44,070 bases of DNA, from assembly GCA_900696615.1 (NCBI GenBank), contig CAADGS010000108.1:1-44070 (forward strand), given 5' to 3'. Below are positions 1 to 44,070 of the stretch, piece after piece. This DNA is from an uncultured beta proteobacterium. GTDB taxonomy: Bacteria; Pseudomonadota; Gammaproteobacteria; Burkholderiales; Nitrosomonadaceae. The position numbers and the translations under genes are program-made. The notes under the pieces are model-generated. The model was given only the letters and a program-made list of their open reading frames with translations. It searched no databases and was not told the DNA's origin. Within the stretch, counting starts at the first letter, position 1; every line of letters starts with the position of its first letter.

Positions 1-756
1 CTGGCCCGAAGGGGTGTTATTCATAGGATCGGTTAAATTTTGTCCAAAAGGACCGCCATTGGCAGGAAGATATCCTTGATTCGGGAAGCGTATTTGCCAC
101 TCATGCCAAATCTTGTCGACCATGCAATGGTTCATGAAAAATACCGGATCATTCGGCGAGGTCATCGGTAACATGGAACCGCCCACCCAAACATGTCCGC
201 GATTGTGTAGATTAGGGCCAATCCAACCCTCCAATTGATTACGAAAACTAGGATTGCTGTTCATGTTCCACGGAGACGTGTCATAAGGCGTGACAGCCAT
301 AACTTGATCAATTTCAGCCTGAGAAGGCAAGGTTGGCAATCCATTTTGACCAAATTCACGCATCAATGGCCCTGCCGGCACTCCGCTGGAATTGATAACG
401 GTCCACTGACCGGAGCGAAATGGTCCGGTACGGACGACACCACCGGCATCGCCATTTCCGCCAAGCAAATCATCGTCCCACATGGAGGCATTAGCGCCTC
501 CTGAAGGCCAGTTCCAATAAGGTATTCCAAGATTGGGATTACCCGAGACGCGCTGCAATTCCAGTTCGAGATCAAAAATAAAACGGCGGTGCCAGGGCAG
601 GAAGGCGGGGCAACGATGAATAGCGTTCATGATGGCGTTGGCGTGCCTGAGTACAAACTGATCATAGATACCTTCGGCCTTCAGTTCTTGAATGGCGGCA
701 ACGAATTCTGCCCGTTCCGTAGCCGTGAGAGTATTAGCATCTTTTCTGATAGCCAT
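1..756 (-). CDS. Tyrosinase-family dicopper oxidase, 3' end beyond the window
   Basis: Open frame of 252 codons running off the left edge, so the C-terminus is missing. The translation shows both copper sites of the tyrosinase central domain. CuA has His38, His47 and His56, the last in AFLPWHRRF. CuB has His184 and His188 (LHNRGHVW) and His210 in the stretch DPVFFMNHCMVDKIWHEW. Family knowledge: these type-3 copper enzymes hydroxylate monophenols and oxidise diphenols to quinones. The start at 756 follows a strong AGGAGG with good spacing. No signal peptide is present, so the protein is cytoplasmic unless exported with a partner. It lies 31 bases downstream of a 71-residue gene, probably in one operon. 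Whether it is a true tyrosinase, a catechol oxidase or a specialised phenol oxidase cannot be told from the visible part. Confidence 0.9.
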   Translation of the reverse strand, partial: MAIRKDANTLTATERAEFVAAIQELKAEGIYDQFVLRHANAIMNAIHRCPAFLPWHRRFIFDLELELQRVSGNPNLGIPYWNWPSGGANASMWDDDLLGGNGDAGGVVRTGPFRSGQWTVINSSGVPAGPLMREFGQNGLPTLPSQAEIDQVMAVTPYDTSPWNMNSNPSFRNQLEGWIGPNLHNRGHVWVGGSMLPMTSPNDPVFFMNHCMVDKIWHEWQIRFPNQGYLPANGGPFGQNLTDPMNNTPSGQ

Positions 757-787
757 GAGAATTTCCTCCTCTTTGTATATATTTGAA

Positions 788-1003
788 CTACTCTTTCACA
801 TGGGAAAACTCGACAGAATGTTTGGCGATCGCTCGCGCCAGTTCCAGCAATGAGCTATATAAAGTATAGGGCATGTATTTCGATGAAAATTTATCTTTTG
901 CCGCATCATACTGGTAGTCGATTTCCTTGCCATTGATGGTCAAGTTAGTATTGTTTTTTATCTCAATCGTGCAACCTTCATAAGTTTCTTTATGGTTTGA
1001 CAT
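788..1003 (-). CDS. Small protein (71 aa) upstream of tyrosinase
   Basis: Not recognised as a named family. The start at 1003 has an AAGGAG ribosome site. The protein is hydrophilic with no signal peptide: an N-terminal strand-like half (TIEIKNNTNLTINGKEIDY) and a helical C-terminus (LLELARAIAKHSVEF). The stop lies 31 bases before the tyrosinase start, so co-translation is likely. Many bacterial tyrosinases need a small caddie or copper-delivery partner, so that role is an inference from position only. It has no obvious multi-cysteine or methionine-rich copper motif. Confidence 0.7.
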   Translation of the reverse strand: MSNHKETYEGCTIEIKNNTNLTINGKEIDYQYDAAKDKFSSKYMPYTLYSSLLELARAIAKHSVEFSHVKE

Positions 1004-1139
1004 ACTTTGGACTCCTTTTTAAGCAATTTAAAAATTAACCGCCCTATATTGGAAAATTCTCACGATGGCCTTGCCCGAGTCAGTCAAAATTAGTGATCGC
1101 AACTTTTCGATCAGGCTTGGATAAAACAAATATTTTGTG

Positions 1140-1616
1140 TCATTCATTGACCTCGCACTGCAATTTCGAGGTGGTAACTGTATCAATGTGGCGCCCATGT
1201 CCGCGAAGTACAGCCGAGATATCCACAAAATAACCATCCAGCTTGTCATCATTTAAATTTACAAACCCCAGTGTTCTCGGAAAATCCATTCCCGTCCCTT
1301 TGGCTCCCGTTATATTGGTGGTCAGCAATTCAAGACTCATGGTCTCGTCAGAATGGGATAGATGAAATCTTCCCGATTTAGTTACCTGCTCAACCATAAA
1401 ACAACCATGATATTGAGCCTGCAATATAAAAGTACCTGCCTTAGCAATAACCAGTGTTCCGGAATGTAGCGTCGGTATTCCCGTGCATTTTTCCGTTTCT
1501 GTTGAAAGAATATGACAAATCATGTTTTTCATTTCGAAACGCTCCTGTGGCAGGAGAGCGGAATTCATTCCAACTACGATCATGATACCTACGAACAACA
1601 TGATCAATGATTTCAT
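1140..1616 (-). CDS. Hypothetical exported protein (158 aa)
   Basis: Family not recognised. The N-terminus MKSLIMLFVGIMIVVGMNSALL is a clear hydrophobic signal peptide, and an AGGAA ribosome site precedes the start. The mature part is about 135 residues, beta-rich by eye, with four cysteines that could form disulfides in the periplasm. It sits between the Kazal lipoprotein and the tyrosinase pair on the same strand with gaps of about 85 and 136 bases, so it may share their transcript. A shorter frame overlapping its 3' end is not supported. Confidence 0.6.
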   Translation of the reverse strand: MKSLIMLFVGIMIVVGMNSALLPQERFEMKNMICHILSTETEKCTGIPTLHSGTLVIAKAGTFILQAQYHGCFMVEQVTKSGRFHLSHSDETMSLELLTTNITGAKGTGMDFPRTLGFVNLNDDKLDGYFVDISAVLRGHGRHIDTVTTSKLQCEVNE

Positions 1617-1700
1617 GGCACTTTTCCTAACGCAGCATGCTCAGGGACAACCGGCTATTGCGTCGTGCAGAGGCGGTTTTTTTATACTTCCTGATAAGCT

Positions 1701-2150
1701 TTATTTCACACATATTCCTGGACAATCCGCTCCCCCTTTTGCCGGATCGCAATCATCTGCTGGATCATCAATACAAGTCTGCCCATCCGGGCATTGAATG
1801 CCTGCGATTCCACCGCACGCTTGAGGTGCGGCGGGTATGCATTCTCCTTGGTGATCAATGGATATACCCGCTGCTGCGGCTTCACAGGCATTGCCATATG
1901 TTTTCCCATCGCAACCGCAAACCGGCTTGTATTCTTTTGTACATATTTCGGGTTTAGTTTTACAAATACCTTGCGCATCGGCAACGTTGCATTGACCAAC
2001 ACCAAAATCACAGTATTGCTTATCAGGACATGCCAATCCCTGGATAGTGCCGCAAACCGTTTCTTGTGGTGGCACCGGCTGGTTTTCTTTACAGCTTGCT
2101 AAGACCGAAGCGAGAAAAAAAGCAACGAATAAAGTGAAAAGTGTATGCAT
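1701..2150 (-). CDS. Kazal-domain cysteine-rich lipoprotein
   Basis: A signal peptide (HTLFTLFVAFFLASVLASC) ends in the lipobox LASC, so the product should be a lipoprotein. The mature chain holds a Kazal-type inhibitor core (PVCGCDGKTYGNACEAA) framed by two related cysteine modules of the form CGxIxGxxCPDxxxC. Kazal domains usually inhibit serine proteases by presenting a reactive loop; they are uncommon in bacteria. The start at 2150 is preferred because GGGGG lies just upstream with good spacing. A longer frame from 2171 would put that ribosome site inside the coding region. It could instead be a cell-surface binding protein that uses the same disulfide fold. The target is unknown. Confidence 0.8.
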   Translation of the reverse strand: MHTLFTLFVAFFLASVLASCKENQPVPPQETVCGTIQGLACPDKQYCDFGVGQCNVADAQGICKTKPEICTKEYKPVCGCDGKTYGNACEAAAAGISIDHQGECIPAAPQACGGIAGIQCPDGQTCIDDPADDCDPAKGGADCPGICVK

Positions 2151-2229
2151 GATGTTTAACCCCCTTTTCAACAGATGGCTGGCGGATTCGCCAGGTTTTC
2201 TTGATTAGTGATTTAAACAGCTAGGACTG

Positions 2230-2255
2230 AAGGATTAGTTAACCAATCCTTTTTT
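2230..2255 (+). terminator. Rho-independent terminator reading rightwards
   Basis: Arms AAGGATT (2230-2236) and AATCCTT (2245-2251) pair perfectly across an 8-base loop and are followed by a T run. It works only for plus-strand transcription, yet no plus-strand gene lies upstream in the window. The rest of 2151-2500 holds the presumed Kazal gene promoter and a 60-codon minus frame (2235-2417) that I do not support. Confidence 0.55.
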
Positions 2256-2500
2256 CATCATCCTCTTTGTTTCTTTACTTTGCAATAGTGAACTTACAAC
2301 TGGCGAAATGACTGGAATTATTATCAATTTTTCACGCCGGCAACTCCAATCCTTAAGCTTTTGCCCGGCCAAACCAGACATATAAGCGAAAGCTAATCCA
2401 TCTGCTTGCCATCGCATGAACCCGGAAGTAACATTGTTCAGGAACTGATTGATTAATTTTCAGCCATCGTAATTCTGCATTGTTTGCTCATTTGAATGAA

Positions 2501-4096
2501 ATGAAACGAAAACCATCCGACGATTCCACAATTTATTTGGTTGGTAGCGGTATCGCTACGTTGGCTAGCGCATACTTTCTCATCAATGATGCGGGTGTGA
2601 GCGGTAAAAATATTCACATTCTGGAGCAGGATTCAGTCATAGGTGGCGCTTGCGATGGCTCTGGCAACGCGGAGCAGGGCTATGTGATTCGTGGCGGCAG
2701 AATGCACGAAGCGCACTATGTGTGTTATTGGGATATGCTGTCGCATATCCCTTCTTACGATGATCCACATCTTTCCGTCAAGGATGAGTCGTTTGCCTTC
2801 AATCAGCGCTATGTGTCCAATGCCAAGGCACGATTGCTAAAGTGTGGTGAAAAAATAGACACAACCCGATTCACTTTGTCCCTTCGCGATAAACTAGATT
2901 TGCTGCAACTGATTCTGACAACGGAGCACCGTTTAGCCAATAAGAAAATCGAAGAGTGGTTTTCTACCGCATTTTTTTCTACCACTTTCTGGTATTTGTG
3001 GACATCCATGTTTGCCTTCCAACGTTGGAGTTCGCTCGCGGAAATGCGCCGCTATCTGCGGCGCTTCATCCATCTGGTAGAAGGCTTAGGACATTTAGGC
3101 GGCATAATGCGCACCCGCTATAACCAATATCACTCGGTCATTGTTCCGCTGCAACGCTATCTGCAACGAAACGGCGTACGCTTTCAGTTGCAAACCCAAG
3201 TGGTCGATATCGATTTTGAATTTCTGGCAGATAAAAAAACCGCAACAGCCTTGTATCTGCTTCATTCCAATGATCAGGTAAGCAAGGTGGTTTTGGGTCG
3301 CAACGATGTAGTATTCATTACCAACGGTTCAATTACCGATAGCACCAGTCAGGGTACCTGGACAACCGCACCGGTATTGAAAGATAAATCATCTTCCGCA
3401 AGTTGGATGTTGTGGCAGCGTATCGCCAGCAAAAACAGGATGTTTGGAAATCCCGGCGTGTTCAGTGATCATATTGAATTGCAAAAATGGTATTCGTTTA
3501 CAGCTACATTACAAGACACCACTTTTCATGATTATATGCATGCGCTTAGCGGAAATGTCGATGGTACAGGCGGATTGGTGACGATGATTGATTCAAATTG
3601 GTTGTTGTCGATTGTCATTGCTCACCAACCTCATTTTCCCGATCAGCCTGAGTCTGTGAAGATTTTCTGGGGATATGGATTATATCCAGACCGCAAAGGC
3701 AATTACGTGCAAAAAACGATGTCGGAATGCAGTGGCGCGGAAATTTTGCAAGAATTGTGGTACCACCTGAAAATCCAGGAAATCATGCAACCGGTTACCG
3801 ATAGCGGAAAGATTATGTGTATCCCGACAGCCATGCCCTTTATTGATAGCGCATTCATGCCACGAATGGCCGGCGACCGCCCCGACATCGTACCTGCGGG
3901 TGCCAGCAATTTCGCTTTTATCGGACAGTTTGCCGAGTTGCCCGATGAATGCGCTTTTACCGTCGAATATTCGGTACGCAGCGCGCAGACTGCGGTGCAT
4001 GGGCTTTTTGAAACCAACAAAGCAATACCTCCGATCTACGATTCAATTCATCGTCTGGGTATTCTGATAAAAGCCATGCAAATCATCAACCGCTAG
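2501..4096 (+). CDS. ohyA: Oleate hydratase (MCRA family), OhyRe-like
   Basis: FAD-dependent fatty acid hydratase family, which adds water to the cis-9 double bond of oleate to give 10-hydroxystearate. A Rossmann FAD motif (YLVGSGIATLASA) lies near residues 12-24, followed by the family blocks LEQDSVIGGACDGSGN and GYVIRGGR. Tyr185 (MRRYLRRF) aligns with catalytic Tyr241 of the Elizabethkingia enzyme. The position of its catalytic Glu122 (GGRE) is Met68 (GGRMHE) here, with Glu70 two residues on. The chain stops soon after IPPIYDSIHRLG and lacks the C-terminal membrane-binding helices of dimeric members. Start: ATG at 2501; a TTG at 2480 would add seven residues, and neither has a clear ribosome site. 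Function is probable but not assured given the changed residue. Confidence 0.87.
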   Translation: MKRKPSDDSTIYLVGSGIATLASAYFLINDAGVSGKNIHILEQDSVIGGACDGSGNAEQGYVIRGGRMHEAHYVCYWDMLSHIPSYDDPHLSVKDESFAFNQRYVSNAKARLLKCGEKIDTTRFTLSLRDKLDLLQLILTTEHRLANKKIEEWFSTAFFSTTFWYLWTSMFAFQRWSSLAEMRRYLRRFIHLVEGLGHLGGIMRTRYNQYHSVIVPLQRYLQRNGVRFQLQTQVVDIDFEFLADKKTATALYLLHSNDQVSKVVLGRNDVVFITNGSITDSTSQGTWTTAPVLKDKSSSASWMLWQRIASKNRMFGNPGVFSDHIELQKWYSFTATLQDTTFHDYMHALSGNVDGTGGLVTMIDSNWLLSIVIAHQPHFPDQPESVKIFWGYGLYPDRKGNYVQKTMSECSGAEILQELWYHLKIQEIMQPVTDSGKIMCIPTAMPFIDSAFMPRMAGDRPDIVPAGASNFAFIGQFAELPDECAFTVEYSVRSAQTAVHGLFETNKAIPPIYDSIHRLGILIKAMQIINR

Positions 4097-4240
4097 CGGT
4101 CATAGAAAAATGAACCTGCTGCACAGCAACGAAGTTAAAAACTCATGCTGCAAATTGGTTGAATTTTTCTTTGTTATCCAGATATCGAATTTTTCAAAAT
4201 CGCTTTCGTCTGCATAGGCAAAATAGTTTTCACTTGATGC

Positions 4241-4268
4241 TTGATCGAAACGGGCAAATAGTTATAGA
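4241..4268 (+). promoter_or_regulatory. Possible sigma70 promoter before the TIGR03032 gene
   Basis: TTGATC (4241-4246) and TATAGA (4263-4268) are separated by 16 bases, about 60 bases before the next start codon. Nothing else was seen in the 232-base gap 4097-4328. Confidence 0.35.
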
Positions 4269-4328
4269 GTATGGCGTTTATAGGTCGCTACTCGGACAAG
4301 TTGCGAATGACGATATTATTTGAACATA

Positions 4329-5807
4329 ATGGGCAATAACCCTTTGGCAGAGCAACCGGAGAGCAACAACCCGCCTGCGGTAACCATGCAGGCATCTAAT
4401 CGTCTTTATCAATGGTTGGAGAGCGAACAGGTCAGTTTTGCTTTTACTACTTATCAAGCCAATCGATTGTTTTTAGTGGGGCGGAAAGAGAATGGACGCT
4501 TGGCCGTCAATGAGCGCTTGTTTGATAAACCGATGGGGCTGTATGCCACCCATGAACAGCTTTTCATGGCGGCGCGCTATCAGATTTGGCAATTCGAGAA
4601 TCGCTTGGCGCCGGGCGAGCGGTATCAAGATTGCGATCGTTTATATGTACCCAGTCAGTCACACACCACTGGCGATCTGAATGTTCACGATCTAGCTGTG
4701 ACGGATAAGCATGAAATTTTGTTTGTTAACACTCAGTTCAGTTGCCTTGGCAAATTACAGGTAGGCTACAGTTTCACACCGATATGGAAACCGCCTTTTA
4801 TCACAAAATTTGCTGCGGAAGATCGCTGCCATTTAAATGGCCTGGCGTTGCAAGATGGAGAGCCTGCTTATGTAACTGCTTGCAGCAATACCGATGTGGC
4901 CGCCGGTTGGCGCGACCATCGCTTAGATGGCGGCGTGGTGGTACATATTCCTTCTAATGAAATCATCGCTTCCGGTTTATCCATGCCGCACTCACCGCGT
5001 TGGTATCAAGGCAGATTGTGGCTGCTCAATTCCGGCAAGGGTGAGTTTGGCTTTCTCGATAACGGTCAATTCGTACCAGTTATTTTTTGCCCGGGTTTTG
5101 TACGCGGTTTGGCATTTTGGAAGAATTATGCTTTGATCGGGTTATCGAAACTACGCTCAAAAGTATTTACGGGCCTGGCTTTAGAACAGCGGCTTGTGAA
5201 TGACGCTATGACATCGCAATGCGGTCTGATGATTGTAGATCTCATTACAGGCAATTTGCTTCACACCCTGTACATTGATGGTGTTGTGGAAGAATTATTC
5301 GATGTCGTAGTGCTACCCGGCGTAACCCGGCCCAAAGCTCTGGGTTTTCAGAACGACGATATTGACCGCTTGATCTCTTTCCCCGGCTCCGGGGGCGTTA
5401 TCGTAACGAAGCCAGCCATCAACCTTTCCGGTCTGAATCAACCTGTGCAGAAGCCGGGTGTGCCGCGTGCTTCACAGTTGGAGCAAGAAGAACAATCAGA
5501 AATTAAATATCAGAAGGTTTTAAATTTGACGCCCGAGAATCTTCTGGTTTATGAGTCCATGACTCAGCCCAGTTTGCGTAACCGCTGGCTTACCCAGCCG
5601 CAACGCGGTGAATTGTTTGGCGTATCTGCTTCTTTTGACGGCGAGATGGTCGGTCTCGCAGTAGCCGAATCGTGGCGTGAGAATAATACGTTACAAGTTG
5701 AATTATTATCATCGTATGTATTGCCCAAATACCGGCATCAGCCTATCGAACAGAAGATGCATGGGTACTTACACCGAGCGTTAACTAATGCTGGGAAATT
5801 AGTCTAA
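4329..5807 (+). CDS. TIGR03032-family protein with a GNAT-like C-terminal tail
   Basis: Residues about 30-340 match my memory of the TIGR03032 (DUF4915) family, beta-propeller-like proteins of unknown function: SQSHTTGDLNVHDLAV, LNGLALQDGEPAYVTACS, MPHSPRWYQGRLWLLNSGKGE and PGFVRGLAFW. After a glutamate-rich linker, roughly the last 80 residues resemble a GNAT acetyltransferase (GEMVGLAVAE, then ELLSSYVLPKYRHQPIEQKM). The acetyl-CoA loop normally written RxxGxG/A reads RHQPIE, so this half is probably inactive or diverged. No signal peptide. The start is ATG at 4329; TTG at 4320 is in frame but has no better ribosome site. The stop is 25 bases before the next gene, so both are probably co-transcribed. 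Confidence 0.8.
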   Translation: MGNNPLAEQPESNNPPAVTMQASNRLYQWLESEQVSFAFTTYQANRLFLVGRKENGRLAVNERLFDKPMGLYATHEQLFMAARYQIWQFENRLAPGERYQDCDRLYVPSQSHTTGDLNVHDLAVTDKHEILFVNTQFSCLGKLQVGYSFTPIWKPPFITKFAAEDRCHLNGLALQDGEPAYVTACSNTDVAAGWRDHRLDGGVVVHIPSNEIIASGLSMPHSPRWYQGRLWLLNSGKGEFGFLDNGQFVPVIFCPGFVRGLAFWKNYALIGLSKLRSKVFTGLALEQRLVNDAMTSQCGLMIVDLITGNLLHTLYIDGVVEELFDVVVLPGVTRPKALGFQNDDIDRLISFPGSGGVIVTKPAINLSGLNQPVQKPGVPRASQLEQEEQSEIKYQKVLNLTPENLLVYESMTQPSLRNRWLTQPQRGELFGVSASFDGEMVGLAVAESWRENNTLQVELLSSYVLPKYRHQPIEQKMHGYLHRALTNAGKLV

Positions 5808-5832
5808 TCTTTAATAACTTAGGAGAGTCAAG

Positions 5833-8721
5833 ATGTCAGATCCGGTTTTTATTCTTACTGCTACCAATCCATTCGGCTTAAGTGGCTTTTCGGAATTAGT
5901 CGATATTGATGGTGATGGCGACTTGGACGCTTTTAGATCGGGTAACGGTGGCAATACTTTTTTCTCCAGAAATACTGGAACGGCCGAAAATCCCGTGTTT
6001 GCCACTCCACAGACTAACCCATTCGGTTTGACGAATACCGGTAGTGGAATCAACTATGCTTTTGCCGATATCGATAATGATGGCGATGAGGACGCATTCG
6101 TCGGACAAAGCGCGGGTAATATGCTGTTTTTCAGAAACACCGGCACAAGCGCCAATCCTGCTTTCGCTGCATCGGTAATCAATCCATTTGGCTTAAGTAA
6201 TGTGGGAGTCAGCGTTGATCCTACTTTTGTTGATATCGATGGCGATGGGGATATGGATGCCATGATCGGGGAATACGACGGGGGTCTGTATTTTTTCAAA
6301 AACACCGGTACAAGCGCCAATCCGGTATTTGCTGCGGCTGTCAGTAACCCATTTGGCCTCAACGGTGTGTATGGAAATTCCAGTCCTACTTTTGTCGATA
6401 TCGACGGCGATGGCGATTTGGATGCTTTTATCGGTTCGAATCATTATACGTTCGGAGCGGCTACTTTCTTTTATAGAAACATCGGTACAACCAGTAATCC
6501 GCTATTTTATCGGGTCAGCGAAAGTGCGTTTGGTTTAAGTCAAATCGGAACCTATCCACAACCCACCTTTGCCGATATGGATAATGATGGCGATCAGGAT
6601 GCATTTATTGGAAATGGCAACGGTGCATTTTATTTTGAGAATGCAGGCGCTGGGTACACGCCATCTTTTGACTTTGGCGATACATTCGGTTTAGGCGATG
6701 TAGGGTACAGTCCTGACCCAACCTTTGTCGATATCGACGGCGATGGCGATATGGATGCTTTCGTCGGCGAACGTGATTTTTATGCTAACGAGGGTGGCAA
6801 CACACGTTTTTACGAAAATACGGGAACGGCCAAGAATCCCGCGTTTGCTGCCGCCGTGACCAATCCCTTTGGTTTGACGGATGTTGGAAGTTTCTCCAGT
6901 TCAGCTTTTTTCGATATCGATGGCGATAAGGACTTGGATGCCTTTATCGGCAACTCCAGTGGTAATACATTGTTTTATCGAAATACCGGAACAATTAATA
7001 ATCCGTCATTTGCCATTGCGCAAACCAATCCGTTCGGTTTGAAAGATGCCGGTAATGAAGCGCTTCCCACTTTCACCGATATCGATAAAGATGGCGACCT
7101 GGATGCATTTATCGGTAATGCCGCAGGTAACACATTGTTCTTTAGAAATACCGGCACAAAGAGTAATCCAATATTCGCTGCACCACAAACCAACCCATTC
7201 GGTTTGAATGGCTCCAATCCGACTTTTGTCGATATTGATAAAGATGGCGACCAAGATGTTTTCACCGGCAGCACTGCCACCCGCTTATATTGGAATACGG
7301 GAACAGCAAGCAATCCGCAATTTACCGATGGCGGTTCCGCACCTTTCAGCTTGCCGACAGGCTTCGATCGTACGCGTGTTACCAATCAAACCTTTGTGGA
7401 TATCGACGGTGACGGCGATTTGGATGCTTATGCCACATTTCTATTCAGTTATCACTTTAATGGTTCTTATGGTGGATTTTACATTAACAACAACACGCCG
7501 AACGTCAGCAACTTAACCAGCGCCGAAAAATATACTAAGAACACACCGCTGAATCTTAAAGATATTGTAGTGATCGATCCCGATAGTACGACTGTTACTA
7601 CGACACTGAAGTTATCGAATGCGGCCGCTGGCGGTTTGAGCACGGGAACCTCCGGCACCGTAACGTCAACTTACAATGCGGCAACGGCAACCTGGACAGC
7701 AAGCGGTGCAATCGCCAATGTCAATGCTTTGCTGGCAAACGTGATTTTTACGCCAGCAGCGAATTTTACCGGCGCATTTACTGTGAACGCGAGTGTTTCC
7801 GATGGCACCGCATCGCCGTTGATTGGCAGCAAAAGCTTTACGTCAGGCGCCGGAACATTCCTCACCGCTTCGGCAGGTAACAATATTTTGACCGGCACGG
7901 CATCGAATAACGATACCGTGACTTACGCCACAGCCGGTGCTGCGATTACCGTTAATCTCAATATTACCACGCAACAAAATACCGGCGGTTCGGGATTGGA
8001 TACCATCAAAAATGTCGAGAACCTGCTGGGCAGCGCGTTCAATGATAATTTGACTGGGAACGCCGCCAATAACGTTCTCGCGGGCAATGCTGGAAACGAT
8101 ACGCTGGCTGGCTGGTCGGGAGCGGATACGATGCTGGGTGGTCCAGGGGACGATACGTACCTGGTTGAAAATTCGGGTGATATTGTGCTTGAAAAAGTCA
8201 ATGAAGGGATAGATACGGTCAGCAGCAGGTTGACGTACACCTTGCCTGCCAATGTGGAAAATTTGACGCTGACGGGAATCTCCACGGTCAATGGCACTGG
8301 CAATTCGTCGAACAATATCATGATTGGAAACAACGCTGCCAATCAATTGCTGGGTGGAGCCGGAAGCGATACGATTGATGGCGGCAGAGGCGCGAACAGT
8401 ATGACGGGTGGAACGGGAAATGATTTTTTCAAGTTCACGACAACGGGTCATATCGATGCCATTACCGATTATGACGTTCCGAACGACACCATCCTACTTG
8501 ACAACGCCGTATTCGCGGCATTAGGGCCGGCTGGCACGCTGCCTGGGGCACAATTCAGGATTGGCGCCAATGCATTGGATGCGAATGATCACATCATTTA
8601 TAACAGTTTAACTGGTGCGTTGTTATACGACGCGAATGGAAGCGGTGTTGGTGCAGTGCAACAGATTGCCACCCTAAGTGGCGGGCTGGCTATGACCAAT
8701 GCGGACTTTGTGGTGATTTAG
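5833..8721 (+). CDS. Large VCBS/FG-GAP repeat protein with RTX C-terminus
   Basis: 962 residues in three parts. Residues 1-560 form ten repeats of about 55 residues, each pairing NPFGL with a calcium-type loop (DIDGDGDLDAF) and usually NTGT..NP.F. Residues about 561-675 look like a cadherin-like domain (TPLNLKDIVVIDPD; VIFTPAANFTG). From about 680 there are RTX nonapeptides (GNAGNDTLAG, GGPGDDTY, LLGGAGSDTIDGG) and a C-terminal domain typical of type I secretion substrates. There is no N-terminal signal, consistent with ABC-type export from the C-terminus, but no transporter is in the window. A strong AGGAGAGT site precedes the ATG. Likely a calcium-stabilised cell-surface or secreted protein; adhesin is one guess and the ligand is unknown. 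Confidence 0.88.
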   Translation: MSDPVFILTATNPFGLSGFSELVDIDGDGDLDAFRSGNGGNTFFSRNTGTAENPVFATPQTNPFGLTNTGSGINYAFADIDNDGDEDAFVGQSAGNMLFFRNTGTSANPAFAASVINPFGLSNVGVSVDPTFVDIDGDGDMDAMIGEYDGGLYFFKNTGTSANPVFAAAVSNPFGLNGVYGNSSPTFVDIDGDGDLDAFIGSNHYTFGAATFFYRNIGTTSNPLFYRVSESAFGLSQIGTYPQPTFADMDNDGDQDAFIGNGNGAFYFENAGAGYTPSFDFGDTFGLGDVGYSPDPTFVDIDGDGDMDAFVGERDFYANEGGNTRFYENTGTAKNPAFAAAVTNPFGLTDVGSFSSSAFFDIDGDKDLDAFIGNSSGNTLFYRNTGTINNPSFAIAQTNPFGLKDAGNEALPTFTDIDKDGDLDAFIGNAAGNTLFFRNTGTKSNPIFAAPQTNPFGLNGSNPTFVDIDKDGDQDVFTGSTATRLYWNTGTASNPQFTDGGSAPFSLPTGFDRTRVTNQTFVDIDGDGDLDAYATFLFSYHFNGSYGGFYINNNTPNVSNLTSAEKYTKNTPLNLKDIVVIDPDSTTVTTTLKLSNAAAGGLSTGTSGTVTSTYNAATATWTASGAIANVNALLANVIFTPAANFTGAFTVNASVSDGTASPLIGSKSFTSGAGTFLTASAGNNILTGTASNNDTVTYATAGAAITVNLNITTQQNTGGSGLDTIKNVENLLGSAFNDNLTGNAANNVLAGNAGNDTLAGWSGADTMLGGPGDDTYLVENSGDIVLEKVNEGIDTVSSRLTYTLPANVENLTLTGISTVNGTGNSSNNIMIGNNAANQLLGGAGSDTIDGGRGANSMTGGTGNDFFKFTTTGHIDAITDYDVPNDTILLDNAVFAALGPAGTLPGAQFRIGANALDANDHIIYNSLTGALLYDANGSGVGAVQQIATLSGGLAMTNADFVVI
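5853..7490 (+). repeat. Ten intragenic tandem repeats, period about 165 bp
   Basis: The DNA behind the ten protein repeats. The unit is mostly 55 codons, with copies of 48-60 codons. The most regular copies are numbers 2, 3, 7 and 8. Copies 5, 6, 9 and 10 have diverged, and copy 10 lacks the NTGT half. Such arrays can gain or lose units by recombination. Confidence 0.8.
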
Positions 8722-8803
8722 AATCAGCAAAACTTGTACAAATTTTGTAAATAGAGCCTGGCAAAGATAGCTTCGGATCACTGAGGATGTCAGCGCAAAA
8801 TAG

Positions 8804-9442
8804 TCATCTCGATGGATAAGTGGATGACAGAAATAAACTGACATCGCCATTAAAATTGTTCAGTGCTTTTATCGGTGCAAAACTTCTCCTGTGTATATCG
8901 CTCGCACCGTGTTGTTGCAGTGCGGCGATATGTGCTTTGGTAGCATAGCCTTTATGTTGATCAAATCCGTACTGTGGATAAAGTTTGTGTAAGCGTTTCA
9001 TTTCTGCATCGCGTGCAGTTTTAGCAAGAATCGACGCGGCGGAAATTTCGGGTACCAGACTGTCTCCATTGATGATTGTTCGAGCCGGGCAGCCAAAGTA
9101 CGGGCTATGCTTACCATCGACAAGAACCAGCTGCGGGCGTAGTGTGAGACTTTCCACCGCACGTTGCATGGCAAGCAAGCTTGCTTGCAAGATATTGATT
9201 TGATCGATTTCTTGCACCGACGCCGAAGCAATCGCCCATGCGATAGCGCGTTGTTTGATTTCAACTGCAAAAGCGTCGCGCCGTTTTTCGCTCAATTGCT
9301 TGGAATCCGCCAAGCCTTCAATCGTATGTGCGGGGTTTAATATTACGCAAGCCGCGTATACCGGACCAGCAAGCGGCCCGCGGCCTGCCTCATCGACACC
9401 GCAGATTGTTGGGCTGCTATCTTGGATTGATCGCAATTGCAA
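8804..9442 (-). CDS. rnhB: Ribonuclease HII
   Basis: Cleaves the RNA strand of RNA-DNA hybrids, including single ribonucleotides in DNA; cytoplasmic. The type II signature [15 protein letters not shown] (Asp and Glu at about 18-19), the LADSKQLS block, the VDGK block and SILAKTARD give the expected metal-binding acidic residues. The 212-residue length is normal. The start is TTG at 9442, 15 bases after the fabZ stop, with no strong ribosome site, so translation may be coupled to fabZ. In most relatives lpxA and lpxB sit between fabZ and rnhB; they are missing here. Confidence 0.95.
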
Positions 9443-9457
9443 TCGGATCAGAACGGG

Positions 9458-9901
9458 TTAGACCGGGCGGGCGGTACACATCAGTTGCGCTTCAGTTACC
9501 AATTGATCGTCTACCTCGGCGCGCGCGGAATATTTCCACAACCCTTTAATCTGGCGCTCGATCGCGACTTTGAGAATAAGCTGGTCGCCTGCCATTACAG
9601 GTTTCTTGAAGCGGACGCCATCGATTCCGACAAAATAATAAACGGAATCGGTTTTGTTGACGGCATTCTCGGTTTTTAGCGTTAACAGAGCAGCCGCTTG
9701 CGCTAAGGCTTCAACGATTAACACACCCGGCATAACGGGATGATGCGGGAAATGTCCGGTGAAAAAAGGTTCGTTGATGGAGACATTTTTTAAAGCAACG
9801 ATATCTTTACCTTGCTCGAGTGAAATTACTCTATCGACCAGCAATAGTGGGTAACGGTGGGGCAGGTATTTCAAGATTTCGTGAATATTCATGGTATTCA
9901 T
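9458..9901 (-). CDS. fabZ: 3-hydroxyacyl-ACP dehydratase FabZ
   Basis: Hot-dog-fold dehydratase of type II fatty acid synthesis, converting 3-hydroxyacyl-ACP to trans-2-enoyl-ACP. Diagnostic blocks are [13 protein letters not shown] near the N-terminus, [16 protein letters not shown] with the catalytic His, and VEALAQAAA with the catalytic Glu. 147 residues is typical. An AAAGGA site seven bases before 9901 supports that ATG over the in-frame ATG at 9892. It follows skp by 56 bases; lpxD, the usual gene between them, is absent. Confidence 0.96.
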
Positions 9902-9957
9902 AGCGTTTTCCTTTCATTACATCCGTTTTATGAAAAAGTGGATGCTCAGGTTATGGA

Positions 9958-10494
9958 TTATTCTTTATTGAGTTCTTTAATGACCTTGTCGGTAATATCG
10001 ATGCGTTGACTTCGATATACTGAATCTTGCAGTTGTAAAATCAAATCATATTGTTCTATTTCGGCAATTTTATTGATCGCACGATTGGTACGCTCCAAAA
10101 TGATGCCGTACTCTTCATTCTGACGCGCACTTAAATCTTCACGCATTTGTTTCTGTGCACGTTGATAATCCCGGCTCAAATTAGCCAGATTTCTTTCCAG
10201 GTTCCGTCGCTCCGTTTCCTCCATGCTGGCACCGTTTTTTTCCAGCTTTTCCTGGAGAGCCTTAGCCTGCAAAGCAATTTTCTTGATATCCTCGTCGCGC
10301 GGTATAAACTCTTGTTCAATTTTATTCTGTGCCTGAATTGCCGGCAGCGATTCGCGCAGTATTTTTTCGGTATTGACTACGCCAATTTTAATGTCACCGG
10401 CTGACACGTTAATCCATCCAGCCATTAACATTATGGTTATCAAAACCTTTACCATGCCATACCATAGTCTGTTAATGAATCGCAATAGCGTCAT
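9958..10494 (-). CDS. skp: Periplasmic chaperone Skp/OmpH family
   Basis: Holds unfolded outer-membrane proteins in the periplasm for delivery to BamA. After a signal peptide ending near NVSAGD, the mature start DIKIGVVNTEKILRE is the family hallmark. A long charged helical stretch rich in Lys, Glu and Gln (about residues 60-145) would form the coiled-coil tentacles, and the C-terminus returns to a strand-like end. GAGG lies eight bases before the ATG at 10494. It starts 18 bases after the bamA stop, the usual chaperone-insertase pairing. Confidence 0.93.
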   Translation of the reverse strand: MTLLRFINRLWYGMVKVLITIMLMAGWINVSAGDIKIGVVNTEKILRESLPAIQAQNKIEQEFIPRDEDIKKIALQAKALQEKLEKNGASMEETERRNLERNLANLSRDYQRAQKQMREDLSARQNEEYGIILERTNRAINKIAEIEQYDLILQLQDSVYRSQRIDITDKVIKELNKE

Positions 10495-10512
10495 TTGGCA
10501 AGCCTCGAAGCG

Positions 10513-12828
10513 TTAAAATTGTTGCCCGAACATAAACTGGAAGCGCTGCAAATTGTCGGCAGGCACATCGTTCAAGGGTTCGGCAATACTAACTTTCAAC
10601 GGCCCCATAGGTGAAACCCAAGTTAATGCAAAGCCAGCCGAGTAACGCATGAAGTTGTTAAGTTCATGGAACTTGTTAAATGTGGTACCGCCGTCGAGAA
10701 ATAAGCTTAATCGAAAAGCGCGATCTTCTCTCAAGAATGGCACCGGAAACATCAATTCAATATTACCGACGACACGCTTGCTGGCACCAACTGCTAACAG
10801 TCTTCGATTGGTTTCAGAGATGTTACCCGGCAGCAGAGTATCGTCGCGAGGACCTAATGAATTCAAATCATAACCTCTTACTGAATTATTACCGCCGGCA
10901 AAGAAGTTTTTGAAAAAAGGTAAGTCTTTGCCACCGTAACCATCGCCGTATCCAAATTCGGTATTTAGCAATAGCGTGAAGAAATCGGTTATAGGAAAGT
11001 ACCACTTTTGATGATAGCTGACTTTATAATAATTCAAATCCCCGCCGGGTACGCTGACTTCGCCGAATAACCGGTGAGTTGTTCCGGAAGTGGGCCAAAT
11101 CGCGCTGTCGCGGCGGTCTCGAGCCCAGCTTAATGTCAAAGGAAAATTATTGGTAGTTTTGCCAAAATCATTAACAAAATCAATATATCGCTGTGGACTA
11201 TTGGCAAATGTGCCAATTGAAGTGTTTTCAGCTGCTAAACCAAGGGAGACAATGTCATTCTCCGCAATCGGCACCCCTACCCGAAAGCCAGCACCCAGCG
11301 TTTCGGTTTTAAAAGCACCGAATTGGGTCAGTGCGCGTGTATCCAAGTCGCGTTTGTAGGCATCAAATCCCAGGCTTAACCCATCGACAGTAAAATAAGG
11401 GTTTGTAAAGGACGCGGAGTAAACTTCGTTAATGGCGCCTCTGTTGGCATCCAGGCTAAAAAAATTGCCGGTACCGAAAATATTGTTCTGAGAAATCGAC
11501 GCGTTCAGAATGATACCTTGCCGATCGGAGTAGCCTGCACCAAACATAATTGAGCCAGTCGGTCTTTCTTCGACTTTGACATTCACATCAACTTGATCGG
11601 TTTTGTTAGGAACAGCGGGTGTTTCGACATCGACTTTATTAAAAAAGGCAAGCCTGTCCACGCGTTGTTTGGAAAGATTAATCTTTGTGGTGGAATACCA
11701 GGCTCCTTCCATTTGGCGGAATTCCCGGCGTATGACCTCATCGCGTGTACGATCATTTCCTTCTATATTGATATGACGAATATAAACCTTGCGGCCTGGG
11801 TCAATAAAAAAAGTAAAGGCGGCCTGCCGCTTTTCCAAATCCAGCTCCGGCGATGCGTTGACATTGGCAAAGGCATAACCGTCATCACCTAATCGATCGG
11901 TGATCAATTTAATGGATTCCGTCAATTTCTCGCGTGCAAACACTTGCCCGCTTTTAATCAATATCAATTTACGAATGTCTTCTTCCGGGATAATGAGATC
12001 GCCAGCCACTTTGACATCGGATACGGTATATTGGGCGCCTTCTGTGACATTAATTGTGATATAGATGTCGCGCAATTCAGGAGTGATTGATACTTGCGTG
12101 GATTCAATATTGAATTCCAGATAACCGCGATCCAAATAAAAAGAGCGAAGAGTTTCGAGATCTGCGGCTAGTTTTTGTTTTGAATATTGATCATTTTTGG
12201 TAAACCAGCTTAATAAATCAGGCTTTCGCAGAACAAGCAGTCCGCGTAATTCACTATCTTTAAATTTTTCGTTACCGACAAAGTTAATTCTTTTAATTCG
12301 CGCTGTACGGCCTTCATTGATATCAAAGTTTATGCCTACTCGGTTTCGTTCCAGGGGCGTAGTGGTGGTCGTGATTTTGACGGCATACTTTCCACGGGTA
12401 ATATATTGACGTTTTAATTCCAGCTCAGCCCGCTCTAACAAGGAGCGGCTGAAAATCCTAGATTCCGAAATGCCTGCTTGCTTTAATCCTTCCAGTAACT
12501 TATCTTTCTCAAATTCTTTGGCGCCATTAATCGTAATCTCGGCAATAGCAGGCCTTTCATCCACTTCTACGATTAAAATCCCGTTTTCTGATTTAATTCT
12601 TACATCTTTAAAAAATCCTGTCGCATAAAGTGCTTTGATTGACTCTGTGGCTTTCTCCTCATCAAATAAGTCACCAACTTTAACGGGAAGATAGCTAAAT
12701 ACCGTGCCGGCTTCGGTACGTTGAATCCCTTCAACACGAATATCTTTTACTACAAAAGATTCACTGGCCCATGATGAAAATACAAAAAAGAAACTTACAA
12801 GTGCAACTGAAAACTTGAAAAATTTCAT
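10513..12828 (-). CDS. bamA: Outer-membrane protein assembly factor BamA
   Basis: Essential Omp85-family insertase. A signal peptide (KFFKFSVALVSFFFVFSSWA) is followed by five POTRA-type repeats over about residues 22-420, then a membrane barrel to the end. The barrel carries the conserved VRGYDLNSLGPRD loop (the VRGY/F lid motif) and ends in FMFGQQF with the terminal Phe typical of outer-membrane proteins. 771 residues is a normal size. It begins four bases after the rseP stop. Confidence 0.97.
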   Translation of the reverse strand: MKFFKFSVALVSFFFVFSSWASESFVVKDIRVEGIQRTEAGTVFSYLPVKVGDLFDEEKATESIKALYATGFFKDVRIKSENGILIVEVDERPAIAEITINGAKEFEKDKLLEGLKQAGISESRIFSRSLLERAELELKRQYITRGKYAVKITTTTTPLERNRVGINFDINEGRTARIKRINFVGNEKFKDSELRGLLVLRKPDLLSWFTKNDQYSKQKLAADLETLRSFYLDRGYLEFNIESTQVSITPELRDIYITINVTEGAQYTVSDVKVAGDLIIPEEDIRKLILIKSGQVFAREKLTESIKLITDRLGDDGYAFANVNASPELDLEKRQAAFTFFIDPGRKVYIRHINIEGNDRTRDEVIRREFRQMEGAWYSTTKINLSKQRVDRLAFFNKVDVETPAVPNKTDQVDVNVKVEERPTGSIMFGAGYSDRQGIILNASISQNNIFGTGNFFSLDANRGAINEVYSASFTNPYFTVDGLSLGFDAYKRDLDTRALTQFGAFKTETLGAGFRVGVPIAENDIVSLGLAAENTSIGTFANSPQRYIDFVNDFGKTTNNFPLTLSWARDRRDSAIWPTSGTTHRLFGEVSVPGGDLNYYKVSYHQKWYFPITDFFTLLLNTEFGYGDGYGGKDLPFFKNFFAGGNNSVRGYDLNSLGPRDDTLLPGNISETNRRLLAVGASKRVVGNIELMFPVPFLREDRAFRLSLFLDGGTTFNKFHELNNFMRYSAGFALTWVSPMGPLKVSIAEPLNDVPADNLQRFQFMFGQQF

Positions 12829-12831
12829 TAT

Positions 12832-14199
12832 CTAACCAGTAATGAGGCGACTAATATCGTTATATATGGCAAAAGTCATCAGTGTAAGCAGCATAACCAG
12901 GCCAATCTTTTGACCAATTAATACAGTTTCATCGGAAAGTGGTGATCCTCGGATCATCTCAATGAGATAATACATGAGATGCCCGCCATCTAAAACGGGG
13001 ATAGGGAGTAGATTCAAAACACCGATGCTGACACTGATCAAAGCAAGGAATGCCAAATAAGATACTAATCCCATTTGCGCGGATTGTCCTGCGTAATCGG
13101 CAATTGAAATCGGCCCGCTGACATTCTTCCAGGATACATCGCCAGTGATCATCTTAGATAGCATTTGAAGGGTAAGTACAGTTGTCTCCCAAGTCTTCAC
13201 AAGCGCTTTCTGAAATGCTGTTCCTGACGGGTAGCTGATTGTGATCATGAGTTCATCCAATTCAGCTTGATTAATAACGGGTGCTACACCAATTCTACCA
13301 ACTTGTTTGCCATTTTCTGTAATGGCTTCGGGTGTAATATCAAATCTAATGACTTGATTATCTCTTAATATCTCGAGTTCTAGTGTTCGCCCGGGATTCG
13401 TACGTATTGTTTGCACAAGCTCAGGCCAGGTTTGAATTTCGCTGGAATCGATTGCTAAAATTTCATCTCCAGGTTGCAAGCCGGCGTGATAGCCAACGCC
13501 ATCGGCAACGACCTGAGCAATCACAGGTTCTATCGTAGGTTGATAGCCATTGAATCCTATGACGGTAAGCAAATTTTCATTCAGCGTATTGGGATCAATT
13601 TGGCTTAAATTCAAATGACGCCAATTGATTTCACCATTTTTATTGACTGTTTGAATTTTGATGTTTGCTGATTGGTCGATAGCATGCCGCAATAAAGACC
13701 AGCGTGCGTCTTGCCAGCTCGCAATCGGTTCATTCCCGATACTGACGATAGTTTCACCCGACTTAAATTGAGCTTGCGCTGCGGGTGTATCCGGTTCGAT
13801 AGGACCCAATACCGGTTTCATGCCACTTACACCCAAAATGAAAAGGAACCAATATAAAACAATGGCCAGCAAAAAATTGGCTATGGGACCGGCAGCAACA
13901 ATGGCGAAACGACGACCTACCGGCTGACGGTTAAATGCACGCGGTAAATCTTCAGGCGCCACTTTACCTTCATTTTCATCCAGCATCTTGACATAACCAC
14001 CCAAAGGTATTGCGGCGATTACCCATTCTGTTTGGTCTTTTCCCCAACGTTTACGAAAGATAGGCTGACCAAAACCAATGCAGAATCGTAATACTTTTAC
14101 GTTATTCCAACGGGCGATCAGGTAATGACCAAATTCATGAAATGTGATCAATATACCTAACGCTATAATGAAGGAAAGGATTGTGTAAGTTATGGACAT
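12832..14199 (-). CDS. rseP: Site-2 zinc metalloprotease RseP
   Basis: Inner-membrane intramembrane protease that in relatives cleaves anti-sigma factor RseA and remnant signal peptides. The zinc motif HEFGH lies at about residues 21-25 in the first membrane helix. Two PDZ domains follow (one with QAQFKSGETIVSIGNEPI, the second with YHAGLQPGDEILAID). The second active-site segment NLLPIPVLDGGH is near the C-terminus, with final membrane helices. 455 residues is typical. A 147-base gap separates it from dxr, room for its own promoter, though I saw no convincing one. Confidence 0.96.
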   Translation of the reverse strand: MSITYTILSFIIALGILITFHEFGHYLIARWNNVKVLRFCIGFGQPIFRKRWGKDQTEWVIAAIPLGGYVKMLDENEGKVAPEDLPRAFNRQPVGRRFAIVAAGPIANFLLAIVLYWFLFILGVSGMKPVLGPIEPDTPAAQAQFKSGETIVSIGNEPIASWQDARWSLLRHAIDQSANIKIQTVNKNGEINWRHLNLSQIDPNTLNENLLTVIGFNGYQPTIEPVIAQVVADGVGYHAGLQPGDEILAIDSSEIQTWPELVQTIRTNPGRTLELEILRDNQVIRFDITPEAITENGKQVGRIGVAPVINQAELDELMITISYPSGTAFQKALVKTWETTVLTLQMLSKMITGDVSWKNVSGPISIADYAGQSAQMGLVSYLAFLALISVSIGVLNLLPIPVLDGGHLMYYLIEMIRGSPLSDETVLIGQKIGLVMLLTLMTFAIYNDISRLITG

Positions 14200-14346
14200 A
14201 TCAATTGCCGCGACTCAAGTCAGAAAAAAGATTTAGTTGCACAGTATTTCGCATTCAGTAATTCCGTTTAGGATGTGTCGATACTATCATTAATTAGTAA
14301 AAATTGAACCTGGGCGCCGAATTTGTTAGGTGACATCGTGCCGTTT

Positions 14347-15534
14347 TCATTGCAACCTCGTTAACCATTCTCGCGCCTTGACACGCGCCAGATTGTCTGC
14401 GGTTAGTACATCTTCCAGTGTATCAATCTCATTTTGAGGTACGGTCTGCATGACATATTTAATCATTGCCGGAATAGCTGTGAAAGTCATGCGCTTGCTG
14501 AGAAATGATTCTACTGCCACTTCGTTAGCGGCATTGAGTACTGCCGGCATATTGCCACCAGCAGCAAGTGCTTGATAGGCCAATTCCAAACAGGGAAATT
14601 TCTTAAAATCCGGCTCTTCAAAATCAAGATGGCCAATTTTGAACATATCTAAAGCGGGCACACCACTTTCTATCCGTTCCGGGTAACCCATTGCGTGCGC
14701 AATTGGAGTACGCATATCCGGATTACCCAATTGCGCTATGACTGAACCATCGACATAGGCAACCATTGAGTGAATTACGCTTTGCGGATGAACCACTACT
14801 TGAATTCTTTCGGGAGGGGCATCAAACAGCCAATGCGCTTCGATGACTTCCAATCCTTTATTCATCATAGTTGCCGAATCAACCGAAATTTTCTGTCCCA
14901 TATCCCAATTAGGATGCGCACATGCTTGTTCAGGCGTTACTTTTTCAAGAGAAGCTAAGGGTGCGCATCGGAAAGGACCACCCGAAGCGGTAAGTAAAAT
15001 GTGGCTAATACCTGATGCTGTCAAGTTACCACTGAAATGATGAGGCAAAGATTGGTAAATTGCATTATGCTCGCTGTCGATGGGCAACAGCGTAGCATTA
15101 TTCTGCTTTACCAGATCCATAAAAATTCGTCCGGCCATCACTAATGTTTCTTTGTTGGCGAGTAATATGAGTTTTCCCGCGCGTGCCGCAGCAAAAGCTG
15201 GACGAATGCCGGCAGCACCGACAATGGCTGCCATTACTGCATCGACTTCGACATGTGAAGCTACTCTTTCTAATGATTCAATTCCTGAGAATACCTCAGT
15301 GTTGAGGCCGGCAGCCTGTATGCCATCAGCCAGTTGTTTGGCGCTACCTGGATCAAGCATTACTGCATAGCGCGGCTGAAAGCGCTGACATTGCGATAGC
15401 ATTTTTTCAGTATTATTGTTGGCAGTCAGCGCGAAAGCTTGGAACCGGTCGGGATGACGTGCGATAACATCGAGTGTACTCTCTCCAATACTACCGGTAG
15501 ATCCGAGTATTGCTATTTGACGGACGGTGTTCAT
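14347..15534 (-). CDS. dxr: 1-deoxy-D-xylulose 5-phosphate reductoisomerase
   Basis: Second step of the MEP isoprenoid pathway: DXP plus NADPH to 2-C-methyl-D-erythritol 4-phosphate. The NADPH motif [16 protein letters not shown] lies at residues 8-23. Metal and substrate residues sit in [40 protein letters not shown] and HPQSVIHSM. 395 residues is typical. The start overlaps the cdsA stop by four bases (ATGA), so translation is coupled. Together with uppS it supplies the lipid carrier for peptidoglycan. Confidence 0.97.
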
Positions 15535-16355
15535 GATGAAGGTGTGTAATAAATAAGTAATGCCAGAGCAGCAAGTGGCAAGGATGAAGTCAACGCGTCA
15601 ATTCGATCAAGGATCCCACCATGACCAGGCAAAATGTTTCCGCTATCTTTTATGCCCACCTGCCGCTTTAACATTGATTCGTATAAATCTCCGATAATTC
15701 CTAGTAATGCCATTATAACCAACAGCGGTATCAACGCCATTGATAGGAATTCTTCAGTTATCCAAAAACTCCAAACAAGGCTATAAGCGAATACGGCAAT
15801 TATGGCACCGATGACACCCTCCCAAGTTTTGTTGGGACTGATTGTGTAAGCGAGCTTGTGTTTGCCTAAAGCTCGTCCGGTGAAGTAAGCTGCAGTATCG
15901 GATATCCATAGGGTTGCCATGAAACCTAACAGAAGCATCGGATTGATAACACGTAACTGATATAGCGCGAGACAAGTGGGCAGCAATACTATCCAACCTG
16001 TAAGCATCCCAATATATGGATTATTAATCGTATAATTATTTTTTAGAAAGACGGGGACGCCAGCTATCCAGAATACAACTGACAGAATATAGATCCCTAT
16101 TAGGTCGGTGGAATAAGCGCTTATTTGTGCGGATTCACGCAAGAGAAATAATAATTCACCCCCAATTATCACTGTCAGTAACATAAAGGCTATAGTATTT
16201 TTCACTGAGAGCTGTGCTAATCTGCTCCATTCCCGGGCGCCGATAACTGCTAATATCAGCAATAAAGCCAACCAAAAAATATCTTGCAAGTAAAATAAAG
16301 CGGATAAAAATAAAGGCAAAATAATAACTACTGTCAAAACACGGGCTCTTAGCAT
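15531..16355 (-). CDS. cdsA: Phosphatidate cytidylyltransferase
   Basis: Integral inner-membrane enzyme making CDP-diacylglycerol from phosphatidate and CTP. Several hydrophobic helices cover the first 180 residues. The conserved blocks [32 protein letters not shown] and the C-terminal signature [14 protein letters not shown] are present. 274 residues is normal. It overlaps dxr by four bases and starts 14 bases after uppS, all in one operon. Confidence 0.96.
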
Positions 16356-16369
16356 AGAGTTGACTTTTC

Positions 16370-17137
16370 TTATCTTTCAGCAGAGATTGCTATTTGAAGC
16401 TGCTCGCTAGTGCGGCCAAACCGACGCTCTCGTTGTTGATAAGCCTGGATAGCAAGCCCCAGCTCCTGTTCATTGAAATCAGGCCATAACGTATTAGTAA
16501 AATACAATTCAGTATACGCAAGCTGCCACAGTAAAAAATTACTGATGCGATATTCACCACCCGTTCGAATAAACAAGTCTGGTTCAGGAGCATAGCTGAG
16601 TGCAAGGTACTGTGCTAGATTTTCTTCTTCGAAGTGAAGCGGAAGATCGGAGGACTGTGCCATCATTTTGCGCATAGCTTGCATAATATCCCAACGTCCA
16701 CCGTAGTTAGCAGCAATGGTAAATGTTAGTCGCGTATTTTGTGCGGTTAATTGCTCACCGGTATTAATGAATTCAATGATTTTATGGTCAAATTTCGACA
16801 AATCGCCGATTACTTTGAATCGAATTCCGTTTTCATGAAGCTTGCCGATTTCTTGCTCCAACGCTCCGGTAAAGAGCTGCATCAAATATGATACTTCATC
16901 AGCAGGCCGGCGCCAGTTCTCACTGCTGAAAGCAAACAACGTAAGATATGCAACATTTTGCTCTATACACGCTTTTATAACACCTCGAACTGTTTCGACG
17001 CCTTGCTGATGCCCTGCCATACGTGGCATAAAGCGTTTCCTGGCCCATCGACCGTTGCCATCCATGATAATGGCAATATGCTTCGGTATCGAGCCAGTTT
17101 CGGGTATTTCTCGAGTTGAACTTTGACCTTGAGGCAT
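16370..17137 (-). CDS. uppS: Undecaprenyl diphosphate synthase
   Basis: Condenses eight isopentenyl units onto farnesyl diphosphate to give the C55 carrier for cell-wall synthesis. The cis-prenyltransferase signature [16 protein letters not shown] holds the catalytic Asp at about residue 27. [14 protein letters not shown] and [22 protein letters not shown] are also present. 255 residues is typical. It starts only one base after the frr stop, implying coupled translation. Confidence 0.97.
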
Positions 17138-17138
17138 A

Positions 17139-17696
17139 TTAAATAGCCATCAATTCAGTTTCTTTGATTTGTAAAACTTTGTCGATTTCAGTGATATAGC
17201 GATCAGTCAATTTCTGGATGTCATCTTGACCGCGTCGCTCATCATCTTCAGATATTTCTTTGGATTTCAATAATTCTTTAAGGTGACCGTTGGCATCCCG
17301 GCGTATATTTCGCATTGCAACACGAACAGCTTCACCTTCTTGTTTTACCACTTTAATAAGTTCGCGACGCCGTTCTTCTGTTAGAGCTGGCATCGGCACA
17401 CGAATAGTTTCGCCGAGTGGCATTGGATTTAAACCCAAATCAGATTCACGGATTGCTTTTTCAATCGCATTAGCCATTTTTTTGTCCCAAGGAACAACAC
17501 CAATAGTTCGTGCATCAATTAGATTAATATTGGCTACCTGATTAATAGGTGTTGCGGCACCGTAATAATCAACAGTAATATGATCAAGGAAACCAGTATG
17601 TGCTCGTCCACTTCTTACTTTGCTCAAATCCACTTTTAATGCTTCGAGACTTTTTTGCATTTTCTGTTCAGCAGACTTTTTTACATCGGCAATCAT
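17139..17696 (-). CDS. frr: Ribosome recycling factor
   Basis: Splits post-termination ribosomes together with EF-G. Full-length 185 residues. The family blocks [55 protein letters not shown] and [11 protein letters not shown] are all present. The order pyrH-frr-uppS is the usual one in proteobacteria. Confidence 0.97.
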
Positions 17697-17747
17697 AATA
17701 TTTATCCCTTTATACTATTGTTTCAAGAGACTGTGAATCTATTCGGA

Positions 17748-18464
17748 TCAGATTGTTACTAAAGTCCCTTCATCTTCTCCGAGTATTATACGTTTAAGTG
17801 CTCCAGCTTTAAAAATACTAAATACGTTTAATGGTAATTTCTGATCACGGCATAGCGTCAATGCAGTTGCATCCATTACTTGCAAATTCTTAGCAATTGC
17901 CTCATCAAAAGAAAGCTTTCCAAAACGTGTTGCTTCCGGATTAATTGTTGGATCACTCGTATAAATTCCATCTACTTTGGTAGCCTTCAGCATGATATCA
18001 ACATTCATTTCCATACCACGTAATGCTGCTGCCGTATCCGTTGTAAAAAAAGGATTGCCGGTTCCTGCTGCGAAAATCACAACCTTTCTATCTTTGAGAT
18101 AGCGTATTGCTTTGCCTCGGATGTAGGGTTCCACCACTTGCTCGATGTGTAGAGCCGACTGAATACGCGGTACTAATCCGACTAGTTTCATGGCATCTTG
18201 TAACGCGAGGGCATTCATAACTGTAGCCAACATACCCATATAATCCGCGGTAACACGTTCAAGTCCGTCATTTGCTGACTTCATACCACGAAAAATATTG
18301 CCACCACCTACAACTATTGCAATTTCAACACCCAACCTGCTAATTTCTGAAATTTCAGCAACGATTCTTCCCATCACCGTGTGATTGATACCGTACTTAT
18401 CTTCACCCATTAAGGCTTCGCCAGAGAGCTTCAATAAAATACGTTTGTAGGCTATTTCGGTCAT
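17748..18464 (-). CDS. pyrH: UMP kinase
   Basis: Hexameric kinase of the amino-acid kinase fold converting UMP to UDP with [20 protein letters not shown] lies near the N-terminus, followed by [30 protein letters not shown] and [19 protein letters not shown]. 238 residues is normal. It lies 37 bases after tsf and 51 bases before frr on the same strand. Confidence 0.97.
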
Positions 18465-18501
18465 TGAGAATAGAAATGTGAGGAGCTTTATCTACGCGAT
18501 A

Positions 18502-19383
18502 CTATACTTGTCCCATTTGTGCTTTTACTTCTTCAGCGAAGTTTTCAGATTTTTTTTCAATTCCTTCGCCTACAACAAACATGGTAAATCCCGTTACCTT
18601 GGCAGATTTTTTTGCCAATAACTGTTCAACTGTCTGTTCCGGATCTTTGACAAAAGGTTGCCCCAACAAGGTTATTTCGGCAAGATACTTGGCGATACGG
18701 CCATCAACCATTTTTTCAATTATATTTGCCGGCTTACCGCTCTCCGCTGCTTGAGCGGTAAAAATTTGTCGCTCGTGTTCGAGCACCTCGTTTGACACTT
18801 GATCTTTAGAAACGCACATTGGCTTACTGGCCGCAATGTGCATGGCTATATCTTTGCCTAGTACTTCATCATTACTTGTGTAATCGACTATTACACCAAT
18901 TTTAGTACCATGAAGATAAGAAGCTAACCGACTCTCAGTTGCGTGACGTGCGCAACGGCGAATGCTAATATTTTCTCCTAATTTCATTACCAATGCTTTA
19001 CGGGTCGATTCGACAGTTTCACCGGATACTAGCGGTGCACCGCCTAATGCTGCAATATCAGTCAAGTTTTTAACCGCCACAAGTTCCGCCAAGTTCTTGG
19101 AAAAATTGATGAAGTCATCGTTTTTTGCCACAAAATCCGTTTCACAATTTACTTCAACCAGAGCGCCGCATTGACTATCCGCTGATAGGTAAATGCCAAC
19201 CACACCTTCTGCTGCAATTCGCCCCGCAGCTTTGCTCGCTTTGGCGCCACTTTTAATTCTTAATAAATCTTCAGCAGCCTTCATATCGCCTGCCGTTTCA
19301 GATAAGGCTTTTTTGCATTCCATCATGCCGAGCCCTGTCATCTCACGCAATTCTTTTACCATACTTGCGGTAATTTCCGCCAT
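18502..19383 (-). CDS. tsf: Translation elongation factor Ts
   Basis: Guanine nucleotide exchange factor for EF-Tu. [27 protein letters not shown] is the conserved N-terminal UBA-like module ([12 protein letters not shown] contacts EF-Tu). [14 protein letters not shown] and [13 protein letters not shown] follow. The start is the ATG at 19383, with AGGAG eight bases upstream; a GTG at 19392 in frame would leave too little room. 293 residues is typical. It lies downstream of rpsB, separated by 187 bases. Confidence 0.97.
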
Positions 19384-19530
19384 GCAATCCACTCCTGATA
19401 TAAATATATTTATAAACTGGAATCTGCCTTTACCAAATTAGAAAAAATAGTTTACAAAACTAAGCGCAGTGTAATAGCACAAGCTGAAACAAGTAATTTC
19501 CACAAAGTAATACAGTATTCCTAACAACCA

Positions 19531-19564
19531 ATTCCTTAAAGCAATTAATTCCTTAAAGCAATTA
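19531..19564. repeat. Perfect 17-bp tandem duplication after rpsB
   Basis: ATTCCTTAAAGCAATTA occurs twice head to tail (19531-19547 and 19548-19564), ending seven bases from the rpsB stop codon in the rpsB-tsf spacer. No strong terminator was seen in this spacer, consistent with read-through into tsf. Confidence 0.85.
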
Positions 19565-19570
19565 TTTTGT

Positions 19571-20299
19571 TTATTCTTCTTCTGTCTCAGTGTTACTCAT
19601 TTCGATAATTTCCTGGATGGCCATGTTACGCCCTTCCAAGACAGCATCAGCTACTCCCCGAGCATAGAGACGAATTGCTCTGCTTGAATCATCGTTTCCT
19701 GGAATAATATACTGCAACCCATCTGGATTATGATTGGTGTCAACTACTCCAATAACGGGAATACCAAGTTTTCTTGCTTCAGTAATGGCACCCTTTTGAT
19801 AACCCACATCAATCACGAACAAAGCATCAGGCAGACCCTTCATATCCTTAATGCCACCAAGGCTTTTGTTTAATTTATCTAATTGTCTTTGCAGATCAAG
19901 CGCTTCTTTTTTTACTAACTTTTCAAGAGTACCATCTTGCATCATGACTTCCATCTCTTGTAAGCGCTTAATCGATTGCTTAATTGTTTTAAAATTTGTC
20001 AGCATACCTCCTAACCAGCGCTGGTCTACATAAGGAGAACTGCAGCGCATTGCTTCCTCACGAACAATGTCACGAGCCTGCCGTTTAGTACCGACAAATA
20101 AAATAACACCTTTGTTTACGGATAGCTGCCGCACATATTTCATGGCCTCTTCATACAGTGTTAAGGTGTTTTCGAGATTGATGATATGGATCTTGTTGCG
20201 ATGGCCAAAGATATACGGTGCCATCTTCGGATTCCAGAAACGCGTTTGATGTCCAAAATGAACACCTGCCTCTAGCATTTGGCGCATGGTTACAGACAT
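19571..20299 (-). CDS. rpsB: 30S ribosomal protein S2
   Basis: Small-subunit protein needed for S1 binding and start-site selection. The N-terminus [25 protein letters not shown] is diagnostic, with [21 protein letters not shown] and [24 protein letters not shown] following. 242 residues is normal, ending in an acidic tail (NTETEEE). AAGGAG precedes the ATG. A promoter and a leader hairpin lie upstream. Confidence 0.98.
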
Positions 20300-20337
20300 A
20301 AATTCTCCTTAAGGATTGAGCCTCCATTCGTATCAAT

Positions 20338-20355
20338 AACATACGACAGTATGTT
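20338..20355 (-). promoter_or_regulatory. Hairpin in the rpsB leader
   Basis: AACATAC and GTATGTT form a perfect 7-bp stem with a 4-base loop, 39 bases before the rpsB start and inside the expected leader transcript. In other bacteria S2 represses its own operon through leader RNA structure; that role here is inference. Confidence 0.45.
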
Positions 20356-20426
20356 AAGTGTAAACGAATGTGTGTATTTAATTTAAGTTAAGTTACAATC
20401 TTCGCTGCAAAATAAATTATTGTTTA

Positions 20427-20435
20427 ATTATAACA
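20427..20435 (-). promoter_or_regulatory. Extended -10 element of the rpsB promoter
   Basis: On the minus strand the sequence reads TGTTATAAT, a consensus -10 with the upstream TG of an extended element. It would give a leader of about 120 bases. A TTGATT is present upstream but 19 bases away, wider than usual. A 12-bp perfect palindrome, GTTAGCGCTAAC (20458-20469), lies just upstream. Nothing else supportable was seen in 20300-20633. Confidence 0.55.
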
Positions 20436-20633
20436 GTATTTCCGACTTCTTAATCAAGTTAGCGCTAACAACGCCACATTCATTCAAAAAATTGGATACT
20501 GCTAAATTTTGAAATTTTGGTTAGAGAAAGTGAGAAAAAAGATCAATCGGACAGATTGCAAATTAACACCCAATACAGCCACTTCCCTAGATAAGGACTT
20601 ATTTAAATCTATAAAATAAATTATGAAGAGTAT

Positions 20634-21386
20634 TTAAGTAATGCAGGTAGAATTACCCATTTTTATTTTCAAACGAACAATATCATTGATTTGTACATGC
20701 TTATTGTCAATTGTAATAATATTTTCATCCTGAAGCTTGGAAAAAGCCCGACTGACTGTTTCTAATTTAAGTCCAAGGTAACTGCCTATTTCTTCTCTTG
20801 TCATGCGTAAGTTGAAATTGTATTCAGAGTAACCACGCATTACAAATCTACGTGACAAGTTCAGTAAAAAGGTTGCCAATCGTTCTTCGGCTTTCATACT
20901 GCCAAGAAGTAGCATTACACCATGATCTCGCACTATTTCGCGACTCATTATTTTATGAAAATGATGCATCAGAGAAGGAATTGTGCGGCTAATTTCTTCT
21001 AATTTTGCAAATGGAATCTCGCATACTTCGCTATGCTCCAGCGCAATGGCATCACAAGTGTGTATTTCTGTACTAATAGCATCTAGACCTAGCAATTCAC
21101 CCGTCATATGAAAACCGGTCACCTGTTGCCGACCATCTTGCTCAAGAATACATGTTTTAAAAAAACCACTTCGAATCGCAAACAACGATTGGAATTTTGA
21201 ACCTGCGCGATATAAATATCCGCTTCGTGAGATTCTGCGTTTATGACTGGCTATATCACCGAGTACTCGAATTTCTTCTTCATTCAGACCAACCGGCAAA
21301 CATAGTTCACGCAAACTGCAAGTTGAACAACTTGATTTTATATGTGAAATATCATGGTGAATATTCAACAAAGTTTGTAATGACAC
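20634..21386 (-). CDS. fnr: FNR-type oxygen-sensing transcription regulator
   Basis: Activates anaerobic or micro-aerobic genes when its oxygen-labile 4Fe-4S cluster is intact. Cys20, Cys23, Cys29 (SCSTCSLRELC) and Cys111 match the four cluster ligands of E. coli FNR. A cyclic-nucleotide-type sensor fold covers about residues 30-150. The C-terminal helix-turn-helix REEIGSYLGLKLETVSRAFSKLQ carries the E-x-x-S-R recognition residues that read TTGAT half-sites. 250 residues is typical. The gene is divergent from the HemN-like gene. A perfect FNR box lies 41 bases upstream of its start and overlaps a possible -35, suggesting autoregulation. Confidence 0.94.
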   Translation of the reverse strand: MSLQTLLNIHHDISHIKSSCSTCSLRELCLPVGLNEEEIRVLGDIASHKRRISRSGYLYRAGSKFQSLFAIRSGFFKTCILEQDGRQQVTGFHMTGELLGLDAISTEIHTCDAIALEHSEVCEIPFAKLEEISRTIPSLMHHFHKIMSREIVRDHGVMLLLGSMKAEERLATFLLNLSRRFVMRGYSEYNFNLRMTREEIGSYLGLKLETVSRAFSKLQDENIITIDNKHVQINDIVRLKIKMGNSTCIT

Positions 21387-21426
21387 GGCATTTTTCCAAA
21401 TTAAAAATTATTTATCAATGCTTCGA

Positions 21427-21440
21427 TTGATCTGAATCAA
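21427..21440. promoter_or_regulatory. Perfect FNR box between fnr and the HemN-like gene
   Basis: TTGATCTGAATCAA fits the TTGAT-N4-ATCAA consensus exactly. Rightwards, CATAAT at 21462-21467 gives an expected start near 21474, placing the box centre close to -41 as in class II FNR activation. Leftwards, TTGATT (21440-21435) and TGATAA (21417-21412) are 17 bases apart, so a bound FNR would cover the -35 of fnr. Confidence 0.8.
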
Positions 21441-21461
21441 AGCGATTTTTTCATAATTTAC

Positions 21462-21467
21462 TCATAA
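21462..21467 (+). promoter_or_regulatory. -10 element of the HemN-like gene promoter
   Basis: CATAAT matches TATAAT at five of six positions, is correctly spaced from the FNR box and has no good -35 of its own, as expected of an activator-dependent promoter. A second CATAAT lies ten bases upstream. The leader to the ATG at 21624 would be about 150 bases. Confidence 0.5.
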
Positions 21468-21623
21468 TTTTACCGGCATTATTAAATTAAGTGGAAATTC
21501 TTTTTGCTTAGCACATTAAAAGAAGCATGGATGCAAGCAGCAGCGTGCAATTGACGTGCATCGAATATCAAATTTAATCATGTAGTCAATTTCTTATATG
21601 GCAAATAAATCTTAGTACATCTA

Positions 21624-22985
21624 ATGTTAGTTTCTGATTATTTTCAAATTGACTCTGATCTTATTCGCCATTTTGGATACTATGATGCGAGTTATCGTGT
21701 TTACCCTGAGATCAGATATTTTACGGAAGCATTTGATACGCATGCTTATTCAACATGGCTTAGTCACCACAAAACGGCACGTTTTTGTCGCACATCCTCA
21801 TTATATATTCATCTTCCATTTGATCTTTCTCCGCGGTATTACTGCCATCTTAATCAGATTAAGTTCGCTGATAAAGATAGCGCCAAAAAGTATTGCGAGT
21901 ATCTGTTGCGTGAAATAGAACTTCAAGGTCAATTATTCAAAGATGCCCCAATGGTGGAGCAATTATATTTCGGTGACGCCCCAGTTTTTTTTAATCATGC
22001 ACAATTAGATAGCATTATTCACACAATAGGTCAAAATTTTAACTTAATGAAAGATGGTAAGTTTTGCATCGAAATTGATTCAAGGCAGATTTCAAAGCAT
22101 TTTCTTCCAGCATTAAGAGAGATGGGTTTTAACTTTATAGTAATCGTTGTACAGGATTTCGATCGAAGCATGCATCGATCAATACGCAACACTCAGATTG
22201 AAAATAAAGCGCTACACGCTATCCGTGATGCATATCATAGTGGTTTCAAAACAATCAGAATTGAATTGTTTTACGGACTACCTAAACAAGATTTGGAAGA
22301 TTTTGCATATATAGTGGAAAGAATCATTGCCGCTAATCCTCATCAAATCAATTTATTGAGCTATCACCATCACTTTTCACAGCTAAAATCACCAAAAAAT
22401 ATTAATTCAAAAGAATCACAAAGCGAGGATCTCAAATGCGAGATGTTGCTGTTTGCCATAACTAATTTAACCGATGCGGGTTATATTTATATTGGAATGG
22501 GGCTTTTCGTTAAAGGCGGAGATCCATTAGTGACTGCGAAGCGTCAAGGCAGCCGTCATTATGGCTTGCAAGGTTACTCAGTTTATCCTGAAAATTGCTG
22601 TGTTGGACTAGGTCTTTCAAGTGTTGGCAGCACCGGGCCAATATTGAATCAAAATACCAATAATCTAAGAGACTATTGCAGCAAATTGGAACACAATATA
22701 CTCCCAGTATGGCGTGGTATTGAATTAAATAGTGATGATTTAATGCGGCGTTCTGTCATACAAGCACTGATTAGCCATTCGGTGCTTTCAATCGAGTCTG
22801 TGGAAACCTTTTTTCCTATCGATTTTGAAAATTATTTTTCAAAAGAATTAACAGAACTTGCAGCGTATGCACGATCTGGATTGATAAATTTGAATGACGA
22901 CGAGATCGTTGTTACGCCAAAAGGACAACTACTGATAAGTAATATTTGCGCAGTTTTTGATAAATACCTGCGTACCAGTCAATAG
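21624..22985 (+). CDS. HemN-like protein lacking the radical-SAM cysteine motif
   Basis: Aligns along its length with oxygen-independent coproporphyrinogen III oxidase: SLYIHLPF, CIEIDSRQI, GFKTIRIELFYGLPKQ, HYGLQGYSVYP, PVWRGIEL and the C-terminal KGQLLISNICAVFDKYL. HemN binds its 4Fe-4S cluster by CxxxCxxC after HIPF. Here the segment reads HLPFDLSPRYYCHLN: the first two cluster positions are Asp67 and Arg71, only Cys74 remains, and the fourth HemN cysteine is Leu76. The SAM-binding GGGTP is replaced by FGDAP (116-120). It therefore probably cannot do radical chemistry. The reading frame is intact and sits under an FNR box, so it looks like a repurposed paralogue (porphyrin or haem binding, or regulation) rather than a decaying gene; its function is unknown. 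The ribosome site is weak. Confidence 0.85.
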   Translation: MLVSDYFQIDSDLIRHFGYYDASYRVYPEIRYFTEAFDTHAYSTWLSHHKTARFCRTSSLYIHLPFDLSPRYYCHLNQIKFADKDSAKKYCEYLLREIELQGQLFKDAPMVEQLYFGDAPVFFNHAQLDSIIHTIGQNFNLMKDGKFCIEIDSRQISKHFLPALREMGFNFIVIVVQDFDRSMHRSIRNTQIENKALHAIRDAYHSGFKTIRIELFYGLPKQDLEDFAYIVERIIAANPHQINLLSYHHHFSQLKSPKNINSKESQSEDLKCEMLLFAITNLTDAGYIYIGMGLFVKGGDPLVTAKRQGSRHYGLQGYSVYPENCCVGLGLSSVGSTGPILNQNTNNLRDYCSKLEHNILPVWRGIELNSDDLMRRSVIQALISHSVLSIESVETFFPIDFENYFSKELTELAAYARSGLINLNDDEIVVTPKGQLLISNICAVFDKYLRTSQ

Positions 22986-23012
22986 AAGAAAGTTTCGCGT
23001 TATGGAAACTGC

Positions 23013-23040
23013 ACCTGAGAATTTATCGCAATTCCCAGGT
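23013..23040. terminator. Hairpin between convergent genes, no T run
   Basis: Arms ACCTGAGAATT and AATTCCCAGGT pair over 11 positions with one mismatch on the plus strand, which becomes a G-U pair on the minus strand. It separates the convergent HemN-like and cytochrome genes. The absence of a T run weakens the terminator call. Confidence 0.35.
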
Positions 23041-23046
23041 AAAAGA

Positions 23047-23367
23047 TTACTTATTAACTTGACTATTAGCCAAGATATATTCTGCCAAACGATCTGCCGA
23101 TTCACCTTGAATATTTTTAAATGCCGGCATTCTCATGCTGCCAGATTGAAATTTTTGAATAATCGCTTCTTTATTGGCAACTTTCTCACTTAGTACCATC
23201 GCAACATTAGCGCTTAGAGGTTTGTGACATTCTGTGCAAGCGGTACTGAAGATCTGTTCACCGGAAGCATCTGCAGGAGGCGTGTAATCTCTACCAGCCC
23301 CGCAGCCAACCAAAATCGGAATTGCCACAAACATTGCCAACAAAAATTTTGTTTCTAATTTTTTCAT
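23047..23367 (-). CDS. Monohaem cytochrome c lipoprotein
   Basis: A signal peptide ends in the lipobox LVGC (Cys22), so the protein should be membrane-anchored and periplasm-facing. The haem attachment motif CTECH is at residues 44-48 and the probable distal Met ligand at 80 (RMPAF). The mature size of about 85 residues fits small class I cytochromes. The likely role is electron transfer; the partner is not evident. It is convergent with the HemN-like gene and has its own promoter. Confidence 0.9.
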   Translation of the reverse strand: MKKLETKFLLAMFVAIPILVGCGAGRDYTPPADASGEQIFSTACTECHKPLSANVAMVLSEKVANKEAIIQKFQSGSMRMPAFKNIQGESADRLAEYILANSQVNK

Positions 23368-23488
23368 TTTATAACTCCAATTAGCAGTTTTTATTGAATT
23401 CTAATGTACGAAAGATACAAAAGATGTTTCGTTCTATGCTTTGCTGCATGCATTACATGCTTATTCCTATAAACATAGAAGAGGAACT

Positions 23489-23518
23489 AAAATACCCAGT
23501 GTTACGGCGACTTGTCAA
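23489..23518 (-). promoter_or_regulatory. Sigma70 promoter of the cytochrome c gene
   Basis: A perfect TTGACA (23518-23513) is 18 bases from TATTTT (23494-23489), giving a leader of about 115 bases. The rest of 23368-23748 holds no supportable gene; in particular no toxin follows the antitoxin gene on the minus strand. Confidence 0.5.
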
Positions 23519-23732
23519 ACTATGTTTTATGATGATTATTCGACAATGTTTCCACACCGGCTGCTTTGCGAACAGTTTCTGTTGACAATGATTATGAAAA
23601 TTCCTTATTTCATTTGGAATGACAAATAAATATTGTTTTAAAAGAGTATAAATTTCTCAAGGTAAAATAAAAAAACTCTGCCAAAACTCCAACTTGTTGT
23701 CTGGAAAGAGGATACAAACTATCGATAATGAA

Positions 23733-23747
23733 TAAGCGCAGCGCTTA
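23733..23747. repeat. Perfect inverted repeat after the antitoxin gene
   Basis: TAAGCGC and GCGCTTA flank a single A, immediately past the antitoxin stop. The 9-mer AATAAGCGC starting at 23731 recurs at 24025 on the other side of the antitoxin gene. Confidence 0.6.
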
Positions 23748-23748
23748 G

Positions 23749-23988
23749 TCAAAGGCTGTCGACGTACTGATCGACTACATTATTCATACGTCGACCGTAC
23801 GACGTGTCCAACTTTACTTGATAAAGCGCCGCTTGCATTTCCATTTCCCGCAAATAGTAGTATTGCTCTAATGTCATCACGACAAAACATTGCTTTTCAC
23901 TAGCCGCGATAAAATCTTGTGCTTTATCTGCCAAGCTTTCTTCCAGGCAAGCAATGCCTTTTGTTTTTAAATCATTAGCTTTAATCAT
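23749..23988 (-). CDS. Phd/YefM-type antitoxin, orphan
   Basis: 79 residues with the family layout: an N-terminal DNA-binding half (MIKANDLKTKGIACLEESL) and a strand-helix core (KQCFVVMTLEQYYYLREMEMQAALYQ), then a C-terminal tail. AGGA precedes the ATG. In type II systems such proteins bind their own promoter and neutralise a RelE/ParE-type toxin encoded next to them. No toxin frame is visible on either side. The palindrome GCATGAAATCATGC (24041-24054) upstream could be an operator. It may be a solitary regulator or the remnant of a pair. Confidence 0.75.
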   Translation of the reverse strand: MIKANDLKTKGIACLEESLADKAQDFIAASEKQCFVVMTLEQYYYLREMEMQAALYQVKLDTSYGRRMNNVVDQYVDSL

Positions 23989-24151
23989 AATTGATCCTGT
24001 GTTGTAAAGTTTATCAATATTGCTAATAAGCGCTAGCTAAGCATGAAATCATGCAATTCGCTTCATCCGGTTTTTTACTTAGGAAATGATCCTTAAAAAT
24101 ATCTAAATACCTTGTTGGATTTAAATTTTGGAGAAGATCGCATAGTGATGC

Positions 24152-24167
24152 TGTGAGAAATGTCACA
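24152..24167. promoter_or_regulatory. CRP-type operator, distal
   Basis: TGTGAGAAATGTCACA fits TGTGA-N6-TCACA exactly. Its centre is 98 bases upstream of the second site, near -139 from the predicted start of the FecR-TPR gene. Confidence 0.7.
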
Positions 24168-24249
24168 TTTACAATGGGGTTCTTATGTTGATTAACGGAA
24201 GCACAATTTACACGATTCTGCTAGAAGCCTGGGAGATTAAAAATTTGTA

Positions 24250-24265
24250 TGTGAGAATTCTCACA
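24250..24265. promoter_or_regulatory. CRP-type operator, proximal, fully palindromic
   Basis: TGTGAGAATTCTCACA is a perfect 16-base palindrome and an exact TGTGA-N6-TCACA match. Its centre (24257.5) is about 41.5 bases before the start predicted from the -10 at 24287, the class II activation position. Confidence 0.8.
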
Positions 24266-24286
24266 GATGTAAAAATGGTTTTTAAC

Positions 24287-24292
24287 TATACT
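24287..24292 (+). promoter_or_regulatory. -10 element of the FecR-TPR-barrel gene
   Basis: TATACT is a good -10, 21 bases after the proximal CRP site. The predicted start is near 24299, leaving a leader of about 145 bases. Besides these elements, 23989-24444 holds only the antitoxin promoter region and the GCATGA-AA-TCATGC palindrome. Confidence 0.55.
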
Positions 24293-24444
24293 TGTAATAT
24301 GGTTTATTGATATTAAGACCGGAAAAAAATAACACAGTCTACGATGTACACAATTTCCAAGCAAAGCTAAGCAGTATCGTGTTAATGGGTTATATGCGAT
24401 AGTCGGTCAAAATTTGCTACATTATCAATATAAGTACATAAAAA

Positions 24445-27400
24445 ATGAAAGTTGGATGGGAAATTGCTATTTACAGATGGCGCAAAAAGCTCTCACTGTC
24501 AATATTTTGTCTTATTTCAATAACCCATTGTTTATTTTATGTGAATAAAAGCTATGCGTCATCTGCCTGTCAATTTGAAGTTGCGCGAATTGTATCAGTA
24601 CAAGGTATGATAGAACTGCGTCGAGCTCAAGAAACAACATGGCAAATGGCTAGCATGAATACGGTTGTTTGTGGGGGTGATATGATTCGCGCTCGTTCGC
24701 ACAGTCGAGCGGCATTGCGGCTAAAAAACGAGAGCGTGCTGCGGTTAGATCAAAAATCCAGCATTACCTTCCCCGGAATACAAGAGGAAAAAGACATTTC
24801 TCTCCTGGATTTATTCGAAGGCGCGATACATATCATTACGCGCACACCCAAACCCTTCAAAATAAGAACACCATTTGTCAATGCCAGTGTTGAAGGTACA
24901 GAATTTTTTGTCGGCATTCATGACGATAGTACAAAAGTTGTTGTTTACGAAGGCCGAGTGGCTGTCACAAACGATCTTGGCAGTATTGCATTAAACGACC
25001 AAGAGGCAGCTATTACTGACAATGGACAAGCACCGCGCAAGGAAATCATTATTCGACCTATAGATGCTGTGCAATGGGCACTCCATTATCCAACCATCCT
25101 GGATTACTGGCAGGATAATGAATTAATAAGTGAGAGTGAAACAAGTCGTTTGGTTCGCCAAGCAAGCCGCTTGCTAAACGTTGGTCAAGCGGAGGAAGCT
25201 AAAGAAATTTTTCAACAAGTACTGCAACTGGAATCAAATAACAGCGATGCACATGCACTACTTGCCATCATCGCCGTGTCTCAAAATGAAAAAAGTCCAG
25301 CACGCGATTTAGCCAACCGAGCAGTTACACTCAATTCAAAATCCGCTGCTGCACATCTTGCACTATCCTATTCGCAACAGGCATATTTTGAAATTGAGGC
25401 GGCACTGAAAAGTGTACAAAAGGCATTGACGCTCGATGCTCAGAACGCGCTGATTTGGGCGCGGCTAGCCGAATTGCAGATGTCTGTAGGTAATATGGAT
25501 CGTGCATTAGATGCAGCGCATCAAGCAGTAAGCTTAAATTCTAAACTGGCTAGAACTCAAGCCATCCTGGGTTTTGCACACCTGACACAGATCGATATCT
25601 CAGCAGCAAAAATGGCTTTTAAAGAAGCAATTGCGCTTGATCAAACTGATCCAATGCCACGATTGGGTTTGGGCATAGCCCTGATACGTGAAGGCGAATT
25701 GGAAGCAGGCCGAATTGAACTAGAAATTGCTGCCAGCCTAGATCCAGCCAATTCACTAATCCGCAGTTACCTAGGGAAAGCGTATTTCGAGGAGAAACGC
25801 TATCCGCTTGCCGGTACTCAGTTCGATCTTGCAAAAGAACGCGATCCGAAAGACCCGACGCCATGGTTTTACGATGCGATTCAGAAACAAACCCAGAATC
25901 GACCAATTGAAGCCTTAAGAGACATTCAAAAATCCATAGAACTGAACAACAATCGCGCGGTATACCGCTCAAAATTTCTCCTCGATCGCGATGAAGCGGC
26001 TCGCGGGTCGAGCTTAGCACGCATTTTTGAAAACTTAGGATTTGAAAAGCGCGCAATCATGGAAACCGCGAAATCACTGAGTTTCGATCCTTCAAATCAT
26101 TCAGCACATCGATTTCTTTCAGATATTTATGCCAACACTCCAAGGCATGAAGCGGCACGAGTTAGTGAATTGCTGCAAGCTCAGTTACTGCAACCTATTA
26201 ATGTTAACCCGGTACAACCACATATGGCCGTAGCCGATCTCAATATCATTACCAATACAGGCCCATCCTCCCCAGGATTCAATGAATTTGCGCCATTAAT
26301 GGAGCGCAGCAAACCGCAACTGGTTGCTTCTGGAATAATTGGTGGAAACGACACGGTGGGAAATGAACTGGCTTTTTCAAAGCTTTATCAAAGTACTTCT
26401 ATAAGTTTAGGGCAGTTTCATTATGAATCCAATGGATTTCGCACTAATAACAATCAAAATCACGATATTCTAAATGCTTTTGTACAACATGCACTAACTT
26501 CCAGGTTGAATATTCAGGCCGAGATACGAACTCGGTCAACTGATCAGGGTAATTTGTTACTTAATTTTGAGAGCGATAATACTAATCCTCGGGCCGCACA
26601 AAATAGAATACACCAGAAAATTCATGACAACTCGGTACGCATAGGTGCTAAGTATGATCTAATGCCTAATCAGCATATTATTTTTTCGGGACAGTTTAAT
26701 GATAGAAAGCTTCAGGAAATCAACAATCCGTTTCCGCTAACATCCCCACTTATTAATTCAAAGATTGAATCATATCAAACCGAAATTCAACATCAATTTC
26801 GTAATCACTGGGTGAATGTGATAACCGGTTCTGGCGTTTTTCGAACAAGCTTTGATCAAAAAACACAACAGATAAGTGCCATAAACAACAAAACAACTAG
26901 TTGTTGCACACATTCAGATGGAAATAGAGATAAAACTAATGGATATATCTATGTCAATCTAAACTTTATCCCAAATATAAATACAACCGTGGGCTTTAGC
27001 TATGATTCCTATAATGAAACTGGCTTGCCATCGAGTGATGGATTTAACCCTAAATTTGGTTTTCAGTGGAATATTATTAGTAATCTACGACTACGAATGG
27101 CTTGGTTTGAATCAATTAAATCCCCTTTAGCTACAAACCAGACTATCGAACCTACCCAAGTAGCAGGATTTAATCAATTATTTGATGATATTAACGGAAC
27201 AAAATCTCGTCGCATGGGAGTAGGATTCGATGGGCACTATCAAAATAAAATTTTTAGTGGATTTGAAATTTCAAAACGAGATTTAAGTTCACCAAGATTT
27301 TCTGGTAACGGTAATTTCTTGGATCATGACGAAAGCTTATATTACGGCTACCTATATGGGATACTGCACAAAAACTGGACCGCAAGAAGCGAAGCACGGT

Positions 27401-27759
27401 TTGAGAGATTTTCTAGGCCACTTGATAAACTACAACTAATTGACACTTTGAGTGTTCCTATCGGTATTGATTATTTTAGCGAAAAAGGAATTTTTGCTAA
27501 CTTAACTGGCACATTCGTTCGCCAGAAAGTAAAACGTGAAGGAAATGTAGAAAATGAAGGTACTGAGAAATATTTCCTGATAGATGCATCGTTGGGTTAT
27601 CGGCTTCCCAATCGTAGAGGGATTTTAAGTTTGGAAGCAAGAAATTTGTTTGATGAACATTTTCTTTTTCAGCACATAAATTATTCAACATCCCAGGCTG
27701 TTGATTCACGTTTTGTACCAACACGGACAATCTTTGCTCGTGTTACCTTTAATTTCTAA
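24445..27759 (+). CDS. FecR-domain / TPR / outer-membrane barrel fusion protein
   Basis: 1104 residues. A signal peptide ends near KSYASSA (about 38). Residues about 45-195 form a FecR domain (VSVQGMIELRR, GDMIRARSHSRAALRLKN, FKIRTPFVNASVEGTEFFV). Residues about 230-590 carry consecutive TPR-like helical repeats (SDAHALLAIIAVSQ, AAAHLALSYSQ, ALIWARLAELQ). From about 610 to the end the sequence has alternating strands like a TonB-receptor barrel (YRLPNRRGILSLEARNLFDEHFL) and ends in Phe (VTFNF). Canonical FecR is a separate inner-membrane anti-sigma regulator; here the domain would sit in the periplasm tethered to an outer-membrane barrel. No plug domain or TonB box is evident, so it may not be a receptor. 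Transcription appears CRP-controlled. A lipoprotein gene follows. Confidence 0.82.
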   Translation: MKVGWEIAIYRWRKKLSLSIFCLISITHCLFYVNKSYASSACQFEVARIVSVQGMIELRRAQETTWQMASMNTVVCGGDMIRARSHSRAALRLKNESVLRLDQKSSITFPGIQEEKDISLLDLFEGAIHIITRTPKPFKIRTPFVNASVEGTEFFVGIHDDSTKVVVYEGRVAVTNDLGSIALNDQEAAITDNGQAPRKEIIIRPIDAVQWALHYPTILDYWQDNELISESETSRLVRQASRLLNVGQAEEAKEIFQQVLQLESNNSDAHALLAIIAVSQNEKSPARDLANRAVTLNSKSAAAHLALSYSQQAYFEIEAALKSVQKALTLDAQNALIWARLAELQMSVGNMDRALDAAHQAVSLNSKLARTQAILGFAHLTQIDISAAKMAFKEAIALDQTDPMPRLGLGIALIREGELEAGRIELEIAASLDPANSLIRSYLGKAYFEEKRYPLAGTQFDLAKERDPKDPTPWFYDAIQKQTQNRPIEALRDIQKSIELNNNRAVYRSKFLLDRDEAARGSSLARIFENLGFEKRAIMETAKSLSFDPSNHSAHRFLSDIYANTPRHEAARVSELLQAQLLQPINVNPVQPHMAVADLNIITNTGPSSPGFNEFAPLMERSKPQLVASGIIGGNDTVGNELAFSKLYQSTSISLGQFHYESNGFRTNNNQNHDILNAFVQHALTSRLNIQAEIRTRSTDQGNLLLNFESDNTNPRAAQNRIHQKIHDNSVRIGAKYDLMPNQHIIFSGQFNDRKLQEINNPFPLTSPLINSKIESYQTEIQHQFRNHWVNVITGSGVFRTSFDQKTQQISAINNKTTSCCTHSDGNRDKTNGYIYVNLNFIPNINTTVGFSYDSYNETGLPSSDGFNPKFGFQWNIISNLRLRMAWFESIKSPLATNQTIEPTQVAGFNQLFDDINGTKSRRMGVGFDGHYQNKIFSGFEISKRDLSSPRFSGNGNFLDHDESLYYGYLYGILHKNWTARSEARFERFSRPLDKLQLIDTLSVPIGIDYFSEKGIFANLTGTFVRQKVKREGNVENEGTEKYFLIDASLGYRLPNRRGILSLEARNLFDEHFLFQHINYSTSQAVDSRFVPTRTIFARVTFNF

Positions 27760-27777
27760 ATGAGGGGGAGAAATAAA

Positions 27778-28524
27778 ATGTTATGTACTGTTCGATTGTT
27801 TGTCATGATTTCATTCTTTTCGCTAACACTTGTTTTAATTGGTTGCTCAAAACCTGTTCCAATCGATCTTGTCGAGAAACTTGAGAAGCCTAATACAACA
27901 AATACAAAAATTGGGTTTGTAACACTTTTTGATAGTAATAATGAGCAAGTAAAATTCCTGTCACGCGAGAGTGAAAAAGAAAATTGCAAAGATCCTAACA
28001 AATGCAAAGAAGTGGAGAATACATATAGCATAAAAGGTGAAAATGCCAAAGAAATTAAAGAAGTATCAGCAGTATCAGTACTTGGACTTGCAGGAATCAA
28101 AATAAACGATACGGAATATAATTCATGCACATATATTTCCATAGATAATCAAAATCATCCGGATTTATCCGAATTAATTTGTAGAGTCAACGATAAGAAT
28201 GATGCGAATCAGGTAGCTTCTGATAAAGTTGTAAGGCCACTTCAAATTGAGAAGGAACTTTTCGATGAGCTAAGTAAAGCCGGAGGAATTGATAATCTTG
28301 GGTTTGCCGTTCTAAACGATTATATGACTGGAGAAGGAAAATTAGTTATAGCGAATAAAAATTATGTAAACCCTGATGTTAGCTTCCCACTTCCCAAAAG
28401 TAGTATTACCAGTCTAAATGCGTGGACTGTAGTTACTTATAGGCAAAACCCGTGCAAACAATGCAAAGTCAGCACGGGTACTGGTAAAGAAGAATGTGTT
28501 TATATAAGAGATCAAGATTGTTAA
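27778..28524 (+). CDS. Hypothetical lipoprotein after the FecR-TPR-barrel gene
   Basis: Not a family I recognise. The start at 27778 is chosen because AGGGGGAG lies seven bases upstream; an earlier in-frame ATG at 27760 would put that site inside the gene. The signal peptide ends in LVLIGC, a good lipobox. The mature chain (about 225 residues) is hydrophilic with eight or so cysteines, including CKDPNKC and a C-terminal PCKQCKV...EECVYIRDQDC cluster. It begins 18 bases after the upstream stop, so it is almost certainly co-transcribed and may be a periplasmic partner of the barrel. Confidence 0.7.
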   Translation: MLCTVRLFVMISFFSLTLVLIGCSKPVPIDLVEKLEKPNTTNTKIGFVTLFDSNNEQVKFLSRESEKENCKDPNKCKEVENTYSIKGENAKEIKEVSAVSVLGLAGIKINDTEYNSCTYISIDNQNHPDLSELICRVNDKNDANQVASDKVVRPLQIEKELFDELSKAGGIDNLGFAVLNDYMTGEGKLVIANKNYVNPDVSFPLPKSSITSLNAWTVVTYRQNPCKQCKVSTGTGKEECVYIRDQDC

Positions 28525-28533
28525 AGTGACAAA

Positions 28534-28562
28534 TTCCCATCCAATCTTTCTTTGGGTGGGAA
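28534..28562. terminator. Hairpin between convergent genes
   Basis: TTCCCATCC pairs with GGGTGGGAA (nine pairs, one G-U) around an 11-base loop, ten bases after the lipoprotein stop and before the end of the convergent gene. There is no clear T run on either side. Confidence 0.4.
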
Positions 28563-28591
28563 AATATTCTCTATACAAACCTAAACCTTAC

Positions 28592-29341
28592 TTATGTTGC
28601 TGCTATTCCCAAATAACTATGATCAAGGATGCCACTGAGATCTCCACTCCAGTATTTTCCAACAATGTTGACTGTCTCTTCCACTACCAAGTTAACAACA
28701 TCCGCATCATTTCTGATAATTGAAGATGGAGTACTTAAAGATGAGATAAGCAATGCTTGGTAGTCTGCACTATCTTTGTTTGGAAATTCATTAATTTGAT
28801 TTAACTCTCCGTCATCAAGTGCAGAGAAGATATTGATTAATGAGCCATAGAATAAAGATTCTAAGTTTTCAGATGTTGCTGCGACGCTAATCAGGCTACA
28901 AACCCCTAATTCGCTCGCATCATAAATACCGTCATCGTCTTGATATGTTCTAGGCGGTTCGGCATTGAACATAAATTCATAATCTGCGCTATTATCATCA
29001 AATTTTTGTAACGCGGCCGCACGCAATGAATCATTCGATAGGACACCTTCCCTGGTATTAAGGCTTACTAAAGATTCTAAAGAATTTAAATCGGAATTTA
29101 CAGGTATAAAGGGATCATCTAAGTCTTTAGTTTCTAGATCGATAGTTTTGAAATATTCGGTAATATCTTGCATAGAATAGCCAGATACCTCATTGAGCAT
29201 CTGAGTTGTAACGCCATAATCTCTTGCAGCTTGAAATATTTCCTCAGGCTTGTTGAGATTTGAATTTATGAAATTATTTGCTTGTTGAATACTAATTCCG
29301 AATTTGGCTAAATGCTCTTCTATTGATATACAATTCGACAT
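28592..29341 (-). CDS. Hypothetical protein, 249 aa, acidic
   Basis: Family not identified. No signal peptide or membrane segment. The first 65 residues look like a small helical module (ISIEEHLAKFGISIQQANNFI; IFQAARDYGVTTQMLNEVSGY) of the sort found near the ends of some bacterial surface proteins; that comparison is from memory. The remainder is strongly acidic and Ser/Asn/Leu-rich, with one segment (FEYMF-like region to DDDGIYDASELGVCSL) that could bind calcium. It is convergent with the lipoprotein and divergent from the Crp-type gene. The frame is long and intact, hence likely real. Confidence 0.6.
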   Translation of the reverse strand: MSNCISIEEHLAKFGISIQQANNFINSNLNKPEEIFQAARDYGVTTQMLNEVSGYSMQDITEYFKTIDLETKDLDDPFIPVNSDLNSLESLVSLNTREGVLSNDSLRAAALQKFDDNSADYEFMFNAEPPRTYQDDDGIYDASELGVCSLISVAATSENLESLFYGSLINIFSALDDGELNQINEFPNKDSADYQALLISSLSTPSSIIRNDADVVNLVVEETVNIVGKYWSGDLSGILDHSYLGIAAT

Positions 29342-29461
29342 GAAGTCATTCCTTATGACAAAGATATTATGGGTAGATTGTTAGCGACTCTTATAGCTTG
29401 GGTAAAATTTTCATTTTATAACTGATTATTATCATCTTGACTGCAGGCTGCTCATTCCTTA

Positions 29462-29476
29462 GGTAATCAAATTACC
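29462..29476. promoter_or_regulatory. Inverted repeat upstream of the Crp-type regulator
   Basis: GGTAAT and ATTACC flank CAA as a perfect inverted repeat about 85 bases before the regulator start, near a TTGACT at 29437. It is a possible operator; it does not resemble a CRP or FNR box. Confidence 0.35.
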
Positions 29477-29560
29477 GAAGATTTTAAATTAATTTCTTTA
29501 TAAACTAGAATACTATATTATTTCCTGCAAGTCTCATTCGTTAAGGTTGGAAGGATCAAA

Positions 29561-30280
29561 TTGACTACCCGGCATATTTCTCCCGATCGCGCCTGTGCAT
29601 TTCTATCTATTATCAAGGAATTTAAGAATTTGTCTTTGGTAAATCTAGAAGCGATTGCTCAAGTCTGTCATTGGCATCGCTATCAAGAGGGCGAGGAAAT
29701 TGTTAGATATCATGACCAATCCAACAGTGTTTACTTGATCACGCAAGGAGAGGTGCGCGTTAATTATTATTCGATGAACGGCAAGGAAGTGATTTTATGC
29801 GATCTGCCGACGGGCGAGATATTCGGTGAATTGACGGCTATTGATGGTCAATCACGGTCTGCTTCAGTTGTCGCTAAAACCACTTCACTACTTGCATCTA
29901 TTTCTTCAGCGGCTTTCCAGGAATTGATTTTTACCAATCGGCATATTGCCGCTGCAATTTTGCAGAGATTAACAGCACAAATTCGCCGTTTGACGGAGCG
30001 AGTTATAGAGTCGGATACATTGAAAGTACCCAATCGCATACGTGCTAAGTTGCTGCATCTCGCCCGTACGAAAGCTGTCGTATTTAATAATCAGGCGATC
30101 ATCTCGGCGGCACCGACGCATGTGGAATTGGCTAATTTAATTGGAACGCACCGTGAGGCTGTAACCCGGGAAATCAATGCACTAAAAAAAGAGAAAATCA
30201 TTCAATGCAACAAAGATCATGAGATTCATATTCTTGATGTTGCACGATTGACTGAAATGGTGGAGAACACCTGCTCATAA
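29561..30280 (+). CDS. Crp-type transcription regulator
   Basis: 239 residues. A cyclic-nucleotide-binding fold covers about 20-130; the phosphate-binding segment reads GEIFGELTAIDGQSRSASVVA, retaining Gly-Glu-Leu and Arg-Ser as in cAMP-binding CRP. A long dimer helix follows. The C-terminal winged helix HVELANLIGTHREAVTREINALKK has Arg198, Glu199 and Arg203 in the R-E-x-x-x-R pattern CRP uses to read TGTGA. No cluster cysteines, so it is not an FNR. The start is TTG at 29561 with AAGGA five bases upstream. It is a plausible reader of the two CRP-type operators at 24152 and 24250; the effector is unproven. Confidence 0.88.
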   Translation: MTTRHISPDRACAFLSIIKEFKNLSLVNLEAIAQVCHWHRYQEGEEIVRYHDQSNSVYLITQGEVRVNYYSMNGKEVILCDLPTGEIFGELTAIDGQSRSASVVAKTTSLLASISSAAFQELIFTNRHIAAAILQRLTAQIRRLTERVIESDTLKVPNRIRAKLLHLARTKAVVFNNQAIISAAPTHVELANLIGTHREAVTREINALKKEKIIQCNKDHEIHILDVARLTEMVENTCS

Positions 30281-30300
30281 ATAAATTCATTTGAAAATAA

Positions 30301-30328
30301 AAAAGCACACTATTACGTGTGCTTTTTT
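30301..30328. terminator. Bidirectional rho-independent terminator
   Basis: AAAAGCACAC and GTGTGCTTTT form a 10-bp stem with a 6-base loop, with T runs on the 3' side of both strands. It serves the Crp-type gene from the left and hppA from the right. Confidence 0.9.
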
Positions 30329-30345
30329 ATTCGTAATGAGATTAT

Positions 30346-32403
30346 TTATAACAATGGGATTATCAATAATGCCACGATGTTAATAATCTTGATCAATGGG
30401 TTAATTGCTGGCCCTGCGGTGTCTTTGTAAGGATCACCTACTGTATCACCGGTTACAGAAGCCTTGTGAGCTTCACTGCCTTTGCCACCAAAATGACCAT
30501 CTTCAATATGCTTTTTAGCATTGTCCCAAGCGCCGCCACCAGTTGTCATGGAAATTGCAACAAACAAACCGGTTACGATAGACCCCATCAATACACCGCC
30601 CAATGCTTGTGGACCTAGAATTACGCCAACTAACAATGGAATGAGTACAGGCAGCAAGGAAGGAACCATCATTTCTTTGATTGCTGCTTTAGTCAACATG
30701 TCGACTGCGCGCGAATAATCTGGTTTTGCTGTGCCTTCCATAATGCCAGGAATTTCTTTGAATTGGCGACGCACTTCGATAACTACCGAGCCGGCTGCGC
30801 GTCCGACAGCTTCCATCGACATGGCACCGAACAAATAGGGAATCATGCCGCCGATGAATAGACCGATAATAACCATGTGATTGGATAAATCAAAAGTCAA
30901 TGCGTGACCGGCATGTTCCAGTGCATGGGTATAGTCTGCAAACAACACCAGTGCAGCCAGACCGGCTGAACCGATAGCGTAACCTTTGGTGACAGCTTTG
31001 GTGGTATTCCCCACTGCATCTAAAGGATCGGTAATGGCGCGCACAGAATCCGGCATTTCAGACATTTCAGCAATACCGCCTGCATTATCTGTGATGGGTC
31101 CGTATGCATCCAATGCCACAATAATACCAGTCATCGATAACATGGATGTTGCAGCGATTGCAATACCATAAAGACCTGCTAATGCATACGCCAGCAAGAT
31201 ACTGATACACACCGCTAAAACCGGTGCTGCCGTTGCACGCATCGAAACACCTAAACCTGCGATGATGTTGGTGGCATGACCAGTGGTTGAGGCTTCAGCA
31301 ATATGCTGAACAGGCGGATAATCAGTCGAGGTGTAATATTCGGTAATGACTACCATCAAACCGGTGAGTATTAAGCCGATGGCAGCCGCCAGGAATACCC
31401 TGAGTACCAACATACCGCCTGCAACTTCGGTACCATCGATAGTCAATGACATATCTGCCATGAACCAAACCGTAACCGGCAAATAAGCTAATATTGCTAT
31501 ACCGCCTGCAACAGCCAGACCTCGATAAAGTGCGCTCATGATGGTGCCGCCTTCGCGCATCTTGACATAGTGGCAACCGACGATAGACGCTATGATGGAT
31601 ACTGCGCCCAGCATTAGCGGATATACCACGGCACTGCCGGCGTTGGTTGTAAACAATAATGCACCCAACAACATAGTTGCGATAATGGTAACAGCATAGG
31701 TTTCAAATAAATCTGCTGCCATTCCGGCGCAGTCACCAACATTATCGCCAACATTATCTGCAATTACGGCTGGATTGCGAGGATCGTCTTCAGGAATACC
31801 CGCTTCTACTTTACCGACCAGATCCGCACCCACATCGGCACCTTTGGTGAATATACCACCTCCCAATCGCGCAAAAATAGAAATCAGTGATCCGCCAAAT
31901 GCAAATCCAACCAAAGGCTTGATAACGTCACTTACAGCCTGATCAGGATTTGATCCATTAAATAACATCATGCAATAACCTGCAACACCGAGTAAACCTA
32001 ATGCTACAACCAGCATACCCGTTACCGCACCACCTTTGAATGCGATTGCGAGGGCTTCATTTAACCCGACACTTGCGGCTTGCGCCGTCCGCACATTCGA
32101 CTGGACGGATACCGTCATGCCAAGGAAGCCAGCCGCACCGGAGAGTATCGCGCCCAGCGCGAAACCAATAGCCGTATCCCAACCAAGCGCTACCCATAGA
32201 GCGAGAAATAAAACTAAACCTACCATACCAATTGTCATGTACTGACGCTTAAGATATGCAGATGCACCTTCCTGAATAGCTTTTGCAATTTCTTGCATAC
32301 GCTGATTGCCGGTAGATTGATCAAAGATACCCTTAATCCATATGCCACTGAATATAAGGGCTACAATCGCACTACCTATTGCGATAACTAAACCACTAGT
32401 CAT
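30346..32403 (-). CDS. hppA: Membrane proton-translocating pyrophosphatase
   Basis: Couples PPi hydrolysis to proton export across the inner membrane. About 16 hydrophobic helices; the catalytic loop [21 protein letters not shown]-type segment lies at about 216-236, with further blocks [11 protein letters not shown] and [22 protein letters not shown] has Lys at residue 469, the position that distinguishes potassium-independent pumps (Lys) from potassium-dependent ones (Ala). The start is the ATG at 32403 with GGAG six bases upstream; a TTG at 32415 would include that site. 685 residues is typical. It clusters with pfp and adk, all handling PPi or adenylates. Confidence 0.96.
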
Positions 32404-32567
32404 AAAGAACTCCAATTAAAGTCAGACCACACAAAATAACATGCAGAACCTGGCCTAATAATTCCACATTATTAAAGACTTGTTCAAAACGAAAATACAA
32501 TCAAGGCGTATTTTATATGTTCTTGTTACTTGAATGTATCAAATATTTATTAAATTTAGATTGCGCA

Positions 32568-32584
32568 TGCATTCAGAGAATGCA
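32568..32584. terminator. Short perfect hairpin between pfp and hppA
   Basis: TGCATTC-AGA-GAATGCA is a perfect 7-bp inverted repeat 54 bases past the pfp stop. No T run follows, so termination is uncertain; it could also be an operator upstream of hppA. Confidence 0.35.
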
Positions 32585-32637
32585 GTTTGACTTCAATACA
32601 ACACTCAATATTTCGCAATCAAAATTATTTTATTGAA

Positions 32638-33897
32638 CTAAATTTTGAATTCCCCAAGTTTTTTTTCTACCGCAACATTTTTTAACCGAACATAATCGGG
32701 CAAACCATTTTTGTAAGGGGGGTAGTCTTCACCTTCGATAAGCGGCGCCAAATACTCACGGCATGATTGACTGATACCGAAACCATCATCACTGATAAAA
32801 TCTGCTGGCATCATTTTTTCTACGTTGGCTACATTTGAAAGTTGGGCCATACCAACGGTCCAGCAATATGGTACGTTAGATTGACGTACGATTGTCGGCA
32901 TTACCGAATTATGTCCTGCGATTGCATATTCCACCGCAGCTTTACCCATCGCATAAGCCTGTTCAACGTCTGTCTTAGATGCAATGTGACGCGCGGCTCG
33001 TTGCAGGTAATCGGCAACACCCCAGTGATATTTCAATCCCAAGCCATCTTTGACGATATTTGCGACAACGGGCGCAACACCACCTAGTTGAGCGTGACCA
33101 AAGGCATCGCGAAGCCCTTGATCAGACAGAAAATTCCCATCTTCGCCTTTGACACCTTCTGAAACGACGACTGAACAATAACCGTATTCTTTAACGCAAC
33201 GGTCTACTTTGGCCAGAAATTTTTCTTTATTGAAAGTTACTTCCGGAAACAAGATAACAATCGGAATCTCGCAATCCGGACTTGAAGCGAGCCCCCCGGC
33301 TGCAGCAATCCAGCCAGCATGCCGACCCATCACTTCTAGCACGAACACTTTGGTTGAAGTCTTAGCCATGCTAGCTACGTCAAAACTTGCTTCGCGGGTC
33401 GATACCGCAATATATTTTGCCACTGAACCAAACCCAGGGCAGCAATCCGTAATGGGTAAATCGTTATCAACCGTTTTGGGAACATGAATGGCTTGCAACG
33501 GATAACCCAGCGTATCCGATAGTTGCGAAACCTTTAAGCAGGTGTCAGCAGAATCACCGCCACCGTTGTAAAAAAAATAACCGATGTTATGTGCTTTAAA
33601 CACTTCAATCAGGCGTTCATACTCACGCCGATTTTGTTCCAAACTTTTTAATTTGTAGCGGCATGACCCGAAAGCACCCGATGGGGTGTAACGCAATCCT
33701 GCGATTGCAGCCGCTGAGTCCGTGTTGGTATCGATTAAATCTTCGGTTAACGCACCAATAATACCGTTACGTCCAGCATATACCGTTGCAATTTTGTCGG
33801 GATGTTGACGTGCTGTTTCCAGAACACCCGCAGCAGATGCGTTGATAACAGCTGTAACGCCTCCGGATTGGGCATAAAATGCATTTTTTATTGCCAT
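32638..33897 (-). CDS. pfp: Pyrophosphate-dependent 6-phosphofructokinase
   Basis: Reversibly phosphorylates fructose 6-phosphate using PPi rather than ATP. The N-terminal AFYAQSGGVTAVINAS is the phosphofructokinase fold entry. NGGGDSADT places Asp115 where ATP enzymes have Gly, and PKTVDND supplies Lys141; both mark the PPi-using type. FGSVAKYIAVSTRE, EVMGRHAGWIAAA and the C-terminal YLAPLIEGEDYPPY also fit. The start at 33897 is preceded by AGGAG; an upstream frame from 33960 has no ribosome site. With hppA it can tie glycolytic flux to the PPi pool and membrane energisation. Confidence 0.95.
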   Translation of the reverse strand: MAIKNAFYAQSGGVTAVINASAAGVLETARQHPDKIATVYAGRNGIIGALTEDLIDTNTDSAAAIAGLRYTPSGAFGSCRYKLKSLEQNRREYERLIEVFKAHNIGYFFYNGGGDSADTCLKVSQLSDTLGYPLQAIHVPKTVDNDLPITDCCPGFGSVAKYIAVSTREASFDVASMAKTSTKVFVLEVMGRHAGWIAAAGGLASSPDCEIPIVILFPEVTFNKEKFLAKVDRCVKEYGYCSVVVSEGVKGEDGNFLSDQGLRDAFGHAQLGGVAPVVANIVKDGLGLKYHWGVADYLQRAARHIASKTDVEQAYAMGKAAVEYAIAGHNSVMPTIVRQSNVPYCWTVGMAQLSNVANVEKMMPADFISDDGFGISQSCREYLAPLIEGEDYPPYKNGLPDYVRLKNVAVEKKLGEFKI

Positions 33898-34033
33898 TTT
33901 TTTATCTCCTGATTGATTAATTCCTACATGTAATGAGAATACCGATTCTGATAAATCCATGCATAAAAAACTCAGGCATAAGTAATACCGCCTCGTGTTT
34001 ACAGCGAATTCATGAATCCTATTATGAAGCTGA

Positions 34034-34714
<681 letters not shown>

Positions 34715-34829
34715 TCAAAATTCTTGGCGTATAAGTAACGGGCTTATATCTGCCTTTCCCCTGTTTTATAACATCTTTGTAATTATATCGCAGGCAAAGC
34801 AGATACTCGAGTCTTTTACTATAGTAATT

Positions 34830-34862
34830 TTGACAAGCATAAGCAGCTTCATAACAAGCTGC
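34830..34862 (+). promoter_or_regulatory. recA upstream region: -35 and inverted repeat
   Basis: TTGACA (34830-34835) is followed by a perfect inverted repeat GCAGCTT-CATAAC-AAGCTGC (34843-34862) and an AT-rich stretch before the recA start. A clear -10 at correct spacing is not obvious (TAACAA after 16 bases is the best). I see no canonical CTGT-N8-ACAG LexA box. Confidence 0.4.
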
Positions 34863-34916
34863 AAAAATGCTATACAGGTTATGCGATAATTCGATCGACT
34901 CTTAACAGGAAAAATC

Positions 34917-35951
34917 ATGGACGAAAATAGAAGTAAAGCGCTTGATGTTGCATTAGCCCAAATAGAGAAACAATTTGGTAAAGGCTCCATCATGCGGCTG
35001 GGTGCTAATGATGTAGCCTATGATATTCAAGTGGTTTCTACTGGTTCGTTAGGCCTTGATATCGCATTGGGAGTGGGTGGATTGCCACGAGGCCGGATTA
35101 TTGAAATTTATGGCCCTGAATCGTCAGGCAAAACTACCTTGACATTGCAGGTCATTGCAGAAATGCAGAAGTTGGGTGGAACGGCAGCATTTATTGATGC
35201 AGAACACGCGCTAGATCCGCAGTATGCGCAGAAAATCGGTGTTAATGTCCAGGAATTACTGATATCGCAGCCGGATAATGGCGAGCAGGCGTTGGAAATT
35301 GCGGACATGTTGGTTCGCTCCGGTTCGGTTGACATTATTGTGGTGGATTCGGTTGCAGCATTGACACCGCGAGCGGAAATTGAGGGTGACATGGGTGATC
35401 CGCAAATGGGATTACAAGCGCGATTGATGTCACAAGCATTACGGAAATTGACGGCTAATATCAAACGCAGCAATACCATGGTCATTTTCATTAACCAGAT
35501 TCGCATGAAAATTGGCGTAATGTTTGGTAACCCTGAAACGACCACCGGCGGCAATGCATTGAAATTTTATGCTTCGGTGCGTCTGGATATCCGTCGCACA
35601 GGTTCGATCAAAAAAGGTGAGGAAGTTATCGGCAATGAGACACGCGTGAAAGTGGTAAAAAACAAGGTGGCTCCACCTTTTAAACAAGCCGACTTTGACA
35701 TCCTGTATGGCGAAGGGATTTCTCGTGAAAGTGAAATCATTGAGCTAGGCGTGTTGCATAAGCTCATTGACAAATCAGGTGCTTGGTATGCTTATAAGGG
35801 TGAGAAAATCGGTCAAGGAAAAGATAATGCACGTGATTATCTGAAAGAACATAAAGAAATTGGTGAGGAGATTGAACAAAAAATCCGAGTGATTGTAGGT
35901 ATTACGGATCCGAACAAGCCTACAAAGGAAAGAACTGAAAAAGAGAAATAA
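34917..35951 (+). CDS. recA: Recombinase RecA
   Basis: DNA strand-exchange ATPase of homologous recombination and SOS control. The N-terminus [23 protein letters not shown] is standard. Walker A is GPESSGKT, Walker B is [10 protein letters not shown], and loop regions [22 protein letters not shown] and [26 protein letters not shown] are intact. 344 residues with a basic/acidic tail is typical. AGGA precedes the ATG. recX follows by two bases. Confidence 0.98.
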
Positions 35952-35953
35952 TC

Positions 35954-36415
35954 TTGGTGGATAGCCGGTCACCCTTAGAAATGCGTGCTTTGCGTTATCT
36001 GGCGCAACGTGAATACTCCCGCCGGGAATTGGAGCAAAAACTTTCTTTTTACGCACGCTCATGCTCTACCGAAGCGTTATCAAACCTACTGGATAAGTTG
36101 GAAGAAAATGGTTTTTTATCGGCTGAACGCGCTGTTGAACAAATTACCCGTATGCGTAGATCACGCTTTGGCAGTCAGCGTATTGTTTACGAACTCAAGG
36201 AAAAAGGCATTGATGAGCACTTAATTGACAGCGTATTGCCATATCTCAAGGAAACCGAGTTCGATACAGCTGTTAAAATCTGGCAAAAGAAATTTGGCAC
36301 GTTACCCGGTAATAGAGAAGAACGCGGCACACAAGTACGATTTATGCTGGGTAGAGGGTTTTCAATGGAAATAATACGGCAGGTTCTTTTACAAGCTAAC
36401 GAGGAGCGCCAATGA
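35954..36415 (+). CDS. recX: Regulatory protein RecX
   Basis: Small helical modulator that caps RecA filaments. 153 residues with the tandem three-helix pattern: ALRYLAQREYSRRELEQKL, LLDKLEENGFLSAERAVEQ, RRSRFGSQRIVYELKEKGI and FMLGRGFSMEIIRQVL. The start is TTG (35954) or the adjacent GTG (35957), two or five bases after the recA stop, so it is translated after recA. Its stop overlaps the next start by ATGA. Confidence 0.95.
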   Translation: MVDSRSPLEMRALRYLAQREYSRRELEQKLSFYARSCSTEALSNLLDKLEENGFLSAERAVEQITRMRRSRFGSQRIVYELKEKGIDEHLIDSVLPYLKETEFDTAVKIWQKKFGTLPGNREERGTQVRFMLGRGFSMEIIRQVLLQANEERQ

Positions 36416-36780
36416 AAAATTTGCTTACGCAGATGATATACATGCTGGTGATCCTGTTAATAGTTTATCCGGTTAGTAGTGCAGATGAGATTGTACCTAT
36501 TAATGCAATTAATACTTCCCCCGTCAATTTTGATGGCAAAGAAGTTCGGTTGAAAGGTATTGCGAAAAATCCTACACGCTTACCGCTGATCGATCTAAAA
36601 TCCTATATGCTAGAAGATACAACTGGGGAAATTATGGTTTTGACGGAATCGGACTTGCCTCGAATGAATGAAGAATTTACCGTTCGGGTCAGAATTAAAA
36701 GCTTGGCGATTATCAACGGCGAAGCATTGGGTTTGACGGCTATTGAGCTGGAACGATACGAGCAGCAGCAAGAAATATGA
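36412..36780 (+). CDS. Small exported OB-fold-like protein
   Basis: 122 residues with a signal peptide ([23 protein letters not shown]). The mature part reads like a bacterial OB-fold: [61 protein letters not shown]. Family members of this shape bind oligosaccharide or act in envelope stress; a specific role is unknown. It is wedged between recX and alaS with four-base ATGA overlaps on both sides, so it is translationally tied to two cytoplasmic genes despite being exported. Confidence 0.8.
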
Positions 36781-39374
36781 AAAGCAACGAGATCAGGCAG
36801 AAGTTTCTTGAATTTTTTGAATCTCACGGGCACACCATTGTAGCGTCCAGTCCGCTGGTGCCAAGCAATGATCCAACTTTGTTGTTTACCAACGCAGGCA
36901 TGGTGCAATTCAAGGATGTATTTCTCGGTCAAGACAATAGGCCTTATGTGCGTGCGGTCAGTTCTCAGCGTTGCGTGCGCGCTGGCGGTAAACATAATGA
37001 TTTGGAAAATGTCGGGTACACTGCGCGGCATCATACTTTCTTCGAAATGCTGGGGAATTTCAGTTTTGGCGACTATTTCAAGCGTAATGCCATTTTATTT
37101 GCTTGGGATTTTTTGACTCAGTCACTAAATATTCCGCGTGAGAAGCTATGGGTCACTGTTTTTGCGGAGGATGATGAAGCAGCTGACATCTGGCTTAATG
37201 AGGTCGGTGTCGATAGTTCTCGAGTGGTACGCATAGCCACCATGGATAATTTCTGGCAGATGGGTGATACCGGTCCATGCGGCCCTTGTTCCGAAATTTT
37301 TTACGACCATGGCCCGGAAGTTCAGGGAGGACCGCCTGGCTCCGCCGACGCCGATGGCGATCGCTACATTGAAATCTGGAATCTGGTATTTATGCAGTAC
37401 AACCGCGACAGTAATGGCACGCTTCATCCCTTACCCAAGCCCTCGGTGGATACCGGCATGGGGTTAGAACGCATCTCGGCAGTCATGCAGGATGTGCACA
37501 GCAATTACGACATCGATTTATTTCAAAGCTTGATCAAAGCAGCCGCTCGCGTTACCAACACGAAAAATCTTGCGGATAATTCCTTAAAAGTAATCGCCGA
37601 TCATATCCGCGCCTGCTCATTCTTGATTACCGATGGCGTCATTCCCGGCAGCGAAGGTCGTGGCTATGTGTTACGGCGTATCATCCGCCGTGCCATTCGT
37701 CATGGTTACCGCCTGGGACAAAAACAACCGTTCTTTTATCAACTGGTGGAAGATCTGAGTCATGTTATGGGACAGGCTTATCCGGAACTGGTTGCAGCTA
37801 AAACTCGTGTCGCAGCAGTGTTGCAACAGGAAGAAGAGCGTTTTGCCGAAACGCTTGAGCATGGCATGCAAGTTTTGGAAGAAGCTTTGACTCATGAAAT
37901 AAAAGTGCTTGATGGTGAAACTGCGTTCCGTCTATACGATACGTTTGGGTTTCCGATTGATCTGACTGCTGACATTGCGCGTGAACGCGGTATCACCGTC
38001 GATCATGCCGGTTTTGAGCAAGCCATGGCGCGGCAGCGTGAACAAGCACGGGCAGCCAATAAATTCACCATGCAGGAAGGTATTGAATACACGGGCAACC
38101 AAACAACGTTTTATGGGTACGAAACCTTGCAACATGAAGGACAAGTATTGGCCATTTATAAACAAGGCAGCGCAGTCGATTTTATTGAAGCCGGTGATGA
38201 AGCAGTTGTTGTGCTGGATCAGACACCTTTTTATGCTGAATCCGGTGGACAAGTGGGTGATTGCGGTGAATTGCTGGCGGCTAATGGTACCTTTGCCGTT
38301 GCAGATACGCAAAAGATTCAGGCCGGTGTGTTCGGTCATAAAGGCTTATTGCGCAGCGGCCGGCTCGTGATCAAGGATAATGTGCTGGCTCGGGTTAATC
38401 CGCTGACGCGCGCCAGCACTGCCAACAATCATTCTGCAACTCATTTGCTGCATGCCGCGTTGCGCAAAGTACTGGGAACGCATGTTACGCAAAAAGGTTC
38501 ATTGGTAGATGCCAATCGTACACGCTTTGATTTTTCTCATAACGCGCCATTGAGTATGAGTGAAATACGTGAAATCGAAGGCCTGGTCAACGAGCAGATC
38601 AGAAGCAATTGGATTGTTGCAGCAGAAACCATGCGATACGATGATGCTATTAAACGCGGTGCCATGGCATTGTTTGGCGAGAAATATACCGATGTCGTGC
38701 GCGTCATCGGTATGGGTGAATTTTCGACTGAATTGTGCGGCGGTACGCATGTTTCCCAAGTTGGACAGATCGGCTTTTTCAAAATCTTGACGGAATCCGG
38801 TGTGGCCGCAGGTATTCGCCGGGTAGAGGCAGTCACCGGAAAAGCAGCTATTGAATATGTGCAACAGCGAGAAGCGCAATTACTGGAAATAGCGCAAACG
38901 CTCAAAACCAACCCGCAGGAAGTCACGCAGAAAATTTCTCAGATCATAGAAAACGTAAGGCATGCTGAAAAGGAACTGGTGCGGTTAAAAACCAAGCTTG
39001 CCAGCTCGCAAGGTGATGATCTGGCAGCACAAGCCCAGGAAATTAAAGGTATCAAGGTTCTGGCCGCCAATTTGGAAAATGCTGACTCCAGAACCATGCG
39101 TGAGACATTGGATCAACTCAAAGCGAAGTTGAAAACCTGCGCCATTGTGTTGAGTGCCGTCAAGGATGGGAAAATAACGATAATCTCCGGTGTTAGCGCC
39201 GATCTCATCAATCAGATCAAGGCTGGCGAACTGGTTAATTTTGTTGCACAGCAAGTTGGTGGCAAAGGCGGCGGACGCCCCGATATGGCGCAAGCTGGCG
39301 GTACGCAGCCGCAACATTTACCAGCAGCACTCGCCAGTGTAATGGCATGGGTGGGAAAGAAAATGATTTCATGA
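36777..39374 (+). CDS. alaS: Alanyl-tRNA synthetase
   Basis: Charges tRNA-Ala and edits mischarged Ser or Gly. The class II core starts at [15 protein letters not shown] and includes [35 protein letters not shown] and [14 protein letters not shown]. The editing domain has [13 protein letters not shown] (HxxxH) and LCGGTHVSQ. The C-terminal DHHA1-type domain ends [15 protein letters not shown]. 865 residues is normal. It overlaps the preceding gene by four bases. Confidence 0.98.
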
Positions 39375-39453
39375 CGTTGGCCTGTTGAACTGACTTCGCA
39401 GCAAATCCTTACTATGCTCGCTTCGGACAAGTTATCCCTGGAATTAAGACTTC

Positions 39454-39954
39454 TCATCTCTGACTGATTTGGGTGCCAAGGTATTCCACTCTTACTTTTG
39501 CCACACCCTGCAAACCAATTTTTCTCGCTGCACCATGAGATAAATCAATAATTCTACCCTGCTTGAAAGGACCCCGGTCATTGACGATGACGTCAACGTG
39601 GCGGCCGTTATTCAAATTTGTAACCCGTACTTTTGAAGGTAAAGGTAATGTTTTATGTGCTGCGGTTAATGCATGCGCAACAAAGCGTGTACCCATGGCG
39701 GTGCGATTGCCTGATTCCGTGCCGTACCAAGATGCGGTACCGACTTCGCGGTAGCCAGCTGCTGATTTTAACGGGTAATAAGTAACACCATGAACTTTAT
39801 AGGGTTTGTTATAAGCAGCGTTAAGATTGGGAGCGCCATATTTACTTACCGCCGGGCGAGATGATGGGGTGGAAAACATCGAAGCACAACCACTGAATAG
39901 GCCGGATATTAGTAACGCAATTATTATCGACTCGATGTTAATTAATCGTGGCAT
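39454..39954 (-). CDS. rlpA: RlpA-family lipoprotein (septal ring, double-psi barrel)
   Basis: The start at 39954 gives a proper signal peptide ending in the lipobox FSGC; a longer frame to 40065 adds an implausible basic extension. The double-psi beta-barrel is clear: GTASWYGTESGNRTAMGTRF, ALTAAHKTLPLPSKVRVTNL and VIVNDRGPFKQGRIIDLS, with the acidic DRGPF residue expected in the lytic transglycosylase site. RlpA in Pseudomonas cleaves glycan strands lacking stem peptides at the septum. This form has no C-terminal SPOR domain, so septal targeting may depend on something else. Confidence 0.92.
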   Translation of the reverse strand: MPRLINIESIIIALLISGLFSGCASMFSTPSSRPAVSKYGAPNLNAAYNKPYKVHGVTYYPLKSAAGYREVGTASWYGTESGNRTAMGTRFVAHALTAAHKTLPLPSKVRVTNLNNGRHVDVIVNDRGPFKQGRIIDLSHGAARKIGLQGVAKVRVEYLGTQISQR

Positions 39955-40148
39955 AGAAAGATCATATAATTTCTTTACACGATGAAAATTGTAACCACAT
40001 CTTGTTGTCAATAGCAATTTGCTTAAGCTTTTATATACACAATCTTTGTAAAAAGATTGAAACAATTTAAATCAACCCAATTATCATGATACGACGATAC
40101 TGAAAAATGAACACAACATACATCCACTCTTTCAGGGAATAAACTACA

Positions 40149-41120
40149 ATGAATGAAGAAGACCGTATTAACATAGATGGTGCCATAGTACGAAACAGTC
40201 CATATGGAATGCTGCGTGAGCCTACCTTTGCAGGCGTGTTATCTTTCATGCGGCGTAAATACAGCAAGGACTTAATTGGTGCTGACTTGGTGATCAGTGG
40301 CATACCATTAGATTTGGCCGTTTCTTATCGCTCAGGCGCACGCCTCGGACCTCAAGCCATTCGGCTCGCAGCAGCGGAAATCGCTTCGCTGAAACCTTAT
40401 CCTTGGGGTTCTGATCCCTTTGAAAAGATGGCGGTTATCGATTTTGGCGATTGCTATCTTGATGTTCATAATCCAGCAACGATTCACCAAGCGATTGTTG
40501 ACCATGCTCGGGGTATTTTGCAGTCAGGCGCTCGTATGTTGACTTTTGGCGGTGATCATTATGTTACCTATCCATTATTGCAAGCACATGCGGAAAGATT
40601 CGGCAAACCACTTTCTTTGATCCATTTTGATGCACATAGTGACACGTGGATTGATGATAGCCGTGATTCGCTGAATCATGGCACGATGTTCTATAAAGCG
40701 GTGAATGATGGATTAATTGATCCAAATCGTTCTATACAAATCGGCATTCGCACCTGGAATGATGATTATATGGGGATGCATATTTTGGACGCAAACTGGG
40801 TACACAGGTATGGCAGCGATGCCGTCATTGCAGAGATAAAACGCGTTGTGGGACAGCATCCGGCCTATTTCACATTCGATATTGATTGCCTGGATCCAGC
40901 TTTTGCTCCAGGGACCGGTACACCCGTATGCGGTGGATTATCTACCGCCCAGGTACTGGCAATCATTCAGGATCTTGCCGCGGTCAATATCATCGGCATG
41001 GACATTGTAGAAGTAGCACCCGCTTATGACCATAGTCAGATTACAGCCCTTGCTGCTGCACATATCGCTTGCGATCTGATTTGCCTTTATGCGAAACGCA
41101 AAGCGGAAGGCTTGTTATAG
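40149..41120 (+). CDS. speB: Agmatinase / ureohydrolase family
   Basis: Binuclear manganese hydrolase; agmatinase converts agmatine to putrescine and urea. Metal-binding blocks are TFGGDHYVTYP, LIHFDAHSDTW and FDIDCLDPAFAPGTGTPVCGG, with NHGTMFYKAV in the substrate region and DIVEVAPAYDHSQIT at the end. 323 residues is typical of SpeB. The family also includes guanidinobutyrase, guanidinopropionase and guanidine hydrolase, which sequence reading alone cannot exclude. It stands alone, divergent from rlpA. Confidence 0.88.
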   Translation: MNEEDRINIDGAIVRNSPYGMLREPTFAGVLSFMRRKYSKDLIGADLVISGIPLDLAVSYRSGARLGPQAIRLAAAEIASLKPYPWGSDPFEKMAVIDFGDCYLDVHNPATIHQAIVDHARGILQSGARMLTFGGDHYVTYPLLQAHAERFGKPLSLIHFDAHSDTWIDDSRDSLNHGTMFYKAVNDGLIDPNRSIQIGIRTWNDDYMGMHILDANWVHRYGSDAVIAEIKRVVGQHPAYFTFDIDCLDPAFAPGTGTPVCGGLSTAQVLAIIQDLAAVNIIGMDIVEVAPAYDHSQITALAAAHIACDLICLYAKRKAEGLL

Positions 41121-41217
41121 TAGAGCATAAAGTGTTATTGATGCGCTGGCTTGCAACGTACCGGAAAATAACTCATCCCAAGTGCTGAGTTGGTATATTC
41201 TTAGAAAAATAGTCGCA

Positions 41218-42618
41218 TCAAACCCGCTTCCGCTTCGTGCACGATTGAGTTAATAGTATGAGAATCAGAACCAGCGCCGATATTAATATCACTGCTAGAA
41301 TTAGAATTTCTACGGGAGTACCCGAAGACTGATGTTGGTCCGTATCATGCGCAGCATCTTTTATTGAACCATCTTCGGTTCCTTGAGCAGATTTGAGTTC
41401 TGAATTATCTTCCAAGTTGTCTATTTTGCTGCTTTCACTATCATCAATTTGTTTTTTACCGTTGCTTTCTGGCAGATGAGAAAGTGATTCATATTTTATT
41501 ATTTTGACGCGTTCAGCAACGATACGTTGGTTCTTTTCCACTCGGCCACTTACCTGTATTCGTTGATTCAACCTAAGGTCACCGCTTGTATATCCGGTTT
41601 CAAACAGTACATGTGGAGTAAGCGTAACAATCCAGTTATTTAAGTTTAATTCCTCATCACTGAGTGCGTGGACATACCCTTCAATTATTAAATGATCTAC
41701 ATTGCCCAGGCTATTGCGCGTAGGCTCAATTTCAATGTACTGCGCTTTTAGATAGGCGCCATCCCAATTACCTTCAATCCGTACTTCAGATCCTTGTGTT
41801 AGTTCAGCGGATAAGGATTTGACATCATAGTCAATGCGCGTACCATTAATTTCAAAACCGCTTGAATCAACATGATTGACATAACCATTTATTGTAACTT
41901 CAGCTGAAGATGGAATTGATTCAATATGAGATGCCACAATCGTGCCATCAGCAAATCTATGTCCGCTTACTTGTACCCACTGATCGGTTTTTAAGTTTGA
42001 TAAACTGCCACTATCCGGTAATTGTCCGATTTTTATCGTTTGACCCAATATACGCATTTGATGGGCTTCAGGTTTCAAATCACTAATAGGTCCGACAATA
42101 GCATTATTAACCGCGATATTGCGCGCTATATACGCTCCATCCGACTCTTCTGCTTGCACCGCGATTACTTGACCAACAGTCAGGTCCGTTATTGCCGACA
42201 ATCGACCGTTTACAGAAATGGGGGTGTCAGAATCATACTGAATTTCAACATGATTTACGCACATACTTGAAAATCCGGTAATGGTTCCGATGATTCCAGT
42301 ACCACCGATGCCGGAATCATTTATGGTATTTTTAAGTGTACCTATACTCTCTTCTTCAGAACCGGTTCCTCCCATTCCCCCGTTATTAATACCTGTACCC
42401 CCTATACCGGAATCTTGGGTCGATATGCCTGTACCACCAATCCCGGATACAGCATGCGTTGCAAGATTGATAAGTGAATCATTTGAATTACAGCTATTTT
42501 TTGCTTGTGCTATAACAGAACAAAAAAGCAGTAAGACAGCTATACTCAGTAAATGTACCAGGCAGATACTGAGACGATATACTGCTTCTAATGCAATGGT
42601 ACGCGCTCTGCAACTCAA
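41218..42618 (-). CDS. DUF5666-domain membrane protein with GIGGTG repeats
   Basis: 466 residues with no known function. An N-terminal hydrophobic segment (SICLVHLLSIAVLLLFCSVIAQA) acts as signal or anchor. There are four GIGGTG/GMGGTG motifs at about 57-115 separated by Ser/Asn/Asp-rich spacers. Then come several repeated beta modules of DUF5666 type (VNGRLSAITDLTVGQVIAVQAEESDGAYIA and SNLKTDQWVQVSGHRFADGTIVASHIE patterns). A charged linker leads to a C-terminal membrane helix (VEILILAVILISALVLILILL) and a basic tail. The start is TTG at 42618, 14 bases after the DUF6502 stop, in the same operon. Likely periplasmic and anchored in the inner membrane by its C-terminus. Confidence 0.75.
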   Translation of the reverse strand: MSCRARTIALEAVYRLSICLVHLLSIAVLLLFCSVIAQAKNSCNSNDSLINLATHAVSGIGGTGISTQDSGIGGTGINNGGMGGTGSEEESIGTLKNTINDSGIGGTGIIGTITGFSSMCVNHVEIQYDSDTPISVNGRLSAITDLTVGQVIAVQAEESDGAYIARNIAVNNAIVGPISDLKPEAHQMRILGQTIKIGQLPDSGSLSNLKTDQWVQVSGHRFADGTIVASHIESIPSSAEVTINGYVNHVDSSGFEINGTRIDYDVKSLSAELTQGSEVRIEGNWDGAYLKAQYIEIEPTRNSLGNVDHLIIEGYVHALSDEELNLNNWIVTLTPHVLFETGYTSGDLRLNQRIQVSGRVEKNQRIVAERVKIIKYESLSHLPESNGKKQIDDSESSKIDNLEDNSELKSAQGTEDGSIKDAAHDTDQHQSSGTPVEILILAVILISALVLILILLTQSCTKRKRV

Positions 42619-42632
42619 ATTTTTCTAATCCT

Positions 42633-43505
42633 TCAATAACTAGCGCTATCTTTCACATCAAAGGGTTTCTCTGAATCGATAGGTTCGCTAAAGTAATAAA
42701 TACCAAATGTCATGCGGTAGCGTGAACCGCTTGTCGTAGTATCATCTTTCTCCATTTCTAACGCTTCTTTGTTAATGGCCAACAAAGACTCCATTCCCAA
42801 ACTTTCAGACTTTTCTGCAAGGATTCTAACCGAGTTCTCGCTTAATCCATCATAGTAAACACTGCGCTCTAGAAACGGTTGTTTCTCTCCCAGCAAATTG
42901 CTAGTTGCTGCGGCAGCATGATCGTGGAGATTATGTCCAAAAAAGTATGCTTTTTCATCAAAACCATGCACGGGAATAAACGCAGCTATGTTGAGACAAA
43001 CACGATTCTTTTCATCGAAGCGAGCAACTCCAAGTCTTAGCCATTCATCGAGTACAACGCGCGAACGAATATCGCAACTAACGCTTGCCACCAATCCCTC
43101 GAATGAAATCATCCCACCTTCTCTAATAAATCTGGGCAAGGGCTTTGGTTGCTTATTTTCATCCAGAAAGCGCTCATCACTAGTCCAAAGACTTACGAGT
43201 CGGGCACCCATGGATATGGCTTGTGGCATGGTTTCGGTATTTAAATGTCCGCAATGGCGCAATCGCTTAATATCCTTGCGATGAATACCCGTTAGCAAGC
43301 TTAAATGACTATCACTGGAAGGCTTTGTGCCGATTCTAAATTCTTTGTCAGCCACTTCAACAAAGATGTCTTTAAGCAATTCCGACAAGTAATTGTAAGT
43401 AATTCCTTTTGCCACCATCAACTTGATTAATGGACGCAATGCCCGCCGTAACGCACTGACAAGAACCGGTGAAAGTATAGAAATTGAAGGAAGAGTACTG
43501 TGCAT
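42633..43505 (-). CDS. DUF6502-family protein
   Basis: Matches my memory of DUF6502: LRRALRPLIKLMVAKGITYNYLSELLKDIFVEVA, a winged-helix-like start, then SLLTGIHRKDIKRLRHC, LVSLWTSDERFLDE and LPRFIREGGMISFEGLVAS. No signal peptide; probably cytoplasmic, and the HTH-like opening suggests nucleic-acid binding, which is inference. The ATG at 43505 is chosen over TTG at 43526. It is the first gene of a two-gene operon with the DUF5666 protein and has the long upstream region with paired GTG-N11-CAC elements. Confidence 0.75.
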   Translation of the reverse strand: MHSTLPSISILSPVLVSALRRALRPLIKLMVAKGITYNYLSELLKDIFVEVADKEFRIGTKPSSDSHLSLLTGIHRKDIKRLRHCGHLNTETMPQAISMGARLVSLWTSDERFLDENKQPKPLPRFIREGGMISFEGLVASVSCDIRSRVVLDEWLRLGVARFDEKNRVCLNIAAFIPVHGFDEKAYFFGHNLHDHAAAATSNLLGEKQPFLERSVYYDGLSENSVRILAEKSESLGMESLLAINKEALEMEKDDTTTSGSRYRMTFGIYYFSEPIDSEKPFDVKDSASY

Positions 43506-43599
43506 GATCTGACCACGAAGATTCAATAATTTTTTATAAAAATTTTAGCAGTAATTATCGCAGTATTAACGTCATTTTACCATAGCGCACAAAAGTAGT

Positions 43600-43681
43600 C
43601 GTGGGATTTTTTTACACAAAATATTGACACTATAAAAAATACTGCGTAACATTTTATTCGTGTGGGAAAAAATTACACATT
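43600..43681. promoter_or_regulatory. Paired GTG-N11-CAC elements around a possible promoter
   Basis: Two copies of GTGGGA-N7-ACACA begin at 43601 and 43662, 61 bases apart. Between them TTGACA (43624) and TAACAT (43646) are 16 bases apart on the plus strand. The rest of 43506-44070 is AT-rich with no supportable gene; the right edge has only frames under 50 codons. Confidence 0.35.
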
Positions 43682-44070
43682 TTCTTCGATATAAATTTTG
43701 CTGAATTTGCTAAAACGAATGATTCTTAAGTCGTAAAAATAGTCTTAATGAATTCATATATAAATCAGAGCGTTTCTAGTAATTTTTTCGCTTATCAATA
43801 TGCTCTGCAGTTTATGCATGATAAGCGATAGACGATCATGTCAATTTTTGTTCGCGGTAAGAATAATCATAGCCCGATGCAGCGATGTGTGATGTAACCA
43901 TGCATACATTTCATTACGATCTACAGAGCGAATGAAGCTGTTCGGATTAATCGCGAATTCACATCTAACTGTCAATGTTGATGACTATGAGACAAAGTGT
44001 GTGTGCAATAAATAACTTGGTATTGCGTGCACATTTTGGAGCAGTAGCGGTAATCAGATAAAGATTCAAA

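Follow-up and report, generated by a model that had tools for sequence, protein, structure and literature searches.

A HemN-like protein of Nitrosomonas that has lost most of its radical-SAM cluster motif and remains in frame and under purifying selection

What is a HemN-like gene for, once it has lost most of the residues that hold the iron-sulfur cluster of the family and still keeps its complete reading frame next to fnr? This question is raised by a stretch of 44,070 nucleotides (the window) from contig CAADGS010000108.1 of assembly GCA_900696615.1, an uncultured beta proteobacterium of the Nitrosomonadaceae. The original prediction, made from the letters of the DNA, was that the gene had lost catalysis, had retained its fold and had taken up a new role under an oxygen-responsive promoter. 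The features that bear on it are the following.

20634..21386, minus strand: fnr, the divergent neighbour, with cysteines 20, 23, 29 and 122 conserved (PRK11161, 241.6 bits, cut-off 228).
21427..21440, no strand assigned: FNR box TTGATCTGAATCAA, perfect, flanked by fnr and the HemN-like gene (match to the FNR consensus).
21624..22985, plus strand: HemN-like gene, 453 aa, uninterrupted (translation of the open reading frame; TIGR00538 score).
21822..21851, plus strand: degenerate [4Fe-4S] motif, residues 67-76, with D, R, C and L for the four cysteines of C...C..C.C (alignments; pLDDT below 50 at 68-77).
21972..21983, plus strand: degenerate SAM-binding loop, residues 117-120, GDAP for GGGTP with one residue deleted (alignments).
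22728..22934, plus strand: HemN_C domain, residues 369-437 (PF06969, 31 bits; strongest constraint in the pooled motif-lost pairs).
23047..23367, minus strand: small c-type cytochrome, the convergent neighbour (Pfam profile search; locus comparison).

Three other proteins of the window have unusual architectures: one of 1104 residues (24445-27759) whose single chain combines a FecR domain with TPR repeats and a TonB-dependent-receptor-like barrel, one of 962 residues (5833-8721) with FG-GAP repeats and RTX calcium-binding repeats, and a DUF5666 protein (41218-42618) with repeated GIGGTG-type stretches near its N-terminus.

The frame of the HemN-like gene, as predicted, runs over 453 codons from ATG to stop without a break, both in the list of open reading frames and in the translation. 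By score its product is a member of the HemN family. TIGR00538 matches residues 8-451 with 341.7 bits (cut-off 324.95), phmmer aligns residues 9-451 with HemN of Escherichia coli (1OLT) at an E value of 3.7e-76, and the HemN_C profile passes its cut-off of 24 bits. The Radical_SAM profile (PF04055) reaches 28.9 bits, short by 0.6 of its gathering cut-off of 29.5. An antisense gene as the source of the constraint described below was rejected, since the window holds no other open reading frame of at least 100 aa that overlaps the HemN-like gene in any frame; the one antisense frame that was translated has stops throughout.

The alignment with 1OLT places C62, C66, C69 and C71 opposite D67, R71, C74 and L76 of the window protein. 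The three replacements named in the original prediction (Asp67, Arg71 and Leu76) are therefore correct, CxxxCxxCxC is absent, and C74 is the sole cysteine of the four to remain. GGGTP is absent as well. F116 aligns with W110 and P120 with P115, and G117-D118-A119 cover the four residues in between; the predicted change of GGGTP into FGDAP is real, but it is not a swap of equal length, because one residue has been deleted. Aligners disagree on its identity, with the gap at G112 in the phmmer alignment with 1OLT and at T114 in other alignments. E150 is still present, as is C74. With both the motif and the SAM loop broken, catalysis by the HemN route appears very unlikely from the sequence, in agreement with the predicted loss of catalysis.

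The nearest relative (L003, 88% identity, from a different assembly) has the same D/R/C/L residues and the same one-residue deletion, so the pattern does not stem from a local sequence error, and fresh local damage was rejected on the same grounds. The gap in the SAM loop is also found in two further congeners (L004 and L005), and the Asp appears in the window row only (in one alignment).

Outside the genus the motif is almost invariant. An order-level sample of 120 genomes gave 97 with a HemN above the cut-off, two in the genus of the window and 95 outside it. These 95 (30 taken from the best-scoring of the 97 matches and the other 65 read for the motif only) keep the three cluster ligands without exception and all four cysteines in 94 cases. 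All four are also present in 48 of 48 other betaproteobacterial loci (taken from a set of 80). Two of the 65 order-sample sequences do not differ, in the part compared, from loci among the 48, and in total 140 of 141 distinct HemN from outside the genus have the complete set. This conservation excludes chance as an explanation of the loss in the window. The one non-genus HemN of the 95 that departs from the rule (L246) has His in place of the fourth cysteine and keeps the three ligands; 64 of the 65 sequences read for the motif keep all four.

The picture within Nitrosomonas is very different. We compared 46 full-length rows, leaving out L046 (C-terminal part only, at a contig start) and L052 (another genus, with four cysteines). 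All three cluster ligands are present in 29 of them and at least one is missing in 17, while the fourth cysteine is absent in 43 (replaced by Phe in 19) and only three rows have all four. The exact D/R/C/L combination was seen in the window and its closest relative and in none of the other rows. Normal CxxxCxxC in close relatives, which would have pointed to error or recent decay, is missing from that nearest orthologue and present in congeners at 59-60% identity and below, of which 26 of 29 lack the fourth cysteine. The Thr of GGGTP is kept in 26 of 28 Nitrosomonas rows with three ligands (one alignment).

On a tree built with the motif columns excluded, ligand loss amounts to eight changes by parsimony, or nine clades made up of losses only. 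The tree comes from a quick search in which nine of 56 inner branches have support below 80%, several of the deeper ones among them, and the number of losses is thus approximate. The 17 genes concerned are all in frame. Two of the affected lineages are represented by records without a MAG label, N. ureae Nm13 (C, R, R and S at the four positions) and strain JL21 (R, C, a gap and F), and two genes, with LRPG and LHPG, have none of the four cysteines left and still show an omega of 0.13. The window gene is not a single odd gene; it stands late in a remodelling that spans the genus and in which ligands were lost repeatedly. Two observations stand apart. The three genes with four motif cysteines (L026, L027 and L029) are nested within a clade that lacks the fourth and retain only four to six of the 31 canonical residues that are rare in the genus (see below), which could reflect regain, retention or misplacement. 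One contig filed as a Bacteroidetes MAG (L113) carries a Nitrosomonas-type copy of the gene at 54% identity, probably a binning error.

A way to see whether anything is still held by selection is to look at divergence that took place after the loss. Since the window gene and its 88% relative have the identical loss, their divergence post-dates it by parsimony. The maximum likelihood omega of this pair is 0.24 (2dlnL 51.6 against omega 1), far from the dN/dS near 1 that would have contradicted the original prediction, and the gene combines an unbroken frame with purifying selection that continued once the active site was gone, as is expected of a pseudoenzyme. In neutral simulations of the gene about one run in 300 remained without a stop codon. 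Other motif-lost pairs range from 0.13 to 0.35 (L004-L005 0.18, L043-L047 0.13, L037-L040 0.27) and motif-kept pairs, by the same method, from 0.12 to 0.28; constraint thus tends to be weaker where the motif is lost, with overlapping ranges. It is also much weaker than in the neighbouring regulator (Nei-Gojobori omega between the window and L003 of 0.214, versus 0.023 for FNR).

The constraint is not evenly distributed along the protein. For a regional test six motif-lost and seven motif-kept pairs were picked by hand from the tree as close sisters; in one of the lost pairs (L041-L042) the ancestor may have had all ligands, as the sister L045 keeps them. Omega in lost versus kept pairs was 0.30 versus 0.17 for residues 1-57, 0.21 versus 0.13 for 58-130, 0.23 versus 0.11 for 131-300 and 0.146 versus 0.085 for 301-367. 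In the HemN_C region (368-453) the order is reversed, 0.091 in lost versus 0.133 in kept pairs. The interaction between region and loss, with the split at residue 300, has a z of 3.15 (2.78 to 3.48 when each pair in turn is omitted); for the window-L003 pair alone the regional counts are small. The N-terminus and barrel are relaxed about two-fold after motif loss, and the C-terminal HemN_C domain is still held by selection.

The change in the genus goes well beyond the cysteines. As a canonical reference we used 78 HemN (the 30 best-scoring of the 97 order-sample matches and the 48 of 80 betaproteobacterial loci), a set that leans to canonical HemN because its members were picked as best-scoring or as selected loci. 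Positions conserved in at least 95% of this reference were followed in 45 Nitrosomonas rows (L023, whose frame is broken near the end, was omitted): the canonical residue persists in at least 85% of the rows at 65 positions, in an intermediate share at 40 and in fewer than 30% at 31. The last group includes an N-terminal block around R22 to T28, C71 and R308-N309-F310, some of which presumably contact substrate or SAM in 1OLT. At 14 of the 31 a single new residue occupies at least 75% of the rows (D209 is E and R308 is Y, each in 42 of 45). The window row keeps one canonical residue of the 31, against 13 and 10 in the basal rows L048 and L050, which shows that the remodelling was gradual. The 31 showed no significant enrichment in barrel strands (p 0.19), no significant depletion in the C-domain (p 0.29) and no significant clustering in residues 58-367 (p 0.48). 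Residues 1-57 were enriched, with seven of the 31 changed positions against three of the 65 kept (p 0.012, one of four tests). The three ligands belong to a further group of 22 positions that persist in rows with intact ligands and have decayed in rows without them; none of the 22 falls within residues 368-453. Ligands and other barrel residues therefore go together, on top of the wider change of the genus.

The predicted structure agrees with a retained fold, as had been supposed. The AlphaFold model of the window protein has a mean pLDDT of 81.9 and a pTM of 0.86, with 1OLT as its best PDB match (TM 0.88/0.91). Confidence falls below 50 at residues 1-6, 180-191 and 249-263 and over what used to be the cluster loop (68-77); through HemN_C the block means are about 89-96. 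A three-cysteine protein of N. oligotropha, modelled as a control, reached a pLDDT of 86.6 with values below 50 only at 1-3 and 249-254; unlike in the window model, its cluster loop and its 180s loop both lie above 50.

The surroundings of the gene bear on its descent. In 47 of 48 betaproteobacterial loci canonical hemN has a divergent fnr beside it, and the Nitrosomonas gene has one in 44 of 46, the remaining two beginning at a contig end. This conserved arrangement argues against import, and the gene is best read as a vertical orthologue of betaproteobacterial hemN. Cysteines 20, 23, 29 and 122 of FNR, which we take to bind its sensor cluster, are kept in 44 of 44 rows, in contrast with the HemN-like neighbour. 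On the other flank, 40 of 46 congener loci that carry the gene have the c-type cytochrome, and so do 13 of 13 gene-less fnr loci.

The oxygen-responsive promoter of the original prediction fared less clearly. fnr is indeed adjacent, and the box TTGATCTGAATCAA matches the FNR consensus perfectly, but its distance to fnr is 40 nt, against 183 nt to the hemN ATG, and its target may be fnr. Of 45 loci with the gene, 36 have a perfect box within 110 nt of fnr (the box of L003 has one mismatch); so do four of five loci with remnants of the gene, and none of the eight with neither gene nor remnant. Among these eight empty loci a perfect box stands at 165 nt in L103, a site with a single mismatch within 110 nt in L100 and in L101, and a site at 119 nt, again with a single mismatch, in L094 and in L097. 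The distribution hints that the box goes with hemN, with the qualification that the eight empty loci may lack independence and that the box is closer to fnr. FNR is a putative regulator of the HemN-like gene. In the available part of a meta-transcriptomic study of Nitrosomonas FNR regulons (PMC8510549), hemN appears in the reference list only.

The gene is far from universal in the genus. A match at an E value of 1e-30 was found in 46 of 85 genomes, and fnr in 82. Some of the 39 genomes without a match are incomplete, and one (G072) has a copy truncated where its contig stops. From the genomes without a match we selected 13 gene-less fnr loci, excluding L091 (cut by a contig start). In these the interval between fnr and cytochrome measures 188-1230 bp, compared with 1661 in the window, and holds remnants of hemN in five cases and none in eight. 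The remnants (L090, L092, L093, L095 and L096) lie between an intact fnr and the cytochrome c, and their surviving pieces consist of, or include, some of the C-terminal region (in L090 13 residues only); this bias is tempered by the fact that C-terminal conservation also makes such pieces easier to detect. Absence from 39 of 85 genomes, together with the remnants, means that any function of the gene is dispensable.

As to haem synthesis without HemN, HemF is present in 118 of 125 genomes of the family (97 of 99 good ones), so that HemN should be unneeded when oxygen is present. The source genome itself holds HemF and a normal HemW (CxxxCxxCxF, HNMNYW). The possibility of a canonical hemN elsewhere in this genome was checked and rejected: no second HemN was found, although at 92.5% completeness a copy could have been missed, and the matches were HemW and one other protein, which looks to us like MiaB. 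Two genomes (G048 and G068) have two HemF genes each.

Taken together, we think it probable that HemN, once redundant, turned into a pseudoenzyme without a cluster, and that the function it retains is non-catalytic and largely C-terminal. HemF would have made hemN redundant in Nitrosomonas, which are aerobic ammonia oxidisers. The genus would then, in the course of its evolution, have lost the fourth cysteine and many canonical HemN residues, and with them, probably, the coproporphyrinogen dehydrogenase activity. In the window lineage and about seven or eight others the cluster ligands and other barrel residues would have decayed together, while the folded protein, above all its HemN_C domain, was kept. 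The protein would be made under low oxygen and would most likely bind haem, a porphyrin or a partner protein. The analogy with CgdH2 and HemW (see below) makes binding of haem or a porphyrin the leading guess, while the data fit a role with a partner protein equally well; the sensing role of the original prediction is likewise a plausible guess. The original interpretation thus holds for the probable loss of catalysis, the predicted fold and the purifying selection, but the gene is not a single oddity and it can be dispensed with.

The strongest competitor is that HemN, superfluous beside HemF, is slowly decaying, an intact frame with a broken motif being a passing stage under weak residual constraint. 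The 39 of 85 genomes without a match, the remnants in five of 13 fnr-cytochrome intervals and an omega that tends to exceed that of motif-kept pairs and is far above that of FNR all speak in its favour. It fits poorly, however, with 17 motif-lost genes from about eight or nine lineages that are all in frame, with an omega clearly below 1 over divergence later than the loss, with constraint focused on the C-terminal domain instead of being lost evenly, and with the 14 changed positions that are mostly fixed for one new residue; we regard it as unlikely, though it has to be taken seriously. Considerably more improbable is that the protein remains a catalyst, either with a cluster held by other ligands (C74 and other residues or a partner protein) or with a barrel that runs a different reaction. 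C74 and E150 do remain, 29 of 46 relatives have three ligands, and 26 of 28 such rows keep the Thr of GGGTP. The SAM loop, though, is broken too, other barrel residues decay alongside the ligands, the LRPG and LHPG genes remain constrained (omega 0.13) without any of the four cysteines, and the cluster loop has a pLDDT below 50. A sequence or assembly error, to which a draft of 159 contigs (2.58 Mb, 92.5% complete) could be prone, can be practically dismissed given the identical residues and deletion in another assembly at 88% identity and the further losses in the non-MAG-labelled records of N. ureae Nm13 and JL21.

A bolder reading is conceivable, about which we are rather doubtful: that a radical-SAM enzyme was repeatedly converted, within one genus, into a cluster-free protein with a new, C-terminal and oxygen-regulated function (such as a haem or porphyrin carrier, or a sensor coupled to FNR), and that the states still found today, from four cysteines through three, two, one and none to remnant and deletion, might map the route of this conversion. 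Should the retained function be real, the genus would display, in successive stages and through losses that recurred independently, how a catalyst turns into a non-catalytic protein, and it could be tested which part of a radical-SAM protein is reusable and whether HemN_C binds a ligand alone. There is also a practical side. Since the HemN model accepts the window protein, automatic annotation is likely to call it an oxygen-independent coproporphyrinogen oxidase, and metabolic models of nitrifiers would then credit these organisms with an anaerobic haem synthesis that they probably lack.

No report of a cluster-less HemN in Nitrosomonas was found in those parts of the open-access literature that were available. 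Several related systems can be compared. HemN itself (TIGR00538; 1OLT of E. coli) is matched in full-length homology, a score above the cut-off, the predicted fold, the place beside fnr and HemN_C; the window protein differs in lacking three motif cysteines and 30 of the 31 canonical residues and in its broken SAM loop with a deletion. HemW (TIGR00539) is a member of the HemN family without HemN activity, and the 43 of 46 Nitrosomonas relatives without the fourth cysteine, 19 of them with Phe, recall it. The window protein was nevertheless rejected as a HemW, with 63.9 bits against a cut-off of 205.4 and no HNxxYW in its translation, and the genome has a separate, true HemW. HNxxYW is described as the haem-binding motif of HemW in the accessible portions of PMC10320005 and PMC11834973, the latter citing evidence for HemW as a haem chaperone. 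PsgB (TIGR04419) is by its NCBIfam name a HemN-related non-iron pseudo-SAM protein; membership was again rejected, at 31.1 bits for a cut-off of 300. The nearest published precedent for the proposed role is, as far as the available text of PMC10320005 goes, CgdH2 of Campylobacter jejuni, a HemN-like protein that binds haem (Kd 4.9 uM) and has no dehydrogenase activity, but which keeps CxxxCxxC and belongs to a menaquinone methyltransferase-like branch and not to HemN.
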